Shown here: piece by piece, positions 1-40,891 of the stretch | Numbering within the stretch: position 1 is the first letter of the stretch | Layout of the letters: each line of letters opens with the position of its first letter | Origin: Nanobdellota archaeon | GTDB lineage: Archaea > Nanobdellota > Nanobdellia > Woesearchaeales > JACPBV01 | Reading direction: 5' to 3' | Length of the DNA: 40,891 nt | NCBI GenBank assembly: GCA_018813685.1 | Contig: JAHJAV010000055.1 | Location: 1 to 40,891 of the forward strand | Notes under the pieces: model-generated | What the model was told of the DNA's origin: nothing | What the model saw: the letters and a program-made list of their open reading frames with translations, nothing else | Databases searched by the model: none | Program-made: the position numbers and the translations under genes

Positions 1-703
1 CAGATTAAAGGAAGCATGCCAGGAGAAGGTTTCTAAGATATTGATTTTGGTTATGGACAGAGAAGAGGCTTATTTTGCTTTGCTGAAGAAGTATGGTTAT
101 GATCTATTGACAAGTATAAAAGGTAAGGTAAGGAAAAAAGGAATGGAGGAGAAGTCTGATGGGAATTTCTATCAGGATATCATAAAAAAAATAAGTGAGT
201 ATGTAACAAGATATGGAATAATCAATGTGATAATAGCGAGCCCTGCTTTCTGGAAAGAGGATCTGCTAAAAGAGATAAAGGATGATGAGCTAAGGAAAAA
301 GGTAGTTCTTGCTACATGCAATGCAACTGACAGGAATGGGATTGATGAAGTGCTTAGGAGGCCTGAAGTAAAGGCAGCTCTTCAGCAAGACAGGATATCT
401 AAAGAGATAGGTTTAGTGGAGGAGCTTCTGATAGAGATTGCCAAGAATAGTTTAGCGGTTTATGGATTAAAGGAAAGTGAGAATGCTGTTAATTTGGGTG
501 CTGTAAAGAATCTTTTGGTTACAGATGGAATGATACAAAAATCAAGAGAGAACCAGGATTATACCAAAATAGAAAATATGATGAAGATAGTGGATTCTAT
601 GAAAGGCTCTGTAAGCATAATATCTTCTGAGCATGAAGGTGGGAAGAAGCTGGATGGATTAGGGGGAATAGGGGCTATTTTGAGGTATAGGTTGAATTAT
701 TGA
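1..703 (+). CDS. pelA: mRNA surveillance protein pelota, C-terminal part (truncated by window start)
   Basis: Frame is open from position 2 (RLKEACQEKVSKILILVMDREEAYFALLKKYG...). Pelota-like C-terminal features include NVIIASPAFWKEDL, EVLRRPEV and SEHEGGKKLDGLGGIGAILRYRL. Confidence 0.88.
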   Translation, partial: RLKEACQEKVSKILILVMDREEAYFALLKKYGYDLLTSIKGKVRKKGMEEKSDGNFYQDIIKKISEYVTRYGIINVIIASPAFWKEDLLKEIKDDELRKKVVLATCNATDRNGIDEVLRRPEVKAALQQDRISKEIGLVEELLIEIAKNSLAVYGLKESENAVNLGAVKNLLVTDGMIQKSRENQDYTKIENMMKIVDSMKGSVSIISSEHEGGKKLDGLGGIGAILRYRLNY

Positions 704-708
704 GATTA

Positions 709-749
709 GAAAAAGACAAAAATAACATATAAAATAGTTTGTCTTTTTC
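709..749 (+). terminator. hairpin terminator-like element after pelota
   Basis: Perfect 12-nt inverted repeat GAAAAAGACAAA (709-720) / TTTGTCTTTTTC (738-749); the right arm contains T5. Confidence 0.55.
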
Positions 750-751
750 AA

Positions 752-798
752 TTTAGTTGAGGCTAAATAATAATGCTTTATTTATGCCCTCAACTAAA
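752..798. repeat. long inverted repeat upstream of the acs promoter
   Basis: TTTAGTTGAGG (752-762) / CCTCAACTAAA (788-798), perfect 11 bp. The inner TAAATAA/TTATTTA extends the pairing. Confidence 0.6.
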
Positions 799-887
799 TA
801 TAGGCAAAAGTTTTAAATAAGATTGCTATTTCCAAATTTCTGTATTATTTAAAGGGGATTAATATATAAAATCGGAGGTAGAGTATA

Positions 888-2852
888 ATGTCAGAAGAAA
901 AAACTATAACGTCTATTTCAACAGAATCGAGGAAAATTCAGCCACCAACTGAGTTCAGTGAAAAGGCTTATGTTAAGAGTGAAGAAGAGTATAAGAAAAT
1001 ATATAATGAGTCTATAAAGGATCCTGCTGCGTTCTGGGCAAAGAAAGCAGAAGAGCTTCATTGGTTCAAAAAATGGGATTCTGTTTTTGAGTGGGACAAA
1101 GAGAATAGTAATTTTACTTGGTTCAAAGGCGGAAAGACAAATGTTTCATACAACTGCCTTGACAGAAATCTAAAATTATATGGTGACAAAGCAGCACTTA
1201 TCTGGCAGGGAGAGCCTGAAGATGATGTCAAGAAATATACCTATACTGAGCTACATAAGGAAGTATGCAGATTTGCGAATGTGCTTAGGAAGAAGGGAAT
1301 AAAGAAAGGAGACAGAATCTGTTTATATCTTCCGATGGTTCCTGAGCTTGCTATATCATTATTGGCTTGCTCAAGGATAGGGGCAATCCATTCTGTTGTT
1401 TTTGGAGGATTTAGCGCTGAATCATTAAAAGATAGAATACTTGACAGCACATGCAAGATGCTCATTACAGCTGACGGCGGCTATAGGTCAGGAAAGAAGA
1501 TTCATCTAAAGGCTACTGCAGATGAGGCAGTTTCAAAGTGCGACTGCATAGAGCATGTAATTGTGGTCAAAAGGACAAATACTGAGATAGAGATGAAAGA
1601 AGGAAGGGATTCTTACTGGGAAGATGATGTTAAAGCAAGTGACATAAAAGATACATGCGAGCCTGAGCATATGGATGCAGAAGATACATTATTTATATTG
1701 TATACTTCAGGAACAACTGGAAAGCCAAAAGGAGTTCTGCATACAACAGCTGGTTATCTTTTGTATGTTAACCAAACATTCAAGTATGTTTTTGACTATC
1801 ATCCAAAGGACATATATTGGTGCACTGCAGATATTGGATGGGTAACAGGGCATAGCTATATCGTTTATGGGCCATTGTCAAATGGAGCAACATCACTAAT
1901 GTTTGAAGGAGTGCCAACTTATCCAGATAATGACAGGTTTTGGCAGATCTGCGAGAAATTTAAGGTGAATATATTTTACACAGCACCGACAGCGATAAGG
2001 GCTATTGCAAGATTTGGTATAGACCCAATAAAGAAGCATGACTTGAGCTCATTAAAGTTATTGGGAACTGTTGGAGAACCAATAAACCCAGAAGCGTGGA
2101 TGTGGTATTATGATAATATTGGAAACAAGAAATGTCCAATAGTAGATACTTGGTGGCAGACAGAAACAGGCGGAATATTGATAACAACTTTGCCAGGAGC
2201 AATCACAATGAAGCCAAGCTGCGCAGGAAGGCCATTATTCGGCATTGAGCCAGTCATATTGAGAGAGGATGGTTCTGAAGCAGATGTAAATGAAGGCGGA
2301 TATCTAGTAATGAAAAAGCCATGGCCCGGATTGATGAGAACAGTATATGGTGACCATCAAAGATTTGTAGATACATATTGGTCAAGATTCCCTGGAAATT
2401 ATTTTGCAGGAGATGGCGCCAGGAAAGATGAAGATGGAGATATCTGGCTGATGGGAAGAATAGATGATGTAATCAATGTATCTGGTCATAGGATAGGAAC
2501 TGCAGAGGTTGAATCAGCTTTAGTTTCACATCCAAAAGTTGCTGAATCAGCTGTTGTTCCGATGCCGCATGAGATAAAAGGACAGGCACTATATGCATTC
2601 GTAACTCTTAACCAGGGTGTTGAAAAAACACAGGAGCTTATTGAAGAATTAAGGCAGCATGTTGCAAAAGAGATCGGACCAATAGCAAAGCCTGATAAGA
2701 TCCAGTTTGCAGATTCATTGCCTAAGACAAGATCCGGCAAGATAATGAGAAGAATATTAAAGATCATAGCTGCCGGTGGAACAGATGTAGGCAATACAAC
2801 AACATTGGCTGATCCGTCTGTTGTTGAGAACCTGTTGAAAGAAAGGCAATAA
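888..2852 (+). CDS. acsA: acetyl-CoA synthetase (AMP-forming)
   Basis: ANL-superfamily motifs YTSGTTGKPKGVLHTTAGYL, WWQTETGG, GRIDDVINVSGHRIGTAEVESALV and C-terminal PKTRSGKIMRR. SD-like ggaggt upstream. Confidence 0.97.
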   Translation: MSEEKTITSISTESRKIQPPTEFSEKAYVKSEEEYKKIYNESIKDPAAFWAKKAEELHWFKKWDSVFEWDKENSNFTWFKGGKTNVSYNCLDRNLKLYGDKAALIWQGEPEDDVKKYTYTELHKEVCRFANVLRKKGIKKGDRICLYLPMVPELAISLLACSRIGAIHSVVFGGFSAESLKDRILDSTCKMLITADGGYRSGKKIHLKATADEAVSKCDCIEHVIVVKRTNTEIEMKEGRDSYWEDDVKASDIKDTCEPEHMDAEDTLFILYTSGTTGKPKGVLHTTAGYLLYVNQTFKYVFDYHPKDIYWCTADIGWVTGHSYIVYGPLSNGATSLMFEGVPTYPDNDRFWQICEKFKVNIFYTAPTAIRAIARFGIDPIKKHDLSSLKLLGTVGEPINPEAWMWYYDNIGNKKCPIVDTWWQTETGGILITTLPGAITMKPSCAGRPLFGIEPVILREDGSEADVNEGGYLVMKKPWPGLMRTVYGDHQRFVDTYWSRFPGNYFAGDGARKDEDGDIWLMGRIDDVINVSGHRIGTAEVESALVSHPKVAESAVVPMPHEIKGQALYAFVTLNQGVEKTQELIEELRQHVAKEIGPIAKPDKIQFADSLPKTRSGKIMRRILKIIAAGGTDVGNTTTLADPSVVENLLKERQ

Positions 2853-2917
2853 TATTTTATAATTTCTTTTATTTTTATTTAAAAAAATGCTGATTCTTAC
2901 AGAAACCAGTTCAATTT

Positions 2918-2971
2918 AATGTGGAAACATTCTGAGAAATAACAGAGTCCACTGTCTCTGCCAATGTTGGC
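2918..2971 (+). other. cluster of three small hairpins downstream of acs
   Basis: AATGT-GGAA-ACATT (GNRA-type loop), CAGAG-tccactgt-CTCTG and GCCAA-tg-TTGGC follow each other within 54 nt. Confidence 0.3.
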
Positions 2972-3169
2972 GGTTCTTTCTATTGATTTAATTTAATAAT
3001 AAAAAGATTGTTTTTTATCTCTAACATAGATTAAAATAAAGTATAAGAATAAACTATATTTTCTTTTTACACAATATTTAAATATAAGCTATACTTGGTA
3101 ATGTTTAATTGTTATAACTTTAGAGTTAAAATAAGATGTAACTTAAATTTGGTAAAAGTACTACGACAT

Positions 3170-3213
3170 GGTAAAAAAACGTAACATATATTAAGTAGTA
3201 ATGGTTTTTTACC
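3170..3213. promoter_or_regulatory. inverted repeat flanking a putative TrmB-gene promoter
   Basis: GGTAAAAAA (3170-3178) / TTTTTTACC (3205-3213) flanking the TATA-like acatatatta. A further TGGTAAAA copy sits around 3150. Confidence 0.35.
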
Positions 3214-3260
3214 CCATGAAGAAGTAAAAAAGCTTCTTCCAAAAAAGGGGGTGAATTTAG

Positions 3261-4067
3261 ATGATTGTAAAAGAAGAATTTTTAAGCAAATTGAGAAGGT
3301 ACTTCTCGTTAAACCTCTATGAGGTTAAGATATGGACTGCATTATTAAGCAGAGGGGTTTCAACAGCAGGCGAGCTTTCGGATATAGCAGATGTTCCAAG
3401 ATCAAGAAGCTATGATGTTCTTGAGAGTTTAGAGAAGAAAGGATTTGTTGTTATGAAACTTGGAAAGCCAATAAAATATCTGGCTGTTGCCCCACAGGAA
3501 GTTTTAGAGAGAGTAAAGAAGAATGTCAAAGAAGATGCTAAAGGCCAGATTGACAGATTAGAAGAGTTAAAGGGAACAGAAGTCATTGGTGAATTAAACC
3601 AATTGCATACACAAGGAGTAGAGCTTGTAGAGCCTTCTGATTTGAGCGGTTCCTTAAGAGGAAGACATAACCTGTATAATCATTTAGACCTTACAATAAA
3701 GAATGCTGAAGACAGTGTAACCTTGATGACAACTACCCAGGGATTTATAAGAAAAGTAGAGGGGTTGAAGCCAACTTTTGAGAAGATTAAGAAAAGAGGA
3801 GTAAAGATAAGGATTGCTGCTCCAATAACAAAAGATGCTATGAGCGCTGTTGATGAATTAAAAGGAATAGCAGAAGTAAGGCACACTGACAGCAAGGCAA
3901 GGTTTTGCATTGTTGACGGCAAAGAGCTTGTGTTTATGGTTTTAGATGATAAAGAAGTACATCCAACCTATGATGTTGGTGTATGGGTAAACACACCATT
4001 CTTTGCGCAGGCATTAGATACTTTGTTTGACTCTGCCTGGAAAGGGATGAAACCAATAGGGAAGTAA
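3261..4067 (+). CDS. TrmB-family transcriptional regulator (wHTH plus C-terminal effector domain)
   Basis: LNLYEVKIWTALLSRGVSTAGELSDIADVPRSRSYDVLESLEKKGFV is a typical TrmB N-terminal wHTH. The C-terminal part is PLD-like. Confidence 0.9.
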   Translation: MIVKEEFLSKLRRYFSLNLYEVKIWTALLSRGVSTAGELSDIADVPRSRSYDVLESLEKKGFVVMKLGKPIKYLAVAPQEVLERVKKNVKEDAKGQIDRLEELKGTEVIGELNQLHTQGVELVEPSDLSGSLRGRHNLYNHLDLTIKNAEDSVTLMTTTQGFIRKVEGLKPTFEKIKKRGVKIRIAAPITKDAMSAVDELKGIAEVRHTDSKARFCIVDGKELVFMVLDDKEVHPTYDVGVWVNTPFFAQALDTLFDSAWKGMKPIGK

Positions 4068-4122
4068 ATTCCTATTTTTTCTTTGTTTTTATAATAAAAT
4101 TTATATATTGGAGCGTATTACC

Positions 4123-4209
4123 ATGTATAAAATGATAGTGCTAGAGAGAATAAATGCTGTTTTGGATGAGTTCTTTCTAGATAGAAGCTGCTACTTTTAC
4201 TTTTGGTAA
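4123..4209 (+). CDS. putative aromatic-rich leader peptide MYKMIVLERINAVLDEFFLDRSCYFYFW (alternative start at 4132)
   Basis: Continuous ORF with a GGAG SD-like element at 4110-4113 and TATA-like tracts around 4090-4107. It ends tac ttt tac ttt tgg taa directly before a hairpin, upstream of the aromatic biosynthesis operon. Confidence 0.65.
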   Translation: MYKMIVLERINAVLDEFFLDRSCYFYFW

Positions 4210-4262
4210 GTCTCTGGGTTAGTCAGCTCAGGAGACTTCATTGTTCAACTTTTTATTCTTTT
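4208..4262 (+). promoter_or_regulatory. putative attenuator hairpin plus T-rich tract
   Basis: AAGTCTC-TGGG (4208-4218) pairs with CTCA-g-GAGACTT (4227-4238), loop TTAGTCAG. TTTTTATTCTTTT lies at 4250-4262. Confidence 0.55.
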
Positions 4263-4295
4263 AAGGCCAAAAAGGAGTAGACAGGATAATACAAA

Positions 4296-4314
4296 GAAAA
4301 AGCTTTGCTTTTTC
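4296..4314 (+). terminator. second hairpin in the aro leader (possible terminator)
   Basis: Perfect GAAAAAGC-ttt-GCTTTTTC. Confidence 0.5.
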
Positions 4315-4378
4315 AAAAAGTTTAAAAAGATAAGGTCATAAAAATGGAATAAGTAAACAAAATCAATAAGGAGAGAAA

Positions 4379-5197
4379 ATGGAACAAAAACTCATAGAAA
4401 AACTCGAAAAGCAGGCATTGCAGATCAGAATGGATGTGCTAGAGATGATAACAGAAGCTAAATCCGGGCATCCTGGCGGGTCGTTGTCTGCTGTTGATAT
4501 AATGACAGTGCTATACTTCCATAAGATGAGGTATAATCCTAAGAAGCCTAAGTGGGAAGATAGAGATAGGTTTGTGCTTAGCAAAGGGCATGCTTGCCCT
4601 GCATTATATGCTTGTTTAGCGAGAAGCGGTTATTTTCCATTGGCTAAATTAAAGACACTCAGAAAGATAGGATCTTGTCTGCAGGGACATCCTGAATCAA
4701 ATAAATGCTCTGGAATAGAGGCATCTACTGGGCCTCTTGGACAGGGATTGAGCTTTGCAAATGGTGTAGGCCTAGCGGGAAAGCTTGATAAGAAAGATTA
4801 CAAAGTGTATGTTATGCTGGGAGATGGTGAAGTGCAGGAAGGAAATATATGGGAAGCTGCAATGTTAGCTGCACATTACAAGCTGAATAATGTGATTGTA
4901 TTTTTAGACCATAACAGATTACAGATCGATGGTGAGCTGAAAGATGTGATGAATATAGAACCGATAAAGGATAAGTTTTCAGCGTTTGGATGGCATACTA
5001 TTGAGATAAACGGACATGATTTCAAAGAGATATTAAATGCACTGGATGAAGCAGATAAGGTAAAAGATAAGCCAATAATGATAATAGCAAATACAATAAA
5101 ATCAAAAGGTGTGGATTATATGGAAAACAAAGCAGAGTGGCATGGAAAGGCCCCTACTCAGGATCAGCTGAAAGAAGCGCTTGCGGAGTTGGTTTAA
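4379..5197 (+). CDS. transketolase, N-terminal (TPP-binding) subunit
   Basis: SGHPGGSLSAVDIMTVLYF, GHACPALYA, STGPLGQGLSFANG and VMLGDGEVQEGNIWEA. Confidence 0.96.
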   Translation: MEQKLIEKLEKQALQIRMDVLEMITEAKSGHPGGSLSAVDIMTVLYFHKMRYNPKKPKWEDRDRFVLSKGHACPALYACLARSGYFPLAKLKTLRKIGSCLQGHPESNKCSGIEASTGPLGQGLSFANGVGLAGKLDKKDYKVYVMLGDGEVQEGNIWEAAMLAAHYKLNNVIVFLDHNRLQIDGELKDVMNIEPIKDKFSAFGWHTIEINGHDFKEILNALDEADKVKDKPIMIIANTIKSKGVDYMENKAEWHGKAPTQDQLKEALAELV

Positions 5198-6130
5198 ATG
5201 GCAGAGCTGAAAGCTACAAGAGACGGATATGGAGAAGGGCTTGTTGAAGCTGGAAAGAATGAAAGTGTGGTAGCGTTAGATGCTGATCTGGCAGAATCTA
5301 CAAGATCAATAAAGTTCAAGGAGAAATATCCTTTGCGGTTTTTTGATGTGGGTATAGCTGAGCAGAACCTTGTTGCAACAGCTGCTGGCCTTGCTGCATC
5401 TGGGAAGATACCTTTTGCGTCTAGCTTTGCTGTGTTTATTACAGGAAGGGCTTATGACCAGATAAGGCTTAATGCAGGAATCTCGCATCTCAATATGAAA
5501 ATTGTAGGGTCTCATGCCGGTTTATTGACAGGAGAAGATGGTGCTTCACATCAATCGTTAGAAGATATTTCATTGATGAGGGGAATACCTGGTATGGTAG
5601 TGATACAACCTTGTGATTTTGTTGAGGCGAAAAAGGCAACAATCGAGATTGCAAAATATAAGGGGCCTGTCTATCTTAGGTTATCTCGAGGTAAGGTTCC
5701 TGTAATCAATGATGAAAATTATAAGTTTGAGATTGGAAAAGGGATTATGCTGAAGCAGGGAAAGGATATTGCGATAATTGCAACAGGCGCTTTAGTAAAT
5801 GAAGCTTTAATTGCCAGTGATATGCTGAAAGAAAAAGGGATTGGTGCAAGAGTGATAAATATCCATACGATAAAGCCGATTGATAAAGAGATTATAATTA
5901 AGGCTGCTAAAGAAACTGGATGTGTGATAACAGCAGAAGACCACAGCATATACGGCGGATTAGGTAGTGCTGTTGCAGAGATACTTGCTGAGAACTGTCC
6001 AACTAAAATGCACAGGATAGGTGTTAATGATAAATTTGGCGAGTCAGGAGAGCCATCTGAGCTTTACAAGAAATATGGATTAACAGCTGAAGATATAGTT
6101 AAGGCTGCTGAAAAATTGTTAAAAAAATAA
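5198..6130 (+). CDS. transketolase, C-terminal subunit
   Basis: [33 protein letters not shown] and pyrimidine-binding/C-terminal transketolase domains. Starts directly at the stop of the N subunit. Confidence 0.96.
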
Positions 6131-6146
6131 ATTAACGGAGGATAAG

Positions 6147-7160
6147 ATGATAATTGTATTAAAACCAAGGGCAAAGGAAAGTGAGGTTAAGGCTGTTGCT
6201 GAAAAGATAAAAAAGATGGGGCTTAAGCCGCATGTTTCAATGGGTGTAGAGAGAACAATAATAGGCGCAATAGGTGATGAATCATTGCTAAAAGAAGATC
6301 AGCTGAAAGCAATGGCTGTTGTAGAAAAGGTATTGCCCATAATGAAACCTTACAAATTAGTTTCAAGAGAGTTTCAAAAAGAAAATACTATAATTAAAGT
6401 AGGGGATGTAAAGATAGGCACAAATGATATTATTGTGATGGCTGGCCCATGCGCTGTTGAGAGTGAAAAACAGGTTATTGAAACTGCTAAAGCTGTAAAG
6501 AAAGCAGGAGGCCATATATTCAGAGGGGGAGCATTCAAACCAAGAACATCCCCATATTCATTCCAGGGAATGGGTGAGGAAGGATTAAAGTTATTAGCAA
6601 AAGCTAGAAATGTAACTGGAATGCCTATTGTGACAGAAGTCATGGATACAGCAGATGTTCCTTTGGTAGCGGATTATGCTGATATACTACAGGTAGGAAC
6701 AAGGAATATGCAGAACTTCAATCTGCTTAAGGCAGTCGGTAAAGTGAACAAGCCTGTAATGCTAAAGAGGGGATTAGCTGCTACATTAAATGAGTTTTTG
6801 ATGGCTGCTGAATATATCATGGCAGAAGGGAACCATAATGTAATATTATGCGAGAGAGGGATAAGAACATTTTGCACACATACAAGAAACACACTGGATT
6901 TGAATATTATTCCCATAATAAAGAAAGAGAGCCACCTTCCAATTATAGTTGATCCTTCGCATGGAACAGGGAATTATTCATTAGTTAGTCCAATGAGCAA
7001 GGCAGCTATTGCTTGCGGAGCAGATGGATTGATGATAGAAGTACATTCAAATCCAGAAGAAGCGACGTCAGATGGCGATCAGAGTTTGACGCCAAAGAGC
7101 TTTGCAAAACTGATGGAAGAGTTAAGGTCAGTTGCAAAAGCAGTAGGAAGAAGGTTATGA
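6147..7160 (+). CDS. aroF: 3-deoxy-7-phosphoheptulonate synthase (AroF/Thermotoga-like, N-terminal ferredoxin-like domain)
   Basis: [47 protein letters not shown] and [10 protein letters not shown]. Confidence 0.96.
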
Positions 7161-8251
7161 TGGAAAAAGTAAGATTGAATCTTAGGAAGGAAATTGACAA
7201 TTCTTATGAGATTTTAATAGATAAGAATCTCTTGAGTAAAGTGCCATCTGATCTGAAGAAGAGCAATGTTGGAAATAGATATTTGATAATAACAGATTCC
7301 AACATAAAGAAATTGTTTGGAGATAATCTGCTTGATTTGATGAGGAAAGAGGGATTGAAGGTAGATATTCTATCCTTTAAGGCAGGAGAGCAGAGCAAGA
7401 ATCTTGAAACGCTTGGGGAATTGTTAAGTGGTGCTCAGAAGTTAGGGCTAGATAGAAAGTCAGCGATAATTGCTCTTGGTGGGGGGGTTGTCGGAGATAT
7501 AGCAGGGTTTGTGGCAGCTACATATATGAGGGGAATAAATTATGCGCAGATTCCAACTTCACTGCTTGCAATGGCTGATTCAAGTGTGGGTGGAAAGGTA
7601 GCTGTAGATTTACCTACTGGAAAGAATATGGCAGGGGCATTTCATCAACCAAAGAAGGTATATATGGATGTGTCTATATTAAATGATCTTCCGCAGAAAG
7701 AAATGATTAATGGATTATCTGAGGTAGTGAAGCATGCTTTTATCATAGATAAAGGGCTTTTTGATTTTATCAATAAGAATCTTAGTAAAATATTGGATAA
7801 AGATTTAGATGTATTAGTTCAATTAGTGAAAAGAAACTGTGAGATAAAGGCAATGATTGTTGAGAAGGATGAAAAAGAAGCTGGACTGAGGAAGATTGTA
7901 AACTATGGGCATACAATAGGCCATGCTATAGAGACAATGACTCATTACAAAAAATATTCACATGGAGAAGCGGTTGCTATGGGGATGGTTGTAGAGGGAT
8001 TGATTGCCAGAAAGATTGGAATGCTTTCTGAAGATGGGTTGAGATTGCAGAATGAGATGATAAAGAAAGTTGGTCTGCCTGTAAAGATCCCTAAACTTGA
8101 AGCTGATAAAGTAATTAATGAATTAAAAAAGGATAAGAAAGTAGTGGGCGGTAAGATAGAATTTGTTTTGTTAGAGGCAATAGGAAAATCAAAGTATGGT
8201 GTGAGTGCCTCTAATGAAATAATAAAAGAGGCTTTAGAGGAAAGTATATGA
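7157..8251 (+). CDS. aroB: 3-dehydroquinate synthase
   Basis: [47 protein letters not shown] and [11 protein letters not shown]. Start placed at the MMEKVRLNL codon overlapping the upstream stop (ATGATGG). Confidence 0.95.
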
Positions 8252-9684
8252 TAGCTGTGCCGATAGCAGCTTCTATGACAAAGGAAGCTCTAAAAGACAT
8301 GAAAGAGGCCTCTAAATCTGCTGATGTGATTGAGTTAAGGCTTGACTGCATTAAAGATTTAGGGCTAGAGATTTTGTTAGCTAAGCGAATAAAACCAGTG
8401 ATTGTAACTACAAGGAGCAAGGCTGAGGGTGGAAGATCTAATATTAGTGAATCACGTAGAATAAAGTTAATTGAAAAGGCTATTGATCTTGGGGCTGAGT
8501 TTGTTGATGTTGAATTTTCTTTAGGCAGTGAGAAGATAAAAAGGATAATTTCTATAAGGGGCAAGACTAAAGTGATTGTGTCTTATCATAATTTTAAGGG
8601 GACTGATGAAAAAGAGATTATTGCGAAGTATGAAAAGATAAAACGATTAAAGCCAAATGTGATAAAGATAGTTAGTTTTGCAAACTCAATAGATGATAAT
8701 GCTGTTATGCTTAGACTGCTAAAGACTGCTAAAAAGGAAGGAAAGGATCTGATAGCTTTTTGCATGGGTGAGAAAGGTGAAGTGAGCAGGATATTATGCA
8801 ATTTTTTTGGCAGCTTTTTGACATTTGCTTCATTATGCAAGGGAAAGGAGTCTGCTCCAGGCCAGCTGGATGTAAAAACATTGAAGGGCTTGTATAGAAT
8901 AAATGAATTCAGAAATGGAGAAGTTTTTGGGTTAGTGGGAAATCCCGTAAAACAAAGTAAAGGCATATTGATACATAATGATGCTTTTAAGAAACTTGAG
9001 ATGAACAAAGTGTATGTAAATTTTTTAGTTGAAGATTTAAGTAGTTTTGTGAAAAGTTTTAGAAAGTTGATCAAGGGGTTTAGTGTAACTATTCCGTTTA
9101 AGCGTGAGATAATAAAACTTATTGATGGAGTAGATTTAACTGCTGGAAAGATTGGGGCAGTGAATACAGTAATTAATGAAAATGGGAAATTGATAGGGTA
9201 TAATACAGATGTAAAAGGAGCAATCAATGTGATAGAATCAAAGATGAAGATAAAAAACAAAAGAGTCTTGATGATCGGAGCAGGAGGAGTTGCAAGAGCA
9301 ATAGGTTATGGTGTGAAGGGCAAGGGCGGAAGATTGATAATATTGAACAGAACTGTAAGCAGGGCTAAAAGCCTTGGAAATGAACTTAAATGTGAGTATG
9401 GTGGACTAGATAAATTAAATAAGATCGATAAGGTGGATATTATAGTAAATGCAACTTCAATCGGGATGGTTCCAAAGGTTAATGAAATGCCCCTAGGTAA
9501 GGATAAACTTAGGAGAATAATTAAAAAAGGCGCATTGGTTTTTGATTCAGTGTATAATCCAAGAAAGACGAAACTTTTAAAAGAAGCTGAAAAACTAGGA
9601 TGCAATACAGCAGACGGATATGATATGTTCATCAATCAGGCTGATGAGCAATTCAAGCTGTTTACAGGGAGGAGATTAATATGA
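8248..9684 (+). CDS. aroDE: bifunctional 3-dehydroquinate dehydratase (type I) / shikimate dehydrogenase
   Basis: N-terminal AroD (VIELRLDCIK, VIVSYHNF, GSFLTFAS). C-terminal AroE (GLVGNPVKQSKGILIHN, IGYNTDVKGA, LMIGAGGVARAIGYG, DGYDMFINQADEQFKLFTG). Confidence 0.95.
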   Translation: MIAVPIAASMTKEALKDMKEASKSADVIELRLDCIKDLGLEILLAKRIKPVIVTTRSKAEGGRSNISESRRIKLIEKAIDLGAEFVDVEFSLGSEKIKRIISIRGKTKVIVSYHNFKGTDEKEIIAKYEKIKRLKPNVIKIVSFANSIDDNAVMLRLLKTAKKEGKDLIAFCMGEKGEVSRILCNFFGSFLTFASLCKGKESAPGQLDVKTLKGLYRINEFRNGEVFGLVGNPVKQSKGILIHNDAFKKLEMNKVYVNFLVEDLSSFVKSFRKLIKGFSVTIPFKREIIKLIDGVDLTAGKIGAVNTVINENGKLIGYNTDVKGAINVIESKMKIKNKRVLMIGAGGVARAIGYGVKGKGGRLIILNRTVSRAKSLGNELKCEYGGLDKLNKIDKVDIIVNATSIGMVPKVNEMPLGKDKLRRIIKKGALVFDSVYNPRKTKLLKEAEKLGCNTADGYDMFINQADEQFKLFTGRRLI

Positions 9685-10961
9685 AATTAGTTGTAGAAAA
9701 AACAGAGAAACTTGAAGGAGAGATTACTATTCCTGGCTCTAAATCACATACAATAAGGGCTGTAATAATCGCTTCATTGGCAGAAGGGATTTCAAAGATA
9801 AAAAATCCTTTAAAGTCAGATGACACAATGGCTGCTGTAAATGCTTGCACTGCTTTTGGCGCAAAGATAAATACAGATAATGAAAGTGAGTGGGTAATAT
9901 CAGGATTTAATCATAATCCGCAGAAGCCAGAAGGAGTTATTAATATGATGAATTCAGGAACTTCTCTTAGGCTGATTTCAGGTGTAATAGCTGCTCTTTG
10001 TGATTTTGAGATTGAGTTAGATGGTGATGCTTCATTAAGGGCAAGGCCAATGCAGCCTTTGCTTAAATCACTTAATCAATTAGGTGCAGAAGCTGTGTCT
10101 GTCAGCAATAATGGATACTGCCCAATAAAGATAAAAGGGAAGATGATTGGTGGAGATACTGAAGTAGTTGGAATGTCTTCCCAGTATATTTCCAGTTTGC
10201 TGATAGCATGTCCGCTGCTTGAAGAAGATACTGAGATAAGGGTTGTTAAGCCAAATGAAATTCCTTACATACGAATAACAATGAAATGGTTGGATGAGCA
10301 AGGCATCAAGTATGAAGTGTCTGAGGATTTTACTAAGTTTAAAGTTTTTGGAAAGCAAAGGTACAAATCTTTTGAGAAATCAATTCCAGCAGACTGGAGC
10401 TCAGCAGCATTTCCTTTAGTGGGGGCTGCAATTGTTCCATCAAATGTCTTGTTGAAAGGATTGGATATTAATGATGTTCAAGGAGATAAAGCTATTATTG
10501 ATTATCTTAAGAAAATGGACGCTGACGTTAGTATTGAAGGAGATGGAATAAGGATAAAAGGCAAGGCTTTGAAAGGATGTGAGCTTGATTTGAATGCAAC
10601 TCCTGATGCACTGCCTGCTTTAGCTGTACTGGGATGTTTTGCAGAAGGCACAACTGTCTTGTTTAATGTTCCACAAGCCAGGATAAAGGAAACAGACAGA
10701 ATAAAAGTAATGACAGAAGAGCTTGAAAGAATGGGTGCTGATATAAAAGAGAGGGATGAGGGATTGATAATACATAAAAGTGAGTTGAAAGGAAATAAAG
10801 TAAGAGGCCATAGTGATCATAGGATAGTTATGGCATTAAGCTTAGCTGGGATGATATCAACTGGAAAGACAGAGATAACAACTGCAGAGTCTATTGGTGT
10901 AACTTTTCCAGATTATGCTAAAAGTATGAAGGCCTTAGGGGCTAAAATCGAGGTGGTTTAG
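9681..10961 (+). CDS. aroA: 3-phosphoshikimate 1-carboxyvinyltransferase (EPSP synthase)
   Basis: IPGSKSHTIRAVI, NSGTSLRLISG, DASLRARPMQPLL, ARIKETDRI and SDHRIVMALSLAG. Confidence 0.96.
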   Translation: MKLVVEKTEKLEGEITIPGSKSHTIRAVIIASLAEGISKIKNPLKSDDTMAAVNACTAFGAKINTDNESEWVISGFNHNPQKPEGVINMMNSGTSLRLISGVIAALCDFEIELDGDASLRARPMQPLLKSLNQLGAEAVSVSNNGYCPIKIKGKMIGGDTEVVGMSSQYISSLLIACPLLEEDTEIRVVKPNEIPYIRITMKWLDEQGIKYEVSEDFTKFKVFGKQRYKSFEKSIPADWSSAAFPLVGAAIVPSNVLLKGLDINDVQGDKAIIDYLKKMDADVSIEGDGIRIKGKALKGCELDLNATPDALPALAVLGCFAEGTTVLFNVPQARIKETDRIKVMTEELERMGADIKERDEGLIIHKSELKGNKVRGHSDHRIVMALSLAGMISTGKTEITTAESIGVTFPDYAKSMKALGAKIEVV

Positions 10962-10962
10962 T

Positions 10963-12141
10963 ATGATGGGAAATAGTTTTGGAAGGTTGTTTAGGGTTAC
11001 AACTTGCGGTGAGTCTTATGGGATAGGGAAAGGTTCTGGATTATCAGTTATAGTAGATGGAGTGCCGCCTGGACTTAAGATTACAAAAGAAGATATACAG
11101 AAGGAGCTTGATAAAAGAAAGCCTGGAGTGGGTAAGTTGAACAGCCCTAGAAAAGAGACAGACCAATGCGCAATATTTGCAGGAATTGGGCAGGAAGGTG
11201 TTACAACAGGGGCTCCATTAGGAATCATAATCTATAATGTAGATACTCAAAAAGTGCATATTGAGCAGTATAGATCCTATAAGGATATATTTAGGCCAGG
11301 CCATGCAACCTATCCATTCTTTATGAAATATGGAGAGTCACAGGATTGGTGCGGTGCAGGAAGAGCATCTGGAAGAGAAACTGTAGCTAGAGTAGCAGGC
11401 GGAGCTATTGCAAAGATCATATTGGAAAGAGAAGGGATTGAGATAGTCTCATATACCAAAGAATGTATGGGGATAAAAACAAAAGAAATGGGTTTTGATG
11501 AGATAAAAAAGAATCGTGGAAAAAATGAGATAAACTGCCCTGATCTTGAAGCTGCTAAAAAAATGGAAGATGCTGTGTTAAAGATAAAGGGTGAAGGAGA
11601 TACAGCAGGAGGAGTAATAGAGCTTATTGCAAGAGGTGTTCCCCCTGGTTTAGGAGAGCCTGTCTTTGACAAGCTGAATGCAACAATAGCTCATGCTCTT
11701 GCTTCAATCGGAGCAGTTAAAGGAGTAGAGTTTGGAGCTGGATTTGGTGTAGGTAATATGAAAGGCTCTGAGAATAATGATCAGCCATATTTGACTAAAG
11801 ATGGAAAAGTTAGGTTCAAGACTAATAATGCCGGAGGATTTTTAGGCGGCATGACTAATGGAGAAGAGATTGTAGCTAGGATAGCTGTAAAGCCAACTCC
11901 TACAATATCAAAAAAACAGACTTCAATAAATATGAAGACAATGAAAGAAGAAGTGCTTTCACCGATAACAAGAAGAGATCCTACATTAGTTGGAAGGCTT
12001 TGGGCAGTGGCAGAGGCAATGATGGCAATAGCTATACTTGATTCATTGTACATGGCTAAAGCATATGATAGTATGGCTAGATTGGATAAGAAATGGATTA
12101 AGCTTAAAGAGTTAATAAAATGGACAAAGACAAGCCATTGA
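10963..12141 (+). CDS. aroC: chorismate synthase
   Basis: GNSFGRLFRVTTCGESYG, DVDTQ-like NVDTQ, RPGHATYPFFMKYG, GAGRASGRETVARVAGGAIAK and NNAGGFLGGMTNGEEI. Confidence 0.97.
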   Translation: MMGNSFGRLFRVTTCGESYGIGKGSGLSVIVDGVPPGLKITKEDIQKELDKRKPGVGKLNSPRKETDQCAIFAGIGQEGVTTGAPLGIIIYNVDTQKVHIEQYRSYKDIFRPGHATYPFFMKYGESQDWCGAGRASGRETVARVAGGAIAKIILEREGIEIVSYTKECMGIKTKEMGFDEIKKNRGKNEINCPDLEAAKKMEDAVLKIKGEGDTAGGVIELIARGVPPGLGEPVFDKLNATIAHALASIGAVKGVEFGAGFGVGNMKGSENNDQPYLTKDGKVRFKTNNAGGFLGGMTNGEEIVARIAVKPTPTISKKQTSINMKTMKEEVLSPITRRDPTLVGRLWAVAEAMMAIAILDSLYMAKAYDSMARLDKKWIKLKELIKWTKTSH

Positions 12142-12971
12142 TAGGAATAATAGGCGGAACAGGGCAGATGGGCCAGTGGTTCAAGAGATTCTTTGAGAGT
12201 AAAGGCTATAAAGTTGTTATAGCCAGCAGAAAGACCAGCATTAGTATACAGGAGTGCGCTTCTAAATGCGATATTGTGATAGTGAGTGTTCCGATAGATA
12301 TTACAGTTAAAACAATAAAAGAGATAGGGCCATTGATAAAGGAAGATGGATTGTTTATGGATTTAACTTCTATAAAGAAGGAGCCTGTTGAAGCTATGCT
12401 GAAATACAGCAAATGCGCAGTTATAGGAACACATCCTGTTTTTGGGCCTTCTGTAAAGACTATAAATAACCAGACAGTGGTATTGTGCCCTGCAAGGCCA
12501 AAGAAATGGCTTGAGTTTGTAAAAGATATATTTGAGAAGAATGGCGCAATTGTTAAGGTCACAACTCCTGAGAAGCATGACAAGATGATGTCTATCATAC
12601 AGGGATTAACACATTTTTCAACTATATGTGTAGCTCATGCTTTGAAAAAATTAGGAGTAGATGTTGAAGAAAGTATGCAGTATACTTCTCCAATCTATAA
12701 ATTAAGGATGGATATGGTCGGAAGGTTATTGAATCAGAATCCTGCATTATATGCAGATATAGCTATGCTTAACAGCGAGAACAAGAGATCAATAGAGGAA
12801 TATATCAAATCTACTAGAGAGCTGATAGGGATAATAAAAAGGAAGGATAGAGATGATTTTATCACATTCTTCAAAGAAGGCTCTAATTTTCTTGGAGATT
12901 TCAAAAAAGAAGCAACAGAGTATTCAGATTATGTTATAGAGCAATTGGTCAAGAAAGGGAGGCTAAGATGA
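12120..12971 (+). CDS. tyrA: prephenate dehydrogenase (no fused chorismate mutase)
   Basis: IGIIGGTGQMGQWFKRFFESKGYKV Rossmann motif, IGTHPVFGPSV and MMSIIQGLTHF. Overlaps the aroC 3' end. Confidence 0.92.
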   Translation: MDKDKPLIGIIGGTGQMGQWFKRFFESKGYKVVIASRKTSISIQECASKCDIVIVSVPIDITVKTIKEIGPLIKEDGLFMDLTSIKKEPVEAMLKYSKCAVIGTHPVFGPSVKTINNQTVVLCPARPKKWLEFVKDIFEKNGAIVKVTTPEKHDKMMSIIQGLTHFSTICVAHALKKLGVDVEESMQYTSPIYKLRMDMVGRLLNQNPALYADIAMLNSENKRSIEEYIKSTRELIGIIKRKDRDDFITFFKEGSNFLGDFKKEATEYSDYVIEQLVKKGRLR

Positions 12972-13777
12972 AGATCGCTACATTAGGTCCAGCAGGAACA
13001 TTCAGCCATGAGGCTTTACTTAAACGGGATAGGAAAGTTGAGATAATATTCAAGAATACTGTATGGGATGTTTTTGAAGCAGTGGATAATGATGAAGCTG
13101 AAGAAGGCATAGTTCCTATTGAGAATTCTGTTTCTGGCTCGATAGGGCTTACATTAGATGCACTTATGGAGTTTAAACTAAATATAATTGGAGAGATAAT
13201 ACTTCCTGTAAAGCATAATCTTGTTGGGTATGATGGAATAAAGGACATTAAAGTACTGTATGTACATCCTGTAACGTATGAGCAGTGTGAGAAGTTTATT
13301 AGGAAGAATATTAATGGAGTAAAGGTTATACAGACGAGCTCTAATGCTGCTTCTGCAGAGATCATTTCAAAAGAGAAGGATAAGACCAAGGCAGCGATTG
13401 TGCCAAGAGAAGCTATAGAGATATATAAATTAAAGGTAATAAAAAATGATATACAGGATAATAAGTTTAATGTTACAAGATTCGTTGTATTAAGCAAAAG
13501 TGATGGGAAGAAAAGTTCACGTGAGAGAACTTCTATTGCGATATATCCTCAGGCAGACAAGCCAGGACTGTTGTATTCTTTATTAGGCATATTTGCAAAG
13601 AGAAATATAAACCTGACTAAGATAGAGTCAAGACCGTCAAAAGGAAAGCTAGGTGATTATATCTTTTTTATAGATATGCAAGGCAATAAAGAAGATGAAA
13701 AGATAAAGGAAGCTTTTAAGATTATAGAAGAGGATTTCTTCCTTAAGGTTCTAGGATCTTACCCAAGAGAGTATTGA
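12968..13777 (+). CDS. pheA: prephenate dehydratase with ACT domain
   Basis: IATLGPAGTFSHEA, GIVPIENSVSGSIG, SNAASAE, NVTRFVVLS and C-terminal ACT (KPGLLYSLLGIFAKRNINLTKIESRPSKGKLGDYIFFID). Confidence 0.95.
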   Translation: MKIATLGPAGTFSHEALLKRDRKVEIIFKNTVWDVFEAVDNDEAEEGIVPIENSVSGSIGLTLDALMEFKLNIIGEIILPVKHNLVGYDGIKDIKVLYVHPVTYEQCEKFIRKNINGVKVIQTSSNAASAEIISKEKDKTKAAIVPREAIEIYKLKVIKNDIQDNKFNVTRFVVLSKSDGKKSSRERTSIAIYPQADKPGLLYSLLGIFAKRNINLTKIESRPSKGKLGDYIFFIDMQGNKEDEKIKEAFKIIEEDFFLKVLGSYPREY

Positions 13778-13779
13778 AT

Positions 13780-15300
13780 ATGGATGAGGAAAGATTAGCA
13801 CAGACATTGCATAATTATGAGAGAAAAGTTTTGAGTGTTCTTGATAAAGAGAGTACTGTAAGTGAGATTTCTTCTAAGAGCGGTTTAAAGGATATAGAAG
13901 TGATGAGAGGATTGCAATGGTTAGAGAATAAAGGCATTGTAAAGTTAAGGGAGGATGTGAAAGAGATAGTTGAATTGGATTCTAATGGTGAGAAGTATAG
14001 GGAAGGGGGGCTGCCTGAAAGAAGGTTTCTTAAGTTTGTTAAGAAAGATACTCCTGTTTCTGAGATTTTAAAAGAAGCAAAACTAAGCAATGAAGAGGTT
14101 AGTGTATGTTTAGGTGTGTTAAAGGGGAAGGCTGCTATAGCCATTAGGAAGGATAAGGAATTGATGGTTAGTATATTACCTCAGGGTGAGAAGATACTAC
14201 AGAAAGAAAGTTTAGAAGAGCTGTTTCTTAAGAAGAAATTTCCGATTTTGTTGAGTGAGCTTACAGATGAAGATAAATTTGCTCTGGATAGTTTAAGAAA
14301 AAGAAAGAATATTGTGAAAGTAGAGACTAGGAAAATAAGGAAAGCTGAGCTGACTGAATTTGGAAGGAAGTTAAGTAAGTCTGGAATAAAGTTTGAAGAG
14401 ACTTATGATAGGTTGACTCCTGCTATGGTTAGGGATGGTTCCTGGGCTAACAAAAAATTTAGAAGGTATGATGTAAAGATAAATGTTCCTTTAGTTTTTG
14501 GCGGCAAGAAACAACACTATGCAAGGTTTTTAGATGATGTTAGGGGTAAGTTTATCTCTTTGGGTTTTAGTGAGATGTTCGGGCCTATTGTAGAGACAGA
14601 ATTCTGGGATATGGATGCTTTATTTATGCCTCAGTTTCATTCTGCAAGAGATATACATGCTGCTTATTATGTGAAAGAGCCAAAGTATGGGAAACTTGAT
14701 AATTACATTGTAGAAAGGGTTAAAGAGTCTCATGAAATAGGGAAAGGAACAATAAGCAAAGGATGGCAGTATAAGTTTGATGTTAACAAGACTAAACAAT
14801 TGATATTAAGGACGCAGGGAACTGCTTTGTCTGCAAGGATGCTTGCTTCTAAAGAGTTGAAGATTCCAGGAAAGTATTTTGGGATTGCACGCTGTTTCAG
14901 GCCGGATGTTGTTGATGCTACACATAGTGCTGATTTTAATCAAGTAGAAGGGATTGTGATTGAAGAAGGTCTTAATTTCAGGCATCTTAAAGGATTGTTG
15001 AAGATGTTTGCAGAGGAATTTGCAGAGACAGACCAGATAAAGATAACTCCTGCTTATTTTCCATTTACAGAGCCGTCTGCTGAGCTGCATGCAAAGCATC
15101 CTGAGCTTGGGTGGATAGAGTTAGGAGGTTCTGGTATATTCAGACCTGAACTTGTAAAACCTTTGTTAGGGAGAGAGATATCTGTTTTAGCATGGGGGCT
15201 AGGGATTGATAGGTTAGCTATGTTTAAATTAGGGATAAAAGATATAAGGGAATTATTTTCACATAATTTAGATTTTTTGAAAGATGTTAAGGTAGTTTAA
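13780..15300 (+). CDS. pheS: phenylalanine--tRNA ligase alpha subunit
   Basis: wHTH N-terminus, FSEMFGPIVETEFWDMDALFMPQFHSARD, RCFRPDVVDATHSADFNQVEG and ELGGSGIFRPE. Start ATG 13780. Confidence 0.96.
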   Translation: MDEERLAQTLHNYERKVLSVLDKESTVSEISSKSGLKDIEVMRGLQWLENKGIVKLREDVKEIVELDSNGEKYREGGLPERRFLKFVKKDTPVSEILKEAKLSNEEVSVCLGVLKGKAAIAIRKDKELMVSILPQGEKILQKESLEELFLKKKFPILLSELTDEDKFALDSLRKRKNIVKVETRKIRKAELTEFGRKLSKSGIKFEETYDRLTPAMVRDGSWANKKFRRYDVKINVPLVFGGKKQHYARFLDDVRGKFISLGFSEMFGPIVETEFWDMDALFMPQFHSARDIHAAYYVKEPKYGKLDNYIVERVKESHEIGKGTISKGWQYKFDVNKTKQLILRTQGTALSARMLASKELKIPGKYFGIARCFRPDVVDATHSADFNQVEGIVIEEGLNFRHLKGLLKMFAEEFAETDQIKITPAYFPFTEPSAELHAKHPELGWIELGGSGIFRPELVKPLLGREISVLAWGLGIDRLAMFKLGIKDIRELFSHNLDFLKDVKVV

Positions 15301-15301
15301 A

Positions 15302-16963
15302 ATGCCAACAATAAAATTTTCATTAAAGGACTTGCAGAATTTGGTTGGAAAGAAGCTTGAGATTGATGAAGTTTCTAAGCTAGTTGAGTATGGCAAGGGT
15401 GAGTTAGAGGGTTATGATAAGGATTCTGATGAAGTTAGTGTGGAGTTTGGAGATACAAACTTGCCTTATTTATGGTCTATTGAGGGATTTGCTCGGTTGG
15501 TTAATGGTGTGTTGGGGGGTTGTAAGGGCATACCTAAGATAGAAATTAAAAAAAGTGATTATAAATTAATTGTTGATGAATCTGTTAAATATGTAAGGCC
15601 ATATATTGCTGCTTTTGTAGCTAAAGGGCATAAGGTAGATGATTATCTGATAAAGCAGATGATACAATTGCAGGAGAAGTTGTGCGAGAGTTATGGGCGT
15701 CGGAGGTTGAAGGTAGCGATTGGTGTTTATTCTTATGATAAAATAAAGTTTCCTGTTCATTACAAAGCAACTTCGCCAGAGTCTGTTAAGTTTATACCTT
15801 TAGAGTTTAAGAAAGAGATGACCCAACAGGAGATTCTGGAAGAGCATCCAACTGGAAAAGAGTATGCATGGATATTAAAGGATGCTAAGAAATACCCTAT
15901 ATTGGTTGATAGTGCTGATTCTGTGTTGAGCTTTCCGCCTATAATAAACTCTAATTTAACTGGGAGGGTTGTTTCGGGAGAAGAGCATCTTTTTGTAGAG
16001 TGTACTGGAATAGAGCTTGAGCCTTTGCTTTTGGCTATGAATATAATGGCGTATGCTTTTTATGATAGAGGATTTGAGATATATTCTGTTGATGTTAAGT
16101 ATGAAAATAAGAAAATTACAACTCCCCTTTTGTTTAATGATAAGATAAAGATTACTCTGGAGCAGGTCAAATCACTTTTAGGTTTAGAACTTAAGAATTC
16201 TGAGATTAAAATGTTGCTTGAGAAGATGGGTTATGATGTAGGTAGTGATTTGAATGTTAAGATTCCATCTTATAGGAAGGATATACTTCATCCTAATGAT
16301 GTTATAGAAGATATAGGAATTGCTTATGGTTATGATAAATTTGATGAGATTCCATTGACCTCATATACTGTTGGAGAGACTTCTTTGCTGGTTAAGTTTA
16401 GAAATAATATAAGGGAGATGCTTATCGGATTAGGGTTCCAGGAGGTTTTGAGTCCGATATTATCCAATAAGGCTGTGCTTTACGATAAGATGAATATTCC
16501 TGATTTTGGCACTATAGAACTTACTAATTTCATGTCTGAGACTTATTCGTGCGTAAGGAGTTGGCTGTTGCCTATGCTTATTGATTTTTTATCTAAGAAT
16601 AAGCATTTTGAGTATCCACAAAGGGTTTTTGAGCAGGGGCTAGTTACTGTGCACAAAGGTGATTCTGTTGTGGATTATGAGAGAATTGCTGTTGTTTCTG
16701 CTAATGATAAAGCTGATTATACAGAGATAAGGCAGGTTATAGATTATTTGTTTAGGATGTTGGATGTTTCTTATAGTGTTGAGGACTGTGAGCATGATTC
16801 TTTTATTCCTGGAAGGGTCGGAAGAGTTATTGTAAATGGAAAGAAAGTAGCTTATATTGGGGAGATATCACCTAAGGTTCTTAATAATAATGGGATAGAA
16901 GTTCCTGTTGTAGGGCTAGAGCTGAATATTTCTGAGTTGTTTGAAATTGTTGGAAAGAACTAG
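15302..16963 (+). CDS. pheT: phenylalanine--tRNA ligase beta subunit (archaeal type)
   Basis: FEFGDTNLPYLWSIEG-like start region, IPSYRKDILHPNDVIEDIGIAYGYDKF. Directly follows pheS. Confidence 0.95.
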   Translation: MPTIKFSLKDLQNLVGKKLEIDEVSKLVEYGKGELEGYDKDSDEVSVEFGDTNLPYLWSIEGFARLVNGVLGGCKGIPKIEIKKSDYKLIVDESVKYVRPYIAAFVAKGHKVDDYLIKQMIQLQEKLCESYGRRRLKVAIGVYSYDKIKFPVHYKATSPESVKFIPLEFKKEMTQQEILEEHPTGKEYAWILKDAKKYPILVDSADSVLSFPPIINSNLTGRVVSGEEHLFVECTGIELEPLLLAMNIMAYAFYDRGFEIYSVDVKYENKKITTPLLFNDKIKITLEQVKSLLGLELKNSEIKMLLEKMGYDVGSDLNVKIPSYRKDILHPNDVIEDIGIAYGYDKFDEIPLTSYTVGETSLLVKFRNNIREMLIGLGFQEVLSPILSNKAVLYDKMNIPDFGTIELTNFMSETYSCVRSWLLPMLIDFLSKNKHFEYPQRVFEQGLVTVHKGDSVVDYERIAVVSANDKADYTEIRQVIDYLFRMLDVSYSVEDCEHDSFIPGRVGRVIVNGKKVAYIGEISPKVLNNNGIEVPVVGLELNISELFEIVGKN

Positions 16964-17290
16964 TTATTTATCCTTCTTATGCTCTTTTATTATCTTTCTA
17001 AGTTCTGTGTATTTGTTCTTTTTTGAGCTGCATGAGAATTCCCTGCAGGTTTTTGGGCGTTTGTTGTAGATTGTGCATGTATTGTTTTCTAAGTAGATGC
17101 AGCTCTTATCGTCTTTTTGGGCTAAGATGTTTGCTCCAGCCATATCTGCCTGCTTGAAATTGTCTGTAGGTTCTTTTATCATAGTATCATATTTTCCAGA
17201 AAGGTATTCTTGTTTTGTAAGGTCAACTATAAATAGTTTACAGCATGCTCCGCATCTTGAGCACTCTACCTTATTCGACCGTTTTGCCAT
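16964..17290 (-). CDS. YkgJ-family cysteine-cluster protein
   Basis: CSRCGACCKLF...CIYLENNTCTIYNKRPKTCREFSC. Confidence 0.85.
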   Translation of the reverse strand: MAKRSNKVECSRCGACCKLFIVDLTKQEYLSGKYDTMIKEPTDNFKQADMAGANILAQKDDKSCIYLENNTCTIYNKRPKTCREFSCSSKKNKYTELRKIIKEHKKDK

Positions 17291-18012
17291 TCTCTCAGAA
17301 TTCTTATCGAGGTTCTTTTTATGTCTGGAATGTTGCCTTTGGCTTTTAGATTATATTTTAATGCAATGTCTTCTATTGTCTTTTCCTTGTCTTCATCTAC
17401 ATCTACTTTGAAGAAAGACTCTATCTTTCCCGGAAATTTCTCCATTATACCCATAACTATCATATCAGGATCTTGTACTTTTGTGAAGTCTGTTGTGCCT
17501 GTAAGAGCATGCTTCAATTCGTCTTTTTCTTCATAAGGTATAACCCCTGGAGTGTCTAAGAACATTATTTGTTTGTCTGCCCTTATCTTCTGCATGCTTT
17601 TGGTGAATCCACTCAATGAGCTTGTTGGAGCTGATTTTTTTCCTTTCATTGCATTAATTAAGGATGATTTGCCAACATTAGGGTAGCCTAGAACACCTAC
17701 TGTGAATTGGTCTTTTCCTTTGTATGCTTTTTTGCCTTCCATCAAAATAGTGTTTCTCAAGATAGTTGTGCCTAGATGTTTTGTAGCAGAGATAAAGACA
17801 GACGGCCTTAGATGAGATTTGTATTTTTCTACTAGTTCTTTGTTTACCAAGTCACATTTAGTTATGACATAGATTATTGGCTTCTTAGATCTTCTTATGT
17901 TTGATTCTATCTCTGGGTTTCTTGTTTCTTCTACTAGCCTTGAATCTAACAATAACAAGAGAATGTCTGATTTGAATATTACCTTATTGACAATGTTCCA
18001 ATAGTCTTTCAT
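17266..18012 (-). CDS. circularly permuted GTPase (YlqF/NOG-like)
   Basis: G-motifs in permuted order: TKCDLV (G4), GYPNVGKSSLINAMKG (G1), DTPGV (G3). Confidence 0.88.
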   Translation of the reverse strand: MKDYWNIVNKVIFKSDILLLLLDSRLVEETRNPEIESNIRRSKKPIIYVITKCDLVNKELVEKYKSHLRPSVFISATKHLGTTILRNTILMEGKKAYKGKDQFTVGVLGYPNVGKSSLINAMKGKKSAPTSSLSGFTKSMQKIRADKQIMFLDTPGVIPYEEKDELKHALTGTTDFTKVQDPDMIVMGIMEKFPGKIESFFKVDVDEDKEKTIEDIALKYNLKAKGNIPDIKRTSIRILREWQNGRIR

Positions 18013-18088
18013 TTGTTTATGAGGGTGGTGTTATGTTTTTAAGGGTTTCTATATGGGGTGATTAACTAAGATATAATAAAATATACAA

Positions 18089-18205
18089 CAAGAAAATTAA
18101 AAATTTTCTTGAGTTTAGTAAAATTATAAACTGGATAAACAACGAGAAAAATTTTCCTACGGAAAATTTAATTCTCTAGTTTATAAAGTTCTATACTTTA
18201 TAAAC
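18089..18205. repeat. array of overlapping inverted repeats between eL14 and the GTPase gene
   Basis: CAAGAAAATT/AATTTTCTTG (18089-18111); AAATTTTCC-tac-GGAAAATTT (18149-18169) nested in GAGAA/TTCTC and TTATAAACT/AGTTTATAA (18124-18186); GTTTATAAAG/CTTTATAAAC (18179-18205). Confidence 0.7.
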
Positions 18206-18229
18206 AATAAAAAAATTAGAATAAAAGAA

Positions 18230-18730
18230 TTATTCTGGTTTTGGCTCTTTAACTAGTTTTTTTGAAGCTCTTTTCTTTTCTGACGGATTTTCCTGAAGGG
18301 TTTCCTGCTTTGCTTCTTTGGCTTCGGTTTTAACTTCTGCCTTAGCTTCTTTCTTTATTTCAGCCGGCTTTGCTTCTTTCTTTGCTTCTTTTGCTGGTTC
18401 TTTTTTATTTTTGGTATCTTTTTTTGGATTTTCTGCCGATGCTGCTTTTTTTCCTCTCTGTTTTAGTGGCCTTTGTGTTTTCTCTTTCTTTTTTGTGTCC
18501 CAAACAGATAATCCAAGCTTTTCGAATTCTGCTTTTATAATATCGTGTGAATCTCCTTTCTTTATGTCTATCTTTTTTGATGTAGGCTCTAAGTGAAAGA
18601 TGTTACATTTTCTCCTTCTTACATTACCATCTATAAGGGCATAAGTGTCATCAAGAATGTCTACGATTGCAGCCTCTCCTCCTGCGTCTCTGCCACATAA
18701 CTTTATACAAATTCGTCCGACTTCAATCAT
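18230..18730 (-). CDS. rpl14e: large ribosomal subunit protein eL14 with long K/E/A-rich C-terminal tail
   Basis: IEVGRICIKLCGRDAGGEAAIVDILDDTYALIDGNVRRRKCNIFHLEP. Start ATG 18730 behind ggagg. Confidence 0.92.
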   Translation of the reverse strand: MIEVGRICIKLCGRDAGGEAAIVDILDDTYALIDGNVRRRKCNIFHLEPTSKKIDIKKGDSHDIIKAEFEKLGLSVWDTKKKEKTQRPLKQRGKKAASAENPKKDTKNKKEPAKEAKKEAKPAEIKKEAKAEVKTEAKEAKQETLQENPSEKKRASKKLVKEPKPE

Positions 18731-18813
18731 TTTTTCCTCCAATCTCTTTATTTTTTGGCAAAGTCACCTTGTGCCTAAGAGATTATTCTTGTTTTTGGTT
18801 ATTTTAATCCTGA

Positions 18814-19083
18814 TTATTGGCTTCTTGCTTTTTCTATCAATAATTTTCTTAAACAACTAGAACATAATTTGCCGCCATATGGCCTCTCTGGCCTTTTACT
18901 TGATTTTGGCATATTCTGCATCTTGTAAGGCCTTTCTCTTGGAACGCCTTTTAAGATAGTTCTGCATTTACTGCAATGTGCTATCTTGGGCTTTCTGCGC
19001 CCATAATGGATTACTGTCTTTCCACCTGGAGTTTTCACATAAACCCTTCGAAATGACCTTGATCTTAATCTTGGTGCTGGCAT
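18814..19083 (-). CDS. rpl34e: large ribosomal subunit protein eL34
   Basis: MPAPRLRSRSFRRVYVKTPGGKTVIHYGRRKPKIAHCSKC...CSSCLRKL. Confidence 0.93.
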   Translation of the reverse strand: MPAPRLRSRSFRRVYVKTPGGKTVIHYGRRKPKIAHCSKCRTILKGVPRERPYKMQNMPKSSKRPERPYGGKLCSSCLRKLLIEKARSQ

Positions 19084-19096
19084 ATTAATCACGAAT

Positions 19097-19843
19097 TTAG
19101 TACACTTTAAAAAGCTTTCTTAATGTCATACTGAAAATGATTGACAGGATAATATACGAGCCTAACCAACCTAATTTCCAACCTAATAAGTTAAAGACAA
19201 TCATCTTTTGATTATCTATATTTATCTGTTTGACTATTTTGTCTTTTACTGGTTTTATAGGTGCTGCATAGTTTTGTTCTTTGGTTATTGTAATATCTTT
19301 AGTATATGTGTTTCCCGCTATGTTATATTCAAGGATATAGCTGCCTTCTTTGCCGTTCAATACCCACTTTAGTTGTGTGTTGTCTATTGTCCTATTAATC
19401 TCACTAACTAATTTGATTCCTTCTGGAACTATAATATAGGCATTTCCGTTTATTCCGTCATACAATGAAACAGTTGTTGTAAAGTCCTGGCCTGGAAGTA
19501 TGGGGTTATAGGCTAAGTGGCCTGTCATCCATCCAAATATCAAGATGATTGGAATAAATGTGAATAAAGTAGATCTCATGGAATGGCTCATGTATTTCAT
19601 ATTTGTCTGCATGGCTTTTTTCTGGACTTCCATCATCTTTTTAGGCTCGCTTTTTAGCTCTTTCATCTCTGTCTGAAGCTCTTTCATCTCGCCTTTTAAC
19701 TGCTTCATGAGACTTTGATTAGTGGTAAACCTATAGATAAGGGTAATTATTAATGTAATGATAAAAGCCATTATCAAGACTACCCATTGTATAGGCAATG
19801 CCAATAATGGATTAAAAACCGGATTTAATATTCCTTCAAACAT
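19097..19843 (-). CDS. DUF106 (EMC3/TMCO1-like, Oxa1 superfamily) membrane protein
   Basis: TM segments plus coiled-coil QLKGEMKELQTEMKELKSEPKKMMEVQKKAMQTNMKYMSHSMRSTLFTFIPIILIFGWM. Located next to secY. Confidence 0.85.
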   Translation of the reverse strand: MFEGILNPVFNPLLALPIQWVVLIMAFIITLIITLIYRFTTNQSLMKQLKGEMKELQTEMKELKSEPKKMMEVQKKAMQTNMKYMSHSMRSTLFTFIPIILIFGWMTGHLAYNPILPGQDFTTTVSLYDGINGNAYIIVPEGIKLVSEINRTIDNTQLKWVLNGKEGSYILEYNIAGNTYTKDITITKEQNYAAPIKPVKDKIVKQINIDNQKMIVFNLLGWKLGWLGSYIILSIIFSMTLRKLFKVY

Positions 19844-19845
19844 AT

Positions 19846-21255
19846 TTAACCTCCCATAAATTTCCTTAATGCAGGATACATATCCATCATATGCTGTTTA
19901 GCTATGTCTTCGTATAGTTTGTAAACAATCATGACTGTCAATAAAATACCTGTTCCTCTGCTTAGTGCTCCTGTCAAATCTGCAACTGCTGCTAAAAAAC
20001 CAACTGTGATAGCCCCCATTATAGTCAATGGCCAGATATACCTATTAAGAAGATTTTCTAAGACTCTTTGGTCTCTTCTAAAACCAGGAATCTGCAATCC
20101 AGAGGCGAGCATTTGTTTTGCTTGTGATTTAGCGTCCATTCCTGCTGTCTGAACCCAAAATATACTGAACAAAACAGAGCCACATATCATAAAAAGAGTG
20201 TATACTAATGCCTGGATTACTTGAGCTCCGCTGATAGAATGAGTTAATATGTTGTTAACGATTTCAGGTGACTGCAGCCAATAAACAAATCCTCCAATAA
20301 GACTGCCTGTGCTTTCGCTAAACCTTGCAAAAATATTTGGACCAAACCAATTCTGCAATAGTCTGCCCCATAACTGCATGTTTGCCATCAAGGCAGCAAC
20401 TAAGATAACTGGGATATTGCTTGTGTAGATAAATGCTAATGGCCATCTTATCCCATGACCCCTTATCCTGCCAAAACTTAATGGAATTTCGACTTTCATT
20501 GCCTGGGCATATACTGCAAGAACAAAAACTAAAACAGTACTTATCAAAGTAGCTATTTTTATTCCTGCTGTTGTAGGGTCGCCTGCTGCAAGCGCCTGGA
20601 ACAAAGCAGGTATTGCGCCTATTGAATATGTTATACCAGTCAATCCACCTGGACCTGGAAGCCAATTAAATGCCTGGACAAATATCTGCTGTGAGACTCC
20701 TGCTGCAATAAACAAGCTTATACCTGAGCCAAATCCCCATTTGCTTACAACTTCGTCCATAAACATGATGAGCATTCCGCCTAAGAATAGCTGGAAAACC
20801 AGCAGGAGCTCTATTTGAAGAAATAAAGGGGTTCCCCTAAATACTTCGTTTGGAGCTAAGCCGCCCATGAATACATAGATTATGGCTTCGAATATTATGA
20901 AAAAGATGCTTAAAAGCTTTTGAATTCCCTGAAATGATTTCTTGCCTTCAGGAGTAGTCAAATCAAATTTTACAATACCTGACCCATTTAACAACTGGAG
21001 CACGATAGATGAAGTGACCATTGGCCCAATGCCTAATGAGATAAGCGAGCCAAACTGGGCTGCCAAGATAATAGAAAGATATTCAAATCTTTGCAAAGCG
21101 TTTTGGCCTAATCCAAACAAGGGCATTAATCCAAGAACAAAAAAGATACCTAGAATAATCGCTGTCCACTTTAATTTTTCCTTGAAGGATAATCTTTTCT
21201 GTGTAGGACCAGCAACTTCAGGAAGATTGTTAATAAATGATTTCCAAATAGACAT
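19846..21255 (-). CDS. secY: preprotein translocase subunit SecY
   Basis: Multi-TM SecY family: LGIGPMVTSSIVLQLL, WGFGSGISLFIAAGVSQQIF, VEIPLSFGRIRGHGIRWPL and GFRRDQRVLENLLNRYIWPLT. Confidence 0.97.
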   Translation of the reverse strand: MSIWKSFINNLPEVAGPTQKRLSFKEKLKWTAIILGIFFVLGLMPLFGLGQNALQRFEYLSIILAAQFGSLISLGIGPMVTSSIVLQLLNGSGIVKFDLTTPEGKKSFQGIQKLLSIFFIIFEAIIYVFMGGLAPNEVFRGTPLFLQIELLLVFQLFLGGMLIMFMDEVVSKWGFGSGISLFIAAGVSQQIFVQAFNWLPGPGGLTGITYSIGAIPALFQALAAGDPTTAGIKIATLISTVLVFVLAVYAQAMKVEIPLSFGRIRGHGIRWPLAFIYTSNIPVILVAALMANMQLWGRLLQNWFGPNIFARFSESTGSLIGGFVYWLQSPEIVNNILTHSISGAQVIQALVYTLFMICGSVLFSIFWVQTAGMDAKSQAKQMLASGLQIPGFRRDQRVLENLLNRYIWPLTIMGAITVGFLAAVADLTGALSRGTGILLTVMIVYKLYEDIAKQHMMDMYPALRKFMGG

Positions 21256-21256
21256 T

Positions 21257-21730
21257 TTATTCAGAAGAATTTACCTCTCCTTCTTTTTCAGTTAAAATTA
21301 CTTCTCCGCCTGCATTCTTTATTTTCTCAACGGCCTTGCTTGAAGCGTATCCAACAGTTATCTTGAATTTGTTGATTACCTTGCCGTTTCCAAGCAGTTT
21401 GTTATAACCCATCTTTGAGAGGTCGATTATATAAATGTTGCCTTCTTTTAAAACCAACTTATCTTTAATGAGTTTTTCCAATTTGCATTGGATATCATCA
21501 ATGTTTACTGCATTTATCTTATCCTGAACTCCTTTGAACTTAAAGCCGTGCTTGCCAAAATAATCCTTATCCTTCCATATCAATGTTTTTATGGCGTCTC
21601 CCCTTTTACCAGTTCCAGCCATTCCTACGCCACCACGGTTACCAGAGCCTCTGTGCTTTTTCTTACTACCCCAACCGTGAGTATGCCTTCCCCTCTGCCT
21701 GCTGAATTTTTTTCTTTTATTGACTACCAT
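21257..21730 (-). CDS. rplO: large ribosomal subunit protein uL15
   Basis: RGRHTHGWGSKKKHRGSGNRGGVGMAGTGKRGD. Confidence 0.95.
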   Translation of the reverse strand: MVVNKRKKFSRQRGRHTHGWGSKKKHRGSGNRGGVGMAGTGKRGDAIKTLIWKDKDYFGKHGFKFKGVQDKINAVNIDDIQCKLEKLIKDKLVLKEGNIYIIDLSKMGYNKLLGNGKVINKFKITVGYASSKAVEKIKNAGGEVILTEKEGEVNSSE

Positions 21731-22162
21731 TTAGATCATCCTTTTTATCAAATCATTAATCTTATCTGCCCTATAACCTAAAGCCCCGTGAGACCTGAAG
21801 CTTACTTTTATGCCTTTTCTTCCAAATCCTTTTTTTGGCGGGCTAAGCCTGAAGAAGGGCTTTATTTTCTTATTGTTGATTGTAATAAATTTATTTGAGT
21901 ATTTTATCTTACCTTTTCTGTCTTCTTCTCTTCCTTTGAATTCTTCTCCTCTCTTTTCTACAAGTTCCTTGTAGATTGAGTCATCTAATTCACCATAAGT
22001 TACATAATCCTTTACCTTTTTTATCATGCCCTGGATTGAAGGTGTATTATCTACAACAACACAAAAGTTTTTCCTGTACAATCTTAAAAGGTTCATTGTT
22101 TCCTTAACTTCATAATTAAGATTTACAGCTCCCCTTACCCTTATTATTGCTATTTTATCCAT
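21731..22162 (-). CDS. rpmD: large ribosomal subunit protein uL30
   Basis: IAIIRVRGAVNLNYEVKETMNLLRLYRKNFCVVVDNTPSIQGMIKKVKDYVTYGELD. Confidence 0.94.
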   Translation of the reverse strand: MDKIAIIRVRGAVNLNYEVKETMNLLRLYRKNFCVVVDNTPSIQGMIKKVKDYVTYGELDDSIYKELVEKRGEEFKGREEDRKGKIKYSNKFITINNKKIKPFFRLSPPKKGFGRKGIKVSFRSHGALGYRADKINDLIKRMI

Positions 22163-22163
22163 T

Positions 22164-23030
22164 TTATTCTACCTTTTCAGCAACTTTGCCTTCAATTATA
22201 CCTATAGTCTCAAAGTATTTACTAGCTACTTTCATCTTGACTAGGTTTCTTAATGCATCAAAACATGCTTCTATTAAGTTTGTTTTTGTTCTTGTTTGGC
22301 CCTTTGTTTTTGACCAAACATCTTTTATGCCTGCTAATTTCAAGATAGTTGCGCATCCTTGTTCAACACACAAACCAGTTCCTTTTGGAGCAGGCATTAA
22401 TTCTATGATGCAGCTTCCGCATTTTCCTTTTACTGCAAATGGGATTGTATGAGGTTCTCTGCAATCACACTGCCAGCTTCCGCAGCCTCTTCTGATCTTA
22501 ATAACATTTAATTTTGCTTTTCTTATTGCTTTTTCTCTTGCAGGAACTGTTTCCTTGCTTTTTCCATAACCTAAACCTACATGACCATTATTATCCCCTA
22601 CTACAGCTGATGTAGCGAAATGAGGCTTATTCCCTTCCTGAGTTTTTTTCTGAGTCTGTTTGAATACTCTTCTTTTACCGCCACCAAATTTGCCTTTAGA
22701 CTGGCCGATTAGCAGTAAGTCTGTTGTCAAGTCTGGGAGCAGGGCATCTACAATCTCTGATTCTAATATCTTTAAACCGCCATCGAGTATCTCATCAATA
22801 TCAGTTATTTCGCCATTCTTAATTTTTTTTCCAATCCCTGTTTTAGGTTTCCAAGCTCCCTTGTCAAAAGTTGGCTTTTGCTTTACTTCTTTCAATATCT
22901 GGACTTCTACATCTTCTATCACTTCTTCTTTTGTTTCTTCTTTTGTTTCTTCTTTTGTTTCTTCTTTAACTAGTTCTTCTTCTTTAGTTGATTCTTCTTT
23001 CTTAGCTTTTTTTTCTGTATCTTTTGGCAT
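22164..23030 (-). CDS. rpsE: small ribosomal subunit protein uS5 with acidic/lysine repeat N-terminal extension
   Basis: FATSAVVGDNNGHVGLGYGKSKETVPAREKAIRKAKLNVIKIRRGCGSWQC. N-terminal (KEET)n. Start ATG 23030 preferred over GTG 23039. Confidence 0.95.
   Translation of the reverse strand: MPKDTEKKAKKEESTKEEELVKEETKEETKEETKEEVIEDVEVQILKEVKQKPTFDKGAWKPKTGIGKKIKNGEITDIDEILDGGLKILESEIVDALLPDLTTDLLLIGQSKGKFGGGKRRVFKQTQKKTQEGNKPHFATSAVVGDNNGHVGLGYGKSKETVPAREKAIRKAKLNVIKIRRGCGSWQCDCREPHTIPFAVKGKCGSCIIELMPAPKGTGLCVEQGCATILKLAGIKDVWSKTKGQTRTKTNLIEACFDALRNLVKMKVASKYFETIGIIEGKVAEKVE
22924..22967 (-). repeat. 12-nt tandem repeat encoding (KEET)n in uS5
   Basis: About 3.5 copies of ttcttttgtttc. Confidence 0.8.
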
Positions 23031-23031
23031 T

Positions 23032-23526
23032 TTATGCACCTAAAACCTTAGTTTTTACTTCTTCGAATTTTTTAGTATCAAAATTTTTGATGTGTTTTCC
23101 GTTTATCCTATCCCCTGAAGGAAGAATCTCTTTTGAATGTGGAATAACCACGCCGCTGTCAATACATCCTTTCAATAAAGAATATACTCTTGAGCCTTTT
23201 ATTGACTTCTGGGATCCCAGGTCTAATATCATTTCTTTTATGTTTTTCTTTTTTGATTTGCTGCCTATCAAAAGCCCAACAAGATATGCTGAAGGGATAT
23301 TGCCGCAATTTTTATCCCAGCTGTATTTCTTCAATTCCGCTGAATGTGAGGAAACTATGACCCTGTCTCCCTTTTCATCATACTCAACAACCTGAGCAAG
23401 TATATTATTAAGGCTTTTTCTTACAACTAATCTTGGCTTATTGGCTGATAAGATTGCTAATCTTTTTCTATAATCTGTCTTACCCATCCTTTTTCTTTTG
23501 AAACCAACTGAATAATTCTTTCTCAT
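23032..23526 (-). CDS. rplR: large ribosomal subunit protein uL18
   Basis: YRKRLAILSANKPRLVVRKSLNNILAQVVEYDEKGDRVIVSSHSAEL. Confidence 0.95.
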   Translation of the reverse strand: MRKNYSVGFKRKRMGKTDYRKRLAILSANKPRLVVRKSLNNILAQVVEYDEKGDRVIVSSHSAELKKYSWDKNCGNIPSAYLVGLLIGSKSKKKNIKEMILDLGSQKSIKGSRVYSLLKGCIDSGVVIPHSKEILPSGDRINGKHIKNFDTKKFEEVKTKVLGA

Positions 23527-23963
23527 TTTTTAACTCTCTCCTCTAAATGAATCTTGATGTGCCTTTTGCTTCTGAAAAAACCACCTTTTGATTTTAAATA
23601 AAGTTCCCTATAAAGTTTTTTATCGATTGTTTTTCCCTTTAGGGCGTTCAAAAGCTGCCTTTGGGCCCTTACCTTATTTATCCATGCCCTCTTAGAGGTT
23701 AATCTTGCCCCCCTGCTTCCTTTTCTTGCGCCTGGCCCTTTCTGTTTTCCCTTTCTTCTTTGAACAAGCCTTTTTCTGGCCCTTACTCTTGAAACTCCCC
23801 TTTTGTTAAGCTTGGTGATTGCGTTGTCGTTTATCAGACCCCTTATATCGACTTTAGTGATTGCCTCTTTTATATCCTCTAACCTATCCTCATCGAATCT
23901 TATTCTCTTTGGTGAACATTTGCATAAGTCTGCTGCAAGCCTTTTTTGATTAGATAAGTCCAT
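23523..23963 (-). CDS. rpl19e: large ribosomal subunit protein eL19
   Basis: NQKRLAADLCKCSPKRIRFDEDRLEDI...RKGKQKGPGARKGSRGARLTSKRAWINKVRAQR. Confidence 0.95.
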   Translation of the reverse strand: MDLSNQKRLAADLCKCSPKRIRFDEDRLEDIKEAITKVDIRGLINDNAITKLNKRGVSRVRARKRLVQRRKGKQKGPGARKGSRGARLTSKRAWINKVRAQRQLLNALKGKTIDKKLYRELYLKSKGGFFRSKRHIKIHLEERVKK

Positions 23964-24526
23964 TATATTTCCCTCTTAGTAAGCAATTTGTCTTTTTCTT
24001 TCTTTTCCTGTTCTTTTTTCTCTTCGTCAGTAAGTTTCTCTTCAAGCTTATCTGTTTTTACTTCCTTAGCTGATTCTTTCTTTGCTTTTTTCTCTTGTTT
24101 TTTCTTCTTTTTTTCAAATCTCTTATTCAGCTCTTCTTCTTTATTGGTTAAGTATTTGTCAACATTAAGGTTAAGAACTTTTATTCCATTTTCCTTTGCT
24201 TTTTTCAATAAAGCTATCTTGTTTTTTAGGCTTACATTGCCTGCAATGATTATTCCTTCTTTTGACTTATCGATTGAGTTTAGATCTGACTCGTTCATTA
24301 TTATCTTCATGACTAAACCTGACCTATGCAATCCCCTTGTTTCCTTAGGTGAACCATATCCGTCCTGAACTTTATTAGGGTGGCCTGATTTTTTTAATCT
24401 TACCTTGGAGTGAAGCCCCCTTGGATTAACCCATTTCTTCTTAAGGCGCTTATGATTGTTGTAATCCTGCCTAATAAAAGCCGGCTTCTTTTTCCTCATC
24501 TGAATCGCTAAATCTAATAATTTCAT
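23963..24526 (-). CDS. rpl32e: large ribosomal subunit protein eL32 with lysine/glutamate-rich C-terminal tail
   Basis: FIRQDYNNHKRLKKKWVNPRGLHSKVRLKKSGHPNKVQDGYGSPKETRGLHRSG. Confidence 0.94.
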   Translation of the reverse strand: MKLLDLAIQMRKKKPAFIRQDYNNHKRLKKKWVNPRGLHSKVRLKKSGHPNKVQDGYGSPKETRGLHRSGLVMKIIMNESDLNSIDKSKEGIIIAGNVSLKNKIALLKKAKENGIKVLNLNVDKYLTNKEEELNKRFEKKKKKQEKKAKKESAKEVKTDKLEEKLTDEEKKEQEKKEKDKLLTKREI

Positions 24527-25077
24527 TTTAATAATTTACCATCCTTTTCAATTATCCATATTCCATCCTGGAAAATCCTAAGATCATATTGTGTCCTTTT
24601 TGTCAATTTTTCAATATCTGCTGCAACCTGTGAAGATAATTCTTTATCTGGAGATTCAACTGTTATTAAATCGCCTTCTACAGTTACTTTAGCTCCTGTT
24701 TTCAGTTTTATCGCTCTTGGAATCTTTTCACCAAAAAAGTTCTTTACTGTAAACTCATTTCCTTTGATAGAAACATTCATAGGGAAATGGCCTGAGCATA
24801 TCTTTAATACGCATCTTGAACCTTCTTCTGCACTCTTGAACATATTTTTTGCATGAGCGCTGAATGTTTCGACTAATTTTCTTTGCCTTTTGCTTTTTTT
24901 CAGTGCCTGTATGATAAACTGAGTTCCTTCTTTCCTGATAGTTATATTAGGATCAGACATCTTTTTAGCTACTTCGCCTGATTTGCCTTTAACCTTAACT
25001 ATAGGGCCAACTAGTTCAACGTTAACCCCCTGAGGGATTTCCAGCACAACCTTGATCTCTTTCTTTGATTTTCCCAT
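24523..25077 (-). CDS. rplF: large ribosomal subunit protein uL6
   Basis: IPQGVNVELVGPIVKVKGKSGEVAKKM...FFGEKIPRAIKLKTGAKVTVEGDLITV. Confidence 0.94.
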   Translation of the reverse strand: MGKSKKEIKVVLEIPQGVNVELVGPIVKVKGKSGEVAKKMSDPNITIRKEGTQFIIQALKKSKRQRKLVETFSAHAKNMFKSAEEGSRCVLKICSGHFPMNVSIKGNEFTVKNFFGEKIPRAIKLKTGAKVTVEGDLITVESPDKELSSQVAADIEKLTKRTQYDLRIFQDGIWIIEKDGKLLK

Positions 25078-25078
25078 T

Positions 25079-25480
25079 TTAGTAACAATAAGCCAATAAT
25101 TTTCCGCCTATATTTTTCTTCTTTGCATCTGTGTGAGTCATAATACCCTGAGGGGTTGAAACGAAGATTATTCCAAAATCTTTTGCAGGAAGATATCTCT
25201 TTTCAATCTTTTCATAACCATCTTTTTTTACGCTGAACCTGGGCTTTATCGCTCCGCATTTATTGATGTTTCCCAAAAGATTAAGCTTCAAAACAGCCTT
25301 ATTATTATGAACCATCTCTTCAAATGAGCCTATATACCCATTTTCATCCATTATCTTAAATACTGCCTTGATTATATTAGAGCATGGCGAAATAGTACAT
25401 TCTTTTTTGCCTATCTTTTCATTGTTTAATATTACCGATAATGCATTTGCCAAAGTGTCATTTAACATTTTAAACCTCAA
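25079..25480 (-). CDS. rpsH: small ribosomal subunit protein uS8
   Basis: NDTLANALSVILNNEKIGKKECTISPCSNIIKAVFKIM...GIIFVSTPQGIMTHTDAKKKNIGGKLLAYCY. Confidence 0.95.
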   Translation of the reverse strand: MRFKMLNDTLANALSVILNNEKIGKKECTISPCSNIIKAVFKIMDENGYIGSFEEMVHNNKAVLKLNLLGNINKCGAIKPRFSVKKDGYEKIEKRYLPAKDFGIIFVSTPQGIMTHTDAKKKNIGGKLLAYCY

Positions 25481-25707
25481 TTGTATTTCTTGAATCCGAT
25501 ATCATGCGCTACGTCTCTAAAGCACCTTCTGCACAAGTCTAGACCATATTTTCCGATATGGGCCCTGGGATTTCCACAAAGCCTGCAACTATGCGCTTTT
25601 GATCCAAACTTACGTTCTTTTGGTGCATTGTGCTTTAAAAACCTATTAAGCTTGACTGGTTTTGATTTCAGCTGCTTGAAAACTTTTTTATGATCTGAAT
25701 AACTCAT
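25477..25707 (-). CDS. rpsN: small ribosomal subunit protein uS14 (zinc-binding)
   Basis: CRLCGNPRAHIGKYGLDLCRRCFRDVAHDIGFKKYN. Confidence 0.93.
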   Translation of the reverse strand: MSYSDHKKVFKQLKSKPVKLNRFLKHNAPKERKFGSKAHSCRLCGNPRAHIGKYGLDLCRRCFRDVAHDIGFKKYN

Positions 25708-26219
25708 TCTTCTTCACCTATTTTAACATTAAATTTTTTCGTAATAAATTCTATTGCTTCTTCTTTTGTTATCTTTTGTTTAGCAGGTATCTTTTTTCTA
25801 AGAATTCTTCTTCTTTTTATCCTGAAGCCTGGCCTTTCAAGAGTTATGCAAACTTCTAAGCCCATCATGCCTATCTTAGGGTCATATTTTGCCCCAGGGA
25901 TATCCATATATTCATGAATGCCAAATGCTATGTTACCCTCTTTATCAAATTGATGAGGATTTAACCTGTTTTCCTTTGCCTCGAAAAGCCTTTTTAATAT
26001 CTCTTCTGCTTTCTTTTTTCTCAAAGTAAGCTTGCAACCAATAGGCAAGCCGGGCCTTAGGCCCCATGAAGGTATTCTCTTTTGAGTGAATGTTTTAACT
26101 GGATCTATACCTGTGATGCTTTTCAAGAGAACAATCCCTTTTTCAAGCTTAGACTGCTCTTTACCTGCACCCACATTCAGGGTTATTTTCTCTATCCTTA
26201 TTGATTTCATCGGATTCAT
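25704..26219 (-). CDS. rplE: large ribosomal subunit protein uL5
   Basis: IRIEKITLNVGAGKEQSKLEKGIVLLKSITGIDPVKTFTQKRIPSWGLRPGLPIGCKLTLR. Confidence 0.95.
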   Translation of the reverse strand: MNPMKSIRIEKITLNVGAGKEQSKLEKGIVLLKSITGIDPVKTFTQKRIPSWGLRPGLPIGCKLTLRKKKAEEILKRLFEAKENRLNPHQFDKEGNIAFGIHEYMDIPGAKYDPKIGMMGLEVCITLERPGFRIKRRRILRKKIPAKQKITKEEAIEFITKKFNVKIGEEE

Positions 26220-26220
26220 T

Positions 26221-26910
26221 TTATTTGGTTGTTAATGAAAATAATGGCTTGTCTTTGCCAATCACAAAGACGTATCTTTTCAATGTTTCAACTAAGTCTC
26301 CATTTTCTCTTTTGTAAGTAATCTTATTTGCGATTATGTCCTCTACTTTGCCTGTATCGCCCATATGCTTACCGCCGATAAGGCAGATTGTGCTCCCTTT
26401 TTCTAATTTGAAATGATCTTTTATCTCTTGTTTAGGCAATGTTATGACTAATGTGTCTCCTGTCTTGTATTCGTCTTTATCGACTAAGATGTTTTTTCCA
26501 TCATAAAGATTGATCTGAGTTTTGCCATTTACCATGTGCTTGCCCATTATCTTACATGGCTTTATCTCTGCATCTTTCTTTTCTATGCTTAATACGCTTA
26601 TCTTGCCTTTGATCAACACTACCCTAAAATATTGATTTGTTTTTTTGATCTCAATAACGTCCATTATGCCTACAGGGAATTTTGATTCTTTTCTTCTTAT
26701 GCCATCAACAAGTATCTCATTGTTATAAAGAATCTTTACAACTTCTTTTGAGGTTTTGGCTAATTTAAGCATGTCCCTCAATAATACCTTTAAAGGTAAA
26801 CCTAAACTGAATGAATGAGGACCTGGATTAGGCCTTGTTATAAAAGTGATATTTCTTCTTTTCACTGGCCATGCCTTACTAATAGCGGGCCTTTTAAGGT
26901 GTCTTTTCAT
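26221..26910 (-). CDS. rps4e: small ribosomal subunit protein eS4
   Basis: HLKRPAISKAWPVKRRNITFITRPNPGPHSFSLGLPLKVLLRDML. Confidence 0.95.
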   Translation of the reverse strand: MKRHLKRPAISKAWPVKRRNITFITRPNPGPHSFSLGLPLKVLLRDMLKLAKTSKEVVKILYNNEILVDGIRRKESKFPVGIMDVIEIKKTNQYFRVVLIKGKISVLSIEKKDAEIKPCKIMGKHMVNGKTQINLYDGKNILVDKDEYKTGDTLVITLPKQEIKDHFKLEKGSTICLIGGKHMGDTGKVEDIIANKITYKRENGDLVETLKRYVFVIGKDKPLFSLTTK

Positions 26911-27293
26911 TTTCCTTTCCTCTCAATTATCTTTTGCCTGTTCTTATCATCAAGGCTTAATTCAGTTATTATCAAATTTGATGGGTGAATCGGATAAGTT
27001 GATTTTGTTCCGTCTTTTCTGGTTATTTCTATCCCTGTAAGGTAAACGCGTGTTTTCTTAAGGTCAATCCTGTCTACTGTGCCCTGGTGTTTTTTGAATT
27101 GGCCCCTTACTACAGTTACCTTATCGCCTTTTTTCAAGCCCAGGTTCCTTTTTTTATATTTCTTGAGCAGCTCTTTTGATAAATGAACATGCACGAATTT
27201 CTGCTTTATATGAAGAGGAGCATTATGCCTGTATTTTCTCTGCTTTCTCTTCTGGCTGCTTGATTTCCATGCTGTTGAAAATAATTTTTTCAT
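26907..27293 (-). CDS. rplX: large ribosomal subunit protein uL24
   Basis: HNAPLHIKQKFVHVHLSKELLKKYKKRNLGLKKGDKVTVVRGQFKKHQGTVDRIDLKKTRVYLTGIE. Confidence 0.94.
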   Translation of the reverse strand: MKKLFSTAWKSSSQKRKQRKYRHNAPLHIKQKFVHVHLSKELLKKYKKRNLGLKKGDKVTVVRGQFKKHQGTVDRIDLKKTRVYLTGIEITRKDGTKSTYPIHPSNLIITELSLDDKNRQKIIERKGK

Positions 27294-27294
27294 T

Positions 27295-27696
27295 TTACAC
27301 CACTATCTTTGCTACTTTTGCAATACCTGGCCATCTTTCAGTAGCTTCTTTTGCAATAGCCCCCTTAAAGATTGTACCCTTGGGATTTCCCTTATCATCC
27401 TTTAATACTACAGCTGCATTGTCTTCGAATTTTACCCTCATGCCGTCAGGCCTTCTGAATTCTCTTCTTTGCCTTACAATAACTGCCAAGACTGTCTGTT
27501 TTCTCATATCAGGCCTGCCTCTTTTTACAGCTGTCATGACTAAGTCACCAACACCTGCTGCCTGCCTTCTTCCCTTTACAGTCTTGTTTCTATATACGCT
27601 GAATATCTTGAGTGATTTGGCCCCTGAATTATCACAGGTGTCAATTATTGAACCTACAGGTAATGCCCTAGTTACTCTTGCTTTGACTGCCTGCAT
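27295..27696 (-). CDS. rplN: large ribosomal subunit protein uL14
   Basis: MQAVKARVTRALPVGSIIDTCDNSGAKSLKIFSV. Start at ATG 27696 with aggagg SD; the longer ORF start is rejected. Confidence 0.95.
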   Translation of the reverse strand: MQAVKARVTRALPVGSIIDTCDNSGAKSLKIFSVYRNKTVKGRRQAAGVGDLVMTAVKRGRPDMRKQTVLAVIVRQRREFRRPDGMRVKFEDNAAVVLKDDKGNPKGTIFKGAIAKEATERWPGIAKVAKIVV

Positions 27697-28114
27697 CTTT
27701 TTCCTCCTGAACTTCTTCTTTTTCCTTTTTCCTTGTTTTTCCTTCTTCGAGAGCTTCCATTCTCTCTTTGAATCCTTTTTCTCTTCCAAGATTTTCTATA
27801 ACTACAAAATTTTTAGTCTTGCTCAATGGCCTGCATTCAGAGATTCTTACAATATCTCCTTCTCTTGCACCTAAGCATTCTGGGTTATGAGCTTTTATCT
27901 TTGTCCTTCTTTTTTCGTATCTTTCATATTTAGGAATAACAGCCTGCCTTTCGAACTCCACTGTTGCTGTTTTCTGCATCTTTGTAGAGCTTATTGTGCC
28001 TGTAAATATCTTGCCCCTGCATTTTAGACTGCCATGAAAGGGGCAATTAGGATCATTACAACTATTGCTATTGGATTTTACCTTTATGCCTATGTTTTTG
28101 CTAGTTTCTTTCAT
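27668..28114 (-). CDS. rpsQ: small ribosomal subunit protein uS17 with charged C-terminal tail
   Basis: RGKIFTGTISSTKMQKTATVEFERQAVIPKYERYEKRRTKIKAHNPECLGAREGDIVRISECRPLSKTKNFVVIE. Confidence 0.94.
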   Translation of the reverse strand: MKETSKNIGIKVKSNSNSCNDPNCPFHGSLKCRGKIFTGTISSTKMQKTATVEFERQAVIPKYERYEKRRTKIKAHNPECLGAREGDIVRISECRPLSKTKNFVVIENLGREKGFKERMEALEEGKTRKKEKEEVQEEKDAGSQSKSN

Positions 28115-28125
28115 TTTTTTACCTT

Positions 28126-28434
28126 TTATCTCACTTCGATTGTCTCTGGCGCGAAACCGGATTGAATCAATATTCCCTTTACTTTCTGCTTATGGTCGCC
28201 CTGAAGCTCTATCCTTCCTTCTTTTGCTGTACCGCCACAAGCAAATTTACTTTTTAACCTCTTGGCCAAATCCTTAAGGTTAATCTCTTTTTCATCAATG
28301 CCTTCAATTATTGTGCTTACTTTGTTGAATTTCTTCTTCACTATTTTTACTATAATCTTTTGGCTTTCTTTTGCTATTGTTTCGCAAACGCAAAGCTCTT
28401 TTGGCAACCCGCATCTTGTGCAAATTTCACTCAT
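28126..28434 (-). CDS. translation initiation factor aIF1/SUI1
   Basis: MSEICTRCGLPKELCVCETIAKE...KIVKKKFNKVSTIIEGID...KSKFACGGTAKEGRIELQGDHKQKVKGILIQSGF. Confidence 0.94.
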   Translation of the reverse strand: MSEICTRCGLPKELCVCETIAKESQKIIVKIVKKKFNKVSTIIEGIDEKEINLKDLAKRLKSKFACGGTAKEGRIELQGDHKQKVKGILIQSGFAPETIEVR

Positions 28435-28640
28435 GTTTTGTTATCAACCTCTTTTGATTTTTCAGTTAAAATTGTCAATATCCTTGCGATGTTCTTTTTT
28501 ACTTCTCTAACCTGACCAGGGCTTTTAGGAGTTGTACCTGTGGAAATCTGGGCGTTAAGCTTGATGCGCTCTTTCTTAAGCTCTTCCAACTTTACATTAA
28601 GGTCTTCCTTACTCAGCGACCTTATTTCCTTGGCTTTCAT
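28431..28640 (-). CDS. rpmC: large ribosomal subunit protein uL29
   Basis: MKAKEIRSLSKEDLNVKLEELKKERIKLNAQ...NIARILTIL. Confidence 0.93.
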   Translation of the reverse strand: MKAKEIRSLSKEDLNVKLEELKKERIKLNAQISTGTTPKSPGQVREVKKNIARILTILTEKSKEVDNKT

Positions 28641-29379
28641 CTTTTTCCTCCTTTACTTTCTTTTTTCTTGTTCTTTTCTTTGCAGGCTTTTTTTCTTCTG
28701 ATTTTTTTTCAGCTATTTCTTCTGCCTTTTCTTCTTTTTTCTCTTCTGATTTTTCTTTCTTTTCTGATTCTGCTAATTCTTCTTCGCTTGTAAAACTGAT
28801 CACATCAGGAAGCTTGATATCAGGAGGCATTATTGATACTTTAATTCCTACAATACCTGCTTTCAACTGAGCAGCAGCATAAGCCCTATCTACCCCTTCT
28901 AACGAAACGTCTCCGCATTTTCTTAAATAACCAGAGTAAAATCTCCATGATTTTGCCCTTGAACTTGGGATCTTTCCGCTTAATATCACTTCTATGCCTA
29001 ATGCTCCTGAGCGCATTACTTCTGTCATTATCTTATGACCAACGCCTTTAAAATTTTTTGTTCCGAAACGCTCTAATGCACCTGCAATCTTTTCAGCCAT
29101 TATTGAAGCGTTGAGCCCTGTGTTTTGGACTTCTGCAATCTCTATCTGAGGATTTTCCAATTCGAATTCTTTTTTTAATAATTTTGTCAACTGTTTTATG
29201 TTTTCTCCTTTTCTTCCGACTACAAGACCCGGCCTTGATGTATGCACAATTATCTTTTCACCCAATGGAGTTTTCTGTATCTTGATGTGGCTAAGGCCTG
29301 CATTCCTGAGGCTATCTCTAACATATCTTTGAATCTGAAATTCCTTTATCTTTTCCTTAACCAGTTTTCTTTCTATCAT
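28609..29379 (-). CDS. rpsC: small ribosomal subunit protein uS3 with charged C-terminal tail
   Basis: KTPLGEKIIVHTSRPGLVVGRKGENIKQLTKLL (KH domain), GVDRAYAAAQLKAGIVGIKVSIM. Confidence 0.95.
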   Translation of the reverse strand: MIERKLVKEKIKEFQIQRYVRDSLRNAGLSHIKIQKTPLGEKIIVHTSRPGLVVGRKGENIKQLTKLLKKEFELENPQIEIAEVQNTGLNASIMAEKIAGALERFGTKNFKGVGHKIMTEVMRSGALGIEVILSGKIPSSRAKSWRFYSGYLRKCGDVSLEGVDRAYAAAQLKAGIVGIKVSIMPPDIKLPDVISFTSEEELAESEKKEKSEEKKEEKAEEIAEKKSEEKKPAKKRTRKKKVKEEKDESQGNKVAE

Positions 29380-29869
29380 TTTTCTTTTCTTCCTTTTGTT
29401 TTTTATCTTCCTTTTGTTTTTTATCTTCTTTGGATTTCTTCTCTTCGACTATGATTTCTATATGCGTCCTTTTAGATTTTCTTCTTCTCTGCCTGCCATA
29501 ACGCCATGGCCTACTAGCCAAATGAGCACATATATGTGTGATTGTCAAGTCTGATGTGTTTAATCCCTTAAATTGAGCATTTGACTCTGCGGATTCAAGC
29601 AGTTCTATGATCTTTAATGCAGCATTTTTTGGGAATCTGCCTGGCCCAATCTTTGTCTTATGGCTTAAATCTTTGTTGAATATCTTGAATGGGACTGCCC
29701 TAGTACGATCAACAACGCACTGCAGCATCTTTTTTGCCTGGGTAAGTTTTTTATTTCTTATGAAGTGACATATCTCTACACTAAACTTAGTTGAGATTGG
29801 CAGTGAACTGCCAACTACTCTAGCCATTGTTTCTTTATTATAGTTTTGTGTTGAGTATTTATGTACCAT
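29357..29869 (-). CDS. rplV: large ribosomal subunit protein uL22 with repetitive charged C-terminal tail
   Basis: YSTQNYNKETMARVVGSSLPISTKFSVEICHFIRNKKL...GRFPKNAALKIIELLESAESNAQFKGL. Confidence 0.95.
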   Translation of the reverse strand: MVHKYSTQNYNKETMARVVGSSLPISTKFSVEICHFIRNKKLTQAKKMLQCVVDRTRAVPFKIFNKDLSHKTKIGPGRFPKNAALKIIELLESAESNAQFKGLNTSDLTITHICAHLASRPWRYGRQRRRKSKRTHIEIIVEEKKSKEDKKQKEDKKQKEEKKNDRKKTG

Positions 29870-29870
29870 T

Positions 29871-30254
29871 TTATTTCACTGATAGTGCTGCTGAGCTCTT
29901 TGTAGCGCCAATTCCTGGTGCAGAGTGCTCTACTCTTTTCCTAGTCATTGCAAATTCCCCAAGGTAATGGCCTAACATCTCATCCTGGATTATAGTAGAG
30001 ACAAATTCCTTGCCGTTATGGATTCTTATGGTCATGCCGATCATCTCTGGCAGGATAACCATATCCTTGCAGTGAGTTTCAATATTATTTTTTTTTGATC
30101 TTATTCTTTTTAACAGGATTTTCTGCTGGTCTGTGAATCCTCTTTTTATGCTTCTCCTCTGTCTTGAAGGTAGCAATAGGATAAAATCAGTAATGCTAAG
30201 ATCCTTTAATTCCCCTAATGTCTTTCCCTTATATGTGAATTCTTTTTTTACCAT
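29871..30254 (-). CDS. rpsS: small ribosomal subunit protein uS19
   Basis: [12 protein letters not shown]...[13 protein letters not shown]...[37 protein letters not shown]. Confidence 0.95.
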
Positions 30255-30256
30255 CT

Positions 30257-30973
30257 CTATCTCCTCTTCCAGCCTGTTCTTCTTGCCGCTACTTTACCTA
30301 CTTTTGCTCCAGGAGGAGCGTCTCTTGATACAGTAGAAGCTTTCCCTTTAGCGCAAGTGCTTCTTCCGCCAAATGGATGTGAAACAGCGTTCATTGCAAG
30401 GGCAGCTGACCTTGGCCACATCTTGTTTCTTGCCCTCATAGCATGAAACTTAAATCCTGCTTTAAGGAATGGTTTTTCTGTCCTTCCTGCACCTGCTATT
30501 ATCCCTATTGTTGCCCTGCAGGACGAGTTAAATTCTTTTTCTTTTTTTGAAGGAAGCATTACAGTAACTTTATCTTTAATCTTGTTTAGGACTTTTGCTG
30601 AGGTTCCTGAGCATCTTACGAACTTTCCACCGTCTCCAGGTGCACCTTCTATGTTATATATAAGTGTTCCTTCTGGAATACTTTTCAATGGAAGGATATT
30701 TCCTGGGCTGACTGGCGCTTCTTCGCCGTGCATTATCTTGTCTCCCACTTTAATGCCTTCTGAAGCCTGTAAAAGAGATGTTTCTCCGTTATCATAGACT
30801 ACATCAACTAAAGGAGCTGAATGGCCTGAGCAATGTATGATATCTTTTATCTCTCCACCAATAAGGTTTTTTGTGTATGAGTTATAGGCTGTTTTGCCTT
30901 CATACCTAAAGCTAGGTGCTCTGTATGTTGGCGAGCCTTTTCCACGTTTTTGCTGAATTAAATTTTTTCCCAT
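30257..30973 (-). CDS. rplB: large ribosomal subunit protein uL2
   Basis: [24 protein letters not shown]...[42 protein letters not shown]. Confidence 0.96.
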
Positions 30974-31001
30974 TGTTTCAAACCTTTTGTTTGTAACATG
31001 C

Positions 31002-31020
31002 CAAAAAGCTTTGCTTTTTG
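31002..31020. repeat. hairpin CAAAAAGC-ttt-GCTTTTTG in the uL23-uL2 gap
   Basis: Perfect 8-bp stem. The core 17-mer AAAAAGCTTTGCTTTTT also occurs in the aro leader (4297-4313). Confidence 0.65.
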
Positions 31021-31024
31021 AGCA

Positions 31025-31285
31025 TTACATCAAACCTAGTTGAGTTGCAATATCTATAGCAGGATTTTCTGCTGAAAATTTTACATATGCTTTTTTATTG
31101 CCGTCTGGACCTATAAACGAGTTTACTTTTATCACTTTTACCTTGAACATCTTTTCGATTGATTCTTTTATTTCCTTATTTGTAGATTTTCTATCTACTA
31201 CGAACAATAATTTATTCTCGCTTTCCATCATCCTAATCGCCTTTTCTGTCGATAAGGGGTTTTTTATTATGTGGTATGGGTCCAT
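31025..31285 (-). CDS. rplW: large ribosomal subunit protein uL23
   Basis: IIKNPLSTEKAIRMMESENKLLFVVDRKSTNKEIKESIEKMFKVKVIKVNSFIGPDGNKKAYVKF. Confidence 0.95.
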   Translation of the reverse strand: MDPYHIIKNPLSTEKAIRMMESENKLLFVVDRKSTNKEIKESIEKMFKVKVIKVNSFIGPDGNKKAYVKFSAENPAIDIATQLGLM

Positions 31286-31286
31286 T

Positions 31287-32096
31287 TTAGTTGAATAATT
31301 TTTCTTTTGATAGTAATTCTACTGCGTCTTTGCTCCATAGTGTGAGCCTGCCTGGAACTGCGCCAGGGGCCAATAACCTTACGTTTAAGTTTTTAACTTC
31401 GCAAACGTCAATGCCTGGAATGTTAGCTGCTGATTTTGTCAGGTTACAGTCTTTTGAAACTACTAACAATGGGCCTTTTCTTTTAATGTATTTTCTTCCT
31501 CTTTTTGTTCCTGCGCCTGATCTTATCTTCTTTTTTTCACATCTTTCTAATTCTTTTTCCAGACCTAGTTTGATCAAGGTTTCTTTTACCTTGCTGGTCT
31601 TGTCTAAAGATTCGATTGATGAGTCAATTATAAATGGGTAATTAGGGCTTAGCTTGTGGCCCCTTTTCTCGACTAATTCTGTCTTTAATGTAGCTGAGAT
31701 AGCAGACCTTATTGCTAATTTTCTTTCTTTCTTGTTGATTTTCTGCCACCAGATTCTTTCTGATTTTGGAGGATGGGCTTGTCTTCCGCCTACTGTTCCA
31801 GGAGCAAATGCGCCCTGCCAGTTCATCCTTGTGCCTCTTCTGGACATTATTTTTCTAGGGACTCTGGAGATACCATGACCATAAGATCCCCTGTAATCGT
31901 GCCTTCGTTTTGAGATTTCTACAGACTGCCTTTTTCCTGCTTCGGGAGATGTACCATAAGCCTGCCTCAAGTGAGACATGATAGCTAAAAATGCTCTTTT
32001 CAGCAAGTCTGGCCTTATATCTTCCTGAAACTGTTCAGGCAGTTTCATCTTGCCTGTTTCCTTGCTTTCTAAGTCTAGTATTTTAAGTTCTTTCAT
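31287..32096 (-). CDS. rplD: large ribosomal subunit protein uL4
   Basis: RPDLLKRAFLAIMSHLRQAYGTSPEAGKRQSVEISKRRHDYRGSYGHGISRVPRKIMSRRGTRMNWQGAFAPGTVGGRQAHPPK. Confidence 0.95.
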   Translation of the reverse strand: MKELKILDLESKETGKMKLPEQFQEDIRPDLLKRAFLAIMSHLRQAYGTSPEAGKRQSVEISKRRHDYRGSYGHGISRVPRKIMSRRGTRMNWQGAFAPGTVGGRQAHPPKSERIWWQKINKKERKLAIRSAISATLKTELVEKRGHKLSPNYPFIIDSSIESLDKTSKVKETLIKLGLEKELERCEKKKIRSGAGTKRGRKYIKRKGPLLVVSKDCNLTKSAANIPGIDVCEVKNLNVRLLAPGAVPGRLTLWSKDAVELLSKEKLFN

Positions 32097-32097
32097 T

Positions 32098-33063
32098 TTA
32101 GGTTAATATCTCTTTTATCTGAGGAGCTTCTTTTTGTATAAATTTGCTTGGCCTTATTGCAGTATTGAATCTTATCAATCTTTTTGTTGGGCCTGGAGCA
32201 GAGCCTTTTATTATAATATATGGGTTTTTGATTAATCCATATCTTAAGAAACCGCTTTTTGGGTTGACTTCTTCGGGTTTATCACTTATCTTTAACAGCC
32301 ATTTGTTGTGTTCTAATCTCTGGTAATAACCCATCTGACCTGCGTGAGGAACTCTCCACATAACCTTTCCCTGGCCTTGCCATCCCCCTAAAGAGCCTGG
32401 ATTTCTCCTGCTTTTTTCAGATTTATGACTTCTTAAGGATATTCCAAATCTTTTTACAGGACCCTGCAGCCCTTTTCCTTTTGTTATTGCGTGAATATCA
32501 AGCTGAGCGCCTTCTTTGAATATGTCTGAGACGTTAATTATTTTTCCTAAGACTGATTTTGCATAAGCTAGTTTTTCTTCTTTTTTTCCGCCTATGCCCA
32601 TCTCAAAAAGCTCTGGCCTTTTTTTTCCGATGGTCGTAAGTTTTGGCTGAGTGTAAACTGTTAGCTGTATATCATCAAAATCTTTTATGTCATCAATCTT
32701 AATCTTCTTGTTTTTTGGAAAAATTATCTTTCTTTCGAGTTCCTTATCCAGCTCATCAGCGAAAACATCAGAAACAACTTTTAAACCATCACCGGTTTTT
32801 TTGTAGAAACGAACAGAAGCAACTTTTAAAGGAGGACATTCAATGAGCGTAACCGGGTAAGATATTATCTTGCCTTTTGTCATTGAGTTAGGGCCATTGT
32901 CCAAAAGCATCACGTGAGCCATTCCCACTTTGTAGCCGGCAAATCCTAAAAGTTTTGCTTCTTTTGTCTTTGCCCAGCAGCCAATACTTGCTACTGGCTT
33001 TTTAGTCCTTTTTCTAGGATAATAAGCCATACTTCCGAATCTTGGTCTTCTTACGGTTGGCAT
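32098..33063 (-). CDS. rplC: large ribosomal subunit protein uL3
   Basis: FAGYKVGMAHVML, ITKGKGLQGPVKRFGI and HKSEKSRRNPGSLGGWQGQGKVMWRVPHAGQMGYYQR. Confidence 0.96.
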   Translation of the reverse strand: MPTVRRPRFGSMAYYPRKRTKKPVASIGCWAKTKEAKLLGFAGYKVGMAHVMLLDNGPNSMTKGKIISYPVTLIECPPLKVASVRFYKKTGDGLKVVSDVFADELDKELERKIIFPKNKKIKIDDIKDFDDIQLTVYTQPKLTTIGKKRPELFEMGIGGKKEEKLAYAKSVLGKIINVSDIFKEGAQLDIHAITKGKGLQGPVKRFGISLRSHKSEKSRRNPGSLGGWQGQGKVMWRVPHAGQMGYYQRLEHNKWLLKISDKPEEVNPKSGFLRYGLIKNPYIIIKGSAPGPTKRLIRFNTAIRPSKFIQKEAPQIKEILT

Positions 33064-33146
33064 TTTGTGTTATAGCAATATCTCTTATTGTAATTTTTGT
33101 GAGTAAAATTGCCTTTTATTGAAACCTTTAGTAGAATTAATCTGTA

Positions 33147-33166
33147 CTGAAAAGGCTCCTTTTCAG
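33147..33166 (-). promoter_or_regulatory. hairpin in the putative 5' leader of the ribosomal operon
   Basis: Perfect 8-bp CTGAAAAG-gctc-CTTTTCAG between the uL3 start and a TTTATAAAG TATA-like element at about 33240-33250. Confidence 0.45.
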
Positions 33167-33300
33167 GCTGTTTTTTACAATGTACATAATGAACTTAAGT
33201 ACACATTTCTATTCAGAAGTAGTGTGAATAAGGGGGGCTTTATAAAGGTTATGGAAATTTGGAATTTCTTTGAAAAAAATAATCGAAACATTTATATATG

Positions 33301-33316
33301 TATCTATCTTGTATCT
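33301..33316 (+). promoter_or_regulatory. putative RM-module operator upstream of the wHTH/methyltransferase genes
   Basis: TATCTATCTTGTATCT. The 11-mer TATCTATCTTG recurs (minus strand) at 35672-35682 upstream of the endonuclease gene. Confidence 0.5.
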
Positions 33317-33360
33317 AAAATGTGGTTAAAGTTATATATTAATGTATTAAACAAAGAGGT

Positions 33361-33630
33361 ATGCAAAGGGGGATGGTAACTGCTATATCATTATTGAAAT
33401 CTAGTGAATATCGCTTAAAGATAGTAAAAGCTATAGGAAAAGATACAGTAACTCCTTCTGAAATTGCGGAAAAAATAGGAATACGTTTAAATCATGTAAG
33501 TACGTTTTTAAAAGAATTAAAAGAGAATAATTTAGTAAAATGCTTAAATGAAGATACAAGAAAAGGCAGATTATATGAATTGACAGAATTAGGACAAAAT
33601 GCAATCGACAAGCTTACAAATGGAAAATAG
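33361..33630 (+). CDS. winged-helix (ArsR/MarR-like) transcriptional regulator, probable RM controller
   Basis: KDTVTPSEIAEKIGIRLNHVSTFLKELKENNLVKCLNEDTRKGRLYELTELGQNAI. TATA-like ttatatatta about 30 nt upstream of ATG 33361. Confidence 0.8.
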   Translation: MQRGMVTAISLLKSSEYRLKIVKAIGKDTVTPSEIAEKIGIRLNHVSTFLKELKENNLVKCLNEDTRKGRLYELTELGQNAIDKLTNGK

Positions 33631-34888
33631 AATAAAATTTAAGGATGAAAGCTGGGACTTTCGCAATGATTTTACTAAGTATAGTAATCATGGCTTTCAT
33701 ACTTACCCAGCTATGATGATTCCCCAAGTGGCAAGAAGATTAATCCAAATGTATGGAAAAGATAAAGAGGTTCTCTTAGATCCTTTTATGGGTTCAGGAA
33801 CAGCGCTTTTAGAAGCAAAACTACATAAAAATTTCAAAAAAGCTTATGGTATAGACATAAATCCTCTTGCTCTTTTAATTTCAAAAGTAAAAACTACGCC
33901 AATTAATCCAGAAATTCTAAAAGAAGAGTATAATCAATTAATTTCTAGGTGTAATACAGATAAAAAAGCAGTTAATTTCAGAGAGAAAGAAATTAAAAAA
34001 CCAGATTTCTATAATCTTGAATTCTGGTTTAAACCAGAAGTGATAATTGATTTAGCAATAATCAAAGAAAGTATAAATAGAATTGAAGATAAAGATATAA
34101 AAGATTTTTTTCTGGTTGTTTTCTCTGAAACTGTAAGAAATGTATCCAACACTAGAAATGGGGAATATAAACTTTATAGGATGAATCGATCGATGATGGA
34201 TAAACATAAACCTAATACTTTTGAAGTATTTAAAGGCAAAGCATCAAAGAATATTGTTGGAATGGAAGAATATTTTAAAATATATAATCCAAAGTGTCAA
34301 GTTAATATTCTAGCAGAAGATACGAGAAATTTGACATCTATTCCCACGAATAGTGTTGATTTAATTGTAACCTCCCCACCCTATGGAGATAGTCGAACAA
34401 CAGTAGCTTATGGTCAGTTTTCAAGATTAGGTTTACAATGGTTAGATTATGGTAAAGATGAAGTTTCGAATATTGATAAAGTAAGTTTGGGCGGTATACC
34501 TACTAAAGATTTGCATAATTGGTTAGATTCTCCAACTTTAAAGAAAACATTGGATGAAATTTCTAAAATTGATACTTGCAGGGCAAAAGATGTTTTAAGC
34601 TTTTATGTGGATTTTAATAAGTGTGTTCGGGAATTACATAGAGTTACTAAAAAAGGTGCATTTATGTGCTTGGTGGTAGGTAATAGAACTGTAAAAGGCG
34701 TTCAAATTCCAACAGATGAAATAATATTAGAATTATTCCAATCAAAAAATCATTATAAGCACCACAATACATTTATTAGAAATATACCCCATAAAAGAAT
34801 GCCCAAATTAAATTCTCCTACTAACATAGTCGGTAATCATGCTGTAACTATGAATGAAGAATGGATAGTTATTATAGAGAAACAATAA
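33620..34888 (+). CDS. DNA methyltransferase (N4-cytosine/N6-adenine type)
   Basis: DPFMGSGTALLEAKL (SAM-binding motif) and DLIVTSPPYGDS (catalytic SPPY motif). ORF start overlaps the regulator 3' end (alternative start 33599). Confidence 0.9.
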   Translation: MENRIKFKDESWDFRNDFTKYSNHGFHTYPAMMIPQVARRLIQMYGKDKEVLLDPFMGSGTALLEAKLHKNFKKAYGIDINPLALLISKVKTTPINPEILKEEYNQLISRCNTDKKAVNFREKEIKKPDFYNLEFWFKPEVIIDLAIIKESINRIEDKDIKDFFLVVFSETVRNVSNTRNGEYKLYRMNRSMMDKHKPNTFEVFKGKASKNIVGMEEYFKIYNPKCQVNILAEDTRNLTSIPTNSVDLIVTSPPYGDSRTTVAYGQFSRLGLQWLDYGKDEVSNIDKVSLGGIPTKDLHNWLDSPTLKKTLDEISKIDTCRAKDVLSFYVDFNKCVRELHRVTKKGAFMCLVVGNRTVKGVQIPTDEIILELFQSKNHYKHHNTFIRNIPHKRMPKLNSPTNIVGNHAVTMNEEWIVIIEKQ

Positions 34889-35632
34889 TCAAATTTCTTC
34901 AACTTTGAACACTTTAGGAATGTTGTTTTTTAAAACTCTGAAACCCGAACCATGGTCGTGTGTTTTTCCTTTACTTGAACCAGTACCATACACCCCTATT
35001 CTTATATCGTAAACAATTAATCCTTCTTTTACAAATTGAATGAATTTTTGAAAAGATAACTCTTTTAACAAAGTAGCTTCTTTAAAATGGAATAACTCTT
35101 TTCCATTTTCTACTTTTGCATCTGCATTTATGAAAGCAATATGTTCGCATTTGGTTTCAATAATAGATTTTAGGTCTGCAAAGGTGTAATAAATTGAGTT
35201 GTCAATTATTTTATCTGTCGTTAGATTTTTTACCAAGATAACTATTCTTTCCGCCTTTTCATCAACTTCTAGCTTAAATCCTATCTTTGAAAAGAATGTG
35301 TTGAACTTTGTAGCTGAGATTGTAGTATGTAGTATCTTCATATTATTTTTATCTGGATGGCCATAAGTTTCTCTGAGATAGGAATTTGCACCTTGAGGAT
35401 TTGATGGGGATTTTGTAAATAATGTTAGCATACTTTTTGATAAATCCCTTTTTGATTTGATTTCTAAGATTCCTTGATAATCTGCTAAAGAACTATTGTT
35501 TTCTACTATGCCGATTACATCTTCAAAAGTTTTACCTATCCCAGTATTATGTGTTCTATGAGATTCAATAAATCCTTTTGATTTTATAATAGAAAAATCT
35601 TTTTTAAAACCTTGTAATACTTTAGCATCCAT
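34889..35632 (-). CDS. MvaI/BcnI-family type II restriction endonuclease (predicted)
   Basis: HNTGIGKTFEDVIGIVENNSSLADYQGILEIKSKRDLSKSMLTLFTKSP resembles the MvaI/BcnI family core with PD-(D/E)XK. Convergent with the methyltransferase. Confidence 0.75.
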   Translation of the reverse strand: MDAKVLQGFKKDFSIIKSKGFIESHRTHNTGIGKTFEDVIGIVENNSSLADYQGILEIKSKRDLSKSMLTLFTKSPSNPQGANSYLRETYGHPDKNNMKILHTTISATKFNTFFSKIGFKLEVDEKAERIVILVKNLTTDKIIDNSIYYTFADLKSIIETKCEHIAFINADAKVENGKELFHFKEATLLKELSFQKFIQFVKEGLIVYDIRIGVYGTGSSKGKTHDHGSGFRVLKNNIPKVFKVEEI

Positions 35633-35671
35633 GTGCTATTGTCAAGATACAAATTTTATATAACGATACCG

Positions 35672-35682
35672 CAAGATAGATA
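35672..35682 (-). promoter_or_regulatory. putative RM-module operator upstream of the endonuclease gene
   Basis: Minus-strand TATCTATCTTG(CGGTATC) immediately upstream of the TATA-like TTATATAAAA (35653-35662), which lies about 30 nt before the ATG (35632). Confidence 0.5.
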
Positions 35683-35716
35683 TAGTTTAGATACAACAAT
35701 AATTGTTGTTGTGTTT

Positions 35717-37078
35717 TTATTTTGTTTCTGATTGTTTGATTTGTTCTTTATTCATTTCTTTATTTGTTGTTTTAACTTCTTTCTTGGGTTTCTTTTCCTT
35801 GTTTAAGTATCTTGTCTTTATCCTTGAGTAATTCACAGGGTTTTTTATCTTCTGGCAGAGGTTATCAGGGATGCAGAACCTTAGGTCATGATAATACATC
35901 TTATTGCCGCAGTTTGGAGGAAGGATCTTTTTGTTTTTTTGTTTGTGGTATCTTACCTGGCCCTGAATCAAAACTTCTCTTAAGGGTTCTGTGTTTTGTT
36001 TGTTCCATTCATCTAATCTTTTTTCTATCTGATCATAGCCCCAGCCGACTGATGTTAAGAAGTTTGATAAGATGAATAAAGAACGCTTTCTTCCGTCTGT
36101 TATCCCTTTCAAGATATTCTGTATACATGGAGGGAAGAATTGTTCTGGAACTGCTTCTTCAGGTATAAGATATTTTTTTTTGTCTTTTTTTACTGTTGTG
36201 TCTTCTATGTTTGGCTTAAAGTCAAATGCCTGCACTAAAAGTTTTTTTGCTTCATTTGGAATTGCTTTTTTCTTGTCTAAGAATCTATATTTGGATACTT
36301 TTACATTTTCTGAAATTGCTATCTCTTTTGTGAAGTCCATAACCTTATCTGGATTTATGGGAACTGAAACTAAACCTGATTTTTCATTAAAGCTGTAAGG
36401 CATCCTGTAAAGGTGTCTTGATGATATCAAGATGGTGTCTATGCCGACTATTGAGAATGGATTAAATATCTTGTTTTTAACTATTTCATTAAATGGTTTT
36501 CCTGTCTTTTTCATTATTAAATCTATACTTTCTGATTTTAGCATCTCATTTATCAGAGGAGGATGTATCATCTCCTTGAGATAGAGTGCTATTTTCCTTG
36601 CTCCATCTGGAAACCATAATTTTGTTTCCTTGTCGTATACTTTAGCTGGGAAGGATTCAAAAGGAACTCCAATATGAAAGCCAGAGCCTCCTGAGAATTT
36701 GCAAGAAACTGATTCAATGCCCTGGAACTTTAATGCTTTTATCAGTAGGTTGGCTGTTATTTTTGAATATTCAATGAATTTGCAGTCAATGTCTAAAACT
36801 AGATCCCATCCCTGCCTTAGGTCGTCTGCATCTATCTTTTTCATCATAGGATCTAATTGTAATGGGCTCTTCCATAGCTCTTCTGAAGCGTGGAAAGAAG
36901 TTGCGCCTTGTTTGGCCAGCTCTAATATATCTTTGGGGTATTTTAGGATATCCGGCCTTTTTCCGAAGCCTTTGTCGCCGAACTTTATAGCTATCTCCCT
37001 GTCTTTTGCATTTTCGACTATTTCTGCTTGTATGTCTTCTCTTTTGTAATGCTTTAGAAGCTGGCTTGTTGTTATCAT
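35717..37078 (-). CDS. priS: DNA primase, single-chain PriS-PriL-type fusion
   Basis: AEP motifs LVLDIDCK and CKFSGGSGFHIGV, and SRHLYRMPYSFNEKSGLVSVPI. C-terminal PriL/Fe-S-like segment with four Cys (FPPC...PPNC...LRFC...DNLC). Confidence 0.82.
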   Translation of the reverse strand: MITTSQLLKHYKREDIQAEIVENAKDREIAIKFGDKGFGKRPDILKYPKDILELAKQGATSFHASEELWKSPLQLDPMMKKIDADDLRQGWDLVLDIDCKFIEYSKITANLLIKALKFQGIESVSCKFSGGSGFHIGVPFESFPAKVYDKETKLWFPDGARKIALYLKEMIHPPLINEMLKSESIDLIMKKTGKPFNEIVKNKIFNPFSIVGIDTILISSRHLYRMPYSFNEKSGLVSVPINPDKVMDFTKEIAISENVKVSKYRFLDKKKAIPNEAKKLLVQAFDFKPNIEDTTVKKDKKKYLIPEEAVPEQFFPPCIQNILKGITDGRKRSLFILSNFLTSVGWGYDQIEKRLDEWNKQNTEPLREVLIQGQVRYHKQKNKKILPPNCGNKMYYHDLRFCIPDNLCQKIKNPVNYSRIKTRYLNKEKKPKKEVKTTNKEMNKEQIKQSETK

Positions 37079-37181
37079 AAAATCCCCATTGAACAGTATA
37101 TTTTTATACTTTATATGCTTTTTGATTAAGTATATAATAATTTTAATTAAGTAATCCAGCCAGTAATGACTGGATTTTTGT

Positions 37182-37559
37182 ATGATAAAAATGAGAAAGG
37201 AAGTAGAAGAATTATTGGGATGGGTAGAAAAATTAAAGGAAGATAGTAAATTGATAATTGTTGAGGGTAAAGAAGATAAAATGGCTTTGGGTAATTTGGG
37301 GCTTGTGAATGTTATTCAATTGGGGCGAAAGCCATTGTATAAGGTTGTTGAGATTGTTGTGAAGAAAGGCGAAGAAGTCATTATTCTTACTGATTTAGAT
37401 AAAGAGGGTAAGAAGATATATGCACGCTTGAATCATGAGCTTGGGCAGTTTGGTGTTAAGATAGATAATAGATTCAGAAACTTTTTGTTTAAGAGCACTC
37501 AACTACGGCAGATAGAGGGGTTAGATAGTTATATTAATAGACTGGAGATTAAAGGTTAA
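37182..37559 (+). CDS. small TOPRIM-domain protein
   Basis: LIIVEGKEDKMAL and VIILTDLDKEGKKI match TOPRIM E and DxD motifs. Confidence 0.85.
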   Translation: MIKMRKEVEELLGWVEKLKEDSKLIIVEGKEDKMALGNLGLVNVIQLGRKPLYKVVEIVVKKGEEVIILTDLDKEGKKIYARLNHELGQFGVKIDNRFRNFLFKSTQLRQIEGLDSYINRLEIKG

Positions 37560-37591
37560 ATATTTAAATATTGGAGGTATACTATACTATC

Positions 37592-38449
37592 ATGACAATA
37601 AAAAATCAATTCAAAACTGTAATTTTATTGGGGTTATTGACTGGGATATTGTTGTGGATAGGTTCATTTTGGGGGCAGTCTGGATTGTTGTTTGCTTTAG
37701 TGTTTTCTATATTAATGAATTTCTTTGCTTATTGGTTTTCTGATAAGATTGCTTTAGCTATATACAGAGCAAAACATGTAACTGAGGAAGAAGCGCCTAA
37801 GTTATATAGGATAGTGAGAGAGGTTTCGCATCTTGCTAAGATTCCAATGCCTAAGGTTTATATTATTCCGTCTAATATACTGAACGCTTTCGCTACGGGC
37901 CGTGGAAAAAATCATTCTGCTGTTGCAGCCACACAGGGAATTTTAGATGCATTAAATGATGATGAGTTAAAAGGAGTTATAGCACATGAAGTGTCCCATA
38001 TAAAAAATAGTGATATCTTAATACAAAGTGTTGCAGCAACTATCGCAGGAGTTATTGGGTATATAGCTATGATTGCACGTTGGGGTGCCATATTTGGAGG
38101 ATTTGGCGGTCGTGATAGAAGGGGGGGTTCAGGAATTGAGCTGTTAATATTGGCAATATTAACACCTATTTTAGCCACAATAATCAGATTAGCTATTTCA
38201 AGGTCAAGAGAATATTTAGCAGATGAATCTGGAGCTAAACTGTTACATAATGGATATGGTTTAGCAAATGCCTTAGAAAAATTAGAAAAAGGAGCACAGC
38301 AAATGCCCTTAAGGCCAACAAGCGCAACAGAAACAACAGCCCATATGATGATTGTTTCTCCGTTTAGGGGAGGGGGCTTAGTTACTCTCTTCTCAACACA
38401 CCCAGATGTTAAATCCAGAGTGAAAAGATTAAGATCGATGAATTTCTAA
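37592..38449 (+). CDS. htpX: HtpX-like M48 family zinc metalloprotease
   Basis: VIAHEVSHIKNSD (HExxH), N-terminal TM segments, SREYLADESGAKL, THPDVKSRVKRLRSM. ATG 37592 preferred over upstream TTG. Confidence 0.93.
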   Translation: MTIKNQFKTVILLGLLTGILLWIGSFWGQSGLLFALVFSILMNFFAYWFSDKIALAIYRAKHVTEEEAPKLYRIVREVSHLAKIPMPKVYIIPSNILNAFATGRGKNHSAVAATQGILDALNDDELKGVIAHEVSHIKNSDILIQSVAATIAGVIGYIAMIARWGAIFGGFGGRDRRGGSGIELLILAILTPILATIIRLAISRSREYLADESGAKLLHNGYGLANALEKLEKGAQQMPLRPTSATETTAHMMIVSPFRGGGLVTLFSTHPDVKSRVKRLRSMNF

Positions 38450-38451
38450 AC

Positions 38452-38478
38452 CACTTGCCAACATTGATTTGGCAAGTG
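38452..38478. repeat. perfect inverted repeat after htpX
   Basis: CACTTGCCAA (38452-38461) / TTGGCAAGTG (38469-38478). More CACTTGC copies at 38531-38547. Confidence 0.75.
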
Positions 38479-38523
38479 CAAGAAGCTTTCTAGAGACTAA
38501 ATTTTGCTGTTATAGACGTTTTG

Positions 38524-38555
38524 GGCAGGGCACTTGCCACTTGCCAACCCCTGCC
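38524..38555. repeat. GC-rich hairpin enclosing tandem CACTTGC
   Basis: GGCAGGG (38524-38530) / CCCTGCC (38549-38555), loop containing CACTTGCCACTTGCC. Confidence 0.6.
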
Positions 38556-38588
38556 GCAGGCTATTTAAATCCAGAGTTCTATATTTTA

Positions 38589-38678
38589 GGAAAAATAGAG
38601 CACGCAAAACTGCCAAATAATGATTTTCTAATACTTAGAAAATCAATTACGCAGTTTCGCTTAATGCTCTCTTTTTCC
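38589..38678. repeat. 90-nt long imperfect palindrome
   Basis: GGAAAAAtAGAGC / GCTCTcTTTTTCC outer arms, AAACTGC / GCAGTTT middle, TGATTTTCTAA-tac-TTAGAAAATCA inner: about 32 paired bases. Confidence 0.75.
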
Positions 38679-38680
38679 AC

Positions 38681-38727
38681 CCTCAATAATTTCTTTTTGT
38701 GAAAACAAAAAAGAAATCAAAATGAGG
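38681..38727 (+). promoter_or_regulatory. hairpin that could sequester the Shine-Dalgarno of the LAGLIDADG gene
   Basis: CCTCA (38681-38685) pairs with TGAGG (38723-38727), and ATTTCTTTTT with AAAAAAGAAAT inside. GAGGTGA at 38724-38730 is the SD for ATG 38736. Confidence 0.5.
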
Positions 38728-38735
38728 TGATTGAA

Positions 38736-39860
38736 ATGAATATAAGAAAATTCCACATAAATGAACTTCCACAAGATAGGATTTTTGTTTATTTAGAAGA
38801 AGAATTTCGCAAGAAGATATTTCAAAATGTGAATGAAAATCGGTTTAAAGAGTTTAATAGGCTATTTTTTGATAACGAATTGAACTGGCCAACATTAAAG
38901 CAATGGAAGTATGGCAAACATTTTATTCCCTTATGGTTTATTGTCAAGTTCTCAGAAAAAATTCCTGAAGTTTCCATTGAGAAATTTGAAAAGCATATCA
39001 TTGCTATGAAAGGACCAAGCGTCAGCAATGTTATAGAAAATCCAAATCTACCCTTACCTGAAGATGAAAGGCTCATAAAGATAATCGGTCATTTTTTAGG
39101 TGATGGGCATGTTTCTGGTGGATTTGGTAGCGGTTTGCCTAAAGGTAAATCTCACTCTGAATACAGAAACTTTAGTTTGTTACTATTGGACTCTTTTGAA
39201 AATGATTTACAGGTATTTGGTAAAATTACACTTTCCAAAGATTACAAACATGGACATATTGTTGTACCTAACTTGATAGGGTATATCTTAGAACATCTTT
39301 ATGGAATAAAATTTGATTGTTTTAATTCCAGAGTCCCTAAAATACTATTCGATTTGCCAAGGGAACTAGTTGCAGCTTTTCTAAGGGCTTTCGGTGATGA
39401 TGAAGGCCATGTTTTTGATTCTAGCATAGAGTATTACTCATGTAATCAATTCCTTCTTACAGATATCCTAAATTTCATAAATACTAAGTTTCCTGAAATC
39501 AAAACATCAAATATTAAATCAAATTCCAAAGCAGGAAAGAATGTTAAGTATTCTTTTACAATTTATAATGGTTCTCAGAAGGTGTACCTAGATCTAATCG
39601 GATTTGATCATCCACAAAAGAGAGAAGACTTAATGTTTAATCTCCAAAGAAATAGAAAGAAAAGTAACAATGCAAAACAGGAAATACTTGATTTATTACG
39701 AAAACAAGATCTTACAGCAAAACAAATCTCTAGATTGGTTGGTTTTCGGCATTCCAATGCATTACTGCATCTTAGAAGATTAAAAGATCAGGGCAAAGTA
39801 GAGATAGTAAGAAAAGAGCATTGGGCTAATGTTTGGAGAATAAACATAGTGAGTTCTTAA
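38736..39860 (+). CDS. free-standing LAGLIDADG homing-endonuclease-like protein with C-terminal wHTH
   Basis: Two LAGLIDADG-like motifs, LIKIIGHFLGDGHV and LVAAFLRAFGDDEGHV. C-terminal KQEILDLLRKQDLTAKQISRLVGFRHSNALLHLRRLKDQGKVEIV. Confidence 0.8.
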   Translation: MNIRKFHINELPQDRIFVYLEEEFRKKIFQNVNENRFKEFNRLFFDNELNWPTLKQWKYGKHFIPLWFIVKFSEKIPEVSIEKFEKHIIAMKGPSVSNVIENPNLPLPEDERLIKIIGHFLGDGHVSGGFGSGLPKGKSHSEYRNFSLLLLDSFENDLQVFGKITLSKDYKHGHIVVPNLIGYILEHLYGIKFDCFNSRVPKILFDLPRELVAAFLRAFGDDEGHVFDSSIEYYSCNQFLLTDILNFINTKFPEIKTSNIKSNSKAGKNVKYSFTIYNGSQKVYLDLIGFDHPQKREDLMFNLQRNRKKSNNAKQEILDLLRKQDLTAKQISRLVGFRHSNALLHLRRLKDQGKVEIVRKEHWANVWRINIVSS

Positions 39861-40891
39861 ATCTTATACTCCCCATCAACAACTTCTTTTATCTTCTTTG
39901 CTTTGACTGGGCCAATCTTTTCTACTTTCTGCAATGCTTCGACATCGGCATTAACAATGTTCTTTACTGATTTGAATTCCCTTAATAACGGTTTTGCTAA
40001 AGTGTTACCTACACCCGGAAGAGAAGCAATTATGTATTCCTGCCAGTCTTTTAATGACATCTCACGTTTTTCTCCGTGCTGAGTGAAATCATTTCCCTGA
40101 TCCTGTTGTTCTCTTTTTGCGATTATGTTAAAGAAAGAGGCTGTTTCTTTTGAGTTTTTTGTAAATATTATAGGTATTCCGTAGCTGATTGTAATTGCAG
40201 CTAACATCCCCCTTAATGAATTTGGATGGACATTTCTTATTGAATAGATGTCCTGTTCACCTTCTACTACAACTAACGGCTTTTCAAACTTATTTTTTAT
40301 GTCTTTTAATTGGTTCAGCAGTCTTCCATCTATCAAGCTGTTGACAAAGTCTTCTGATGTCTTGAATTCGATGCCAACTCTGGATGATAACAGGTAGTCT
40401 GCGTTGTCGAGCTTTTCTAGGATTATGAAAGCCCCTAATTCTATCAATTCTTTTATTACAGGAGAAGCTTTTTCCCTGTGGTCAACAATAACTTTTATCT
40501 TTTGGCCTTCTGGAATGTATTTTTCTATTGTTGGCTGTGGTGGGGAGAAAGTCATAGATAATTTCTTTTTTAATCCCTCTAATACCCTATACATCTTTTT
40601 TTCTTTGTGGTGAGCTGACCATTTATAGCCGACGTCTCTTGTTTCTAAAGCCATCAGGATTATTACCTTGCCTGCTTCATGCCGTCCTGTACGGCCTCTT
40701 CTTTGGATAGTTCGTATTGCTGAAGGGATAGGTTCATAGAATATGACTAAGGGAACTTTTGGAATATCCAATCCTTCTTCTGTTACAGATGTTCCGACTA
40801 AAACATTAAATTCTCCTGATCTGAACTTTTCTATTATCTCATGCTGCTGCTTTTGGCTTAGACCGGTATCTTGTTTTTTAGATTGGCCGAC
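39857..40891 (-). CDS. hef: Hef-like helicase/ERCC4 nuclease, C-terminal part (truncated by window end)
   Basis: The minus frame stays open to the window end (VGQSKKQDTGLSQKQQHEIIEKFRSGEFNVLVGTSVTEEGLDIP...). Helicase motif VI QRRGRTGR, ERCC4 IVDHREKASPVIKEL...VEGEQDIY, HhH LPGVGNTLAKPLL. Confidence 0.93.
   Translation of the reverse strand, partial: VGQSKKQDTGLSQKQQHEIIEKFRSGEFNVLVGTSVTEEGLDIPKVPLVIFYEPIPSAIRTIQRRGRTGRHEAGKVIILMALETRDVGYKWSAHHKEKKMYRVLEGLKKKLSMTFSPPQPTIEKYIPEGQKIKVIVDHREKASPVIKELIELGAFIILEKLDNADYLLSSRVGIEFKTSEDFVNSLIDGRLLNQLKDIKNKFEKPLVVVEGEQDIYSIRNVHPNSLRGMLAAITISYGIPIIFTKNSKETASFFNIIAKREQQDQGNDFTQHGEKREMSLKDWQEYIIASLPGVGNTLAKPLLREFKSVKNIVNADVEALQKVEKIGPVKAKKIKEVVDGEYKI

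Follow-up and report, generated by a model that had tools for sequence, protein, structure and literature searches.

The 40,891-nt window analyzed here (the whole stretch of DNA, which is contig C128 in a draft archaeal genome assembly totaling 1.56 Mb) very probably contains a ribosome-mediated (leader-peptide) attenuator upstream of an aromatic amino acid operon (probability roughly 0.87), in which ribosomes stalling at cognate codons would set operon expression. Leader-peptide attenuation is a textbook bacterial mechanism. The leader ORF (MIVLERINAVLDEFFLDRSCYFYFW, 4132..4209, plus strand) is flanked upstream by a TrmB-like gene (3261-4067) and downstream by a split gene for transketolase that starts at 4379. 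The proposed sensor codons, TAC TTT TAC TTT TGG (4192..4206, plus strand), encode YFYFW at positions −5 to −1 relative to the stop codon at 4207-4209. This ORF was the sole return when both strands of the window (40 kb) were scanned for leaderless short ORFs with biased C-termini. An initial annotation had described an aromatic-rich ORF ending in YFYFW, a hairpin and a T-rich tract, all three of which were found in the sequence. Its reading of them as a leader-peptide attenuator is supported by conservation of such leaders in 45 genomes and by Ile, His and Trp leaders at their cognate operons.

The leader ORF contains in-frame ATGs at 4123 (upstream) and 4132 (second). A predicted TATA box of the leader promoter, TTTATATA (4100..4107, plus strand), begins 32 nt from the ATG at 4132 and 23 nt from the ATG at 4123. 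TATA-like octamers start 28-36 nt 5′ of the leader ATG in 38 of the 45 leaders. In this count the nearest fitting ATG was used for leaders with several in-frame ATGs; using the 5′-most start only, the peak was again at 30-36. Because the 32-nt spacing fits this pattern, the functional start is most likely 4132, giving a 25-codon leader ORF at the extreme 5′ end of a leaderless mRNA, and the ATG at 4123, which the initial annotation had chosen, is predicted to lie upstream of the transcription start. The N-terminus beginning at 4132 also has homologs in G003 (MNIIER) and G054 (MILEKL). It follows from a leaderless start that GGAG (4110-4113), previously taken for a ribosome-binding site, likely belongs to the promoter and has no Shine-Dalgarno role. 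Promoters and starts are given as predictions, since all of the genomes are draft assemblies. Leaderless transcripts account for 1.4-72% of mRNAs among the archaea studied (PMC8116511).

In the window the gap between the leader stop and the first structural gene is 169 nt, with a Shine-Dalgarno-like GGAG and the ATG of that gene at 4370..4381 (plus strand). NCBIfam scans identified the genes of the operon (4379..16963, plus strand) as the N and C halves of transketolase, DAHP synthase, aroB, aroDE, aroA, aroC, prephenate dehydrogenase, prephenate dehydratase, pheS and pheT. Of the aromatic operon genes at 8248-10961, where aroDE and aroA are adjacent, none was identified as a shikimate kinase gene. 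The DAHP synthase (6147-7160) is bacterial-like, in that nearly all of its 80 best matches in the genome collection were bacterial, at 54-66% identity.

A search for DAHP synthase found the gene in 77 of the 353 genomes of the order. By reading upstream of the DAHP synthase genes in these carriers we collected 45 aromatic-rich leaders, in 45 genomes and 21 families, upstream of DAHP-synthase or transketolase-aro operons. The initial annotation had offered conservation in relatives as a check, and across these 45 genomes the reading frame, its aromatic codons and the hairpin were conserved or recurrent. Among the nearest relatives, the leaders of G003 (MNIIERMHIVLNEFFLNNSFFYFYFW) and G054 (MILEKLQKGIEIIINEFFLGKSSLFYYFI) lie between the TrmB-like gene and transketolase as in the window, the leader of G001 (MKPSVIGQMLAVLFPEFFLGKKFFYYFWYV) is immediately 5′ of DAHP synthase, and in G004 the version upstream of DAHP synthase is long and rich in Phe, ending FTFSFWYV. 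Among families the peptides are strongly divergent (for example RLFSSFRYFFFYFKH, GLAYSFYYFSY, LDWSAFFYFYF and SFFSFFGYYFFYW), all with a terminal aromatic run. A profile search with three homologous leader peptides recovered one further true relative, G001; the remaining weak matches were not leaders wherever their genomic context was read. At least 10 genomes with DAHP synthase had no detectable leader, and no clear leader was found at the loci tested in other orders of the same class. The leader at L100 is identical to that of G145, and in G342 an aromatic leader (MAKGTTVCTSVFSFSYASFYCW, L348 9642-9711) stands ahead of a gene resembling prephenate dehydratase, not ahead of DAHP synthase.

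Because the gene is bacterial-like, a DAHP synthase scan with a single protein returned almost only bacteria, and we used these loci as a negative control. At least 5 aromatics in 12 residues were found at only 3 of the 77 bacterial loci, which argues that the leader mostly did not travel with the gene; the DAHP synthase gene itself was probably acquired laterally. One of the three is a Caldithrix ORF (MKSLKNTFYYYGYYYYFGGWCSDSQ, L085, upstream of a DAHP synthase match at 1345), which resembles the archaeal leaders as an aromatic-rich short ORF ahead of a related DAHP synthase but is bacterial.

Given that Phe codons are rich in T and that the TrmB-like gene is followed by a T-rich tract, we considered the possibility that the ORF is a chance reading frame in the terminator of that gene, or that it encodes a small hydrophobic protein with no regulatory role. 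An ATG ORF with at least 7 aromatics among its 12 terminal residues was present in 32 of 59 DAHP-synthase upstream regions (54%), and the same criterion gave frequencies of 0.0004 in dinucleotide shuffles (0.04%) and 0.0035 in 1,429 control segments (0.35%). Moreover, the aromatic residues are placed by their distance from the stop codon. Among 41 distinct leaders the aromatic frequency was 100% at codon −3, 93% at −5, 90% at −4, 73% at both −2 and −6, and 29% at −12; inclusion in this set required 5 or more aromatics among the 12 terminal residues, a criterion that alone does not fix positions. A peak at −3 to −5 would be expected if what is read is the position of the ribosome relative to a stop-anchored stem. 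The pooled pN/pS was 0.11 over the last 27 codons of five codon-aligned leaders from genomes of one genus, and homologous peptides were present in four genomes related to the window, indicating coding selection. From the aromatic placement, the pN/pS value and the chance controls we conclude that the leader ORFs behave as real coding sequences. Since Ile and His leaders matching their own pathways also contradict a chance origin, we regard that explanation as very improbable.

Leaders of the same design were found ahead of other amino acid pathways. Among 145 genomes searched for citramalate synthase there were 15 loci, 12 of which had an Ile-rich leader. One is in the window's own genome, where MSYLMTKNNISMIFLVIGIIAIIF (G000:C73, L452:2787-2713, minus strand) lies ahead of citramalate synthase and TTTATATA precedes the leader ATG by 32 nt; in G054 the Ile leader MKTAIAIKRGIFLAIAIIIIII is followed by a stem and CCATTGTT. 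A leader scan covering 0.97 Mb of one genome, G044, yielded 83 leaderless intergenic ORFs, the most biased of which, MPKINTICGISITSIIGIIISITIII, precedes citramalate synthase (TIGR00977 score 447 bits, cut-off 450). In that ranking the Ile leader of cimA was first, the aromatic leader of aroF second and the aromatic/Trp leader of trpE fourth, so that three of the top four precede cognate genes.

His leaders were found in G036 (MIGIMISNNGFVLASHHHH, with CATTGTC next and hisI at 64 nt), in G034 (ending VGYLHHH, upstream of a hisI-like gene) and in G052 (ending NSFHHHC, a TTG start being assumed, upstream of hisG). Trp leaders were found in G143 (ending SLWTWC, then CATTGTT and trpE), in G044 (ending PYFWCFWE, upstream of trpE) and in G237 (MSMKTRFKQNWRWN, upstream of a second DAHP synthase). 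Near hisG and trpE of the window's own genome no His or Trp leader was found. Short ORFs with clustered cognate codons thus occur upstream of aromatic, Ile, His and Trp biosynthetic operons, and of all the evidence this match of leader residue to pathway speaks most strongly for tRNA charging as the signal read.

The same comparison bears on two other explanations. In a TnaC-like arrest peptide the free amino acid would be sensed through the nascent chain instead of through tRNA charging. Consistent with such a peptide, conservation extends beyond the aromatic codons: the EFFL codons GAG TTC TTT CTA (4168..4179, plus strand) are kept in G000, G003, G054 and G001, several wobble positions included. 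However, TnaC and SecM depend on a specific conserved peptide, whereas the leader peptides vary widely among families and share only runs of the cognate residue, with His or Ile replacing the aromatics before his genes or cimA; arrest of this type is therefore improbable. Alternatively, the adjacent TrmB-like DNA-binding protein might control the operon and leave the leader a minor role, since the TrmB/TrmBL2-like gene is directly upstream in G000, G003, G004 and G054. The TrmB-like gene occurs in nearly every genome of the order (343 of 353), beside many different neighbors, however, and most leaders, as well as those for Ile and His, were found without a TrmB-like neighbor, so we consider this explanation very unlikely too. 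At 74% identity or more among the best matches listed, the TrmB-like protein is unusually conserved for a regulator, and its neighbors vary.

We next describe the RNA downstream of the leader. A stem-loop with arms AAGTCTC and GAGACTT (4208..4238, plus strand) folds with −13.9 kcal/mol (z −2.66), and none of 200 shuffles folded equally well. The hairpin that had been placed directly after the ORF is thus present, but its 5′ arm already begins inside the stop codon. In most leaders the stem begins in or just past the stop codon, and in an arm permutation test on 45 distinct aromatic and Ile leaders the mean score of native arms was 17.0 compared with 12.1 for permuted arms (p<1e-4). Arm sequences vary among families; pairing holds within each sequence and not between sequences. 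The structure is therefore placed for ribosome-dependent folding, with the stem anchored at the stop and the cognate codons peaking at −3 to −5, and we infer that it responds to the ribosome.

Directly 3′ of the 3′ arm in the window is a CATTGTT motif (4239..4245, plus strand). No 6-mer was more enriched downstream of leader stop codons than CATTGT (17 of 56, with 1.26 expected), which is usually in this position; GTTTCT ranked second. In aromatic, Ile, His and Trp leaders CATTGT(T/C) comes after the stem or after the stop codon (for example in L256, L277 and L287), and three leaders, two for His and one for Trp, have CATTGT 6-7 nt past the stop with no obvious stem. Candidate roles for CATTGT(T/C) are an RNA polymerase pause, an FttA site or a pairing partner. 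A reading of CATTGTT as a second ORF with a TTG start was rejected, as it was not conserved. Pseudoknots between the loop and downstream sequence occurred in single sequences and were absent as a shared feature within the closest group.

Further downstream, a T-rich tract (TTTTTATTCTTTT at 4250-4262) and a second, weaker hairpin with AAAAAGGAGTAGA (together 4249..4284, plus strand) constitute a candidate terminator or alternative structure. The second hairpin had a z value of −1.85, with 10 of 200 shuffles as good, and G003 and G054 have similar hairpins in the corresponding position. In these three loci the T-rich tract and second hairpin could terminate transcription, and termination at U-tracts with aCPSF1/FttA is established in archaea (PMC7515710). 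Runs of five or more T residues downstream of leaders were only modestly enriched (33% versus 12%), and the U-tract and second hairpin are not shared throughout the class. No classical GC-rich intrinsic terminator was present, and covariation gave no support to a mutually exclusive alternative fold. An Rfam search of 3000-6000, T-box and amino-acid leaders included, gave no match at E≤1.

These features suggest the following mechanism. Transcription would start at about 4130, producing a leaderless mRNA with the 25-codon leader as its first ORF. A ribosome footprint extends about 12 nt beyond the start of the A-site codon, a value that comes mainly from bacteria. With charged Phe-, Tyr- and Trp-tRNA, the ribosome would reach the stop codon and its footprint would cover the 5′ arm of the stem. 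If Phe-, Tyr- or Trp-tRNA were short, the ribosome would stall some 6-18 nt short of the stop, at codons −2 to −6, whereupon the stem at 4208-4238 would form, the leader RNA would refold and the operon would be expressed (de-attenuation). Because a ribosome at the stop would cover the 5′ arm and a ribosome stalled at codons −3 to −6 would free it, we infer that the stem forms on starvation and is lost under replete conditions, like the bacterial 2:3 antiterminator. Sequence comparison establishes the leader and its frame, where the cognate codons sit, the stem anchored at the stop, and the agreement of amino acid with pathway. The output step could be FttA and U-tract termination (PMC7515710, PMC8448881).

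The same sensor could instead act by translational attenuation, with the position of the leader ribosome controlling folding or ribosome loading at the start of the next gene and not termination. Some Ile leaders end about 31-55 nt 5′ of the cimA start (G235, G056 and G003), leaving no room for a U-tract, and the g110 aromatic leaders of G150, G164 and G166 are 70 nt from aroF without a T-run. Where the leader ends about 31 nt ahead of cimA, too near the next gene for a terminator, control at the level of translation is the likelier output. By contrast, the window has its 169-nt gap, within which lie the T-rich tract and the second hairpin shared with G003 and G054, and pairing of the CATTGT/3′-arm region with the downstream start region showed no native excess over chimeras (−7.42 versus −7.42). 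Taken over all leaders, translational attenuation is a serious possibility to which we give somewhat less than an even chance. We are evenly divided on the broader proposition that aromatic, Trp, His and Ile leader-peptide attenuators operate on leaderless mRNAs throughout this archaeal order, with a stop-anchored stem plus CAUUGU as an output unlike bacterial terminators and antiterminators that would work via archaeal RNA polymerase, FttA/aCPSF1 or ribosome loading.

Like the bacterial pheL, pheM, trpL, hisL and ilv leaders (known from Enterobacteria, with similar ones in Actinobacteria), the proposed leader-peptide attenuator combines a short ORF in which cognate codons form a run just ahead of the stop, an RNA stem close to that stop and a downstream biosynthetic operon for the cognate amino acid, here including pheS and pheT. 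It differs from them in its archaeal host, leaderless mRNA and TATA promoter, in the stem that starts in the stop codon, in the CATTGT motif, and in having neither a GC-rich intrinsic terminator nor an Rfam family match. T-box riboswitches likewise sense tRNA charging upstream of amino-acid operons, but here the sensor is a translated ORF. TrmB/TrpY-type regulators and promoter-proximal aCPSF1/FttA termination do operate in archaea, although no translated leader or codon sensing is described for them.

According to a 2021 paper, no attenuation or antitermination was known in archaea (PMC8448881), and a literature search, mostly of open-access papers without bioRxiv preprints, returned no report of archaeal leader-peptide attenuation; both agree with the view of the initial annotation that the mechanism is not established in this domain. 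Relative to the bacterial attenuators, the new elements would be another domain of life, leaderless mRNAs and the lack of a classical terminator. If the mechanism is correct, coupling of archaeal transcription and translation would be tight enough to serve gene control across an order and for several amino acids, and these small-genome, mostly uncultured archaea would possess an amino-acid-sensing mechanism.

Inspection of the region between the leader and the operon also revealed an A/T-rich inverted repeat, GAAAAAGCTTTGCTTTTTC, at 4296-4314. A 29-nt near copy of this repeat occurs elsewhere in the same genome (G000:C47:2385-2413, L002), and G003 carries other inverted repeats at the matching position.
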